From assembly GCA_014764515.1 (NCBI GenBank), contig JACXWD010000028.1:1-39105 (forward strand): a DNA stretch of 39,105 bases. Reading direction: 5' to 3'. The DNA comes from Candidatus Polarisedimenticola svalbardensis. GTDB taxonomy: Bacteria > Acidobacteriota > Polarisedimenticolia > Polarisedimenticolales > Polarisedimenticolaceae. The position numbers and the translations under genes were made by a program. Below, in pieces: positions 1-39,105 of this stretch. Each line of letters begins with the position of its first letter. Position 1 is the stretch's first letter. Below the pieces are notes generated by a model. The model saw nothing but the letters and a program-made list of their open reading frames with translations. It was not told where the DNA came from and did no database searches.

Positions 1-293
1 AAATCGAATCGAGGAAGTGGGACCAAATTGCTCCAGTAGTATACGGGCCAGGTAGCATGTTTATACCCCTGTGCAGCCTTGCATAGATCAGACAGATCCT
101 AGCGGTGGCGCCTAAGATGCGCTTAGCACAGAGGATAATACTGGGCACAATTTGGTCAATTTGAAATCCGGCTCAGGACAAAACCAGCCAACTCAGGGCA
201 AATTCGCTCACCGAATTAGCACACGGTCCAGCCAATCAAACGGCGTTAAACACCGCACGGCGATCGAAAATCCAATACTGGCGATCAATTTCA
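1..293. other. Non-coding, lower-GC stretch beside the tRNA
   Basis: No believable gene lies here: the open frames are short, carry no recognisable domain and have no ribosome-binding site. The base composition is visibly more AT-rich than the GC-rich coding DNA that follows. It contains scattered inverted repeats, including a perfect one at 201-217 (AATTCG, five-base gap, CGAATT). Together with the tRNA 3'-end copy at 294-319, this looks like the inner edge or residue of DNA inserted beside the tRNA gene; that reading is inference. Confidence 0.5.
21..157. repeat. 137-bp segment with inverted ends (MITE-like or structured RNA?)
   Basis: GACCAAATTG at 21-30 is perfectly inverted as CAATTTGGTC at 148-157, and the similarity continues imperfectly inward (about 21-43 against 135-157). 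Inside are further pairings: CCCCTGTGC (66-74) against GCACAGAGG (126-134, 8 of 9), and a CTAAG/CTTAG hairpin at 112-126. It is non-coding and short, as in a miniature inverted-repeat element, but no target-site duplication is visible at its edges. A folded RNA or chance pairing are alternatives. Confidence 0.25.
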
Positions 294-319
294 TTGGAGC
301 CGACGAGCGGAGTCGAACC
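294..319 (-). repeat. Duplicated tRNA-Thr 3' end (attachment-site-like repeat)
   Basis: These 26 bases are identical to 449-474, which hold the last 25 bases of the tRNA-Thr gene (acceptor 3' strand with CCA and most of the T arm) plus one flanking base. Identity stops abruptly after GTCGAACC, and the copy cannot form a T stem, so it is a fragment and not a second tRNA. Direct duplication of a tRNA 3' end is the normal footprint of site-specific integration by tyrosine recombinases. Here only about 130 bp separates the copies, so the element would have been deleted or would lie beyond the window start. Confidence 0.7.
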
Positions 320-448
320 CGCAAAGCTCGCGGAGCGAGCATCAGATAATGGGGCCGTAGGCCTTCTTCTACGGGACCGGCTCCGCTGGTCAGGCATAAC
401 CACAGGAAACCGCAGAGCTTATACGGTCGGATAAAGCAACTCTGTACC

Positions 449-474
449 TTGGAGCCGACGAGCGGAGTCGAACC
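449..474 (-). repeat. tRNA-side copy of the 26-bp direct repeat
   Basis: This is the functional copy of the repeat also found at 294-319; it forms the 3' end of the tRNA-Thr gene. The interval between the copies (320-448) holds no gene, only hairpins: a 6-bp stem at 326-340 (GCTCGC, GGA loop, GCGAGC) and another at 355-374 (CCGTAG/CTACGG, 8-base loop). One of these might end the tRNA transcript. Confidence 0.7.
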
Positions 475-525
475 GCTGACCTGCTGATTACGAATCAGCT
501 GCTCTACCAACTGAGCTACGTCGGC
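450..525 (-). tRNA. tRNA-Thr (anticodon CGT)
   Basis: The minus strand folds as a complete 76-base cloverleaf. The acceptor stem is GCCGACG pairing with CGTCGGC, followed by T and an encoded CCA; the D arm contains AGCTCAGTTGGTAGAGC; the anticodon arm is GCTGA-TTCGTAA-TCAGC with anticodon CGT; and the T arm contains GGTTCGACTCC. The anticodon CGT reads ACG threonine codons. Its 3' end is the source of the duplicated 26-bp repeat nearby, so this gene is a probable integration target. Confidence 0.96.
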
Positions 526-542
526 AATCGGAAGGATTGCGA

Positions 543-571
543 TTTATAGCAGAAGCTTGGATTTGCGGCAA
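543..571 (-). promoter_or_regulatory. Promoter of the tRNA-Thr gene
   Basis: On the minus strand TTGCCG (566-571) and TATAAA (543-548) are separated by exactly 17 bp, a good sigma-70-type arrangement. The expected start near 536 would leave about ten bases of leader before the mature tRNA. Confidence 0.6.
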
Positions 572-673
572 ATACAGGGGTTGCAGGTCGAGACTCTTGT
601 TGAGATTGTGCGTTGCCGCGGATGCGTTTATCCTCGTTGATATCGTTCTGTATTGGCGAGGGAGGATAATTCG

Positions 674-1270
674 ATGCTCAGGAAGACCACCTTAATAATG
701 TTACTTGTGGCTCTGGCAGCCGGGTCCGTGGCTCTGGCCGGTGAAGAGAAGACTCCCGAGGAAATAGGGCAGGCCGCATTGGCGGCGTGGATGGAGATGG
801 CCTCTCCCGGTGAGCATCACAAGCATATAGCCCGGATGGAAGGGTTCTGGGAGGTCAAGGCGACGTTCTGGTTTGCACCGGGCATGGAGCCTCAGGTCAC
901 CAAGGGGATGTCCACCAACATCCTGATTCTAGGCAAGCGTTATCTGGAGACCAAGTACGCCAGCGAGGTGAACGGTATGCCGTTCGCCGGCCGGGGAACC
1001 CTCGGTTACGACCGGATCGCCGGCGAATACGTCGATACGTGGATCGATAACATGGGTACCGGTGTTCTGATCATGAGGGGCACCTGTAGTGACGACGGGA
1101 AAACCATCACCCTTCACGGACAGCACATGGATCCGGCCACCAAGGAGACGATCAAGGCACGGTCGGTGACCACTTTCGACGAGCACGGCAACTACCTGAT
1201 CGAGATGTGGAACCTGATGCCTGACGGTTCTGAATTCAAAAGCATGGAACTGGCTTACACCCGGAAGTAG
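674..1270 (+). CDS. Secreted DUF1579 family protein
   Basis: This is a 198-residue exported protein. Residues 1-23 form a signal peptide (LRK, then a hydrophobic run ending ALAG), and the remainder matches the DUF1579 pattern: a MEGFWEVKATFW-like opening, a predicted beta-rich barrel, and repeated short motifs such as GTLGYDRIAGEYVDTW. The family has no established biochemical role; a lipocalin-like fold is commonly suggested. I chose the ATG at 674 because a strong GGGAGG lies just upstream and the signal peptide starts there, rather than the GTG/TTG-type extension beginning at 653. The Nudix gene follows closely on the same strand and may be co-transcribed. Family assignment is by recognition; function is unknown. 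Confidence 0.85.
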   Translation: MLRKTTLIMLLVALAAGSVALAGEEKTPEEIGQAALAAWMEMASPGEHHKHIARMEGFWEVKATFWFAPGMEPQVTKGMSTNILILGKRYLETKYASEVNGMPFAGRGTLGYDRIAGEYVDTWIDNMGTGVLIMRGTCSDDGKTITLHGQHMDPATKETIKARSVTTFDEHGNYLIEMWNLMPDGSEFKSMELAYTRK

Positions 1271-1382
1271 CACCCTGAAACAGCTGGAGAGACAGATCGC
1301 CGATGCCCTGGCCGCCGGCCGCCCCGGAGTCGAGGCCCATCTGCGCCTCGCCCCTCATCCCCGTCCCGGCTGGAAGGCCGGC

Positions 1383-1892
1383 GTGTTGCCCGAGGGCTGC
1401 CGTGAAGGCGCCGCGCTGCTTCTGGTCTATCCTCACAACAGCGAGCCTCATGTGCTGCTGACCGTCCGCCGCCACGACCTCCCGGACCACCCCGGGCAGG
1501 TCTCCCTGCCGGGAGGCGCCGTGGAGGCCGGGGAGACGGTGGAGGAAGCCGCCCTCCGGGAGGCGGCGGAGGAGATCGGGGCCGATCCGTTCCACATCCG
1601 TATCCTGGGGAGAATGACCCCGATCCATATACCGGTGAGCAATTTCAATCTGTACCCGGTTGTCGCCATCACCGCCGATCGCCATCCCTGGCGGCGGCAG
1701 GACCGTGAGGTGGCCCGGATCCTGGAAGTGCCGTTGGGCCTGTTCCGGGATCCGGGAACGTTGCAGGCTGAAGAAAGGAAACTGGCAGGGGCGAGCCGTC
1801 AGGTGCCGTTCTTCCATGTGGAAGGGGAGAAGATCTGGGGCGCCACCGCCATGGTCCTGTCCGAGTTCCTCTGGATGCTGGGGGAGCGCTAA
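1383..1892 (+). CDS. Nudix hydrolase, CoA pyrophosphatase-like
   Basis: The protein carries a complete Nudix box at residues 44-66 (G45, E51, R59-E60, E63-E64, G66), preceded by LLTVRRHDLPDHPGQVSLPGG-type sequence. That preceding motif marks the CoA pyrophosphatase (UPF0035, NudL/YeaB) branch, which cleaves CoA to 3',5'-ADP and phosphopantetheine. The GTG at 1383 is the first conventional start, giving 169 residues, but the same frame stays open upstream and from about 1275 encodes a plausible amphipathic N-terminus (LERQIADAL and onward) of the kind these enzymes have. The true start may therefore be a CTG at 1275, eight bases after a GGAAG and almost abutting the DUF1579 stop. Its end overlaps the convergent haem protein gene by 4 bp. 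Confidence 0.85.
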   Translation: MLPEGCREGAALLLVYPHNSEPHVLLTVRRHDLPDHPGQVSLPGGAVEAGETVEEAALREAAEEIGADPFHIRILGRMTPIHIPVSNFNLYPVVAITADRHPWRRQDREVARILEVPLGLFRDPGTLQAEERKLAGASRQVPFFHVEGEKIWGATAMVLSEFLWMLGER

Positions 1893-2119
1893 GGCGCTCC
1901 GTGGCAGCGGGTGCAGTCGAACCCCAGCGGGTGATTCCTCCCCCGGGGGAAGACCCCTTCGGCGCTATGGCAGGTCAGGCAGTCCTCTGCCGACACGAAT
2001 CCGCGATGTTCTGCGTCCTGGGGAAGGAACGGGGGCTGGCGGTTTTTCCAGACCAGGATGCCGATCAGGGCGGCCAGCAGCACCAGCCCTATCAGGAACA
2101 GCTTCTGACCACGTCCCAC
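1889..2119 (-). CDS. Small membrane-anchored di-haem c-type cytochrome
   Basis: The 76-residue product has one hydrophobic helix (about residues 7-24, an uncleaved anchor or signal) followed by a short periplasmic tail with two CXXCH haem-binding motifs, CLTCH at 47-51 and CTRCH at 69-73. Extra histidines (H38, H63) could act as axial ligands. It starts at GTG with a good AAGGAG seven bases upstream on the minus strand. It resembles the haem-bearing segments of multihaem cytochromes but is far shorter, and no oxidoreductase partner is encoded nearby. Electron transfer or haem delivery is inferred from the motifs only. It lies alone between a convergent Nudix gene and a divergent M16 peptidase gene. 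Confidence 0.8.
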   Translation of the reverse strand: MGRGQKLFLIGLVLLAALIGILVWKNRQPPFLPQDAEHRGFVSAEDCLTCHSAEGVFPRGRNHPLGFDCTRCHGAP

Positions 2120-2161
2120 GCGAACTCCTTACCATTTCGGTCCGGTCCGATTCGTCTCCGC

Positions 2162-2189
2162 GTTGTAGCATAGACGGGCGGTCCGGCAA
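2162..2189 (-). promoter_or_regulatory. Possible promoter of the small cytochrome gene
   Basis: On the minus strand TTGCCG (2184-2189) and TACAAC (2162-2167) are 16 bp apart, placing transcription about 35 bases before the GTG start. Each box matches consensus at four of six positions, so this is only plausible. Confidence 0.35.
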
Positions 2190-2215
2190 AACTGAGCACC
2201 CATGAATGCCGGACC
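2180..2215 (+). promoter_or_regulatory. Inverted repeat just before the M16 peptidase ribosome-binding site
   Basis: GGTCCGGC (2180-2187) and GCCGGACC (2208-2215) are perfect 8-bp inverted copies around a 20-base loop, and the AGGAGG of the M16 gene starts at the next base (2216). In RNA this would be a stem directly abutting the Shine-Dalgarno sequence; in DNA it could be an operator between the two divergent genes. Confidence 0.35.
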
Positions 2216-2225
2216 AGGAGGAACG

Positions 2226-4853
2226 ATGAGCCGATCGAGAACCACCCTGTGCATCCTGGTCGTTTTGCTGCTGGCAGGCGCCGTCTTCGCCGGCGGAGGG
2301 TACCACGAAGAAACCCTCCCCAACGGCCTGCGGGTCATCCTGGTGGAACACCATGCCAACCCGATGATCTGCTTCAACACCGTCGTCGGAGCCGGGGTCG
2401 TTCACGAACCTGCGCACATGAACGGGTCGTCCCACTTCCTGGAGCACCTGCTGTTCAACGGCACAACCACCCGGACCCAGCGGGAGCTGTATGACGAGGT
2501 CGACCTGTACGGCGGGTACAACAACGCCACCACCCGGGAAGACCACACCCTGTACATGATGCTCATCCAGAAGGAGTTCGCGGAAAGGGGCCTGGATATC
2601 CAGGCCGACATGCTGCTGAACTCGATCCTGCCCAATGAGAAATTCGAGAAGGAGAAAGGGATCGTTCTCGAGGAACTGGCCCAGGACAAGGGCAGGCCCG
2701 GATACATGGTCACCAGAGATTTTCGCGAGTTCGCATACTCCGGCACCCGTGCGGAAAAGTCGGTGCTGGGAACCGAGGAATCGATCTCGGGATTGAAGCG
2801 GGACGATGTCTACGACTACTACAAGAGCCGTTACGTTCCCAACAACATGACCGTAGTGGTCATGGGCGATTTTGAGATCCCGTCGATGATGGAGCTTGTG
2901 AAGTCCAAGTTCGGTGGAGCGGATGCCGGAGCCGCCGGCGGGCCGTTCCTGAAAGCCTGGCCGGCCGCGCCGGAGAACAACTCCCGGGCCATCGCCAACG
3001 ACGAACCCCGGATGTACATCAAGGCGGCCATGCCGTTGCCCTGGGAGCGTCACGATCCGAGGACTGTGGCCGCCGATCTGCTGGTCCGTGCACTGGCGGA
3101 AGGGGACGACTCCCCCCTGGGCCGGGACTTGAGTGGTGGCGAGAGTCCTCTCACCCTCAGCTACAGCCTCGGACTGGCCCTTCGTGAAGGAGGCGGCACA
3201 ACCCTGGAATTCGACGCCACGCTGGAGGAAGGTTCGGACCCGACGGAAGCCCTGAACCGGGCGGCTGCCGCGCTGCAGTCCATGGGCCGGGGCAGCGTTG
3301 CCCGGCAGAGGGTGGAATCGGTGCGCCGTGAGGAGCGAACATCGGAGATCCTCCTGGCGGACCAGATCCACTATTACGCCATGATGAACTCTTCCTGGAT
3401 CCATGGCTCGCCGGAAGGGTACCTGCGGGACCGGGTCCGAATGTTGGATGAAGTTAGCGATGAAGTCCTGGATCAGGCGGCGGAAGCGCTGGCCGCTTCC
3501 CTATCCGGGGCCCGGGTCCTTACCGCCGGCCCCGGCATGGAGCCGGCCGCCACAACCTGGAACGCTCCGAAGCCTTCGGCGAAGGAGCGCCGCAGCACCG
3601 ATCTGTTCGAGTCTCTCAGGAACGGCGCCGAAGTCGTGTTCAAGAGAAACGATGATTCCCAGGTCTTCGCCATGCACTTGATGTTCCGGCCCAGGTCGGC
3701 TCTGGAGCCTGCAGGCAAGGAAGGGATCGCCGACTTCCTGCATCGCATGTTCCTGAGAGGGTCGGTGGTGATCGACAAGGAGGGACTGGCCGAACGGATG
3801 GAGCAGTTGGGGGTCACCCTCAAGGCCCACGACTCGGCCATGATCCCGTTCGACGACTATTACAGCGTGCCGGAGTTCTCGTTTGTCCGACTTGAAATGC
3901 CGGCCCAACGCTGGAGGGAAGGGGTTGCCCTGTTGTCCGAAGTGGTCCGGTTCCCAAGGCTGACCGATCCCGATGTGGAAGCGGTCCGGCGGGAGATGCT
4001 GGACGTGGTGCGGAAGAAGAGCGATTCGGCCAGAACCCTGGGGAGCCGGGCGATGAAGGAGCTCCTGGCTCCCGGCACTTCGTCCGCCAGCAACATCTAC
4101 GGTTCGGAGGAGGCGGTGGCCGGTATCACCACCGGAGATCTGAAGAAGTTCCACGAATCGTATGTCACCGGGGATCACATGGTGCTCACCGGCGTCGGAC
4201 CGGTGGATCCTGCGGAGCTTCTCCGGGCCGTGGAGCGGAGTTTCGGTTCCCTCCCAGGCGGTAGCGAGACCGGCCCGGACGAAGCCGAGAGTCCGGTGAC
4301 CGCCCTGGCAACCGAGGCGGGCCGGAGTGAAACCATTGACCTTGGGAAGGAGCAGTCGTTCATCAGCCTGGCTTACCTGTTCGATTCCCGGCCTGAGGAT
4401 CGGGCCGCTCTTGCGGTGGCCGGGGCGCTCCTTTCGGACAAGGTGGCGTTCTCCGTTCGGGAAGAGCAGGGCCTGGCCTACCGAACCGGCTGTTCGTTCG
4501 GCAGGCTGGAAGGGCTTTCCAAATTTGAGGCGACCATCGGAACCCGGCCGGACAACATCGAGAAGGCCAGGGAGGCGATCATTGAAGTACTGGACAGCTT
4601 CAGCGGCGGGGAAGGGATCGATGATGCAGATGTCGCCCGAACGGTCAACGCGGTGCGGGGCAGACAGATCATGCGCCGGATGAGCCGGGTCAACCAGGCT
4701 TACTTCCTCGGTCTGGACCGGTTGGCAGGGGATCCGCCCGGCGCCGGCCTCGAGCGAACCCGTTCCCTCCTTGAGGTCACCGCAGTTGACGTAAAGAGGG
4801 TGCTGAAGAAGTACCTGGACACCGGCAGGCTGGCTGTCGTGGTGGTGAGGTAA
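2226..4853 (+). CDS. Secreted M16 (pitrilysin/insulinase) family zinc metallopeptidase
   Basis: The 875-residue protein begins with a signal peptide (residues 1-22, ending AVFA) and contains two M16 halves. The N-terminal half has the inverted zinc motif HFLEH at residues 70-74, with the expected third ligand glutamate near 150 in the KEKGIVLEEL stretch, so it should be catalytic. In the C-terminal half the equivalent position (about residue 504) reads DFLHRM, so the zinc site is lost and this half is structural, as in known M16 pairs. The later RxxxGLAYRTG-like stretch is the typical substrate-contacting region. I chose the ATG at 2226 because AGGAGG lies five bases before it and the signal peptide starts there. 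The likely role is periplasmic degradation of peptides. A degenerate receiver gene follows after 7 bp. Confidence 0.93.
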   Translation: MSRSRTTLCILVVLLLAGAVFAGGGYHEETLPNGLRVILVEHHANPMICFNTVVGAGVVHEPAHMNGSSHFLEHLLFNGTTTRTQRELYDEVDLYGGYNNATTREDHTLYMMLIQKEFAERGLDIQADMLLNSILPNEKFEKEKGIVLEELAQDKGRPGYMVTRDFREFAYSGTRAEKSVLGTEESISGLKRDDVYDYYKSRYVPNNMTVVVMGDFEIPSMMELVKSKFGGADAGAAGGPFLKAWPAAPENNSRAIANDEPRMYIKAAMPLPWERHDPRTVAADLLVRALAEGDDSPLGRDLSGGESPLTLSYSLGLALREGGGTTLEFDATLEEGSDPTEALNRAAAALQSMGRGSVARQRVESVRREERTSEILLADQIHYYAMMNSSWIHGSPEGYLRDRVRMLDEVSDEVLDQAAEALAASLSGARVLTAGPGMEPAATTWNAPKPSAKERRSTDLFESLRNGAEVVFKRNDDSQVFAMHLMFRPRSALEPAGKEGIADFLHRMFLRGSVVIDKEGLAERMEQLGVTLKAHDSAMIPFDDYYSVPEFSFVRLEMPAQRWREGVALLSEVVRFPRLTDPDVEAVRREMLDVVRKKSDSARTLGSRAMKELLAPGTSSASNIYGSEEAVAGITTGDLKKFHESYVTGDHMVLTGVGPVDPAELLRAVERSFGSLPGGSETGPDEAESPVTALATEAGRSETIDLGKEQSFISLAYLFDSRPEDRAALAVAGALLSDKVAFSVREEQGLAYRTGCSFGRLEGLSKFEATIGTRPDNIEKAREAIIEVLDSFSGGEGIDDADVARTVNAVRGRQIMRRMSRVNQAYFLGLDRLAGDPPGAGLERTRSLLEVTAVDVKRVLKKYLDTGRLAVVVVR

Positions 4854-4860
4854 CGGCAGG

Positions 4861-5193
4861 GTGACCTATCCGGTCGGGAACCTGAAAGTGATGCTGGTGG
4901 AAGAGGCCAGGCCGTACCTGGAACTTCAGCGCACATTCCTGGCCAGGCACAACGTCTCGATACTGGAAGCCGAATACGACGCTTCCACACTGGAGCGGAT
5001 CCGGGTCGAGCGCCCCCGTGTTGCCGTTATCGATATCCTGGGACCTGAACGGGCCGGCCTCGTTCTCTGTCGCGAGATCAAGAACGATCCGGTCGCCTGC
5101 CTGGTGCCGGTGGTGTTGCTTGTGGACCCGGGGGACCAGCTGCGCTTCCAGCGTTTTGTGGATCAACTATGCGCGACGGAGGATCTGATTTGA
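4861..5193 (+). CDS. Degenerate receiver (CheY-like) domain protein
   Basis: This 110-residue protein starts at GTG and follows the receiver fold outline: a first strand KVMLVEE, a third strand ending in VAVIDI with Asp58 where the phosphoacceptor sits, and a fourth strand VPVVLLV. However, the usual acidic pair is E14-E15, the conserved Thr/Ser after strand 4 is absent, and the chain ends before the conserved lysine. It is therefore a pseudo-receiver or a strongly diverged one, unlikely to follow normal phosphorylation chemistry. It sits 7 bp after the M16 gene, and its TGA overlaps the TTG start of the sugar-kinase gene (TTGA), implying translational coupling. The function is unknown; receiver assignment is moderate. 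Confidence 0.6.
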   Translation: MTYPVGNLKVMLVEEARPYLELQRTFLARHNVSILEAEYDASTLERIRVERPRVAVIDILGPERAGLVLCREIKNDPVACLVPVVLLVDPGDQLRFQRFVDQLCATEDLI

Positions 5194-6230
5194 AGCGGCA
5201 GCCGGTTCTGCTTTCCACAGCCCCGACCAGAATCGACCTGGCCGGTGGAACCCTGGACATCTGGCCGTTGTCCGTTCTGGTGCCTGGCGCGGTCACCGTG
5301 AACCTGGCTGTAGGACTGAACGCCGAGGTTCGCATCGAGCCGCTTGCCACAAAACGCGGAACCGGTCCCAGGATGGAAATCGTTTCCCGTGACCGCTCGG
5401 CCAGAGCGGTTCGTAAACTTCCGGTGGATCCGTTGAAGGTAGACGGGCCGCTCGCTCTCCTGGTCCGTCTGGCCGCTTCATTCGCGCCGGCCCGCTCCTT
5501 CAGGATGACATGCCGGGCCGAAGCGCCTGCCGGAGCCGGCCTGGGCGGGTCATCCACTCTCGGCATCGCCGCGGCCGGGGTCCTGAACCGCTATACCGCA
5601 GCCGGCCTGAACCGTGAGCAGTTGCTGCAGCGGGTGTTGAACCTGGAAACCATCGAGCTCAAGGTTCCTACCGGAAACCAGGATCACCTGGCGGCGGTTC
5701 ACGGCGGCCTGGCGGCCTACCGCCACACCGCTGACGGCACCGAACGCAAGGCGATCCCGGTCCCCGGCGGTCTTGGCGAGCGGCTGGTGCTGGCGTACAC
5801 CGGCCTTCCCCGGAACTCCGGGGCCAGCAACTGGGACATGTTCCGGCGCTACATCGACGGAGAGGGGAGTACGGTCCGGCGCCTGGAGGCGATCGCGAGA
5901 ATCGCCGCCCAGATGGCGGAGGCCCTGGCCGAAGGTGACCTAAACGAGGTCGGCCGGTTGATCGGCGAGGAAGGCAAACTGCGGAACCGGCTGGCGCCGT
6001 CTGTCGCGACGCCGGAAATCCGGACCGTGGGCACGGCTGCGCGTCGAGCCGGCGCGCTGGGCGTGAAGGTTTGCGGAGCCGGTGGTGGCGGGTGCATGGT
6101 CGCCCTGACTTCAGAAGGCCGCCGGGAAGCGGTTGCCAGGGCGATGGCCGCGTCAGGGTGCAGGATCCTGGATGCCGGGCTGGGTGTGCGCGGTCTGCGC
6201 GTTCGGGAACTGCCGGCTACTCCACCCTGA
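5190..6230 (+). CDS. GHMP family sugar kinase (heptose-phosphate/galactokinase-like)
   Basis: The 346-residue protein has the GHMP kinase signatures in order: the N-terminal substrate segment APTRIDLAGGTLD (11-23), the ATP-binding glycine loop PAGAGLGGSST (112-122), NQDHLAAVHGG (163-173), and the C-terminal motif KVCGAGGGGCM (293-303). The QD-AA-GG pattern resembles D-glycero-D-manno-heptose 7-phosphate kinase (HddA) and fucose/arabinose kinases, but the substrate cannot be read from the sequence. I placed the start at TTG 5190 because GGAGG lies seven bases upstream and the TTG overlaps the preceding TGA; an ATG at 5169 would add seven residues. It converges with and overlaps the DsbD-alpha-like gene by 14 bp. 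No heptose or LPS genes are adjacent, so the pathway is open. Confidence 0.85.
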   Translation: MKRQPVLLSTAPTRIDLAGGTLDIWPLSVLVPGAVTVNLAVGLNAEVRIEPLATKRGTGPRMEIVSRDRSARAVRKLPVDPLKVDGPLALLVRLAASFAPARSFRMTCRAEAPAGAGLGGSSTLGIAAAGVLNRYTAAGLNREQLLQRVLNLETIELKVPTGNQDHLAAVHGGLAAYRHTADGTERKAIPVPGGLGERLVLAYTGLPRNSGASNWDMFRRYIDGEGSTVRRLEAIARIAAQMAEALAEGDLNEVGRLIGEEGKLRNRLAPSVATPEIRTVGTAARRAGALGVKVCGAGGGGCMVALTSEGRREAVARAMAASGCRILDAGLGVRGLRVRELPATPP

Positions 6231-6699
6231 TGGGAATGGAGATGTCCTGCCGCATCGGCGCGCAATACCCGCTGGCTTTGACGCAGTAGAAATATTTCAG
6301 CTTGGCTGCGATCTCATACCGGCCTGCCTTGAGCCCCGGGTCCAGTTCCAGGGACAGGACCAGGGGATCCACCGTCTTGAAATAGTTGTCGTCCATTTTT
6401 TCCGGCGGCGGCGGAGTCTTGCTGCCAACCGACCCGGAAGTGGCGGAAACCACACCGTCCATCTCCGGCACCTTCAGAGATATTTGCGGATATTTGTTGA
6501 GTTTATAGCCGGATTTGGGGGTCAGTTGGAGGGTGACCTGCACTTTCTGCCCCGGGCCCGCGGTTTCCGGCTCCACCCTGATCTCCATGGCCACCGGGTC
6601 GTCCTCGGCGCCGGCGCCAGGGGCGCCCGCCGGGATGGCCAGGGCAGCCAGGGCGAAAACAATAAGAATAACGGTAAATTTTCTGGATATTGCTCTCAT
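6217..6699 (-). CDS. Periplasmic DsbD-alpha-like protein with a cysteine pair
   Basis: This 160-residue protein has a signal peptide (about residues 1-31, ending GAGA) and a predicted all-beta domain ending in KYFYCVKASGYCAPMR, followed by strand ISIPIRV. The paired cysteines (C139 and C146) near the C-terminus, followed by an alternating hydrophobic strand, recall the N-terminal domain of the disulfide reductase DsbD, though DsbD normally has five residues between cysteines and a tyrosine-proline after them. No membrane DsbD domain is fused or adjacent. I chose the ATG at 6699: an upstream ATG (6708) falls inside a good -10 box, so the transcript probably starts at or next to the ATG and is leaderless, which fits the absence of a Shine-Dalgarno sequence. 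Assignment moderate. Confidence 0.6.
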   Translation of the reverse strand: MRAISRKFTVILIVFALAALAIPAGAPGAGAEDDPVAMEIRVEPETAGPGQKVQVTLQLTPKSGYKLNKYPQISLKVPEMDGVVSATSGSVGSKTPPPPEKMDDNYFKTVDPLVLSLELDPGLKAGRYEIAAKLKYFYCVKASGYCAPMRQDISIPIRVE

Positions 6700-6706
6700 G
6701 GTTTGC

Positions 6707-6735
6707 ATTGTACGGGCTGGAATCGGACCCTGCAA
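6707..6735 (-). promoter_or_regulatory. Promoter of the DsbD-alpha-like gene, probably leaderless
   Basis: On the minus strand TTGCAG (6730-6735), a 17-bp spacer and TACAAT (6707-6712) form a good sigma-70-type promoter. A start about seven bases downstream of the -10 coincides with the ATG at 6697-6699, so the mRNA would have essentially no 5' leader. Its -35 box overlaps the perfect palindrome at 6732-6748. Confidence 0.6.
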
Positions 6736-6748
6736 ACGGACCGTTTGC
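6732..6748. promoter_or_regulatory. Perfect 17-bp palindromic operator candidate
   Basis: GCAAACGG (6732-6739), a single A, and CCGTTTGC (6741-6748) make a perfect 8-1-8 palindrome, within a wider GGACC (6725-6729)/GGTCC (6757-6761) inverted pair. It overlaps the -35 of the leftward promoter and lies upstream of the rightward one, the standard place for a dimeric repressor (TetR or LacI type). No regulator gene is adjacent. Confidence 0.55.
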
Positions 6749-6782
6749 GGACAACCGGTCCATGGCTTGCCATGGTAATGAT

Positions 6783-6810
6783 TGCCGCCGGTCCCGCTTC
6801 GGCGTACACT
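6783..6810 (+). promoter_or_regulatory. Likely promoter of the secreted unknown protein
   Basis: TTGCCG (6783-6788) and TACACT (6805-6810) are separated by 16 bp and lie about 45 bases before the ATG at 6855. Each box matches consensus at four of six positions. Confidence 0.4.
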
Positions 6811-6854
6811 TCTCTCGATTCGGACCGCCTGCCGGTTCGGGATCGGAGGGATGC

Positions 6855-7571
6855 ATGCGCCTGCGTTTACCGGTAATTTTGGGGTTGGCCGCCTTGCTGG
6901 CGGCACCGGCGGCAGCCGGTGAAATCATTCACTTCACCAGTGGAACCACCCTTGAAATACAGGGCCACATCGTTGAAGACGGGATGATTCATGTCGATCT
7001 GGGCGGGGGGTCCGGTATCGCGTTCCCCGTGTCCATGGTGGACAACATTACTCGCTCCGGCAGCAGTGTGTTCAATCCCAACGTTCAGCGGGGCAGACAG
7101 GCCAACGTGGCTTCCAGCGGCGGCTCGGGAGGGGTCTACATCGCCTCATCCGGAAGCAGCAACACCGGCCGTGGCAGCGGAGCTTCGGCAGCGTCGGCAG
7201 CCCTTGAAAAACTAAACGCCATGGAGAACGGCTCCGACCGGGGAGTGGGCCAGGGCGTGGTCTACCCCCTGGCGAACCACCCCAACCGGGCAGCCCGTCA
7301 AATCGGTGTCCAGGCCGACATGCGGATCTATGGTCAGTCCGCCGCACAGCGGCAGAGAACCGGTAACAACGACAGCATGCGCAACGCCAATACGGTGGCC
7401 ACCGCCAACGGCACCCGGATCATCGGCGGCGAGCCGCCTAACGGCAAGACGGTCCACCTGGGTGTTGAAGTGTTTTCCATGGGCGAGAGCAACCGGTTGC
7501 AGCAGGCGAAAGTTGCAGCCGGCACTGCAGGCGATTCCCGTTACATTCCAGGTGCGGTCAAAGACGACTGA
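6855..7571 (+). CDS. Secreted protein of unknown function, Ser/Gly/Asn-rich
   Basis: The 238-residue product has a clear signal peptide (residues 1-21, cleavage after APAAA). Residues 22-65 look like a small beta-barrel: alternating strands FTSGTTLEIQGHIVEDG and MIHVDLGGGSGIAFP, followed by SMVDNITR, similar to the short SH3/LSm-like modules with which many exported proteins describe a dG-x-L-x-G-x-I pattern. The rest (about 66-238) is low-complexity and rich in Ser, Gly, Asn and Ala, probably disordered. I do not recognise a family. The ATG at 6855 was chosen because GGAGGG precedes it by four bases and the signal peptide begins there. It diverges from the DsbD-alpha-like gene across a palindromic operator candidate, so the two may be co-regulated. 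Confidence 0.7.
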   Translation: MRLRLPVILGLAALLAAPAAAGEIIHFTSGTTLEIQGHIVEDGMIHVDLGGGSGIAFPVSMVDNITRSGSSVFNPNVQRGRQANVASSGGSGGVYIASSGSSNTGRGSGASAASAALEKLNAMENGSDRGVGQGVVYPLANHPNRAARQIGVQADMRIYGQSAAQRQRTGNNDSMRNANTVATANGTRIIGGEPPNGKTVHLGVEVFSMGESNRLQQAKVAAGTAGDSRYIPGAVKDD

Positions 7572-7591
7572 ACCGTCAGGATGAACCCGAA

Positions 7592-8134
7592 TTGAAAATT
7601 GTCCTGGGTCTCACCGGCGCCAATGCCGCAGGCAAGGGTGAAGTAGCGGATTACCTGAAGAGCCGCGGTTTCACCCTGTATTCACTGTCCAACATCGTTC
7701 GCGAGGAGGCCAAGGCCCGGGATCTCCCGCCGGAGCGGGAACATCTCATCGCCGTGGGGAACGAGTTGCGCCGGGACGGCGGCCCCTCGGTCCTGGCCGA
7801 TCGCCTCATCCCCAGGCTGGGAGACCGGGATGTAGTCGATTCCATCCGGAATCCGGCCGAAGTGCAAGCCCTCCGGTCCCTGCCCCACTTCACCCTGATC
7901 GGCGTAGCCGCCGCCACCGAGATCCGGTTCCGCCGGTCACTGGGAAGGGCCAGACCCGGGGATCCTGGGACCCTGGAGGGATTCGAAGCCAGGGAACGGC
8001 AGGAAAACAGCGATGATCCCAATTCCCAGCAACTGGTCGCCACCTTTGAAATGGCCGACCGGATCATCTGGAACGATTCCGATCTGGAATCTCTGCACCA
8101 GGCGGTGGACCGGCTTCTGGAGGTCCTTCTCTAG
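7592..8134 (+). CDS. P-loop kinase-like protein (UPF0200/dephospho-CoA-kinase-like)
   Basis: The 180-residue protein starts with a P-loop, LTGANAAGKGE (residues 7-17), and continues with SLSNIVREEAKARDLPP, GNELRRDGGPSVLA, VVDSIRNPAEV, a FRRSLGRARPGDP lid and an ADRIIWND strand near the end. This order matches UPF0200-type nucleoside/dephospho-CoA-kinase-like ATPases (known mostly from archaea), and also the kinase-like N-terminal domain found in some large bacterial deoxycytidylate deaminases. Here it stands alone, with no deaminase domain. The start is TTG at 7592; no in-frame ATG or GTG near it makes sense. The substrate is unknown: dephospho-CoA or a nucleotide are guesses from family resemblance. 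It is probably co-transcribed with the secreted protein 20 bp upstream. Confidence 0.75.
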   Translation: MKIVLGLTGANAAGKGEVADYLKSRGFTLYSLSNIVREEAKARDLPPEREHLIAVGNELRRDGGPSVLADRLIPRLGDRDVVDSIRNPAEVQALRSLPHFTLIGVAAATEIRFRRSLGRARPGDPGTLEGFEARERQENSDDPNSQQLVATFEMADRIIWNDSDLESLHQAVDRLLEVLL

Positions 8135-8161
8135 CACCCGCCGGGCCGGAGGTGTGATGCG

Positions 8162-8190
8162 TTGACCGCACAGACCGCCTTCTGTACAGT
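8162..8190 (+). promoter_or_regulatory. Promoter of dxs
   Basis: TTGACC (8162-8167) and TACAGT (8185-8190) are spaced by exactly 17 bp. This predicts transcription starting near 8197, upstream of both possible dxs start codons, and separates dxs from the preceding small operon. Confidence 0.6.
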
Positions 8191-8297
8191 AACCACTTGA
8201 TTCTTCAAGGAGAAAGAGGCCCATGGAAGAGGCTGTGCGCCCAGGTGCGAACCGGGTCAGGACCGGCAGCGACCGGTCCGACAATGGGAAGGAAGCC

Positions 8298-10190
8298 ATG
8301 ACGGAGAAGGGCATCATCCTGGATCGGGTGGAAAACCCGTCCGATCTCAAGGAATTGGAACGAGATCAACTGGTCATTCTGTGCCGGGAGATCCGTGAAT
8401 TCATCATCGATGTCGTGTCCCAGCAGGGCGGTCATCTGGGAGCGAGTCTCGGCGTGGTGGAACTGACCGTTGCGCTGTGCCGGATCCTGAATCTGCCTGA
8501 GGACAAGGTCGTTTACGATACCGGCCACCAGGCCTACGTCCACAAGGTCCTCACCGGCCGGAAGGAAAAGCTCTGGGGCATCCGGCAGTACGGCGGCATC
8601 TCCGGCTTCCTGAAGCGGGACGAAAGCGAGCATGATGCGTTCGGAGCCGGCCATGCATCCACCGCCATTTCCGCCGCCCTGGGCCTGGCCACCGCCAGGG
8701 ACATGGCCGGGAAAGACAGCAAGGTCGTGGCGATCCTGGGAGACGGGGCCCTTACCGGCGGCCTGGCCTACGAAGCGTTGAACAATGCAGGGCAGTCCGG
8801 CTCCAACCTGCTGGTCATCCTGAACGACAACGGTATGTCCATCGCACCGAATGTAGGAGCCCTGTCCCAATACCTCACCAACATCACCTCGAACCCGACG
8901 CTGATGAAGCTGCGGGAAGAGGTCGTCAGCCTGGTGAAGAAACTGCCGGCAGGCGATGCGGTAGGTGGGCTTGCCAAGCGGATAGAGTCGGGGATCAAGA
9001 GCGCCTTTGTCCCCAGTGCGCTGTTCGAGGCTTTGGGTTTCACCTACTTCGGGCCGGTGGATGGCCACGACCTGGAGAGCCTGCTGGACATCCTGCCCCG
9101 CCTCCTGGACCGGGGCGGGCCTGTGCTGCTCCATGTCCATACCAAGAAGGGCAAGGGGTTGACTCACGCCGAAGAGGATGACGAAGGTTTTCACGGCGTG
9201 GTCCCGTTCGATCCGCAAACAGGAAAGATTCGCAAACAGCCGGCCGGGGGAACTCCCGGATACACCAAGGTGTTCGGTCAGGCGATGCTGGACGCCGCCG
9301 AACAGTTTCCCCAGATGGCTGCGATCACTGCCGCCATGCCGACCGGCACCGGTCTCAACCCGTTCAAGGAAAAGTATCCGGCCCGGTTCTTCGATGTCGG
9401 TATAGCCGAAGCTCACGCCGTCTGTTTCGCCGCCGGCCTGGCGTGTGAAGGTGTGCGCCCGGTGGTGACGGTCTATTCCACGTTCCTCCAGAGAGCTTAC
9501 GACCAGGTGGTCCATGATGTCGCACTCCAGAAACTGCCGGTGATATTCGCCCTGGATCGAGGCGGTCTGGTAGGAGCCGACGGCCCGACCCACCACGGGG
9601 TCCTGGACCTGTCCTACATGTGCTCGGTGCCGGACATGGTGGTGGCTGCTCCGAAGGACGGCAACGAACTGAGGGATATGCTCTGGACCGCCATGGACCA
9701 CACCGCGGGGCCTTTTGCGTTCCGGTTCCCCAGGGCGTCGGTACCGCAAGGCTGGGATCCGTCCAGGCCGCCCCAGGTACTGCCGATCGGGTCCTGGGAG
9801 ATCCTGGGCGAGGGTTCGGATGTGGCGATCCTGGCCGTGGGAGCCATGGTTGCCGAGGCGACGGCGGCAGCCGTCAAACTGGCCGCCTCGGGCATCAACG
9901 CCACGGTGGTCAACGCACGGTTCGTCAAGCCGCTGGACGAAGCGATGTTGCGAGATCTGCGTTCATCCCACAAGCTGCTGGTAACCGTTGAAGAGAACAG
10001 CTGTGTCGGCGGGTTCGGCGCTGCCGTGGCCGGCTTCCTGGAGTCGGAACGCAGCACCGGCGCTTCGTTCCTGAGACTGGCATTGCCGGACGGATTTGTG
10101 ACCCATGGTCCCAGGGAGCAGCTCCTGGATGACGTGGGCTTGTCGGCAGAGAAAATTGCGGCGCGCATCCTGGCCGAGTCGGCCCGGTAG
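8298..10190 (+). CDS. dxs: 1-deoxy-D-xylulose-5-phosphate synthase
   Basis: This enzyme condenses pyruvate with glyceraldehyde 3-phosphate using thiamine diphosphate, the entry step of the non-mevalonate isoprenoid pathway. Visible signatures are HLGASLGVVELTVAL (46-60), YDTGHQAYVHKVLTGR (73-88), the thiamine diphosphate motif GDGALTGG with NDN about 26 residues later (148-178), and the transketolase pyrimidine-domain stretch DRGGLVGADGPTHHG. From the ATG at 8298 the length is 630 residues, normal for the family, and the N-terminus GIILDRVENPSDLK aligns as expected; an ATG at 8223 with AAGGAG upstream would add 25 unconserved residues. The leucyl aminopeptidase and moaB genes follow closely in the same direction. 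Confidence 0.97.
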   Translation: MTEKGIILDRVENPSDLKELERDQLVILCREIREFIIDVVSQQGGHLGASLGVVELTVALCRILNLPEDKVVYDTGHQAYVHKVLTGRKEKLWGIRQYGGISGFLKRDESEHDAFGAGHASTAISAALGLATARDMAGKDSKVVAILGDGALTGGLAYEALNNAGQSGSNLLVILNDNGMSIAPNVGALSQYLTNITSNPTLMKLREEVVSLVKKLPAGDAVGGLAKRIESGIKSAFVPSALFEALGFTYFGPVDGHDLESLLDILPRLLDRGGPVLLHVHTKKGKGLTHAEEDDEGFHGVVPFDPQTGKIRKQPAGGTPGYTKVFGQAMLDAAEQFPQMAAITAAMPTGTGLNPFKEKYPARFFDVGIAEAHAVCFAAGLACEGVRPVVTVYSTFLQRAYDQVVHDVALQKLPVIFALDRGGLVGADGPTHHGVLDLSYMCSVPDMVVAAPKDGNELRDMLWTAMDHTAGPFAFRFPRASVPQGWDPSRPPQVLPIGSWEILGEGSDVAILAVGAMVAEATAAAVKLAASGINATVVNARFVKPLDEAMLRDLRSSHKLLVTVEENSCVGGFGAAVAGFLESERSTGASFLRLALPDGFVTHGPREQLLDDVGLSAEKIAARILAESAR

Positions 10191-10201
10191 GAGAACTCTT
10201 G

Positions 10202-11689
10202 ATGAAGATACGAACCAGCGGCATGGACCTGGCCGAGCTCAAGGCCGATGTGGCTGCCTGCTTCGCCTACGAAGGCGACAGCCGCCCTGCCGGTGTGAAG
10301 AATGGACCGTTGGCCCGGGAACTGGCCGCCGAGATGAAGGCGGAGACGTTCAAGGGAAACCTGGGCGACATCATGTCGTGGAACGCAGACGGCCGTTTCG
10401 GCTCCCGTCGTTTCCTGGTCATCGGCCTGGGTAAAAAAGGGAAGGGCGAACTGGATGCCCTGAGGGCCGGTTGCGCCAAGGCTGCACGTGCCGCCGCGGC
10501 GATCCATTGCAAGACCCTGGCCCTGCGCCTGCCGCCGGCTTCCGGCAAACAGGTCGTGTCCGCCGTTCGTGCCGCAGTGGAAGGAGCCCACTTCGGCGCC
10601 TACCATTTCGACCGCTACCTCACCGACGTCGATCGCCAGCCGGTCCACCTGGTATCCGCCCTGGTCTCATCCAACGGTTCGGCCACGGCGATCCGAAAAG
10701 CGGCCGCCCTGGGTTCGGCAATGGCCGCATCGGTCTGCCTGGCCCGTGACCTGGTGAACGAACCGCCCAGCAGGTTGAACCCGGTGGCCATGGCCAAGGT
10801 CGCCGTGACCGAGGGGCGGAAGAGCGGCTTGACGGTGAAGGTGTATAACCGGGCCGAACTGGTGAAGCTCGGATTCAAGTCGATGCTGGCGGTGGCCCGT
10901 GGCAGCAAGGCGGCGCCGAAGTTCGTCCACCTCGTGTACAAGCCGAAGCACCGTACGGTGAAAACCGAGCGGATCGTCCTGGTTGGTAAAGGCGTCACGT
11001 TTGATTCCGGTGGTCTGAACCTGAAGCCTGCCGGCGGCATGCTAGCCATGAAATGTGACATGGGTGGTGCGGCGGCGGTTCTAGGCGCCATGACCGCCCT
11101 CAGGGATACCGGCTGCAAGGCCGAAGTCCACGGCTTGCTGGGGCTGGTTGAGAATATGGTCAACGGTGACGCCTACAAGCCGGGAGACATCCTGGACACT
11201 TACCATGGGAAAACCGTCGAAGTCGGCAACACCGACGCGGAAGGACGACTGGTCATGTGCGACCTCCTCGCCTACGCGGCGAAGAAATTGAAACCGACCG
11301 CCATGGTGGATCTGGCCACCCTGACCGGGGCCTGCATGGTGGCGCTGGGCGTGCTGGCCACCGGCCTGTTCACCCGGCATGCGGCCCTCGAAAAAGCGCT
11401 GCTGCAGGCTGCCGGCGACGGTGGGGAGAAAGTCTGGCCCCTGCCGATGTTCGAAGAGTACCTGGATCAGCTGCAGTCCGGCCCCGCCGACCTGATCAAC
11501 ATCGGCCAGCGCTGGGGCGGAGCGATCACTGCTGCGCTGTTCCTGGGCGAGTTCCTGCCCCGGGATCTGCCATGGGCTCACCTGGATATCGCCGGACCTG
11601 CGTTTTGCGAGAAAGCCACGGCGGAGACTCCTCTCGGAGGCACCGGTGCCGGCGTTCGCACCATCGTGCGCTGGCTGGAAGGGATGTAG
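10202..11689 (+). CDS. pepA: Leucyl aminopeptidase (M17 family)
   Basis: This is a cytosolic di-metal exopeptidase that removes N-terminal residues, important for peptide turnover. The family signature NTDAEGRL is at residues 343-350; the metal and catalytic segment VGKGVTFDSGGLNLKP contains the conserved lysine (K263) and aspartate, and MKCDMGGAAAVLG follows. The length, 495 residues, fits the family, with a weakly conserved N-terminal domain and a catalytic C-terminal half. The ATG at 10202 has AGGAG eight bases upstream; a TTG directly before it (10199) would add one residue. It lies 11 bp after dxs and 2 bp before moaB, so the three are probably one transcript. Pairing with moaB is not functionally explained. 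Confidence 0.96.
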   Translation: MKIRTSGMDLAELKADVAACFAYEGDSRPAGVKNGPLARELAAEMKAETFKGNLGDIMSWNADGRFGSRRFLVIGLGKKGKGELDALRAGCAKAARAAAAIHCKTLALRLPPASGKQVVSAVRAAVEGAHFGAYHFDRYLTDVDRQPVHLVSALVSSNGSATAIRKAAALGSAMAASVCLARDLVNEPPSRLNPVAMAKVAVTEGRKSGLTVKVYNRAELVKLGFKSMLAVARGSKAAPKFVHLVYKPKHRTVKTERIVLVGKGVTFDSGGLNLKPAGGMLAMKCDMGGAAAVLGAMTALRDTGCKAEVHGLLGLVENMVNGDAYKPGDILDTYHGKTVEVGNTDAEGRLVMCDLLAYAAKKLKPTAMVDLATLTGACMVALGVLATGLFTRHAALEKALLQAAGDGGEKVWPLPMFEEYLDQLQSGPADLINIGQRWGGAITAALFLGEFLPRDLPWAHLDIAGPAFCEKATAETPLGGTGAGVRTIVRWLEGM

Positions 11690-11691
11690 GC

Positions 11692-12195
11692 TTGGGCCAT
11701 CACCCCCACGCCATTCCTGATTTCAGGGCGTCGTTGGCTGTGCTCACGGTCAGCGACACCCGTACCGAGGCGGACGATCGTTCCGGAGCCGCCATCACCG
11801 AGCTGCTGGAGCAGGCCGGCCACACCCGGATCGACTACCGCATCCTCCCGGACGAACCCCGCCAGGTAGGGCAGCAGGTGCGGACATGGATCCAGGTTCC
11901 GGAGCTGGACGGGGTCCTGATCAACGGAGGAACCGGGATCGCCCCCCGGGATACCACGTACGAAGCGGTGTACGGCCTGCTGGAACGCAGGCTGGACGGT
12001 TTCGGTGAGCTGTTCCGGATGTTGTCCTACCGGGAGATCGGCGCCAGGGCGATGCTCAGCCGGGCGGTGGCCGGAATCGCCGGCGGCAAGCTGGTGTTCT
12101 CCATGCCCGGTTCCACGCCGGCGGTGACCCTTGCGATGAAGGAACTGATCCTGCCCCAGCTGCCTCACCTGGCCGGCGAACTCCGCAAATCCTGA
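11692..12195 (+). CDS. moaB: Molybdenum cofactor biosynthesis protein MoaB/MogA
   Basis: The 167-residue protein matches the MoaB/Mog molybdopterin-binding fold: LAVLTVSDTRTEADDRSG near the N-terminus, INGGTGIAPRDTT (the substrate loop), GFGELFRMLSYREIGARAMLSRA, and MPGSTPAV near the C-terminus. Proteins of this family adenylylate or bind molybdopterin before molybdenum insertion, or are stand-alone paralogues without activity. The start is TTG at 11692, since the characteristic SDTR strand is only 20 residues into the protein and the histidine-containing N-terminus (HHPH) is common in the family. No other molybdenum cofactor gene is present in the window. It converges on the DUF3467 gene with 31 bp between stops. 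Confidence 0.9.
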   Translation: MGHHPHAIPDFRASLAVLTVSDTRTEADDRSGAAITELLEQAGHTRIDYRILPDEPRQVGQQVRTWIQVPELDGVLINGGTGIAPRDTTYEAVYGLLERRLDGFGELFRMLSYREIGARAMLSRAVAGIAGGKLVFSMPGSTPAVTLAMKELILPQLPHLAGELRKS

Positions 12196-12226
12196 AGGAA
12201 CGGGGCATGTCCGGACTGCTCCCGGC

Positions 12227-12520
12227 TCAGTTCTGGAGTTGGCCTGGAGTGGGGGCGGGGGCTTCCATGATCTGGCCGTGCTGGTTTTCGTACTTCCTCA
12301 GGTTTTCCTGAAGAGCGCGGATCATCCGCTTGAGGTGTCCGGGACTGACGATCACACGGGCGTTGACGACGCCTTCCGGCGGGAACAGGTTGACGAAGTC
12401 CAGAAGGAACTCCTCGCCGGTGTGGGAAACAACCATCTGGTTGGCGTATACGCCGGAAAGAACCCGTTCAGGGATCTTCACAGGCATTTCCCGCCGCTCT
12501 CCTTCTTTCTTGATAGCCAT
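12227..12520 (-). CDS. DUF3467 family protein
   Basis: This is a small cytosolic protein (97 residues) with the DUF3467 pattern: GVYANQMVVSHTGEEFLLDF (about 24-43), ARVIVSPGHLKRMIRALQENLRKYE (55-80) and a short polar, proline-rich tail. The family has no established function. I chose the ATG at 12520, immediately after the STAS stop (12522), because the family core begins soon after; an ATG at 12538 would overlap the STAS gene and add six residues. The gene is downstream of the STAS gene on the same strand and is almost certainly translated from the same message. What links the two proteins is unknown. Confidence 0.8.
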   Translation of the reverse strand: MAIKKEGERREMPVKIPERVLSGVYANQMVVSHTGEEFLLDFVNLFPPEGVVNARVIVSPGHLKRMIRALQENLRKYENQHGQIMEAPAPTPGQLQN

Positions 12521-12521
12521 T

Positions 12522-12782
12522 TCAGGGCTGCCCTTCATTGAAATCCCGGACCGCGGCAGATGTGTCGGGGAAGATCTTGAACACGGTGTCGAATCCGATC
12601 ATCTGGAAAATTTCGTGGATGGCAGGACGGAGGCCGGCCAGCGCCAGATCTCCACCGTTTTCTCTTGCTTTTTTCTTGAGGGACAGCAGAACCCCCATCC
12701 CGGCTGAATCAAAGAAGCTGACAGGGGACGCGTCGAGGGCGACGACCAGTGCGCCGGAAGTCATTTCTTTTGTTACCTGCAT
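12522..12782 (-). CDS. N-terminally truncated STAS domain (anti-sigma-factor antagonist-like) protein
   Basis: The 86-residue protein contains the core STAS signature ALVVALDASPVSFFDSAGMG (residues 11-30), with the serine (S26) that is phosphorylated in SpoIIAA-like antagonists, followed by the LLSLKKKARENGGDLALAGL helix-strand and a FDTVFKIFPD end. A standard STAS domain has about 35 more residues before this strand (two strands and a helix). They are missing, and the frame upstream closes at a TAA eleven codons before the ATG, so the truncation is real in this sequence. The ATG has AGGAG six bases upstream. No anti-sigma kinase or PP2C phosphatase is nearby. It diverges from the iscA-type gene and precedes DUF3467. 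Confidence 0.85.
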   Translation of the reverse strand: MQVTKEMTSGALVVALDASPVSFFDSAGMGVLLSLKKKARENGGDLALAGLRPAIHEIFQMIGFDTVFKIFPDTSAAVRDFNEGQP

Positions 12783-12815
12783 GGAGATTCTCCTGCGATG
12801 AGTGCTTTCTTCTTA

Positions 12816-12844
12816 AGTATCGTTGCCCGGGATGGAGGCGTCAA
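12816..12844 (-). promoter_or_regulatory. Promoter of the STAS-DUF3467 operon
   Basis: On the minus strand TTGACG (12839-12844) and GATACT (12816-12821) are 17 bp apart, giving a start near 12809 and a leader of about 27 bases containing the AGGAG. The -35 lies six bases from the -35 of the divergent iscA promoter. Confidence 0.6.
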
Positions 12845-12859
12845 CCTTCGTTGACAGCC
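12837..12859. promoter_or_regulatory. Dyad formed by two back-to-back -35 boxes
   Basis: GTCAAC (12840-12845), CTTC, GTTGAC (12850-12855) is a perfect inverted repeat, extended by GGC (12837-12839) and GCC (12857-12859) around one unpaired A. Much of the symmetry arises because each arm contains a -35 box facing outward. It may also bind a regulator; as a single-stranded hairpin it would have nine pairs. Confidence 0.5.
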
Positions 12860-12879
12860 TGATGCGCCTGTCGTACTTT
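12851..12879 (+). promoter_or_regulatory. Promoter of the iscA/erpA-type gene
   Basis: A consensus TTGACA (12851-12856), a 17-bp spacer and TACTTT (12874-12879) predict a start near 12886, about 37 bases before the ATG. RNA polymerase bound here would exclude polymerase from the divergent STAS promoter. Confidence 0.65.
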
Positions 12880-12922
12880 GGGTGTATATAGACATTGGGA
12901 TATGGAAGGGAGCGATATAGAC

Positions 12923-13246
12923 ATGGTCAACCTGACTGACAAGGCAGTAGAGAAGGTCAAGCAGCTGATGAGCGCCGAGGGCAAGGAAGGCTACGGCCTG
13001 CGTGTGGCAGTCAAAGGCGGCGGATGCTCGGGGTTCGAATACGGCCTGACCTTCGAGGAATCGGCAGGGGAAAAAGACAAGGTGCTGGAAGTATCCGGGC
13101 TGCAGGTGTTCCTGGACGATATGTCCCAGCTGTACCTGAACGGCACCAGTATCGACTACGTGGACAGCCTGGCGGGATCAGGCTTCAAAATCGACAACCC
13201 CCAGTCAAGCGGATCATGCGGTTGCGGGAATAGCTTCTCGGTGTGA
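12923..13246 (+). CDS. HesB/IscA/ErpA-type iron-sulfur cluster assembly protein
   Basis: This is a 107-residue A-type carrier protein. The three conserved cysteines are present: C35 in GGGCSGF and C99/C101 in the terminal CGCG. They bind a [2Fe-2S] or [4Fe-4S] cluster for transfer to apo-proteins. The middle segment VFLDDMSQLYLNGTSIDYV is typical. The ATG at 12923 follows GGAAGGGAG; an upstream in-frame start at 12878 lies in the promoter region and is rejected. It has its own strong promoter. No iscS, iscU or suf gene is adjacent, so the specific family member (IscA, ErpA or SufA) is left open. The dGTPase gene follows in the same direction. Confidence 0.92.
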   Translation: MVNLTDKAVEKVKQLMSAEGKEGYGLRVAVKGGGCSGFEYGLTFEESAGEKDKVLEVSGLQVFLDDMSQLYLNGTSIDYVDSLAGSGFKIDNPQSSGSCGCGNSFSV

Positions 13247-13290
13247 CCCCCGGCTTGACCCCCGGCGACCCCTCCGATAGTCTCAGCGCC

Positions 13291-14439
13291 ATGCCGGTAA
13301 TCGATCCTGAAGCAGATCTCGCCCCTTACGCCCAGCGGTCCGGGGAGAGCCGTGGCCGGCAGCACGCCGAGGTGGAGCACTCCTATCGCACGCCCTACCA
13401 GCGCGACCGTGACCGGATCATCCACAGCAGGGCTTTCCGTCGCCTGGAGTACAAGACCCAGGTTTTCGTGAACCATGAGGGCGATCACTACCGCACCCGA
13501 CTGACCCACAGTATCGAGGTCAGCCAGATCGGGAGGACGGTCGCTTCGTCTCTTGGGCTCAATGCCGATCTGGTGGAATCCCTGGCGCTGTCCCACGATC
13601 TGGGCCATACGCCGTTCGGGCACCTGGGCGAAGAGGTGCTGGACCGCATGCTCGAAAACAGCGGCGGGTTCAATCACAACAGGCAGACCCTCAGGATCGT
13701 GGAGCAACTGGAGGACCGCTACCCCGGTTTCCCCGGGCTGAACCTGACCTGGGAGGTCCGGGAGGGGATCGCCAAACACTCCGGCCCGATCCCCCCAGCC
13801 CTGGCGGCGGAGTTCGCCGCCTACGATCCGGACCGCCAGCCATCCCTTGAGGCCCAGTTGCTGGATCTGGTGGATGAAATCGCCTACAACCATCATGACA
13901 TCGACGACGGGCTGGATTCTGGCCTCCTGGACGAGGAAGCGTTGTGCGCAGCGGTTCCGCTTTTCGCCGAGCCGATGGCGGAAGCCAGGAAGGCGTGGCC
14001 TGACGCTACGGTGAAACAGCAGCGCTCAGAGGCGCTCCGGGGAGTGATCAACACCCTGGTCTCCGATCTGATCCGCACCACACGGGGCAACATCCGGGAG
14101 GCGGGGATCGGAACTTCCGCCGACGTCAGGATGGCTGATCGATGGCTGGTCGGTCTGTCCGGGCCGCTGGCGGAGCGCAATGCAGCTCTCAAGGCGTACC
14201 TCAGGGGCCATTTGTACCGGCACCAGCGGATCGAACGGATGATGGACAAGGCGCGACGGATCCTGACGGCCCTGTGCCAGCGTTACCTGGACAACCCACG
14301 GTTGCTGCCGGCGGACGACTTGAAGCGGGTGGAGTCGGAAGGGCTGCACCGGGCAGTGGCCGATTATGTGGCCGGCATGACCGATCGTTACGCTACCGAG
14401 GAGTACCTCCGGTTGTTCGATCCGTCGGTGCGGGTCTGA
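13291..14439 (+). CDS. dgt: Deoxyguanosinetriphosphate triphosphohydrolase-like protein (HD domain)
   Basis: The 382-residue protein hydrolyses dNTPs to deoxynucleosides and tripolyphosphate, judging from the family pattern. The HD-domain metal site is visible: H73 in RTRLTHSIEV, H102-D103 in SHDLGHTPFGH, and a later aspartate in LVDEIAYNHHDIDDGL. It opens with the typical APYAQRSGESRGR and YQRDRDRIIHSRAFRRLEYKTQVF. Neither possible start has a clear ribosome-binding site: ATG 13291 gives the normal N-terminus, while GTG 13243 overlaps the preceding stop (GTGTGA) and adds 16 residues. The gap contains a short GACCCCCGGC tandem repeat. It probably shares the iscA transcript. Confidence 0.93.
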   Translation: MPVIDPEADLAPYAQRSGESRGRQHAEVEHSYRTPYQRDRDRIIHSRAFRRLEYKTQVFVNHEGDHYRTRLTHSIEVSQIGRTVASSLGLNADLVESLALSHDLGHTPFGHLGEEVLDRMLENSGGFNHNRQTLRIVEQLEDRYPGFPGLNLTWEVREGIAKHSGPIPPALAAEFAAYDPDRQPSLEAQLLDLVDEIAYNHHDIDDGLDSGLLDEEALCAAVPLFAEPMAEARKAWPDATVKQQRSEALRGVINTLVSDLIRTTRGNIREAGIGTSADVRMADRWLVGLSGPLAERNAALKAYLRGHLYRHQRIERMMDKARRILTALCQRYLDNPRLLPADDLKRVESEGLHRAVADYVAGMTDRYATEEYLRLFDPSVRV

Positions 14440-14457
14440 CCCGGGAGAATTCTGGAA

Positions 14458-15486
14458 ATGAAAACGGTGGTAGTACGGGAGCATGGCGGCGTCGATCGCC
14501 TCCTCATGGAAGACCACCCGGTGCCTCTGCCGGGACCTGGCGAACTGCGGATCGCCGTCCGCGGCGTCGGGCTCAACCACCTGGACGTCTGGGTGCGTCG
14601 CGGGGTTAAAGGGCACGTTTTTCCGCTGCCGATCATCCCGGGATGCGACATCTCCGGCACGGTGGACCTTGCCGGCGCAGGTACCAGCCGATTCCGGGCC
14701 GGGGACGAGGTCGTGGTCGCTCCCGGGTTCTCCTGCGGACACTGCCACCAGTGCCGCAGCGGCCGGGACGCCCTGTGCCGTCAATACGGCATTCGAGGCG
14801 AGTCCTGCGACGGCGGATGCGCCGAATATGTTGTCATCCCCGAAACCAGCCTGTTTCCCAAGCCGGCGACGCTCTCGTTTGAAGAGGCGGCAGCCATGCC
14901 CCTGGTTTTCCTGACCGCCTGGCACATGCTGGTGGAACGGGCACGGCTCAAGGCGGGGGAGAAGGTGCTCATCCATGCCGCGGCATCCGGGGTTTCCTCC
15001 GCCGCCATCCAGATCGCGCGGCTTCTGGGCGCACGGGTGCTGGCCACTGCCGGGAGCGCCGAGAAGTGCCGACTCGCCACCGAGCTCGGCGCCGAAGAGG
15101 CTGTGAACTACCGTGAGGCCGACTTCCGGTCCGAGGTTAAGCGGTGGACCGGCAAGGCGGGTGTGGAGGTTGCACTGGATCATATCGGTTCGGAAACCTT
15201 CGGTCCCACCCTTGCCTGCCTTGCCAAGGGTGGCCGGTACGTCACCTGTGGATCGACGTCAGGCTTCGAGATGAAAACCGATTTCCGGATCGTGTTCTTT
15301 AAAAGCCTGTCGATCCTCGGTTCCACCATGGGATCCGACCATGAGTTGGAAACGGTGCTCGGTCTGGCTGCCGAAGGACGCCTGCGGCCTGTCCTTGAAC
15401 AGGCTCTGCCTCTCGAGAAGGTTGGAGAGGCTCACCAGCATCTTGAGAGCCGTAAGGCAATGGGGAAAACTGTACTGGTTCCTTGA
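14458..15486 (+). CDS. Zinc-containing alcohol dehydrogenase/quinone oxidoreductase family protein
   Basis: This is a 342-residue medium-chain dehydrogenase/reductase. The structural zinc ligands are present as C93, C96, C99 and C107 in the stretch starting SCGHCHQC. The usual catalytic-zinc cysteine near residue 40 is replaced (GLNHLDVWVRRG), as in quinone-oxidoreductase-like members. The NAD(P)-binding Rossmann segment is VLIHAAASGVSSAAIQIARLLGA (about 170-192). It is therefore likely an NADPH-dependent reductase rather than a classic alcohol dehydrogenase; the substrate is unknown. The ATG at 14458 is the only sensible start. It follows dgt by 18 bp and precedes the CheY-like gene. Confidence 0.9.
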   Translation: MKTVVVREHGGVDRLLMEDHPVPLPGPGELRIAVRGVGLNHLDVWVRRGVKGHVFPLPIIPGCDISGTVDLAGAGTSRFRAGDEVVVAPGFSCGHCHQCRSGRDALCRQYGIRGESCDGGCAEYVVIPETSLFPKPATLSFEEAAAMPLVFLTAWHMLVERARLKAGEKVLIHAAASGVSSAAIQIARLLGARVLATAGSAEKCRLATELGAEEAVNYREADFRSEVKRWTGKAGVEVALDHIGSETFGPTLACLAKGGRYVTCGSTSGFEMKTDFRIVFFKSLSILGSTMGSDHELETVLGLAAEGRLRPVLEQALPLEKVGEAHQHLESRKAMGKTVLVP

Positions 15487-15512
15487 TTACTTCCTGCCTC
15501 AGGACTGATATT
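15483..15512 (+). promoter_or_regulatory. Possible promoter of the CheY-like gene
   Basis: TTGATT (15483-15488, over the preceding stop codon) and GATATT (15507-15512) are 18 bp apart, about 50 bases before the ATG. Each matches consensus at four of six positions. Confidence 0.35.
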
Positions 15513-15560
15513 CTATCGTGTGACCGAATTACCCCGACGGGATTTGTGGGAATATCTGCC

Positions 15561-15929
15561 ATGGCCATCCGTGTACTGATCGTCGATGACGAGCCGGATA
15601 TCGTGGATCTCCTAAGCGAGATCCTCGTGTCCTCCGGTTTCGAAGTCACCAGCGCCCTGGACGCCCAGGGAGCTCTGGAGCAGATCAAGGCGCAGATCTT
15701 CGACGCGGCCATCGTCGATTTCAATCTGCCCGACATGAACGGTGTCATGCTCCACAGGCAGATCCGGCAGATGGATGAGGAACTTGCCCAGAAGACCTTG
15801 TTCACGTCGGGGCAGATGCAGACCGACCAGGCTCTGGACTACTACATGGTCTTCGGCGGCGGGTTCCTGTCCAAGCCGTTTGAAGTTGAGCAGGTGCTTT
15901 CGGCGCTGGACAAGACGATCAACGGCTGA
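15561..15929 (+). CDS. Single-domain response regulator (CheY-like)
   Basis: The 122-residue protein is a complete receiver domain with no output domain. The residues of the active site are all present: acidic pair D9-D10 in VLIVDDEPD, phosphoacceptor D53 in IVDFNLPDMNG, T82 in LFTSG and K105 in LSKPFE. It therefore should be phosphorylated by a partner histidine kinase and signal by protein contact. No kinase is encoded nearby. The ATG at 15561 was chosen because the domain starts there; the upstream in-frame extension from 15483 is promoter DNA. It converges, with a 3-bp gap, on a TPR protein gene. Confidence 0.92.
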   Translation: MAIRVLIVDDEPDIVDLLSEILVSSGFEVTSALDAQGALEQIKAQIFDAAIVDFNLPDMNGVMLHRQIRQMDEELAQKTLFTSGQMQTDQALDYYMVFGGGFLSKPFEVEQVLSALDKTING

Positions 15930-15932
15930 CGG

Positions 15933-16391
15933 TTACTTCGCCCGGGTGATCAGCCCCAGCTTGACGTTCACAACGTTCTCCCGTTCCAGGAACGGTAAAA
16001 CAGGTCGTTTCCGGATCCCCATTCTTTTGAGCAGAACCCGTATCTCCCGATGACCGGGCTGGAACGACAACCCACGGATCAGGGAGTCATGAGCGTCCCT
16101 GCGCTTGTCCGCCACCAGGAGCGCTTTCGCGTGGTTCAGGTGCAGGTCGGCGTTGTACCCTTCCCGGGCGATCGCTTCCCTGCAGAAGTAGATCCCTTCC
16201 CGGGCACGATCGGCATGGACCGCCAGGCAGACCCCGTAGTAAGAGAGATACCGGGGCTGAAGTCCGCTGCCGCCTTTGCGCCGTTCCAGTTCGATGGCCG
16301 CTTCGAACAGCGCCATCGCCTCGATGTTACGACCGGCATGAAACGCATCCAGTCCTTTCTGGAAACTCGCTTCAGCAGCGTGACTAAGCAT
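15933..16391 (-). CDS. Small TPR-repeat protein
   Basis: The 152-residue protein consists of tetratricopeptide-like helical pairs: FQKGLDAFHAGRNIEAMALFEAAIEL (about 10-35), then YLSYYGVCLAVHADRAREGIYFCREAI (48-74) and DLHLNHAKALLVADKRRDAHDSLIRGL (81-107), ending in a basic tail RKRPVLPFLERENVVN. There is no signal peptide, so it is probably cytosolic and a protein-interaction adaptor. The ATG at 16391 has GGAGG seven bases upstream. It lies downstream of ppiD on the same strand, 93 bp after it, and converges on the response-regulator gene. That interval contains a short CCATA/TATGG inverted repeat (16443-16457) but no clear promoter. Partner unknown. Confidence 0.8.
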   Translation of the reverse strand: MLSHAAEASFQKGLDAFHAGRNIEAMALFEAAIELERRKGGSGLQPRYLSYYGVCLAVHADRAREGIYFCREAIAREGYNADLHLNHAKALLVADKRRDAHDSLIRGLSFQPGHREIRVLLKRMGIRKRPVLPFLERENVVNVKLGLITRAK

Positions 16392-16484
16392 ATGAAAACC
16401 TCCGCCCCCGAACGCAATATGTGGCCTGCGCAGGGCGGGATTCCATAGTAAATATGGTGTCGGATGGTACGGTTTCGTGATCGA

Positions 16485-18404
16485 TCAGCTGTCGTAAGAC
16501 GTGACCAGCTCCGAGTTGATTTCGATACGGTAATCTTCCCTCAACCGGTTCAGAATCGACTGCAGATGGAGCTGCCTTTTCTGTACAAGAAGCTCTTCAC
16601 GGAGCAGATCGCTGCCGGTCTCGAAAGCGACCGGATCGAAGGCCGCCCGGTCCGTAACCTCGTAGATCAGGGCGCCTGCAGGCACCGGGATTACGCCGCT
16701 GTCGCCGATGGCGGTGTTGTCATCGAACAGTGCTGCGCTGAGTTCGGGGGAATCGCCGCCTATACCGGGGAGAACCACCCGCCCAGGGGTCAGATCGCCG
16801 GAGTCCTGAACCTCCTGGTCCAGCGAACGGGCCGCCAGGTCCAACTCTCCCCGTGTGCCGAGGGCGCTGCGAGCTGTCGCCACCGCCGCTTTGCGAAGAC
16901 GATCGTTGCGGTATGCAGACTCTACCTGCAGCCGGACGTCGGCCAGCGGAGCAACCGTAGGCTGAAACTCTTCATCCACGGCGAATACCGCCATGCCCCG
17001 GGCTACGACTACCGGACCGCTGATACCTCCCACCGGCAGGTCGAACATCTCGTTGCGGAACTCCGGGCTGGGGGCCAGAGCAGGCATATTGTCGTCAGCG
17101 GCGGCGGTCAGTTCGATGATTTCCAGCCCGGCCTGCTCTGCCGCGGCTGCAAATTCATCGGCGGAGACCGCGGCGCCGGACAGGCTGATGGCCTTCTCCC
17201 GGATCAGGTCCTGTGCCTGATCCAGTGAAATGCGCGTCCGGATATCCTCCCGGACCTCATCGAGGGGCTGGGTTCCGGCGTCCCGTTCCCCGGTGACCTG
17301 GATGATGTGAAAACCGAAATCAGTCTCCACCACCTCGGACAACTCGCCCACCGGCGTGCTGAATACGGCTGCATCGAAAGTCGGCACCATGGCTCCTCGA
17401 CCGAAAAAGCCAAGGTCGCCGCCCCGGGCGGCGGAGATTGTGTCGACGGACAGCTCCGGTGCCAGGTCGGCAATCGATTCCCCGGCGCGGATCCTGGCCA
17501 GGGTCGCTTCGGCTGTGGCCTTGACCTCGGCTTTCTCCCCGGCGGTGGCCGACGGCAGCACCTGTAACAGAATGTGGCTGGCCCGCCGCTGCTCCGGGGT
17601 TTCGTAGGAAGCCTGGTTGGCGTTGTAATACTCTTCGATTTCGCTATCGGTGACTGCGATCTCTTCGAGCACCGACTGGCGTTCGATCACTGCGTACCGG
17701 ATCTTGCGACGCACGCCCTGCATGTAGTCGTCCTGATGTGCGTTGTACCAGGCTTGTATCTCGGAATCCGGAACCGGCCCACCGGTAGGCTGATCGGCGG
17801 AAGCAACTACCAGGAAACGGATGCGGGTCTTCTCGTAGCGCTGCCGGTAGGCGTCTTCCAACTCCGTCGGAGAGACTTTCACGGCCTGTCCCACCAGGTC
17901 GGCCCATTTGCGGGAAACGATCTCTCTGGACAGTTCCGCCTCAAACGCCTCCACTCCGCCGACATACGAACGCTGGAAGTAATTCTTGTACTGCTCGGCG
18001 CCGACGAATTTCCCGGTTTCGTCCTGGAAGCGGGGATCACTCCGGATCAGATCGGCAAGTTCCTGGTCCGAAGCACGGAACCCCAGCTTGCGGGCCTCTT
18101 CCAACTGGACCTGTTGATTGATCAACTGCTGGATCGCCTGGCTGCCCAACCGGAGCTGGGGCTTGAACTGGGCGTACTGCTCGCCCAGCACGCTGGCGTA
18201 ATAGTCGTTCATGTTCCGGGTGGCGGACAGGAAATCGCGGGACGAGATCTCGCTATCGTTGATCTTGGCGGCCCAGGGGGCCGACGCCCCGCCGGAGTCC
18301 CTGTTCCCAAGGAATCCGGTTCCAAGGTAGAGGGTCATGGAAGCCGCCACGATAAAGAGCACCCATTTCAGGTGCCTGAGATTGTCCCGCATCACGTTCA
18401 GCAT
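16485..18404 (-). CDS. ppiD: Membrane-anchored peptidyl-prolyl isomerase/foldase, PpiD/SurA-like
   Basis: The 639-residue protein has one N-terminal membrane helix (about 13-30), a SurA_N-like chaperone region (about 43-265, [14 protein letters not shown] then many helices), and a parvulin rotamase domain at about 272-373 ([57 protein letters not shown]). A second, degenerate parvulin-like region and a C-terminal helical part follow. This architecture is that of PpiD, which assists folding of proteins leaving the Sec translocon, consistent with SecDF-YajC being encoded in the window. Start at ATG 18404, preceded by GGAGAG on the minus strand. It diverges from the FecR-domain gene. Confidence 0.9.
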
Positions 18405-18453
18405 CGATCTCTCTCCGGACTGTCAGTGTTGAATTAAGTCGTTGAAAACGTTT

Positions 18454-18482
18454 ACTCTACCTGAACAGGCCCACCGCATCAA
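18454..18482 (-). promoter_or_regulatory. Promoter of ppiD
   Basis: On the minus strand TTGATG (18477-18482) and TAGAGT (18454-18459) are 17 bp apart, predicting a start near 18447 and a leader of about 43 bases. The remainder of this 218-bp divergent gap is GC-rich with short inverted repeats; an isolated TATGAT at 18551-18556 could serve the FecR-domain gene, but no -35 fits it. Confidence 0.5.
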
Positions 18483-18622
18483 CCGCCGGGGCCGGCAGGC
18501 GGCGGCAGCGACCCCAATTTCCGGCGGAACAGCGGTAGCCTGCCGACATATATGATGTTACATTCGGAATTCGGACAGGCATCCGGCGCTTTCCGCCTGC
18601 CGATGGAGAGGATCAGGCTCCC

Positions 18623-20080
18623 ATGGCCAAGCGCAGCTCAAGATCGACCATCATTCTGGATTGGGTCAATGTTACCTACCGGTCCGCCGCCCTGTGGATC
18701 TGCGGGGCCCTGATCCTGATCATCGCAGGCGGGTTTTACTGGTATCACGCCACCCAGGTTGCGCCCCGGGACCGGGCGGTTCAGGCGATCGAGGAAGCGA
18801 CCGGCCTGATGAGCAAGGCGGTTGCCCTGACATCCAGCGATCCCAGGGTTCTGGAAGCTCGGGTCAATGCCCGGGAAACCATCGAGGAGGCTGAATCGGC
18901 ATTCGCCTCCCGTGACTGGGACCGTGCCCGGCAGGCCGCCATGCATTCCGCCACCCTGTCCCGGAAGGCGATCGATCTGGTTGAGGGCAAGAACGCCAAT
19001 TCGGCGGAGGTCCGCTTCCTGCACATCGAAGGAGACGTCAAGGTCAAAAGGGCGGGTGAGTTCTCCTGGGAGACGGCCCATGACCAGATGGTGCTGAATG
19101 TCGGTGACCAGCTCAAGACCACTTCGTCCGGTTCTGCGCAGTTGATCTACTTTGACGGCACCAAGTCCACGGTTGATTCCGGATCCCTCCTTGAGATCCG
19201 CCAGCTGTTCGAAGATCCGACCACCAAGGAGCGCAAGGTCAGCGAGCGGCTGGGCTGGGGCAGTGTTCAGGTTTCCACCCGCAAGCAGAGCGGTCCCGGC
19301 TCGGAGCACGAGGTCTCCACTGAAGTCGCATCGGCCACGACAAGCGAAGAAGGGGAGATGAAGGTTCGCTACGACAAGGACCAGGGCGTGGCCCGTTTCG
19401 ACGCCTACGACGGTAAATGGGGGATCAAAACCCAGGAGAGCAAGAAGGCCCTGGGCAGCGGACAGACGGTGGATGCATACGGCGACGGTCGCATCTCACC
19501 TACCCGGGACCTGCCGACGGCTCCCAGGCTGTTGTCCCCCTCGGACCAGAAGATGTTCGTATTCGAAAATCCGGCCGAGGCGGAGATGACCCTGCGATGG
19601 GAAAAGGTCGCCGGGGCCAGGGAATATCGCCTCACCATATCGGAACGCAACCTGTTCACCGATCCGGCCTATCAGGGCGTCATCCAGGGAACCTCCATCG
19701 CGGTTGAAGGCTTGTCGGTGCAGTCCTACTACTGGAAGGTGGAGACGGTCATGCCCGACGGAGGGCTGGGACCGCCCAGCGCGGTGCGCCGTTTCCGGGT
19801 GACCGGCCAGTCGGTGCGGGACAGCCAGGACAATACGCCGCCTCCGCTGGAGATTACCGATTTCCTGCTTTCCGGCCCGATGGTCATTGTCAACGGGCTC
19901 ACGGAGCCGGGAGCCGGCCTGTGGATCGACAACGAGAAAATTGATGTTTACGAGGACGGAACCTTCTACGCCGTAGTCCGGTTGCGGAAGGAAGGCGAGA
20001 ATATCGTGGAATTTTTGGCTCAGGACGCCGCCGGGAACGAGCAGGTGGTGAAACGCCGGGCCTACGTGGAAACCTATTGA
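18623..20080 (+). CDS. FecR-domain envelope protein with a C-terminal Ig-like domain
   Basis: This 485-residue protein has a single membrane helix (about 22-41), a helical linker rich in Ala/Glu (50-120) that may form a coiled coil, a FecR domain (about 128-235, including LNVGDQLKTTSSGSAQLIYFDGTKSTVDSGSLLEIR), a beta-sandwich resembling a fibronectin-III module (about 298-395), and a C-terminal bacterial Ig-like module (about 408-485, NGLTEPGAGLWIDN and EFLAQDAAGNE). Without a FecA receptor or ECF sigma factor nearby, it is probably a structural or peptidoglycan/polysaccharide-associated surface protein and not an iron regulator. It precedes mreB by 120 bp and diverges from ppiD. Start ATG 18623 with GAGAGGA upstream. 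Confidence 0.85.
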   Translation: MAKRSSRSTIILDWVNVTYRSAALWICGALILIIAGGFYWYHATQVAPRDRAVQAIEEATGLMSKAVALTSSDPRVLEARVNARETIEEAESAFASRDWDRARQAAMHSATLSRKAIDLVEGKNANSAEVRFLHIEGDVKVKRAGEFSWETAHDQMVLNVGDQLKTTSSGSAQLIYFDGTKSTVDSGSLLEIRQLFEDPTTKERKVSERLGWGSVQVSTRKQSGPGSEHEVSTEVASATTSEEGEMKVRYDKDQGVARFDAYDGKWGIKTQESKKALGSGQTVDAYGDGRISPTRDLPTAPRLLSPSDQKMFVFENPAEAEMTLRWEKVAGAREYRLTISERNLFTDPAYQGVIQGTSIAVEGLSVQSYYWKVETVMPDGGLGPPSAVRRFRVTGQSVRDSQDNTPPPLEITDFLLSGPMVIVNGLTEPGAGLWIDNEKIDVYEDGTFYAVVRLRKEGENIVEFLAQDAAGNEQVVKRRAYVETY

Positions 20081-21232
<1,152 letters not shown>

Positions 21233-21247
21233 GGGCCTGCAGGCGGT

Positions 21248-22111
21248 ATGTCGAGCCCAAACCCGTTACGGGGAAACTCAGTCTTTCTGATACTTTTGCT
21301 GTTCATTCAGCTTCTGCTCATGTCCGGCAGCGTCAAGGGCCGTGATGGCGTGTCACGCCTGGAGGCCGCGGTGGTGGTCCTGACCTCACCGGTGGCGTTC
21401 GCGGCATCCTGGACCGGCTCCGGGGTGCGATCCCTGTTCCTTGGAATCCGTGGAACCCTGGTGGCCAGGACGGAAAATCTCGGGTTCCGCCAGGCACTGG
21501 AAGACCTCACATCGGAGTTGGACCGCCTCAAGGAGGTGGAACCAGAAAATCGTCGACTGCGCGCACTCCTTTCCATGCGGGAGGGGATGGCGCCGGAGTC
21601 CATCGGAGCTTCGGTCATCGGCGCAAGCCTCAGTCGCGAATCACGGCTTATCATCATCGACAGGGGCAGCGGAAGCGGCGTCCGGGAGAACCAGGCGGTG
21701 GTTGCCTGGGGCGGAGCGGTGGGGCGCGTGGTTTCCGTGGCGCCCGGATTCGCCAAGGTAAGGCTTATCAGCGATCCCAACAGCGGTGTGGCTGCAGTGA
21801 TCCGCCACAATCGCGTTGATGGCATCGTTCTGGGGGAGGGTGGAGAGAACCTGAACCTGACCATGAAATACGTCTCCGGATTCGCCGACGTCTCACTTGG
21901 GGACGTGGTAGTGACTTCCGGTCTGGACGGCATTTTTCCCCGAGGGTTCCGTATCGGGGAGGTGACCTTTGTCGGGAGCGGCGGGGAGGTCAGCCGGGAG
22001 ATCCACGTCAGCCCGGCCTGCCGCATCGAGGAGTTGGAAGATGTCCTCGTTCTCACCGGCAGGACGGCAGGGGGGCTGTTGCCGGCCCTCGAACCGGAGA
22101 CCGACCGTTGA
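21248..22111 (+). CDS. mreC: Rod shape-determining protein MreC
   Basis: This 287-residue bitopic protein has an N-terminal membrane helix (about 11-27, SVFLILLLFIQLLLMSG), a coiled coil (about 75-112, LEDLTSELDRLKEVEPENRRLRALL) that mediates dimerisation, and two beta-barrel halves containing the family hallmarks GASVIGASLSRESRLIIIDRGS, GVRENQAVVAWGGAVGRV and GDVVVTSGLDGIFPRGFRIGEV. MreC links MreB to PBP2 and RodA in the periplasm. Its TGA stop overlaps the TTG start of mreD by 4 bp, so translation is coupled. Confidence 0.96.
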   Translation: MSSPNPLRGNSVFLILLLFIQLLLMSGSVKGRDGVSRLEAAVVVLTSPVAFAASWTGSGVRSLFLGIRGTLVARTENLGFRQALEDLTSELDRLKEVEPENRRLRALLSMREGMAPESIGASVIGASLSRESRLIIIDRGSGSGVRENQAVVAWGGAVGRVVSVAPGFAKVRLISDPNSGVAAVIRHNRVDGIVLGEGGENLNLTMKYVSGFADVSLGDVVVTSGLDGIFPRGFRIGEVTFVGSGGEVSREIHVSPACRIEELEDVLVLTGRTAGGLLPALEPETDR

Positions 22112-22611
22112 CCGCCCTGGGCTCCATTCTGTTTGTGGCTGTCTGCCTGGGCCTGCAGGTTCTGGTGACCACGCTGCTCCCGGGAGTGGCGGAGTATGTC
22201 GACTTTCTGATCGTGCCGGTGGTCTGGTTCGGCATCCGCAGGTCCCAGCGGGCGGCTATGCTCACCGGCTGCATGGCCGGGCTGGCCCGGGATGTCTGGT
22301 TCCGTTCGGCGGTGTTCGGGATGAGCGGATTCGAGAAGACTTTCCTGGGCTGGTTCCTGGGAGGCCTTTCTTCCCGATTCGACCTGAATTCCACAGCCAG
22401 CCGGTTCGCTACCGGTTTTGTCTTTACATTGGCCCAGAATCTCCTGTCCATCGGCCTTCTTCGGCTGATGGACCAGGTCACGGTATCGCCGAGCCTGGTG
22501 CACTGGCTGATACAGGGGCTGGTCTCCGGCTTGCTCGTTGTGACTGGATTCACCATAGTTAACCGTATAGCCGGTGAGGCCGACAGAGGCTCCGGCTACG
22601 CTTCTCACTAG
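22108..22611 (+). CDS. mreD: Rod shape-determining protein MreD
   Basis: The 167-residue integral membrane protein has about five hydrophobic helices, including LGSILFVAVCLGLQVLVTTLL and LVHWLIQGLVSGLLVVTGF, and a glycine-rich loop GCMAGLARDVWF characteristic of MreD (GFxxGLLxD-like). It starts at TTG overlapping the mreC stop. MreD sequence is poorly conserved; identity rests on position between mreC and the PBP2 gene as well as topology. Confidence 0.92.
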   Translation: MTALGSILFVAVCLGLQVLVTTLLPGVAEYVDFLIVPVVWFGIRRSQRAAMLTGCMAGLARDVWFRSAVFGMSGFEKTFLGWFLGGLSSRFDLNSTASRFATGFVFTLAQNLLSIGLLRLMDQVTVSPSLVHWLIQGLVSGLLVVTGFTIVNRIAGEADRGSGYASH

Positions 22612-22620
22612 GCCCCGCCC

Positions 22621-24450
22621 ATGGACTACCGGGAACGGTTTGAGATAAAGGATTACCGCAACGAGCGTATGCTCGGTGGCCGGATCGGTCTGATGCATGT
22701 CGGAGTGATTGTGCTCCTGGTCTTCTTTTCCCTGAATTTCTGGTATCTCCAGGTCGTCCGAGGCGACATCTACGCCAGGCTGGCGGAGAACAATCGCCTC
22801 AGGAGAGTCGTCCTGCCTCCGACCCGCGGCGTGATCAGGGACCGGGCCGGCCGGGTGGTCGCCTCCACCCGCCCGTCCCTCAACCTGGTCCTCACCCGGG
22901 AATCCAGGGGAGACGTGGATATTCAGCTCCGGCGACTGGCGCCGATACTCGGGGTCCCGTATGTGGAGCTGAAAGAACGGCACAACAGGATGCGGGGAAG
23001 GCCTTTGTTCGAGCCGATGGTCCTCAAGGTGGATGTCAGCATGGACATCCTGGCCAGGGTCGAATCCCGGCGGGAGAAGTTCCCGTCGGTGGAGGTCCGC
23101 CAGATCGCCAGGCGGAGTTACCCGGAAGGTGACGTGGTCTCCCATCCTCTGGGCTACGTCGGCGAGGTCAGCTTCGCCCAGCTCACTTCCGGCGGTGAGG
23201 GCCCGGGCCTTGCCAGCGGGGATATCGTTGGGAAGGCAGGGGTGGAAAAAGGCAAGGACGATCTGCTTCGGGGTGAACGGGGGCTGGAGTTCGTATCGGT
23301 CAACAACCTGGGGCGGAGGATCGGTGAGGGTCGTATCGACCGGCTCGCCGTGAGCGGCGGCGACCTGGGCGTAACCGTGGACCTGGATCTGCAGCGCACA
23401 CTCATGGAAGCGTTCGGCGACGAAGTCGGAGGCGCCGTGTTCATGGATCCCCGGACCGGTGAGATCCTGGCCATGGGTTCCACGCCGAGCTACGATCCGA
23501 ACGATTTTGCCGACGGCATCAGCCGTGAAGTCTGGCAGTCGATCCAGTCCGACCCGCGCCGGCCGATGCATAACCGGGCCATCGCCAGCTTCTACGCCCC
23601 TGGTTCGACCTTCAAGGTCCTGGTGGCCATCGCCGGCCTGGAGTCGGGAGCGATCTCACCGTCGGAACGGGTTTTCTGCAACGGATCCACCCGGATTTAC
23701 GGCAGCACACGCCTGTGCTGGAAGCGGGGCGGCCACGGCTGGGTCGATCTGAGGCTGGCCCTGGCCCATTCCTGCAACGTTTACTTCTACAAGGCCGGCC
23801 AGAAGATGGGGATCGAAGCGATCCATAAATACGGTGCGATGTTCAATCTCGGAAAACCGCGAGGTCTGGACATCCCGGGGGAGGCCGGCGGCATCCTGCC
23901 TTCCGACGCCTGGAAGCGGAAGGCCCGGGGAGAGCGGTGGTACCCGGGAGACACGATCTCCGTTGCCATCGGCCAGGGCCTTCTGGCGGTCACACCGCTG
24001 CAGATGGCCACCATGATGGCCGGTGTGGGGACCAAGGGTTCCCTGCCGTACCCGCGGTTGACCACCGATGGCGCGAGGGAACCGTCGGAGCTTCAGATTT
24101 CCCAACGCACCTTCGACCTGATTCAGGAAGCACTGGCCGATGTGGTGACCGAGGGCACCGCACGCCGGGCGCAGGTGGAGGGCTATACGGTGGCGGGTAA
24201 AACCGGCACTGCCCAGGTCTACAAGATGTCGGCAGGGATCGACGCCGACAAGATGGACAAGGCGACCCGGGATCACGCCTGGTTCGCAGGGTACGCGCCG
24301 GCGGACAACCCGCGGATCGCGTTCGCAGTGGTGGTGGAGCACGGGGGGCACGGCGGCACCACCGCGGCGCCGATCGCCCGCAAGGTTCTGAAGGAGTTCT
24401 TCGTCAAGGAGAAAACAGGGAGCGGGTCGTATGCGACGGCTTCTCGATAG
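22621..24450 (+). CDS. mrdA: Penicillin-binding protein 2 (elongasome transpeptidase)
   Basis: This 609-residue class B PBP has a membrane helix (about 24-42), a dimerisation domain (about 50-240, including PPTRGVIRDRAGRVVASTRPS), and a transpeptidase domain. The three penicillin-binding motifs are complete: S329-T-F-K332, S384-C-N386 and K527-T-G529. It cross-links sidewall peptidoglycan in complex with RodA and is activated by MreC. The ATG at 22621 lacks a strong ribosome-binding site and follows mreD by 9 bp, so it may depend on coupling. The end overlaps rodA by 20 bp. Confidence 0.97.
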   Translation: MDYRERFEIKDYRNERMLGGRIGLMHVGVIVLLVFFSLNFWYLQVVRGDIYARLAENNRLRRVVLPPTRGVIRDRAGRVVASTRPSLNLVLTRESRGDVDIQLRRLAPILGVPYVELKERHNRMRGRPLFEPMVLKVDVSMDILARVESRREKFPSVEVRQIARRSYPEGDVVSHPLGYVGEVSFAQLTSGGEGPGLASGDIVGKAGVEKGKDDLLRGERGLEFVSVNNLGRRIGEGRIDRLAVSGGDLGVTVDLDLQRTLMEAFGDEVGGAVFMDPRTGEILAMGSTPSYDPNDFADGISREVWQSIQSDPRRPMHNRAIASFYAPGSTFKVLVAIAGLESGAISPSERVFCNGSTRIYGSTRLCWKRGGHGWVDLRLALAHSCNVYFYKAGQKMGIEAIHKYGAMFNLGKPRGLDIPGEAGGILPSDAWKRKARGERWYPGDTISVAIGQGLLAVTPLQMATMMAGVGTKGSLPYPRLTTDGAREPSELQISQRTFDLIQEALADVVTEGTARRAQVEGYTVAGKTGTAQVYKMSAGIDADKMDKATRDHAWFAGYAPADNPRIAFAVVVEHGGHGGTTAAPIARKVLKEFFVKEKTGSGSYATASR

Positions 24451-25516
24451 CCTCGATACGCCGACGATCTTCGCCGTGATGTCCCTGGCCGGCATCGGCA
24501 TCCTGGCCATCGCCTCGTCTACGGCGAAACAGCCTGGACGGGACGACCTCTGGAAGATGCAGCTGATCTGGATCCTCATCGCCAGCGTCGCTGCGGTGGT
24601 CGTGGTTCTGGTCGATTACCACGTCTGGGCCGGGATCGGGATGCTCCTCCACGGCGCCGTGGTCGCCCTGCTTGTGCTGGTGCTGTTCTACGGAAGAGAG
24701 ATCGGCGGGAACAAATCCTGGCTGGTATTCGGCCCTTTGCGATTGCAGCCCTCGGAACTGGCCAAATGGACTACCTGCCTGGTGGTGGCAGGCTACCTGG
24801 CCCACCGCCACAAGGAGACGCTGGGGCTGCGGGAAATTCTGGAACTGGGAGTGCTGGTCGGCGTACCGATGGGGTTGATCGTGTTGCAGCCCGATTACGG
24901 AACCGCCCTGATCTTCGTCCCGATCTTTCTGGCGGCGATCTGGCTCGGCGGCTTGCGCTGGAAGGTGATTACCGCAGTGCTGGTGATCGGCCTCGCTCTG
25001 GCGCCGGTGGTTTGGACCCAGCTCAAGCCATACCAGCAGAACCGCATCCTGACGGTCTTCGACCAGGAGCGGGACCCGTCCGGCGTCGGCTACCAGGTGC
25101 GACAATCGAAAATCGCCATCGGCTCCGGCGGATTGACCGGGAAAGGTCTGTTCGGTGGTACCCAGAGCCAGCTGAACTACCTGCCGGCCCAGCACACCGA
25201 CTTCATCCTGGCGGTGATCGCCGAGGAACTGGGGTTCCTGGGAGGCGCCGGGGTACTTGGATTGTTCTATTTCCTTATGTTCAGGGGGTTTGCGGCAGCC
25301 CGCACCGCCCAGGACCGCCTGGGAACCTACCTCTGCCTTTTGGTGGTGTCCTGGATCACCGGGCAGGTTGCGATCAACGTCGGCATGGTGCTGGGGCTCC
25401 TTCCAACCATCGGAGTTCCGCTTCCGCTGCTATCCTACGGAGGTTCCGCCCTGGTCGCCGTCATCTGCGGTATCGGCCTGGTGGTCAACGTCCGGACCCG
25501 CCGGTTCGTCAATTGA
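24431..25516 (+). CDS. rodA: Peptidoglycan glycosyltransferase RodA (SEDS family)
   Basis: The 361-residue polytopic protein (about ten helices) has the SEDS signatures: GGNKSWLVFGPLRLQPSELAKW (about 98-120), QPDYGTALIF, VGYQVRQSKIAIGSGGLTGKG, LPAQHTDFILAVIAEELGF, and the C-terminal GVPLPLLSYGGSAL. The aspartate in the HTDF region corresponds to the essential SEDS residue. RodA polymerises glycan strands with PBP2, encoded immediately upstream and overlapping. The start ATG lies inside mrdA, typical for stoichiometric expression. Confidence 0.97.
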   Translation: MRRLLDSLDTPTIFAVMSLAGIGILAIASSTAKQPGRDDLWKMQLIWILIASVAAVVVVLVDYHVWAGIGMLLHGAVVALLVLVLFYGREIGGNKSWLVFGPLRLQPSELAKWTTCLVVAGYLAHRHKETLGLREILELGVLVGVPMGLIVLQPDYGTALIFVPIFLAAIWLGGLRWKVITAVLVIGLALAPVVWTQLKPYQQNRILTVFDQERDPSGVGYQVRQSKIAIGSGGLTGKGLFGGTQSQLNYLPAQHTDFILAVIAEELGFLGGAGVLGLFYFLMFRGFAAARTAQDRLGTYLCLLVVSWITGQVAINVGMVLGLLPTIGVPLPLLSYGGSALVAVICGIGLVVNVRTRRFVN

Positions 25517-25553
25517 AGGGGAGCGCCGGCAGGTTTACGGGAAGGTGGAGACG

Positions 25554-28229
25554 ATGTTTGATCTTTATGCCGACCTGCTGCCGCAGGTCCAGAAGCCGTT
25601 CCGCTATGTGGGTGGGGAGTGGAACGAGATAGTCAAGGAGCCGGGGTCGACCGAACTGACCTTCGCCCTGGCTTTTCCCGACATCTACGAGATCGGGATG
25701 TCCCACCTCGGGTTTCGGATCCTGTATTCACTGATCAACAGCCGGTCGGACACGGCGGCGGAACGCGTGTTCTGTCCCTGGCCCGACATGGCGGATCTGC
25801 TCCGGGAGCACAAGCGCCCCCTGGCGACCCTGGAGACCTGTACACCTCTTGGCGACCTGGATGTGGTCGGTTTCTCCCTGCAGTACGAAATGACGTTCAC
25901 CAACGTCCTGGAGATGATGGACCTGGCCGGGATCCCGATCCGCGGGAGGGACAGGCGGGACCAGGATCCGCTCATCGCGGTGGGTGGCCCTGTTGTGTTC
26001 AACGTGGAGCCGTTGGCCGACTTCGTCGACCTGGTCTTCGTCGGGGATGCGGAAGAACTGGTTCCGGAGTTTCTCGATCGACTGGGTGAGCTGAAGAAAG
26101 CAGGAGCCGGCCGGGCGGAGAAGATTCGCCAACTGGCCCAAATCGAGGGGATCTACGCGCCGGCACTCTACGACGCCGTAGAGGACGGGAAGACAGGACG
26201 GCTGATCCCGGTGACCAGGGGTGAGGCGCCTGCCAGTGTGCGCCGCCGCATCCTCATGGATCTGGACGATGTGCCGTTCCCGGACAACATCATCGTGCCT
26301 CACGGCGAGATCGTTCACGACCGGGTCTCCGTGGAGATAATGCGAGGCTGTCCGGTGGGATGCCGGTTCTGCCAGGCCGGATACATTTACCGCCCGACCC
26401 GGGAGAGGGATCCCAATTCGGTGCGGGACACGGTGATCCGGTCGGTGCGCGCCACCGGTTACGACAAGTTCTCGCTGTCCTCTCTGAACACCGGCGAGTA
26501 CGGCGCCATTCAGCCGGTCATGATCGACCTGATGAACCGGTTCGAGCCGGAGAAGGTATCGGTCTCGTTGTCTTCCATGCATGCCTCCACCATGACCGAG
26601 GATCTGGCCCGTGAAGTCCGGCGTGTCCGGAAGTCCGGGTTCACCATCGCCCCCGAGGCCGGAACCCAGCGCCTCCGGAACGTCATCAACAAGAACCTGG
26701 AGGAGGACCAGATCCTCAAGGCGTGCCGCCTGGCCTTCGAAGCGGGCTGGGAGCAGATCAAGCTGTATTTCATGCTGGGACTGCCGACGGAAACCGACGA
26801 AGACGTGGATGGAATCGTCGATCTGGCCCACAAGATCCTGGACCTGGGCCGGAAGACGGCGCCTCGCAGGAAGAAGGTGGAAGTCACGCTTTCGGCGTCG
26901 TCGTTCATCCCGAAGCCGGTTACCCCGTTTCAGTGGGCCGGGATGGACCGGATCGAGAACCTCTATCGCAAACAGGAGCGCATTGCCGGGAAGGTCCGGC
27001 GGGGGGTTCGGTTCAAGCATCATGAATGTGAGACCAGCTTCTACGAGGGCGTGTTCTCACGAGGGGACAGGGGCCTGGCCGATGTCCTTGAGACCGCCTG
27101 GCGCAACGGCGCCCGGTTCGACGGCTGGTCAGAACACTTCAATCAGGAAACCTGGGCTGAGGCGTTCAAGACGTGCGACACCGACCCCGAACGGTACGCC
27201 TATGGCGAATGGGAACCTGCCGACGCCCTTCCCTGGGACGTCATCGACTCCCAGGTCAACAGGAAATGGCTGGAGTTGGACTGGAAGCGCTCCCTGAAGG
27301 TGGAAAACACCTTGACGGTCTGTGGTCCCACCGACTGCCACGGTTGTGCTCCTTTCGCCCGGGATTGTGTCAAGGGTGTAGTCTCGGAAACCACAGGACG
27401 TCCGCTGGACGGTTCCCTGCCTGTTCTGGGGACCGCCACCGCCGGGGCAGGCGCCGCCGCGCCGGCGAATCCGGCGGACGGCATCCGCATTCCGATGCCG
27501 CCCACGGCGGAAACCGAAGACGATCCGGCGGCGAGGTACCGCTATCGCATGCGGTTCACCAAGTCGGGACAGGCGGTTTTCCTGGGGCACCTCGATACGG
27601 TCCGGACCATGCTGCGCGCCCTGCGCCGGGCCGGCGTCGTACTGGCGTACTCCCAGGGCTTCAACCCCAAGCCGAAGGTCGGCTTCGGGCCGGCGTTGCC
27701 GGTAGGGACCTCGTCCGACGCCGAATATATGGATGTGGACTCCATGGATCGGCTGGAGCCCCAGGATATCCAGGCCGGGATCAACGCGGCTCTTCCCAGG
27801 GGGTTCCGCCTCACCGCTGTCCGGGAGATTTCCAGAGCTGTTCCGGCCCTGAGCGAAGCGATCTCGGCGGCCCGGTACCGGGTGGAGGTTCCGGAAGGCG
27901 ACCATACGGTGGAGGCCCAGGTGGACAACCTGATGGAGCGCCAGGATATCAAGGTGCGGCGGGAGCGGGGTGGCCGCGAAACCATCCTGGACCTGCACCA
28001 TGAACTGTTGGGGATCGTCCCCGGTGAGAACGGCGGAGTGCAGTTCACCCTGGCCGTGAACCGGCAGGGGGCGTCTCTCAAACCGGAGGAACTCCTCAAG
28101 GAGCTTTTCAGTAACGGGACGCGGGCACGGCTGACCCGTGAAGAACTTCTGGTGGAAGCAGGCGGGAAGAGAGTGAACCCGATGCTGGCCGCATCAGTGG
28201 CAGGACATGAAAAGCGAACTGTTTGTTAG
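25554..28229 (+). CDS. TIGR03960-type radical SAM protein fused to DUF2344 (TIGR03936)
   Basis: The 891-residue protein has an N-terminal B12-binding-like region (about 1-200), a radical SAM domain with the cluster motif C266-x3-C270-x2-C273 (RGCPVGCRFCQAGY), a C-terminal extension with a Cys-rich knot (CGPTDCHGC and further C, about 589-604), and a DUF2344 domain from about 660 (RYRMRFTKSGQAVFLGHLDTVRTMLRALRRAG and YSQGFNPKPKVGFG). Fusion of these two parts is known in several phyla, often beside rng; a role in RNA or ribosome modification is commonly supposed but I know of no proof. The ATG at 25554 follows AAGGTGGAG. The end overlaps rng by 23 bp, supporting a functional link with RNase G. 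Confidence 0.93.
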   Translation: MFDLYADLLPQVQKPFRYVGGEWNEIVKEPGSTELTFALAFPDIYEIGMSHLGFRILYSLINSRSDTAAERVFCPWPDMADLLREHKRPLATLETCTPLGDLDVVGFSLQYEMTFTNVLEMMDLAGIPIRGRDRRDQDPLIAVGGPVVFNVEPLADFVDLVFVGDAEELVPEFLDRLGELKKAGAGRAEKIRQLAQIEGIYAPALYDAVEDGKTGRLIPVTRGEAPASVRRRILMDLDDVPFPDNIIVPHGEIVHDRVSVEIMRGCPVGCRFCQAGYIYRPTRERDPNSVRDTVIRSVRATGYDKFSLSSLNTGEYGAIQPVMIDLMNRFEPEKVSVSLSSMHASTMTEDLAREVRRVRKSGFTIAPEAGTQRLRNVINKNLEEDQILKACRLAFEAGWEQIKLYFMLGLPTETDEDVDGIVDLAHKILDLGRKTAPRRKKVEVTLSASSFIPKPVTPFQWAGMDRIENLYRKQERIAGKVRRGVRFKHHECETSFYEGVFSRGDRGLADVLETAWRNGARFDGWSEHFNQETWAEAFKTCDTDPERYAYGEWEPADALPWDVIDSQVNRKWLELDWKRSLKVENTLTVCGPTDCHGCAPFARDCVKGVVSETTGRPLDGSLPVLGTATAGAGAAAPANPADGIRIPMPPTAETEDDPAARYRYRMRFTKSGQAVFLGHLDTVRTMLRALRRAGVVLAYSQGFNPKPKVGFGPALPVGTSSDAEYMDVDSMDRLEPQDIQAGINAALPRGFRLTAVREISRAVPALSEAISAARYRVEVPEGDHTVEAQVDNLMERQDIKVRRERGGRETILDLHHELLGIVPGENGGVQFTLAVNRQGASLKPEELLKELFSNGTRARLTREELLVEAGGKRVNPMLAASVAGHEKRTVC

Positions 28230-29724
28230 CCGGTTTGCCGGCCGGACCTGGTCGGTGCTCCGGGAAGCGGGAGAAGCGGTAGAGCTCCGGGTGGACGACG
28301 GTCAGCCCGAAGGACTGGTCGGGCGGCTGGTCAAGGGCCGGGTTACCAAGGTCCTGCCCGGTATCCAGTCCGCCTTTCTCGATATCGGCCTGGACCGGGA
28401 CGCGTTCCTCCATGTGGCCGACCTGCTGTTGCCGGGAGAAACCGGTTCGGTCGATCCGGCGGGTAACGAGGACCTGGCAGACCTTCAGGCCGTAAGGACC
28501 GTTCTTCGCAGGCGAGACCGGGGCCAGGCGCCTATCCAGGATCGTCTCAAGGCCGGGAGAGAGCTCCTGGTGCAGATCGAACGGGACGCCATGGGTTCCA
28601 AGGGCGCCAGGGTGAGCTGCCACATCACCTTGCCGGGTCGCTACCTGGTGTACCTGCCCCAGACCAGCATCCGGGCCGTTTCAAGGCGGATCCGTGACCC
28701 AGGGGAGCGGGAGCGGCTCGGCGCCATTGTGAAAGCTCTGCCCCAGTCCGGGGGGTTCATCGTCCGCACGGCTGGAGCCGGCGCCGGGGAGGAGGCGTTC
28801 CAGGCCGATGCCGAATGGCTGGCAGGGACCTGGAAAGAAGTCCTGGAACAGACCGATCGCACCGCGGCGCCGGCCACGATCCACCAGGAACTGGACATGT
28901 TGCTGACGCTGCTGCGCTCTGCGCCTCGGGACGGCTTTGAAACGATCTGGGTAGACCGGGAGACCGACTACCACCGTGCAGTGAACTATCTCAGGAACCT
29001 GGACCCGGCCATGGCGTCCAGGGTGCGCCTGCATGTGGGAGAGATGTCCCTGTTTGAAACCCACGACCTGGATGAGGAAATCGACCGGGCCATGCGACCC
29101 AGGGTCTGGATGAAGTCAGGCGGCTACCTGGTCATTGAACCTACGGAAGCGCTGGTGAGCATCGACGTCAATACCGGCAAGTACGTCGGGAAGAGCAGAC
29201 CTGAGGAGACGATCCTCAAAACCAACATGGAAGCGGCGGCGGTCATCGGCCGCCAATTGCGCTTGCGGGACCTGGGCGGCATCGTCGTCATCGATTTCAT
29301 TGATATGGAAAGCGAAGAGAACCGGCGCAAGGTCACCGAAGCCCTGGTCGCAGCGCTGAAGGCGGACCCGGCTCGAACCAAGGTTGGCGGTCTGGGAGAA
29401 TTCGGACTGCTCCAACTGACCCGGAAGCGGACCCGTTCCGGTTTCGCCAGACTGCTGACAAGGTCCTGCCCCAGGTGCTCCGGACTGGGCCGGGTGCGCA
29501 GACCCGAGACCGTGGCGGCTGAGGCGATCGAGGAGATCCAACGGATACGCGGTGGTTTCACCTCGGGGCGGTTCGTGGTGCGGGCCCACCCGGACGTGGC
29601 GGAGTCGATCCTGCTGGAACTGCAGTCCGGCACAGGACCTGTCAACAACCTGGTTCCCGACCGGATCGAAGTCCGGGAAGACGATTCGCTGAATCCCGAG
29701 GTCTACGAACTGGTCGCGTTCTGA
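28207..29724 (+). CDS. rng: Ribonuclease E/G family endoribonuclease
   Basis: The 505-residue protein has an S1-like RNA-binding domain near residues 37-125 (GRVTKVLPGIQSAFLDIGLDRDAFLH), the 5' sensor/RNase H-like region, and the catalytic DNase I-like part with D320 (SIDVNTGKYVG) and D363 (VVIDFIDME). The zinc-link cysteines C421 and C424 (CPRCSGLG) follow. The spacings 320-363-421 equal those of E. coli RNase E (303-346-404), so catalysis and zinc-link tetramerisation should be intact. The length and absence of a degradosome scaffold fit RNase G, which matures 16S rRNA and decays mRNA. Starts inside the end of the radical SAM gene; its 3' end overlaps the convergent thioesterase gene by 22 bp. 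Confidence 0.96.
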   Translation: MKSELFVSRFAGRTWSVLREAGEAVELRVDDGQPEGLVGRLVKGRVTKVLPGIQSAFLDIGLDRDAFLHVADLLLPGETGSVDPAGNEDLADLQAVRTVLRRRDRGQAPIQDRLKAGRELLVQIERDAMGSKGARVSCHITLPGRYLVYLPQTSIRAVSRRIRDPGERERLGAIVKALPQSGGFIVRTAGAGAGEEAFQADAEWLAGTWKEVLEQTDRTAAPATIHQELDMLLTLLRSAPRDGFETIWVDRETDYHRAVNYLRNLDPAMASRVRLHVGEMSLFETHDLDEEIDRAMRPRVWMKSGGYLVIEPTEALVSIDVNTGKYVGKSRPEETILKTNMEAAAVIGRQLRLRDLGGIVVIDFIDMESEENRRKVTEALVAALKADPARTKVGGLGEFGLLQLTRKRTRSGFARLLTRSCPRCSGLGRVRRPETVAAEAIEEIQRIRGGFTSGRFVVRAHPDVAESILLELQSGTGPVNNLVPDRIEVREDDSLNPEVYELVAF

Positions 29725-30185
29725 AGCCGGATCTTCCTGCGCTTCGTCGCCTCCTCGGCGCGACGTAACTCTTCATCATCCATCGCCAGCAGCCTGGGCA
29801 CCCTGCGGGGCCGGCCGTTATCGTCCACGGCAACCATGGTGACGTACGCACGTGTGGTCAGGGCTCGGGCGCCGCTGGCCGGATCCTCGGAGCGGACTTC
29901 CACCTCGGCTTCCATGGAAGATCCGAAAGCTGCGTTGATCCAACCGTTCAGGATCAGGATTTGTCCGGCCACCACAGGGTTTCGGAATTCCACCGTATCC
30001 ATGGAGATCGTCAGCACCTCCCCCCTGGCGTGCCGGATCGCCGCCACCGCGGCGCACTTGTCGATGAGGGCCAGAACCCGGCCGCCGAAAATTGAGCCGC
30101 GGTGGTTGGTGTCCTCAGGCAGGACTATTTCGGTCATGACCACACGGGATTCTTCGACCTGACGTTCCGGAGCTCGGCTGGGCAT
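29703..30185 (-). CDS. Acyl-CoA thioesterase, hotdog fold (YciA/BACH-like)
   Basis: The 160-residue protein shows the acyl-CoA thioesterase hotdog pattern: MTEIVLPEDTNHRGSIFGGRVLALIDKCAAVAA (17-49), where N27 and the GG turn and D42 are the catalytic-region residues, then TISMDTVEFRNPVVAGQIL (59-77) and TRAYVTMVAVDDNGRPR. These enzymes hydrolyse acyl-CoA to free acid and CoA. A basic C-terminal helix (DEELRRAEEATKRRKIRL) follows. ATG at 30185 with AGGAGG nine bases upstream on the minus strand. It diverges from fur; a TATAGT at 30212-30217 (minus strand) could be its -10, without a clear -35. The substrate chain length is unknown. Confidence 0.92.
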   Translation of the reverse strand: MPSRAPERQVEESRVVMTEIVLPEDTNHRGSIFGGRVLALIDKCAAVAAIRHARGEVLTISMDTVEFRNPVVAGQILILNGWINAAFGSSMEAEVEVRSEDPASGARALTTRAYVTMVAVDDNGRPRRVPRLLAMDDEELRRAEEATKRRKIRLQNATSS

Positions 30186-30300
30186 TATGGAAAACCTCCT
30201 GGATTTGGGGGACTATATCATCTGAAAAGTTCGCAAGTGGTTTCGGCTCAACACTTACCTAATTCGGTCTCTTCCGGTCCGTTATTCCATTTCCATCTTG

Positions 30301-30329
30301 TTGACGAAACAGTAGTTTGCGTCTAAATT
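30301..30329 (+). promoter_or_regulatory. Promoter of the fur-feo operon
   Basis: TTGACG (30301-30306), a 17-bp spacer and TAAATT (30324-30329) form a good promoter with a predicted start near 30336, in the middle of the Fur-box-like palindrome. Confidence 0.6.
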
Positions 30330-30344
30330 GAGAATCTGTCTCAA
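30328..30344. promoter_or_regulatory. Fur-box-like operator over the fur transcription start
   Basis: TTGAGAATCTGTCTCAA is a perfect inverted repeat in its outer six base pairs and close to the Fur consensus core TGAGAAT-N-ATTCTCA. It overlaps the end of the -10 box and the predicted start site, and ends just before the CTGGAG ribosome-binding site of fur. Iron-loaded Fur bound here would block its own operon, including feoB and feoA. Confidence 0.7.
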
Positions 30345-30357
30345 CTGGAGAACAGCC

Positions 30358-30828
30358 ATGTCTCCCCAGCTCGCCGCCATGACCGGAATTCTCAAGGACC
30401 GTGGGATCCGCCTGACCGCCGAGCGTCGGGCCATCCTGAAGGGCATCCACTCCTGTGGCGGGCATTTCGACGCCGATACGCTCCTCGATCATTTCCGCAG
30501 GCGGGGTGACCGGGTATCCCGGGCGACGATCTACCGTACCCTGGGCACTCTGGTTGAAATCGGTCTTCTGCGAAAGATTGAAATGGGGGACCGCCAGTCC
30601 CTGTACGAACCGGTAGAAGGCCGTGAGCATCACGAGCATATGATCTGCCTGCATTGCGGGGAGATCATCGAATTCGTAGAGCCGGAAATCGAGCGGCTCC
30701 AGGATGAGGTCTGCCGGCGAAGCGGATTCACGCCCCAGGATCATACGCTGCAGATTTATGGCATTTGTTACGCCTGTAACTGCGAGAACGTCGCAGGTGA
30801 ATCCGGAACAGCCGGGGCCGGGAGGTAG
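30358..30828 (+). CDS. fur: Fur family metal-dependent repressor
   Basis: The 156-residue protein has an N-terminal winged helix (GIRLTAERRAILKGI, then RVSRATIYRTLGTLVEIGLL as recognition region) and a C-terminal metal/dimerisation domain with H91-H92-E93-H94, C97-x2-C100 and C137-x2-C140, the structural zinc site. Its position ahead of feoB and a Fur-like box in its promoter argue for an iron-sensing Fur; PerR or Zur are less likely but cannot be excluded from sequence. ATG at 30358; an upstream TTG (30328) lies in the operator and is rejected. feoB begins 5 bp after its stop. Confidence 0.94.
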   Translation: MSPQLAAMTGILKDRGIRLTAERRAILKGIHSCGGHFDADTLLDHFRRRGDRVSRATIYRTLGTLVEIGLLRKIEMGDRQSLYEPVEGREHHEHMICLHCGEIIEFVEPEIERLQDEVCRRSGFTPQDHTLQIYGICYACNCENVAGESGTAGAGR

Positions 30829-30833
30829 GGCCC

Positions 30834-32837
30834 GTGTCCGGTCCCATGGTCGATGGCGCCGCAGGCACCGATCAGCCGATGCCCCTTCCCGAGGGCGAGC
30901 TGCTACTGGTGGGCAATCCGAACGTTGGCAAAAGCGCCCTTTTCGGCGAATTGACCGGCAATTACGTGGTTGTCTCCAACTACCCGGGAACCACCGTGGA
31001 AGTGACCCGGGGCATCGCCCTGGTGGGAGACCGCAAACTGACGGTGATGGACTCGCCGGGGGCCAATTCCTTCCTGCCCTCCAGCGACGACGAACGAGTC
31101 ACCCGGGACATGCTGCTTTCCGAGGAGACCGGCACTGTCGTTGCGGTAGGGGACGCCAAGAACACACAGCGCACCATCCTGCTGGCGCTCCAGCTGGAGG
31201 AGATGCAGCGACCTTACGTGCTTTGCCTCAACATGATGGACGAGGCGCAGGCCCGGGGAATCGAAATCGACCACCAGGGCCTCGAGGCGGAGCTGGGGAT
31301 CGATATCGTTCCAACGGTGGCAACCCGTGGCAAGGGGACTGCAGCTCTGCGGGCAGTCCTGGCCGCTGCCCGTTGCGGGACACGTACGATCCGGTATCCG
31401 GAGAGGGTGGAACAGGCGCTGGCGGAAGTGATCCCACTGCTGCCGGCGGCCCCGGTATCCCCTCGAGCGCTGGGCCTGATGGTCCTGTGCGATGACGGCT
31501 CCCTTGACGACTGGCTGGCCGGGAAGGCGGGCACGGCGGATATGTCGCCGATCGCCGGAATACGGCGCCGGTTGCATGACGATCTGGACGAACCCCTGAT
31601 CTATGTTGTCAACCGGACTCGGCTGGAAGTGGCTTCGGAAATCGTCGGCCGCGTGGAAAGCAAGAGCGGGCGCAACAGCCATGCCGGCACCAGGATCTGG
31701 CAGTTCCTCGACCGTTACGCCACCCATCGATTCTGGGGTTTGCCGATTCTGGGTGTGGTTCTGTTCGCCATGTACCAGTTCGTGGGCGTGTTCGGCGCCG
31801 GTACTCTCGTGGGGATTCTCGAGGAGGGTCTTTTCGGCAGCATCATCAATCCGGCTGCCATCGCTTTCGCAGATCGCTGGATCACGGTCTCGTGGATACG
31901 GGACTTTCTGGTCGGTGAGTACGGCATCATCACCATGGCCCTGACCTACTCCCTGGCGCTGGTCTTCCCGATCGTAGGGACTTTCTTCCTGGCCTTCGGT
32001 CTCCTGGAAGATTCGGGATACCTGCCCCGGCTGGCCGTCATGGTGAACAAGGGTTTCCGTCGTATCGGACTGAACGGCAAGGCGGTTCTTCCCATGGTTC
32101 TGGGGCTCGGTTGCGACACTATGGCGACGCTGACCACCCGAATCCTTGAAACTCGCAAGGAGCGACTGATCGTCATCCTGTTGCTCGCCCTGGGAGTGCC
32201 CTGCTCCGCCCAGCTCACTGTGATCCTTGCCATGCTTGGAGCCCTGTCGCCCCTGGCTCTGCTGATCTGGGTTTCGGTGGTGCTGGGAGTGATCCTGCTG
32301 GTCGGGGCCCTGGCCTCCAAGTTGATACCCGGAAGGGCCAGCGATTTCATCCTGGAGCTGCCGCCGCTGCGCATGCCCAGGCCGGGAAACATTCTCGTCA
32401 AGACCGTGGCCCGAATCGAGTGGTACCTCAAGGAAGCGGTGCCGCTGTTCGTGTTGGGGACGGTGATCCTGTTCATCGTAGACCGGCTGAACTGGCTGGT
32501 CGCCATGGAGCGGGCGGCGGAACCGATCCTGAAAGGGGTCCTGGGGCTTCCGCCGGAAACTGCAGGGACCTTCATCATCGGATTCCTGAGAAGGGACTTC
32601 GGGGTGGCGGGGCTGTACCACATGTCTCGTGACGGCGCCCTGGACCCGGTGCAGGTCCTGGTTGCGGTCACCACCATCACACTGTTCATCCCTTGCATCG
32701 CCAATCTGTTCATGATCGTGAAAGAGCGGGGCTGGAAAACCGGCCTGGCGATCTCGGCTTTCATTTTTCCGTTCGCTCTCCTGGTGGGGGCGTTGCTCAA
32801 TGCGGTTCTGCGGGCAATCCCCCTGCCGCTGGCGTGA
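30834..32837 (+). CDS. feoB: Ferrous iron transporter FeoB
   Basis: The 667-residue protein has an N-terminal G domain with G1 GNPNVGKS (27-34), G2 PGTT (51-54), G3 DSPG (73-76; DLPG is commoner) and G4 NMMD (133-136), then a linker and a membrane domain of about eight helices from residue 295. The two gating segments are present: PMVLGLGCDTMATLTTRILETR with CSAQ shortly after, and GFLRRDFGVAGLY in the second half. FeoB imports Fe(II) using nucleotide hydrolysis. It starts at GTG 30834, seven bases after GGGAGG. FeoA is encoded downstream instead of upstream, separated by a Cys-rich protein gene. Control by the upstream Fur box is inferred. Confidence 0.96.
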   Translation: MSGPMVDGAAGTDQPMPLPEGELLLVGNPNVGKSALFGELTGNYVVVSNYPGTTVEVTRGIALVGDRKLTVMDSPGANSFLPSSDDERVTRDMLLSEETGTVVAVGDAKNTQRTILLALQLEEMQRPYVLCLNMMDEAQARGIEIDHQGLEAELGIDIVPTVATRGKGTAALRAVLAAARCGTRTIRYPERVEQALAEVIPLLPAAPVSPRALGLMVLCDDGSLDDWLAGKAGTADMSPIAGIRRRLHDDLDEPLIYVVNRTRLEVASEIVGRVESKSGRNSHAGTRIWQFLDRYATHRFWGLPILGVVLFAMYQFVGVFGAGTLVGILEEGLFGSIINPAAIAFADRWITVSWIRDFLVGEYGIITMALTYSLALVFPIVGTFFLAFGLLEDSGYLPRLAVMVNKGFRRIGLNGKAVLPMVLGLGCDTMATLTTRILETRKERLIVILLLALGVPCSAQLTVILAMLGALSPLALLIWVSVVLGVILLVGALASKLIPGRASDFILELPPLRMPRPGNILVKTVARIEWYLKEAVPLFVLGTVILFIVDRLNWLVAMERAAEPILKGVLGLPPETAGTFIIGFLRRDFGVAGLYHMSRDGALDPVQVLVAVTTITLFIPCIANLFMIVKERGWKTGLAISAFIFPFALLVGALLNAVLRAIPLPLA

Positions 32838-32847
32838 GGAACACGGC

Positions 32848-33045
32848 ATGAATGCGGCGAGCATGAATTGCGGTCTGTGCGGTTACTCGTTCACCCGGGT
32901 CGAGCGCGGTTGTGTTTCATGCCCGCTGAACGCCGGCTGCGATCTGGTGAAATGCCCCAGTTGCGGTTTTCAATTCCCTCGAAGTTCCCTTCTGATCAAC
33001 TGGACCCTGGGCCTGGTCGCCCGGATCCGGAGGTGGTTCTCATGA
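32848..33045 (+). CDS. Small seven-cysteine protein within the feo operon
   Basis: This 65-residue protein has seven cysteines in its first 39 residues: C8-x2-C11, C22-x2-C25-x5-C31 and C36-x2-C39, followed by a hydrophobic/basic tail (SLLINWTLGLVARIRRWFS) that could lie on the membrane. The CxxC pairs suggest a zinc ribbon or an iron-sulfur site. It occupies the place between feoB and feoA, overlaps feoA by 4 bp (ATGA), and has GAGGAA six bases before its ATG, so its translation is well supported. It may play the part of FeoC-like accessory proteins, but it lacks the winged-helix of FeoC. Function unproven. Confidence 0.75.
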   Translation: MNAASMNCGLCGYSFTRVERGCVSCPLNAGCDLVKCPSCGFQFPRSSLLINWTLGLVARIRRWFS

Positions 33046-33296
33046 AAACCGGTACCCAGCATCGGGATCGCGACGATGAACAGGCTCTCAACCAGGTTCC
33101 GGAAGGCGAAGAGGTTCGAATCGTCCGGATCGTCGCCGGCCACCCGGAGCAGATGATTCGGCTTTCCGGCATGGGAGTCGTGCCCGGCGCCCTGGTGCAG
33201 GTCCGCCAGCGCAGGCCGGCCATGGTTCTGGCCCTGGGTGAGACCACCCTGGCGCTGGACCCGGAAGTATCCGCCGGAATCAAGGTGCGCAAGTAG
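33042..33296 (+). CDS. feoA: FeoA-domain protein
   Basis: The 84-residue protein has the SH3-like FeoA fold: EEVRIVRIVAGHPEQMIRLSGMGVVPGALVQVRQRRPAMVLALGETTLALDPEVSAGIKV, with the RLxxMGxxPG motif at about 40-49 diagnostic (written here in family form). It helps FeoB-dependent Fe(II) uptake on the cytosolic side. The N-terminal 20 residues (HRDRDDEQ) are acidic/basic and not part of the domain. Start ATG 33042 overlaps the Cys-rich gene's TGA; GGAGG lies about eight bases upstream. It is the last gene of the fur-feo operon. Confidence 0.92.
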   Translation: MKTGTQHRDRDDEQALNQVPEGEEVRIVRIVAGHPEQMIRLSGMGVVPGALVQVRQRRPAMVLALGETTLALDPEVSAGIKVRK

Positions 33297-33316
33297 CTCC
33301 TTCCGTCAGACCCGAA

Positions 33317-33412
33317 TATAATCCTTAGTCCGGTGTAGTTGAGTATGTCCCCGCCGCCTTCGCGGCAGGGTGCCGGAATGTCCGGGCTAACGGCCCCCGG
33401 GGGTGAAGCATC
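33317..33412 (+). promoter_or_regulatory. -10 box and structured leader of the secreted TPR gene
   Basis: A perfect TATAAT (33317-33322) without a clear -35 precedes a leader that folds strongly: a hairpin at 33349-33370 (GCCGC, CTTC, GCGGC, with three more C-G pairs outside one mismatch), a CCGG/CCGG stem near 33373-33385, and CCCCCGGGGG at the ribosome-binding site GGGGGTGA, which could hide it. I could not match it to any riboswitch class known to me. Confidence 0.4.
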
Positions 33413-34687
33413 ATGACCACCAAACTCGCGAAGATCGTCCCGCTCCTGCTGGTAATCGGCCTGCTTGCCCACGGTACCGTGTTCGCACAGGCCGTGTCCG
33501 AAGCACGTGGGATCATCAAGGACAACGAAGGCAATCCGCTGGTCGGCGTCAAACTGGTGTTTAAAAATACAGCCAGTGACAAGGCTGTATACGAAGCGAG
33601 CACCAATAAGAAGGGCCGCTTCTATTTCGACAACCTGTTGTATTACCAGAACCAGGAAGGCCGCTGGTTGGTCACCGTAGAGTTCCCGGGCTTCGTGGCA
33701 ACGTCCATCGAATACAGCAGCCGCACCCAGGTCCGTTTGGTGGAAGAGTTCACCAAGAACCTGGGGCCGGGAGTCAAGATCCCGCCGCTGAACATTCGCC
33801 CTTTTGGAGACGCCGAGCTGAATTTCATCATGACCCCCGAGGATCAGCTGGCCGTGGTGGAAAAGGTGGTGGAACAGGATTCCGCCGCCGAAGCGCCTGC
33901 CACGCCCCAACAGGATCCATGGGACCGGGCGCTGATGCTGGCCAATGCCGGCGACATGGAAGAGTCGGTGGAGTTTTTCGAGAAGGCGATCAAGGACGAA
34001 CCGGACGACGCCGGACGGCGGGATACTTTCGCCAAGGTGCTGTACCAGCTGGAGCAGTTCGACGAGGCGGAGGCCCAGGCCCAATCCGCCGTCGCACTGG
34101 ATCCTTCCAACATTTCCACCTACCTGGTGCTTTACAGTATCTACGTGGGCAATGACGACTTCGAGTCTGCCCGCCAGGCGCTGGAAACGGCCAGGGAACA
34201 GGATCCTGCCGACCGCGAAGTCCTGGAGCGGGTGGCCTGGCTCGCCTCACGCAACGGTGAGCCAGAAGACGCCATCGCAGCCTATGAGGCGATGACCGCT
34301 GCCGATCCCGGCGATGTGGAGGCCTGGGTCGCATTGGGAGGCCTGTACGCCGAACAGGGCAAGATGGATCAATCCGAAGCCGCCTACCGCACGGTTGTGG
34401 AGCTGGATCCTTCCAACGCCTACAAGACGTTCTTCAACATCGGCGTTCTGATGGAGAGCAAGGACGTCCTCACCGATGTCGACAACAAGCGCGCCGTCGA
34501 GGCGTTCCGCAAGGCGGTGGAGATCAAGCCGGACTATGCGGAGGCCTGGCGCCGCCTGGCGTTCGCTTCCCTCAGGACCGGCGATCTGGCCGGCACGCGG
34601 AAAGGGCTGGAGCGCTACATCGAACTGTCTCCGGATGCAGCCGATGCCGCCCAGGTCAAGGCGATGCTGGGTGGCCTGCCTAAGTGA
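33413..34687 (+). CDS. Secreted TPR protein with carboxypeptidase-regulatory-like domain
   Basis: The 424-residue protein has a signal peptide (1-25, ending VFAQ), an N-terminal beta-sandwich resembling carboxypeptidase-regulatory domains (about 30-105: ARGIIKDNEGNPLVGVKLVFKNT, then NKKGRFYFDNLLY), and six or so TPR units from about 165 to 420 (DRALMLANAGDMEESVEFFEKAIKDEPDD, QSAVALDPSN, YIELSPDA). It is probably periplasmic and binds proteins, perhaps in assembly or secretion, fitting its position just before pgeF and secDF. The ATG at 33413 is seven bases after GGGGGTGA. Its TGA overlaps the pgeF GTG by 4 bp. Confidence 0.85.
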   Translation: MTTKLAKIVPLLLVIGLLAHGTVFAQAVSEARGIIKDNEGNPLVGVKLVFKNTASDKAVYEASTNKKGRFYFDNLLYYQNQEGRWLVTVEFPGFVATSIEYSSRTQVRLVEEFTKNLGPGVKIPPLNIRPFGDAELNFIMTPEDQLAVVEKVVEQDSAAEAPATPQQDPWDRALMLANAGDMEESVEFFEKAIKDEPDDAGRRDTFAKVLYQLEQFDEAEAQAQSAVALDPSNISTYLVLYSIYVGNDDFESARQALETAREQDPADREVLERVAWLASRNGEPEDAIAAYEAMTAADPGDVEAWVALGGLYAEQGKMDQSEAAYRTVVELDPSNAYKTFFNIGVLMESKDVLTDVDNKRAVEAFRKAVEIKPDYAEAWRRLAFASLRTGDLAGTRKGLERYIELSPDAADAAQVKAMLGGLPK

Positions 34688-35415
34688 CACAGACGGGCCG
34701 GGGTGACTGGTACCTGACGGAGACCGATGGAGCGAGGCTCGCCCGGTGCGGCCTGCTGGATGACAGCCGGGGGTTCGGCCACGGCTTTTCTTCCCGGGAC
34801 GGCGGCGGAGCCGAAAATCCGGATGTTTTTCTAGCCGCCGCAGGTCTGGCCGGACGGCCGGTGTGCATGGCCCGGCAGGTCCACGGCGCCCGGCTGATTT
34901 CTCCCGGGGCGGTATCGGAACTTCCTGAGGCAGACGGCATTCTCATCGGAAACAACCCCGAAGGCCCGGCGGCGGGGATCCGCACCGCCGACTGTGTTCC
35001 GGTTTTGCTGGCCGATCCGGTGTCGGGACAGGGCGCCGTTGTCCATTCCGGCTGGAAAGGGACTGCCGCCGGAATCGCCCCGCTGGCAGTGGGGGTGCTG
35101 GCCGGAAGGGGAGTCATCCCGTCGGACCTGCGGGCAGCCCTTGGTCCGGCCATCGGCGGCTGTTGCTACCAGGTCGGCTCCGAAGTGGTCGGCGCCGTAG
35201 GTGGCGCCGGGGTGGAGCCCCGGGGCGGCGGTTTCCGCCTGGACCTCCGGCAGGCGATCCGGATGCAGTTGGAGGCGGCCGGTGTGGATCCCAGGCGGAT
35301 CAGCATCGCTCCATGGTGCACCTGTTGTGAAAAAGGCCTGTTTTTCTCCTGGCGGAGGGAGGGAGCAGGCGCAGGGCGGATGATCTCGGTACTGGCGGCC
35401 ACCGGGCCTCCTTGA
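34684..35415 (+). CDS. pgeF: Peptidoglycan editing factor PgeF/multicopper-polyphenol-oxidase-like (YfiH family)
   Basis: The 243-residue protein carries the YfiH signatures RQVHGA (64-69), RTADCVPVLLAD (99-110), VHSGWKGTAAGI (119-130) and GPAIGGCCYQVG (153-164), with His, Cys and His in the order of the zinc/phosphate site. Proteins of this family edit peptidoglycan precursors and/or act as purine nucleoside phosphorylases; the older name laccase-domain protein is not a good guide to function. It starts at GTG overlapping the upstream stop (GTGA). Its TGA lies within the -35 of the yajC promoter. Confidence 0.93.
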   Translation: MTQTGRGDWYLTETDGARLARCGLLDDSRGFGHGFSSRDGGGAENPDVFLAAAGLAGRPVCMARQVHGARLISPGAVSELPEADGILIGNNPEGPAAGIRTADCVPVLLADPVSGQGAVVHSGWKGTAAGIAPLAVGVLAGRGVIPSDLRAALGPAIGGCCYQVGSEVVGAVGGAGVEPRGGGFRLDLRQAIRMQLEAAGVDPRRISIAPWCTCCEKGLFFSWRREGAGAGRMISVLAATGPP

Positions 35416-35440
35416 CGGTCGGGCAGCGGTGCGTCACAAT
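35412..35440 (+). promoter_or_regulatory. Promoter of yajC-secD-secF
   Basis: TTGACG (35412-35417, over the pgeF stop codon) and CACAAT (35435-35440) are 17 bp apart, predicting a start near 35447 and a leader of about 58 bases that contains the stem-loop at 35457-35487. Confidence 0.5.
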
Positions 35441-35456
35441 CCCCGTTTGGAAAAAC

Positions 35457-35487
35457 AGGTATTTAGAGCCTGGAATCAGAAATACCT
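35457..35487 (+). promoter_or_regulatory. Stem-loop in the yajC-secDF leader
   Basis: AGGTATTT (35457-35464) and AAATACCT (35480-35487) pair perfectly over eight bases with a 15-base loop. The stem ends two bases before GGGGG (35489-35493), the best candidate ribosome-binding site of yajC, so it could influence its translation. It has no trailing T-run, so it is not a typical terminator. Confidence 0.45.
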
Positions 35488-35504
35488 TGGGGGTTCAGAA
35501 AATA

Positions 35505-35828
35505 ATGATGCACACGCTGACAGGGTTTATCGCCATGAGCCAACCGGGCCAGAACGGCGAATCGCCTGGGCTGTTCCAGAGTCTGCTCCCGTTCGCTCTC
35601 ATCTTCGGTGTGTTTTACTTCCTTTTGATCGCCCCGGCCCGCAAGAAACAGAAGAAGCACCAGGAAATGCTCGGGCAGATCAAAAACGGCGACAAGGTCG
35701 TCACCAACGGCGGAATCCATGGAACCATCGTCGGTATTGCCGATGATGTTGTACAGGTGAAGATCGCCGACCAGTTGCGAATCGATGTCTCCCGAAGCGC
35801 TATCGCGGTGGTTCAGGACAAGTCCTGA
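35505..35828 (+). CDS. yajC: Preprotein translocase subunit YajC
   Basis: The 107-residue protein has one membrane helix (about 25-43, LLPFALIFGVFYFLLIAP) with the characteristic PARKKQKKHQEML basic stretch behind it, and a soluble part with the YajC motif GDKVVTNGGIHGTIVGI (about 62-78). YajC associates with SecDF at the translocon. The ATG at 35505 (with a second ATG at 35508) is preferred over an in-frame start at 35412, which lies in promoter DNA. secD follows after 18 bp. Confidence 0.95.
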   Translation: MMHTLTGFIAMSQPGQNGESPGLFQSLLPFALIFGVFYFLLIAPARKKQKKHQEMLGQIKNGDKVVTNGGIHGTIVGIADDVVQVKIADQLRIDVSRSAIAVVQDKS

Positions 35829-35846
35829 CCCGAAAGGATTGAGATC

Positions 35847-37457
35847 ATGTCCGGAAGCAAATTACCGCTCAAGTTCGCCATCATCGCAGCCGTGATCGTA
35901 TTGGCCGCGTGGTACGTCTATCCTCCTGGCGAGAACATCAACCTCGGTCTGGACCTTAGAGGCGGCGCCCACATCCTCATGCAGGTGGACACGGATTCAG
36001 CTCTCAATTACGAGATGGAGCTGACCCAGAGCCGGATCGGCCAGGCCCTCAAGGACGAAGGCATCACCTACGATGCCATCGTGCCCAAGGGAACCAGCGG
36101 CCTGGAACTCCGGGGGGCCGACCCGACCCGAGAGGAGGACATCCGCGAGCTGCTGCAGGATTACGTCGGCGGATGGGATCTGAGTAACCTGGGGAACGCC
36201 AGTTACTCCATGGTCATGCCGACCAGTGTCCGCAACTACATCACAACGGCGGCGATCGAGACCACGCTCTCCACCCTCAGAAACCGTGTGGACGGCCTGG
36301 GCGTCCGGGAGCCGATCATCCAGAAGCAGGGCCTCCAGGGTGATCGCATCCTGATCCAGCTTCCCGGTGTGGAAGATATTTCCCAGGTCAAGGATATCCT
36401 GCAGGATCCGGCGGTGCTTGAGTGGAAAGAGGTGACCTATCCTCCGGGAACGGTGGACACCGGCACCTGGCTGGCGCCCCAGAGCATGGAAGGGCTGTTG
36501 GCCGTGTTCGGAGGCACCCTGCCTGCCGACACCGAAGTGTTCGAGCAGGTCATCCTGTCCGAGGACGGAACGGTGACCACCCGCCTGTTCTGGCCCTTGA
36601 AGAGGGTCTCGGTCGTGGTCGGCAACGATCTCAAAAACGCCCGGCGTGGCAACGACCAGTGGGGCGATGCGAACATCTCGTTCGAACTCAGCCAGGACGC
36701 CGGACGCAGGTTCGGTGTGGCGACCAAGGAAAACGTCGGCCGGAAAATGGCGATCGTTCTCGGCGGTACCCGCTCCAAGGAGGTCATTTCGGCTCCGGTC
36801 ATCCGATCCCAGATCTTCGACCAGGGTGTGATCGAAGGCGGATTTTCCATCCAGGATGCGGAAAACCTGGCACTGAAGCTGCGGTCCGGTTCCCTGCCGA
36901 CCCAGGTCGATATCATCGAAGAACGAACCGTCGGACCTTCCCTGGGCCTGGATTCCATCAAGGCAGGCGTGATGGCCGCTCTCATCGGGTTCATCGGTGT
37001 TCTGATCTTCATGGTGATCTACTACAGGTTCTCCGGAATCAATGCTGTGGTAGCCCTGACCCTGAACCTGTTGCTGGTGCTGGGAATGATGGCCGCCATC
37101 GGCGCAACCCTGACGCTGCCCGGCATCGCCGGCCTGGTGTTGGTAGTCGGTATGGCGGTGGACAGCAATGTGCTTATTTTCGAGCGGATCCGTGAGGAAC
37201 TGCGACTGGGTAAAACGGTCCGGTCCGCTGTGGATCAGGGCTTCGGCCGTGCGTTCCTGACCATCATCGACTGCAATATCACGACCCTGGTGGCCGCCTT
37301 CTTCCTGTTCAGCTACGGAACAGGGCCTGTGAAAGGGTTCGCCGTAACCCTGACCATCGGTCTGGCGGCTTCACTGTTCACAGCGGTATTCGTATCGAGG
37401 CAGCTCTTCGAACTGGTGCTGGGCCGCGGGCACCGTGTGGAAAAACTGAGCATCTGA
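35847..37457 (+). CDS. secD: Protein translocase subunit SecD
   Basis: The 536-residue protein has an N-terminal helix (about 7-24), the D1 motif NLGLDLRGGAHILM (31-44), a periplasmic region including a second β-rich part (about 45-365), and five C-terminal membrane helices with SIKAGVMAALIGFIGVLIF and GMAVDSNVLIFERIREE. The last contains the conserved aspartate that conducts protons in SecDF. It uses the proton gradient to pull preproteins across the membrane. SecF is encoded as a separate gene 48 bp downstream, as in proteobacteria. ATG at 35847 with AAGGA upstream. Confidence 0.97.
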   Translation: MSGSKLPLKFAIIAAVIVLAAWYVYPPGENINLGLDLRGGAHILMQVDTDSALNYEMELTQSRIGQALKDEGITYDAIVPKGTSGLELRGADPTREEDIRELLQDYVGGWDLSNLGNASYSMVMPTSVRNYITTAAIETTLSTLRNRVDGLGVREPIIQKQGLQGDRILIQLPGVEDISQVKDILQDPAVLEWKEVTYPPGTVDTGTWLAPQSMEGLLAVFGGTLPADTEVFEQVILSEDGTVTTRLFWPLKRVSVVVGNDLKNARRGNDQWGDANISFELSQDAGRRFGVATKENVGRKMAIVLGGTRSKEVISAPVIRSQIFDQGVIEGGFSIQDAENLALKLRSGSLPTQVDIIEERTVGPSLGLDSIKAGVMAALIGFIGVLIFMVIYYRFSGINAVVALTLNLLLVLGMMAAIGATLTLPGIAGLVLVVGMAVDSNVLIFERIREELRLGKTVRSAVDQGFGRAFLTIIDCNITTLVAAFFLFSYGTGPVKGFAVTLTIGLAASLFTAVFVSRQLFELVLGRGHRVEKLSI

Positions 37458-37505
37458 ACTACAACCGGCGACCGTGGCATTGGCCGCGTACCGGGAGGCC
37501 CAATC

Positions 37506-38669
37506 GTGTTCCAGATCCTGAAGCAGACCAATATCGATTTCATGAGCCGCCGGAAGGTCTACCTGGCCTTCTCCGGTCTCCTGATGATCATCTCTCTGGC
37601 TATGCTCGGCGTGAAATGGCTGAACATGGGTATCGAGTTCACCGGCGGCACCGAGATGCAGGTGAAATATGTCGCCTCCCCGGATCTGTCGGATATCCGG
37701 ACCGCGCTGAAGGGTGCAGGGCTGGGGAACCCGGTGGTGACCACCATCGGCGATACGGACCTCCACGAGGTGTATATCAGGTTAGGGGTAAAAGCCGAGG
37801 ACGGCAAAGAGGGCGACCTCACCAGCCGGGTCATGGGAGCTTTGCACACCACCGCAGACAAGGCCAACCACGACAGCGGCATGGTCAACCTCAACGAAAC
37901 CAACCAGGAAGCGCTGCAGTTAAAGCTGCGGGCGGCGCCTCTATTGACCGACGATGAGGCCGACGCGCTGGCCGCTTCGATCTCCGTATACCGCAGGGAG
38001 AACGCCGTCATCGGATCCTACGAGGAACTGGACGGCCTGGCCGGCATGACCCCCGGAGCGATGGAGTACCTGCGGAACCAGATGTTCATAGGCCAGTTCG
38101 CCCTGCGGTCCCAGTCGTTCATCGGTCCGGCCATCGGCGCCGAACTGCTTGAGAAAGCGATGTGGGCCGTCCTGGGTTCCCTGGCCGGTGTCTTGCTGTA
38201 CATCGGGATCCGGTTCCAGTTCCAGTGGGGCGTCGCCGCCCTGGCGGCCCTGTTCCACGATACGGTCATTACCCTGGGTCTGTTCTCGCTGTTCAACCAG
38301 CAGATGTCCCTTCCGGTGGTGGCCGCTTTCCTCACCCTGATCGGTTACTCGGTGAACGATACGGTCGTCGTATTTGACCGCATCCGTGAGAACCTGAGGC
38401 TGCGGGGCAATCAGAAACTGGTGGACGTGGTCAACAAATCCCTCAACCAGACCTTGAGCCGGACGGTCATCACGTCCGGGTCGACCTGGTTTGTGGTGGT
38501 GGGCCTCTGGATCCTGGGCGGGGAGGCCTTGCGGCCGTTCGCCTTCGTCCTCACCATCGGCGTGATCGTCGGGACCTACTCCTCCATCTGCATTGCGAGC
38601 CCGGTTCTCGTAATGTGGCGTGAAGCGATCCTTCGCAAGAAGGTCGGCGGCGGCGCCCGAAACTCCTGA
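37506..38669 (+). CDS. secF: Protein translocase subunit SecF
   Basis: The 387-residue protein has an N-terminal helix (about 19-38), the SecF periplasmic motif GIEFTGGTEMQVKY (about 40-53), and five C-terminal membrane helices including SVNDTVVVFDRIRENLRL with the conserved aspartate. The periplasmic domain is somewhat long for SecF (about 40-210, with a DEADALAASISVYRRENAV-type insert near 150-175), which may be lineage-specific. It starts at GTG 37506, with GGGAGG about ten bases upstream. It completes the yajC-secD-secF unit. Confidence 0.96.
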   Translation: MFQILKQTNIDFMSRRKVYLAFSGLLMIISLAMLGVKWLNMGIEFTGGTEMQVKYVASPDLSDIRTALKGAGLGNPVVTTIGDTDLHEVYIRLGVKAEDGKEGDLTSRVMGALHTTADKANHDSGMVNLNETNQEALQLKLRAAPLLTDDEADALAASISVYRRENAVIGSYEELDGLAGMTPGAMEYLRNQMFIGQFALRSQSFIGPAIGAELLEKAMWAVLGSLAGVLLYIGIRFQFQWGVAALAALFHDTVITLGLFSLFNQQMSLPVVAAFLTLIGYSVNDTVVVFDRIRENLRLRGNQKLVDVVNKSLNQTLSRTVITSGSTWFVVVGLWILGGEALRPFAFVLTIGVIVGTYSSICIASPVLVMWREAILRKKVGGGARNS

Positions 38670-38675
38670 TTGAAA

Positions 38676-38694
38676 GGGGCGCCATCGGCGCTCC
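38676..38694 (+). terminator. Hairpin after secF (weak terminator candidate)
   Basis: GCGCC (38679-38683), ATC, GGCGC (38687-38691), extended outward by a G-T and two G-C pairs, gives an eight-pair stem seven bases after the secF stop. No U-run follows, so intrinsic termination is uncertain; a TTGACT at 38699-38704 just after it may belong to a promoter for the next gene, but no -10 fits. Confidence 0.3.
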
Positions 38695-38755
38695 GCTGTT
38701 GACTCCGGCCGTTCCTGGTGCCAATCTTCCTCAACCATCATGAGGGCAGGGACCG

Positions 38756-39105
38756 GTGCGTCGATTCGAAGACATTCTGGAACGCGTTGAAGAGTACAAC
38801 CCCGGGGCCGATTTCGACCTCCTGAGGCGGGCGTACGTCTTTTCCGCCCGGGAGCACCGCAACCAGGTGCGGCGGTCCGGAGAGCCCTACCTCGTCCACC
38901 CCATGGAAGTTGCATGGATCCTGGCCGAACTCAAGCTGGATACGTCCAGCGTCGTCGCCGGCCTGCTTCATGACGTGGTGGAGGACACCCTGACCACCCT
39001 TGAAACGGTGGAGGAATATTTCGGCGCCGACGTCGCCCATATCGTCGCCGGCGTTACCAAGATCTCCCGCCTGAAATACAGCACCAAGGAGCAGGCCCAG
39101 GGAGA
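38756..39105 (+). CDS. RelA/SpoT family (p)ppGpp synthetase/hydrolase, 5' part
   Basis: Only the first 116 codons are in the window; the gene runs off the end. The fragment covers the start of the HD hydrolase domain: FDLLRRAYVFSAREHRNQVRRSGEPYLVHP, with the metal-binding histidine in YLVHPMEVAWIL and the diagnostic LLHDVVEDT, then VAHIVAGVTKISRLKY. An intact HD motif indicates a bifunctional Rel/SpoT-type enzyme that can degrade (p)ppGpp; whether the synthetase domain is complete cannot be seen. The start is GTG 38756, preceded by AGGGCAGGGA. It lies 86 bp after secF, a common gene order. Confidence 0.93.
   Translation, partial: MRRFEDILERVEEYNPGADFDLLRRAYVFSAREHRNQVRRSGEPYLVHPMEVAWILAELKLDTSSVVAGLLHDVVEDTLTTLETVEEYFGADVAHIVAGVTKISRLKYSTKEQAQG

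Follow-up and report, generated by a model that had tools for sequence, protein, structure and literature searches.

Cis-mobilizable elements (CIMEs) lie at the 3′ ends of tRNA and other genes, and tandem accretion has been described for streptococcal elements (PMC5704250). In tandem accretion, units stripped of integration genes are bounded by att-like repeats and accumulate through successive integrations at one target, as appears to have happened at the tRNA-Thr(CGT) gene described here, where a 155-bp unit has repeats at both ends and no gene inside, although it presumably once carried genes. The locus differs from CIMEs in that no ICE or IME relative able to mobilise its units was found here, in that the 155-bp unit is free of cargo, and in that the host belongs to an uncultured Acidobacteriota lineage. 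The stacking of units is read from strong colinearity with a same-genus genome, across contigs that are not joined. The Dehalococcoides ssrA islands, 16 of 31 of which carry an integration module (PMC3146451), are similar in that several occur in tandem downstream of one RNA gene and each is bounded by 3′-end direct repeats. Those islands target tmRNA, however, and their serine integrase module (dsiB) is known, whereas tRNA-Thr is targeted here and no linked recombinase was found. Finally, tDNA islands mapped by Islander have a regenerated intact tRNA gene and a displaced 3′ fragment at their two ends, as this locus does, while the interval here differs in being just 155 bp long and integrase-free (PMC4383910). 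The tDNA-island traits present are an intact tRNA gene, an identical displaced 3′ fragment and one relative without the insert.

The stretch analysed (the window; 39,105 nucleotides) is the whole of contig C147, from its base 1, of the draft metagenome assembly G000 (180 contigs, 4.86% contamination), which therefore offers no sequence to the left of the window. It was compared with a same-genus genome (G001), in which the locus also lies on a contig numbered C147 (8685 bases), and with further relatives (G002–G005). tRNA calls were made with ARAGORN and Rfam, and integrases were sought as PF00589 (tyrosine-type) matches beside the tRNA-Thr copies.

The target, an intact tRNA-Thr(CGT) gene, occupies positions 450–525 of the minus strand (ARAGORN; Rfam tRNA, 73.2 bits) and is identical in G001. 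Its 3′-terminal 25 bases, the encoded CCA among them, make up 450–474 and, with flanking base 449, form a 26-bp repeat, TTGGAGCCGACGAGCGGAGTCGAACC. The tRNA-proximal, att-like copy (449–474, minus strand) and the distal copy (294–319, minus strand) are exact and direct, with a spacing of 155 bp, and the outer copy lies on the 3′ side of the tRNA gene in the orientation of the inner one, all as an initial sequence-only reading had stated. Chance is ruled out for a repeat of this length, the simple expected count (39105^2/2 over 4^26) being ~2e-7. The suggestion that the second copy belongs to an array of degenerate tRNA genes was rejected, as ARAGORN and Rfam detected no second tRNA or pseudo-tRNA at 294–448 and the outer copy has neither a tRNA-like 5′ half nor a cloverleaf. 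The same reading described the sequence at and beyond the outer copy as non-coding and more AT-rich, which is borne out by the absence of any credible gene in 1–448, and hence in 294–448, and by a GC content of 49% in 1–293, compared with 59% in 294–448 and 62% in 653–39105.

The two ends of the 155-bp unit are distinct. The proximal end, beginning AGGTACAGAGTTGCTT (423–448, minus strand), is common to a unit on contig C63 (6371–6397), with 92% identity over 49 bp, tRNA end counted in. AGGTACAGAGTTGCTT directly follows the CCA of a tRNA-Thr 3′ end in both places, the window and one C63 copy, and GGTACAGAGTTGCTT has exact matches at these two places only in G000. The recurrence of AGGTACAGAGTTGCTT after another tRNA-Thr 3′ end indicates that this end of the insert is that of a genuine element. 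Beyond ~26 bp at this end, the geneless 129-bp interior (320–448) matches no other unit, its similarity to the related repeat modules of C63, C72 and C4 described below being at chance level, and it therefore does not point to the presumably deleted cargo. At the opposite end is the GCTCGCTCCGCGAGC hairpin (GCTCGC-TCC-GCGAGC), 6 nt inside the distal core; a hairpin at that position arises in ~1% of shuffles and several such comparisons were made, so that its meaning as an element feature is suggestive only. The interior contains no terminator-like site and no Rfam family, the sole Rfam hit being the tRNA; a Plastid-ycf2 hit, far under the cut-off and antisense to the tRNA, was dismissed. The insert folds as RNA mildly better than shuffles (z −2.15), a signal that was put down to T-arm palindromes, and it was not accepted as an RNA. 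Phage records gave no match to 280–449, and neither the exact module palindrome nor the junction of the tRNA end with AGGTACAGAGTTG was found in viral contigs.

Comparison with G001 provides a view of the site without the 155 bp. G001 has one copy of the repeat, the distal copy being absent, and its tRNA runs directly into the counterpart of window 175–293 (~77% identity over 145 bp for 175–319, tRNA end counted in), while the sequence on the other side of tRNA-Thr is 85% identical over 1031 bp. Since the tRNA in G001 adjoins this counterpart directly, the window has 155 bp extra, which are bounded as expected of a site-specific insertion. A gain in G000 and a loss in G001 by copy-to-copy recombination would give the same picture in these two genomes. 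The single-copy relative that had been sought thus exists, and the 155-bp arrangement is missing from the relatives, but G001 is not a virgin empty site, as genes of the C63 unit come after its tRNA. It is better termed a site without the 155-bp unit, and may itself carry the next unit, of which 175–293 would be the near end. The remaining contig end (1–174) is non-coding and AT-rich. Positions 141–165 resemble the outer arm of the C72 repeat module (CAAATTGTGCCCAG; local alignment p ~0.001, weaker against other modules, with several comparisons made) and are possibly the decayed distal end of the next unit, a likeness that is suggestive only.

The 20-base end of tRNA-Thr has five exact copies in G000, two of them in the window and the others on C4, C63 and C72, one per contig. 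Copies of the tRNA-Thr 3′ half that are not part of a tRNA lie at C63:6290–6370, C63:7379–7429 (at the contig end), C72:15402–15483 and C4:1402–1482. The copies on these three contigs are part of a repeat module, at most ~150 bp long, in which an upstream arm is followed by a tRNA half that extends from the anticodon to CCA and is split by a ~28-bp palindromic insert. Over the first 51 bp of the tRNA-derived part with its insert, the modules are 94–100% identical, while the upstream arm has 69–72% identity among modules and is missing from one C63 copy. The copy at the very end of C63 is an upstream half, and the contig terminates within this repeat, consistent with tandem repeats breaking assemblies. 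On C72, several long coding stretches (L044:1–7193, L076) are repeated along the contig with 66–75% mutual DNA identity.

The gene order of G001 suggests how these contigs are arranged. Outward from tRNA-Thr, the counterpart of 175–293 is followed by a nucleotidyltransferase-like gene and a small gene, which match the C63 cargo (81% over 755 bp). Next, at the syntenic position, comes CCGCTTCGTGATGGGCAGGTCAG (20/23), apparently a decayed remnant of the module, and then another gene. Farther out are a peptidase S9 gene and later genes, which on C4 begin right past the C4 module (79% and 80% identity over 1.9 and 3.6 kb). Because their genes are colinear with the tRNA-Thr locus of G001, in which the C63-matching genes precede the C4-matching genes, C63 and C4 most plausibly lie downstream of the start of the window. 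The neighbour genes of C72 were not found in the relatives, and this contig is thus unplaced. The near ends of the units vary, as AGGTACAG in C63 precedes the same genes that GTGAAATAG precedes in G001. None of the cargo genes tested gave a defence hit in PADLOC.

Taken together, the window most likely opens a tandem array of islands that lack an integrase, an array that appears to have been broken in assembly, and the 155 bp are probably the remnant of a tRNA-Thr(CGT) island stripped of its cargo, the first unit of that fragmented array. The unit is read as internally deleted because a proximal element end and an exact distal repeat are present while the cargo is absent, and the lack of an integrase in the interval, which holds no gene at all, argues for a remnant rather than an intact island. 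The mechanism is proposed to be as follows. An island would have inserted site-specifically at the 3′ end of tRNA-Thr(CGT), presumably through a trans-acting enzyme, probably a tyrosine recombinase, that crossed over inside the ~22–26 bp stretching from the T-loop up to the CCA end. The crossover of this unit is bounded by the 26-bp identity, which runs from the T-loop to one base beyond CCA. Each integration would restore the tRNA and displace the former 3′ end outward as a copy. The cargo would then have been lost via an internal deletion that retained both ends, rather than by precise excision, which leaves one copy of the repeat and not two. The array would run on past the window start, spread over several contigs in the presumed order given above. 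The sequence-only reading had offered a lost element and the near end of another element as alternatives, and the two are partly supported jointly: a stripped element is the best reading of the interval, provided that its loss was an internal deletion, and a further unit at the outer copy is favoured by 175–293, which adjoins the tRNA directly in G001 as a near end would. A more ambitious proposal holds that these units form a small integrase-less cargo family in one Acidobacteriota lineage, for which tRNA-Thr serves as the cassette-loading site, the tRNA-Thr 3′ end and inner palindrome as att, and a trans-acting recombinase as the driver; this is speculative and has a low probability.

Other origins of the 155 bp have to be weighed against an internally deleted island. 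Two islands of the array could have recombined unequally, joining the near end of one to the far end of the other, and the different combinations of near ends with the same genes in C63 and G001 show the kind of reassortment that such exchange would produce. However, no parental pair was found and the interior has no match among the known units, which makes this origin unlikely. It is also improbable that the 155 bp are a miniature element in its complete form, moving as it stands and mobilised in trans via its ends. Both ends of the unit are indeed present, the undecayed, exact repeats suggest recent integration, and the hairpin 6 nt from the core has a parallel in the palindrome at the same position in the C63, C72 and C4 copies, but the interior is single-copy in G000 and absent from the relatives. 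Furthermore, a DNA circle of ~155 bp is stiff and an unlikely substrate for recombination. An assembly artefact, in which the repeat was collapsed or misjoined, would suit a fragmented draft metagenome in which array repeats do break contigs, but it is very unlikely given that the 26-bp repeat is shorter than a usual read and that both outer flanks match G001 at the same locus.

No integrase gene, and no adjoining PF00589 match, was found beside any tRNA-Thr copy. The recombinases of G000 include XerC- and XerD-like proteins, an integron integrase and an integron-type fragment at a contig end, none of them beside the copies, and the start of C75 encodes the C-terminus of a further tyrosine recombinase that is likewise not beside any copy. 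The integron integrase is complete (C139:38418–39380, L075:6419–7381; TIGR02249, 454.8 bits, cut-off 265) and lies on a contig separate from the array, where it is preceded by toxin-antitoxin-like small genes (DUF4160; HTH protein). An integron-like cassette array that uses tRNA-Thr as its insertion site and is driven by this integrase is hardly credible: the units are cassette-like with a palindrome in their ends, but no canonical attC-type box pair (RYYYAAC...GTTRRRY, 45–160 bp apart) was found in the window region or the four modules, and the integrase sits on C139 among toxin-antitoxin-like neighbours. A second, truncated integron-type integrase (C139:39661–40141, L075:7662–8141) lies directly downstream of the first and runs off the contig. 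The same region contains a ~45-bp repeat, CCCACCCAAGCCTCCTCC.ACGAGGCA, at L075 4947, 5687 and 6375 (~0.7 kb spacing), which is without canonical attC boxes, and an apparently intergenic 76-bp stretch (L075:2492–2567) that is 84% self-complementary and lies inside a 47-bp inverted repeat (2361–2407 / 2644–2690).

Displaced tRNA-Thr 3′ halves of 45–53 bp are also present in G002 (C113:906–958), G003 (C17:35378–35428 and 39888–39938) and G004 (279401–279445), and in G005 the contig stops exactly at the tRNA-Thr 3′ end. These findings indicate that insertions have recurred at tRNA-Thr(CGT) in the family. The longer halves in G002–G004 suggest elements whose identity block would start at the anticodon loop. 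In G003, successive copies follow after 4.9 and then 4.5 kb. These intervals contain genes for a di-haem cytochrome c peroxidase, an ECF sigma factor, a TPR-repeat kinase and a NosD-like protein; none of the proteins tested was an integrase. The sequences after tRNA-Thr (L040:2533) and after the third copy (L040:11936) in G003 have like starts, TGGTGG...GTTACGCG, a recurring element end. Islands have thus integrated repeatedly at the tRNA-Thr(CGT) hot spot of this little-studied Acidobacteriota family; they carry genes for large secreted proteins, kinases and nucleotidyltransferases and no integrase of their own, and the array accounts for the breaks that draft-genome contigs show here. As a mechanism, the collection of genes by bacteria through stacked islands is already known, while the host lineage is new. 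A second tRNA gene, tRNA-Lys(CTT), is possibly another hot spot in the family, as tyrosine-recombinase matches lie a few hundred bases from it in G001 (C200:2846–3283, L083) and, under the cut-off, in G005 (C66:662–805, L084).
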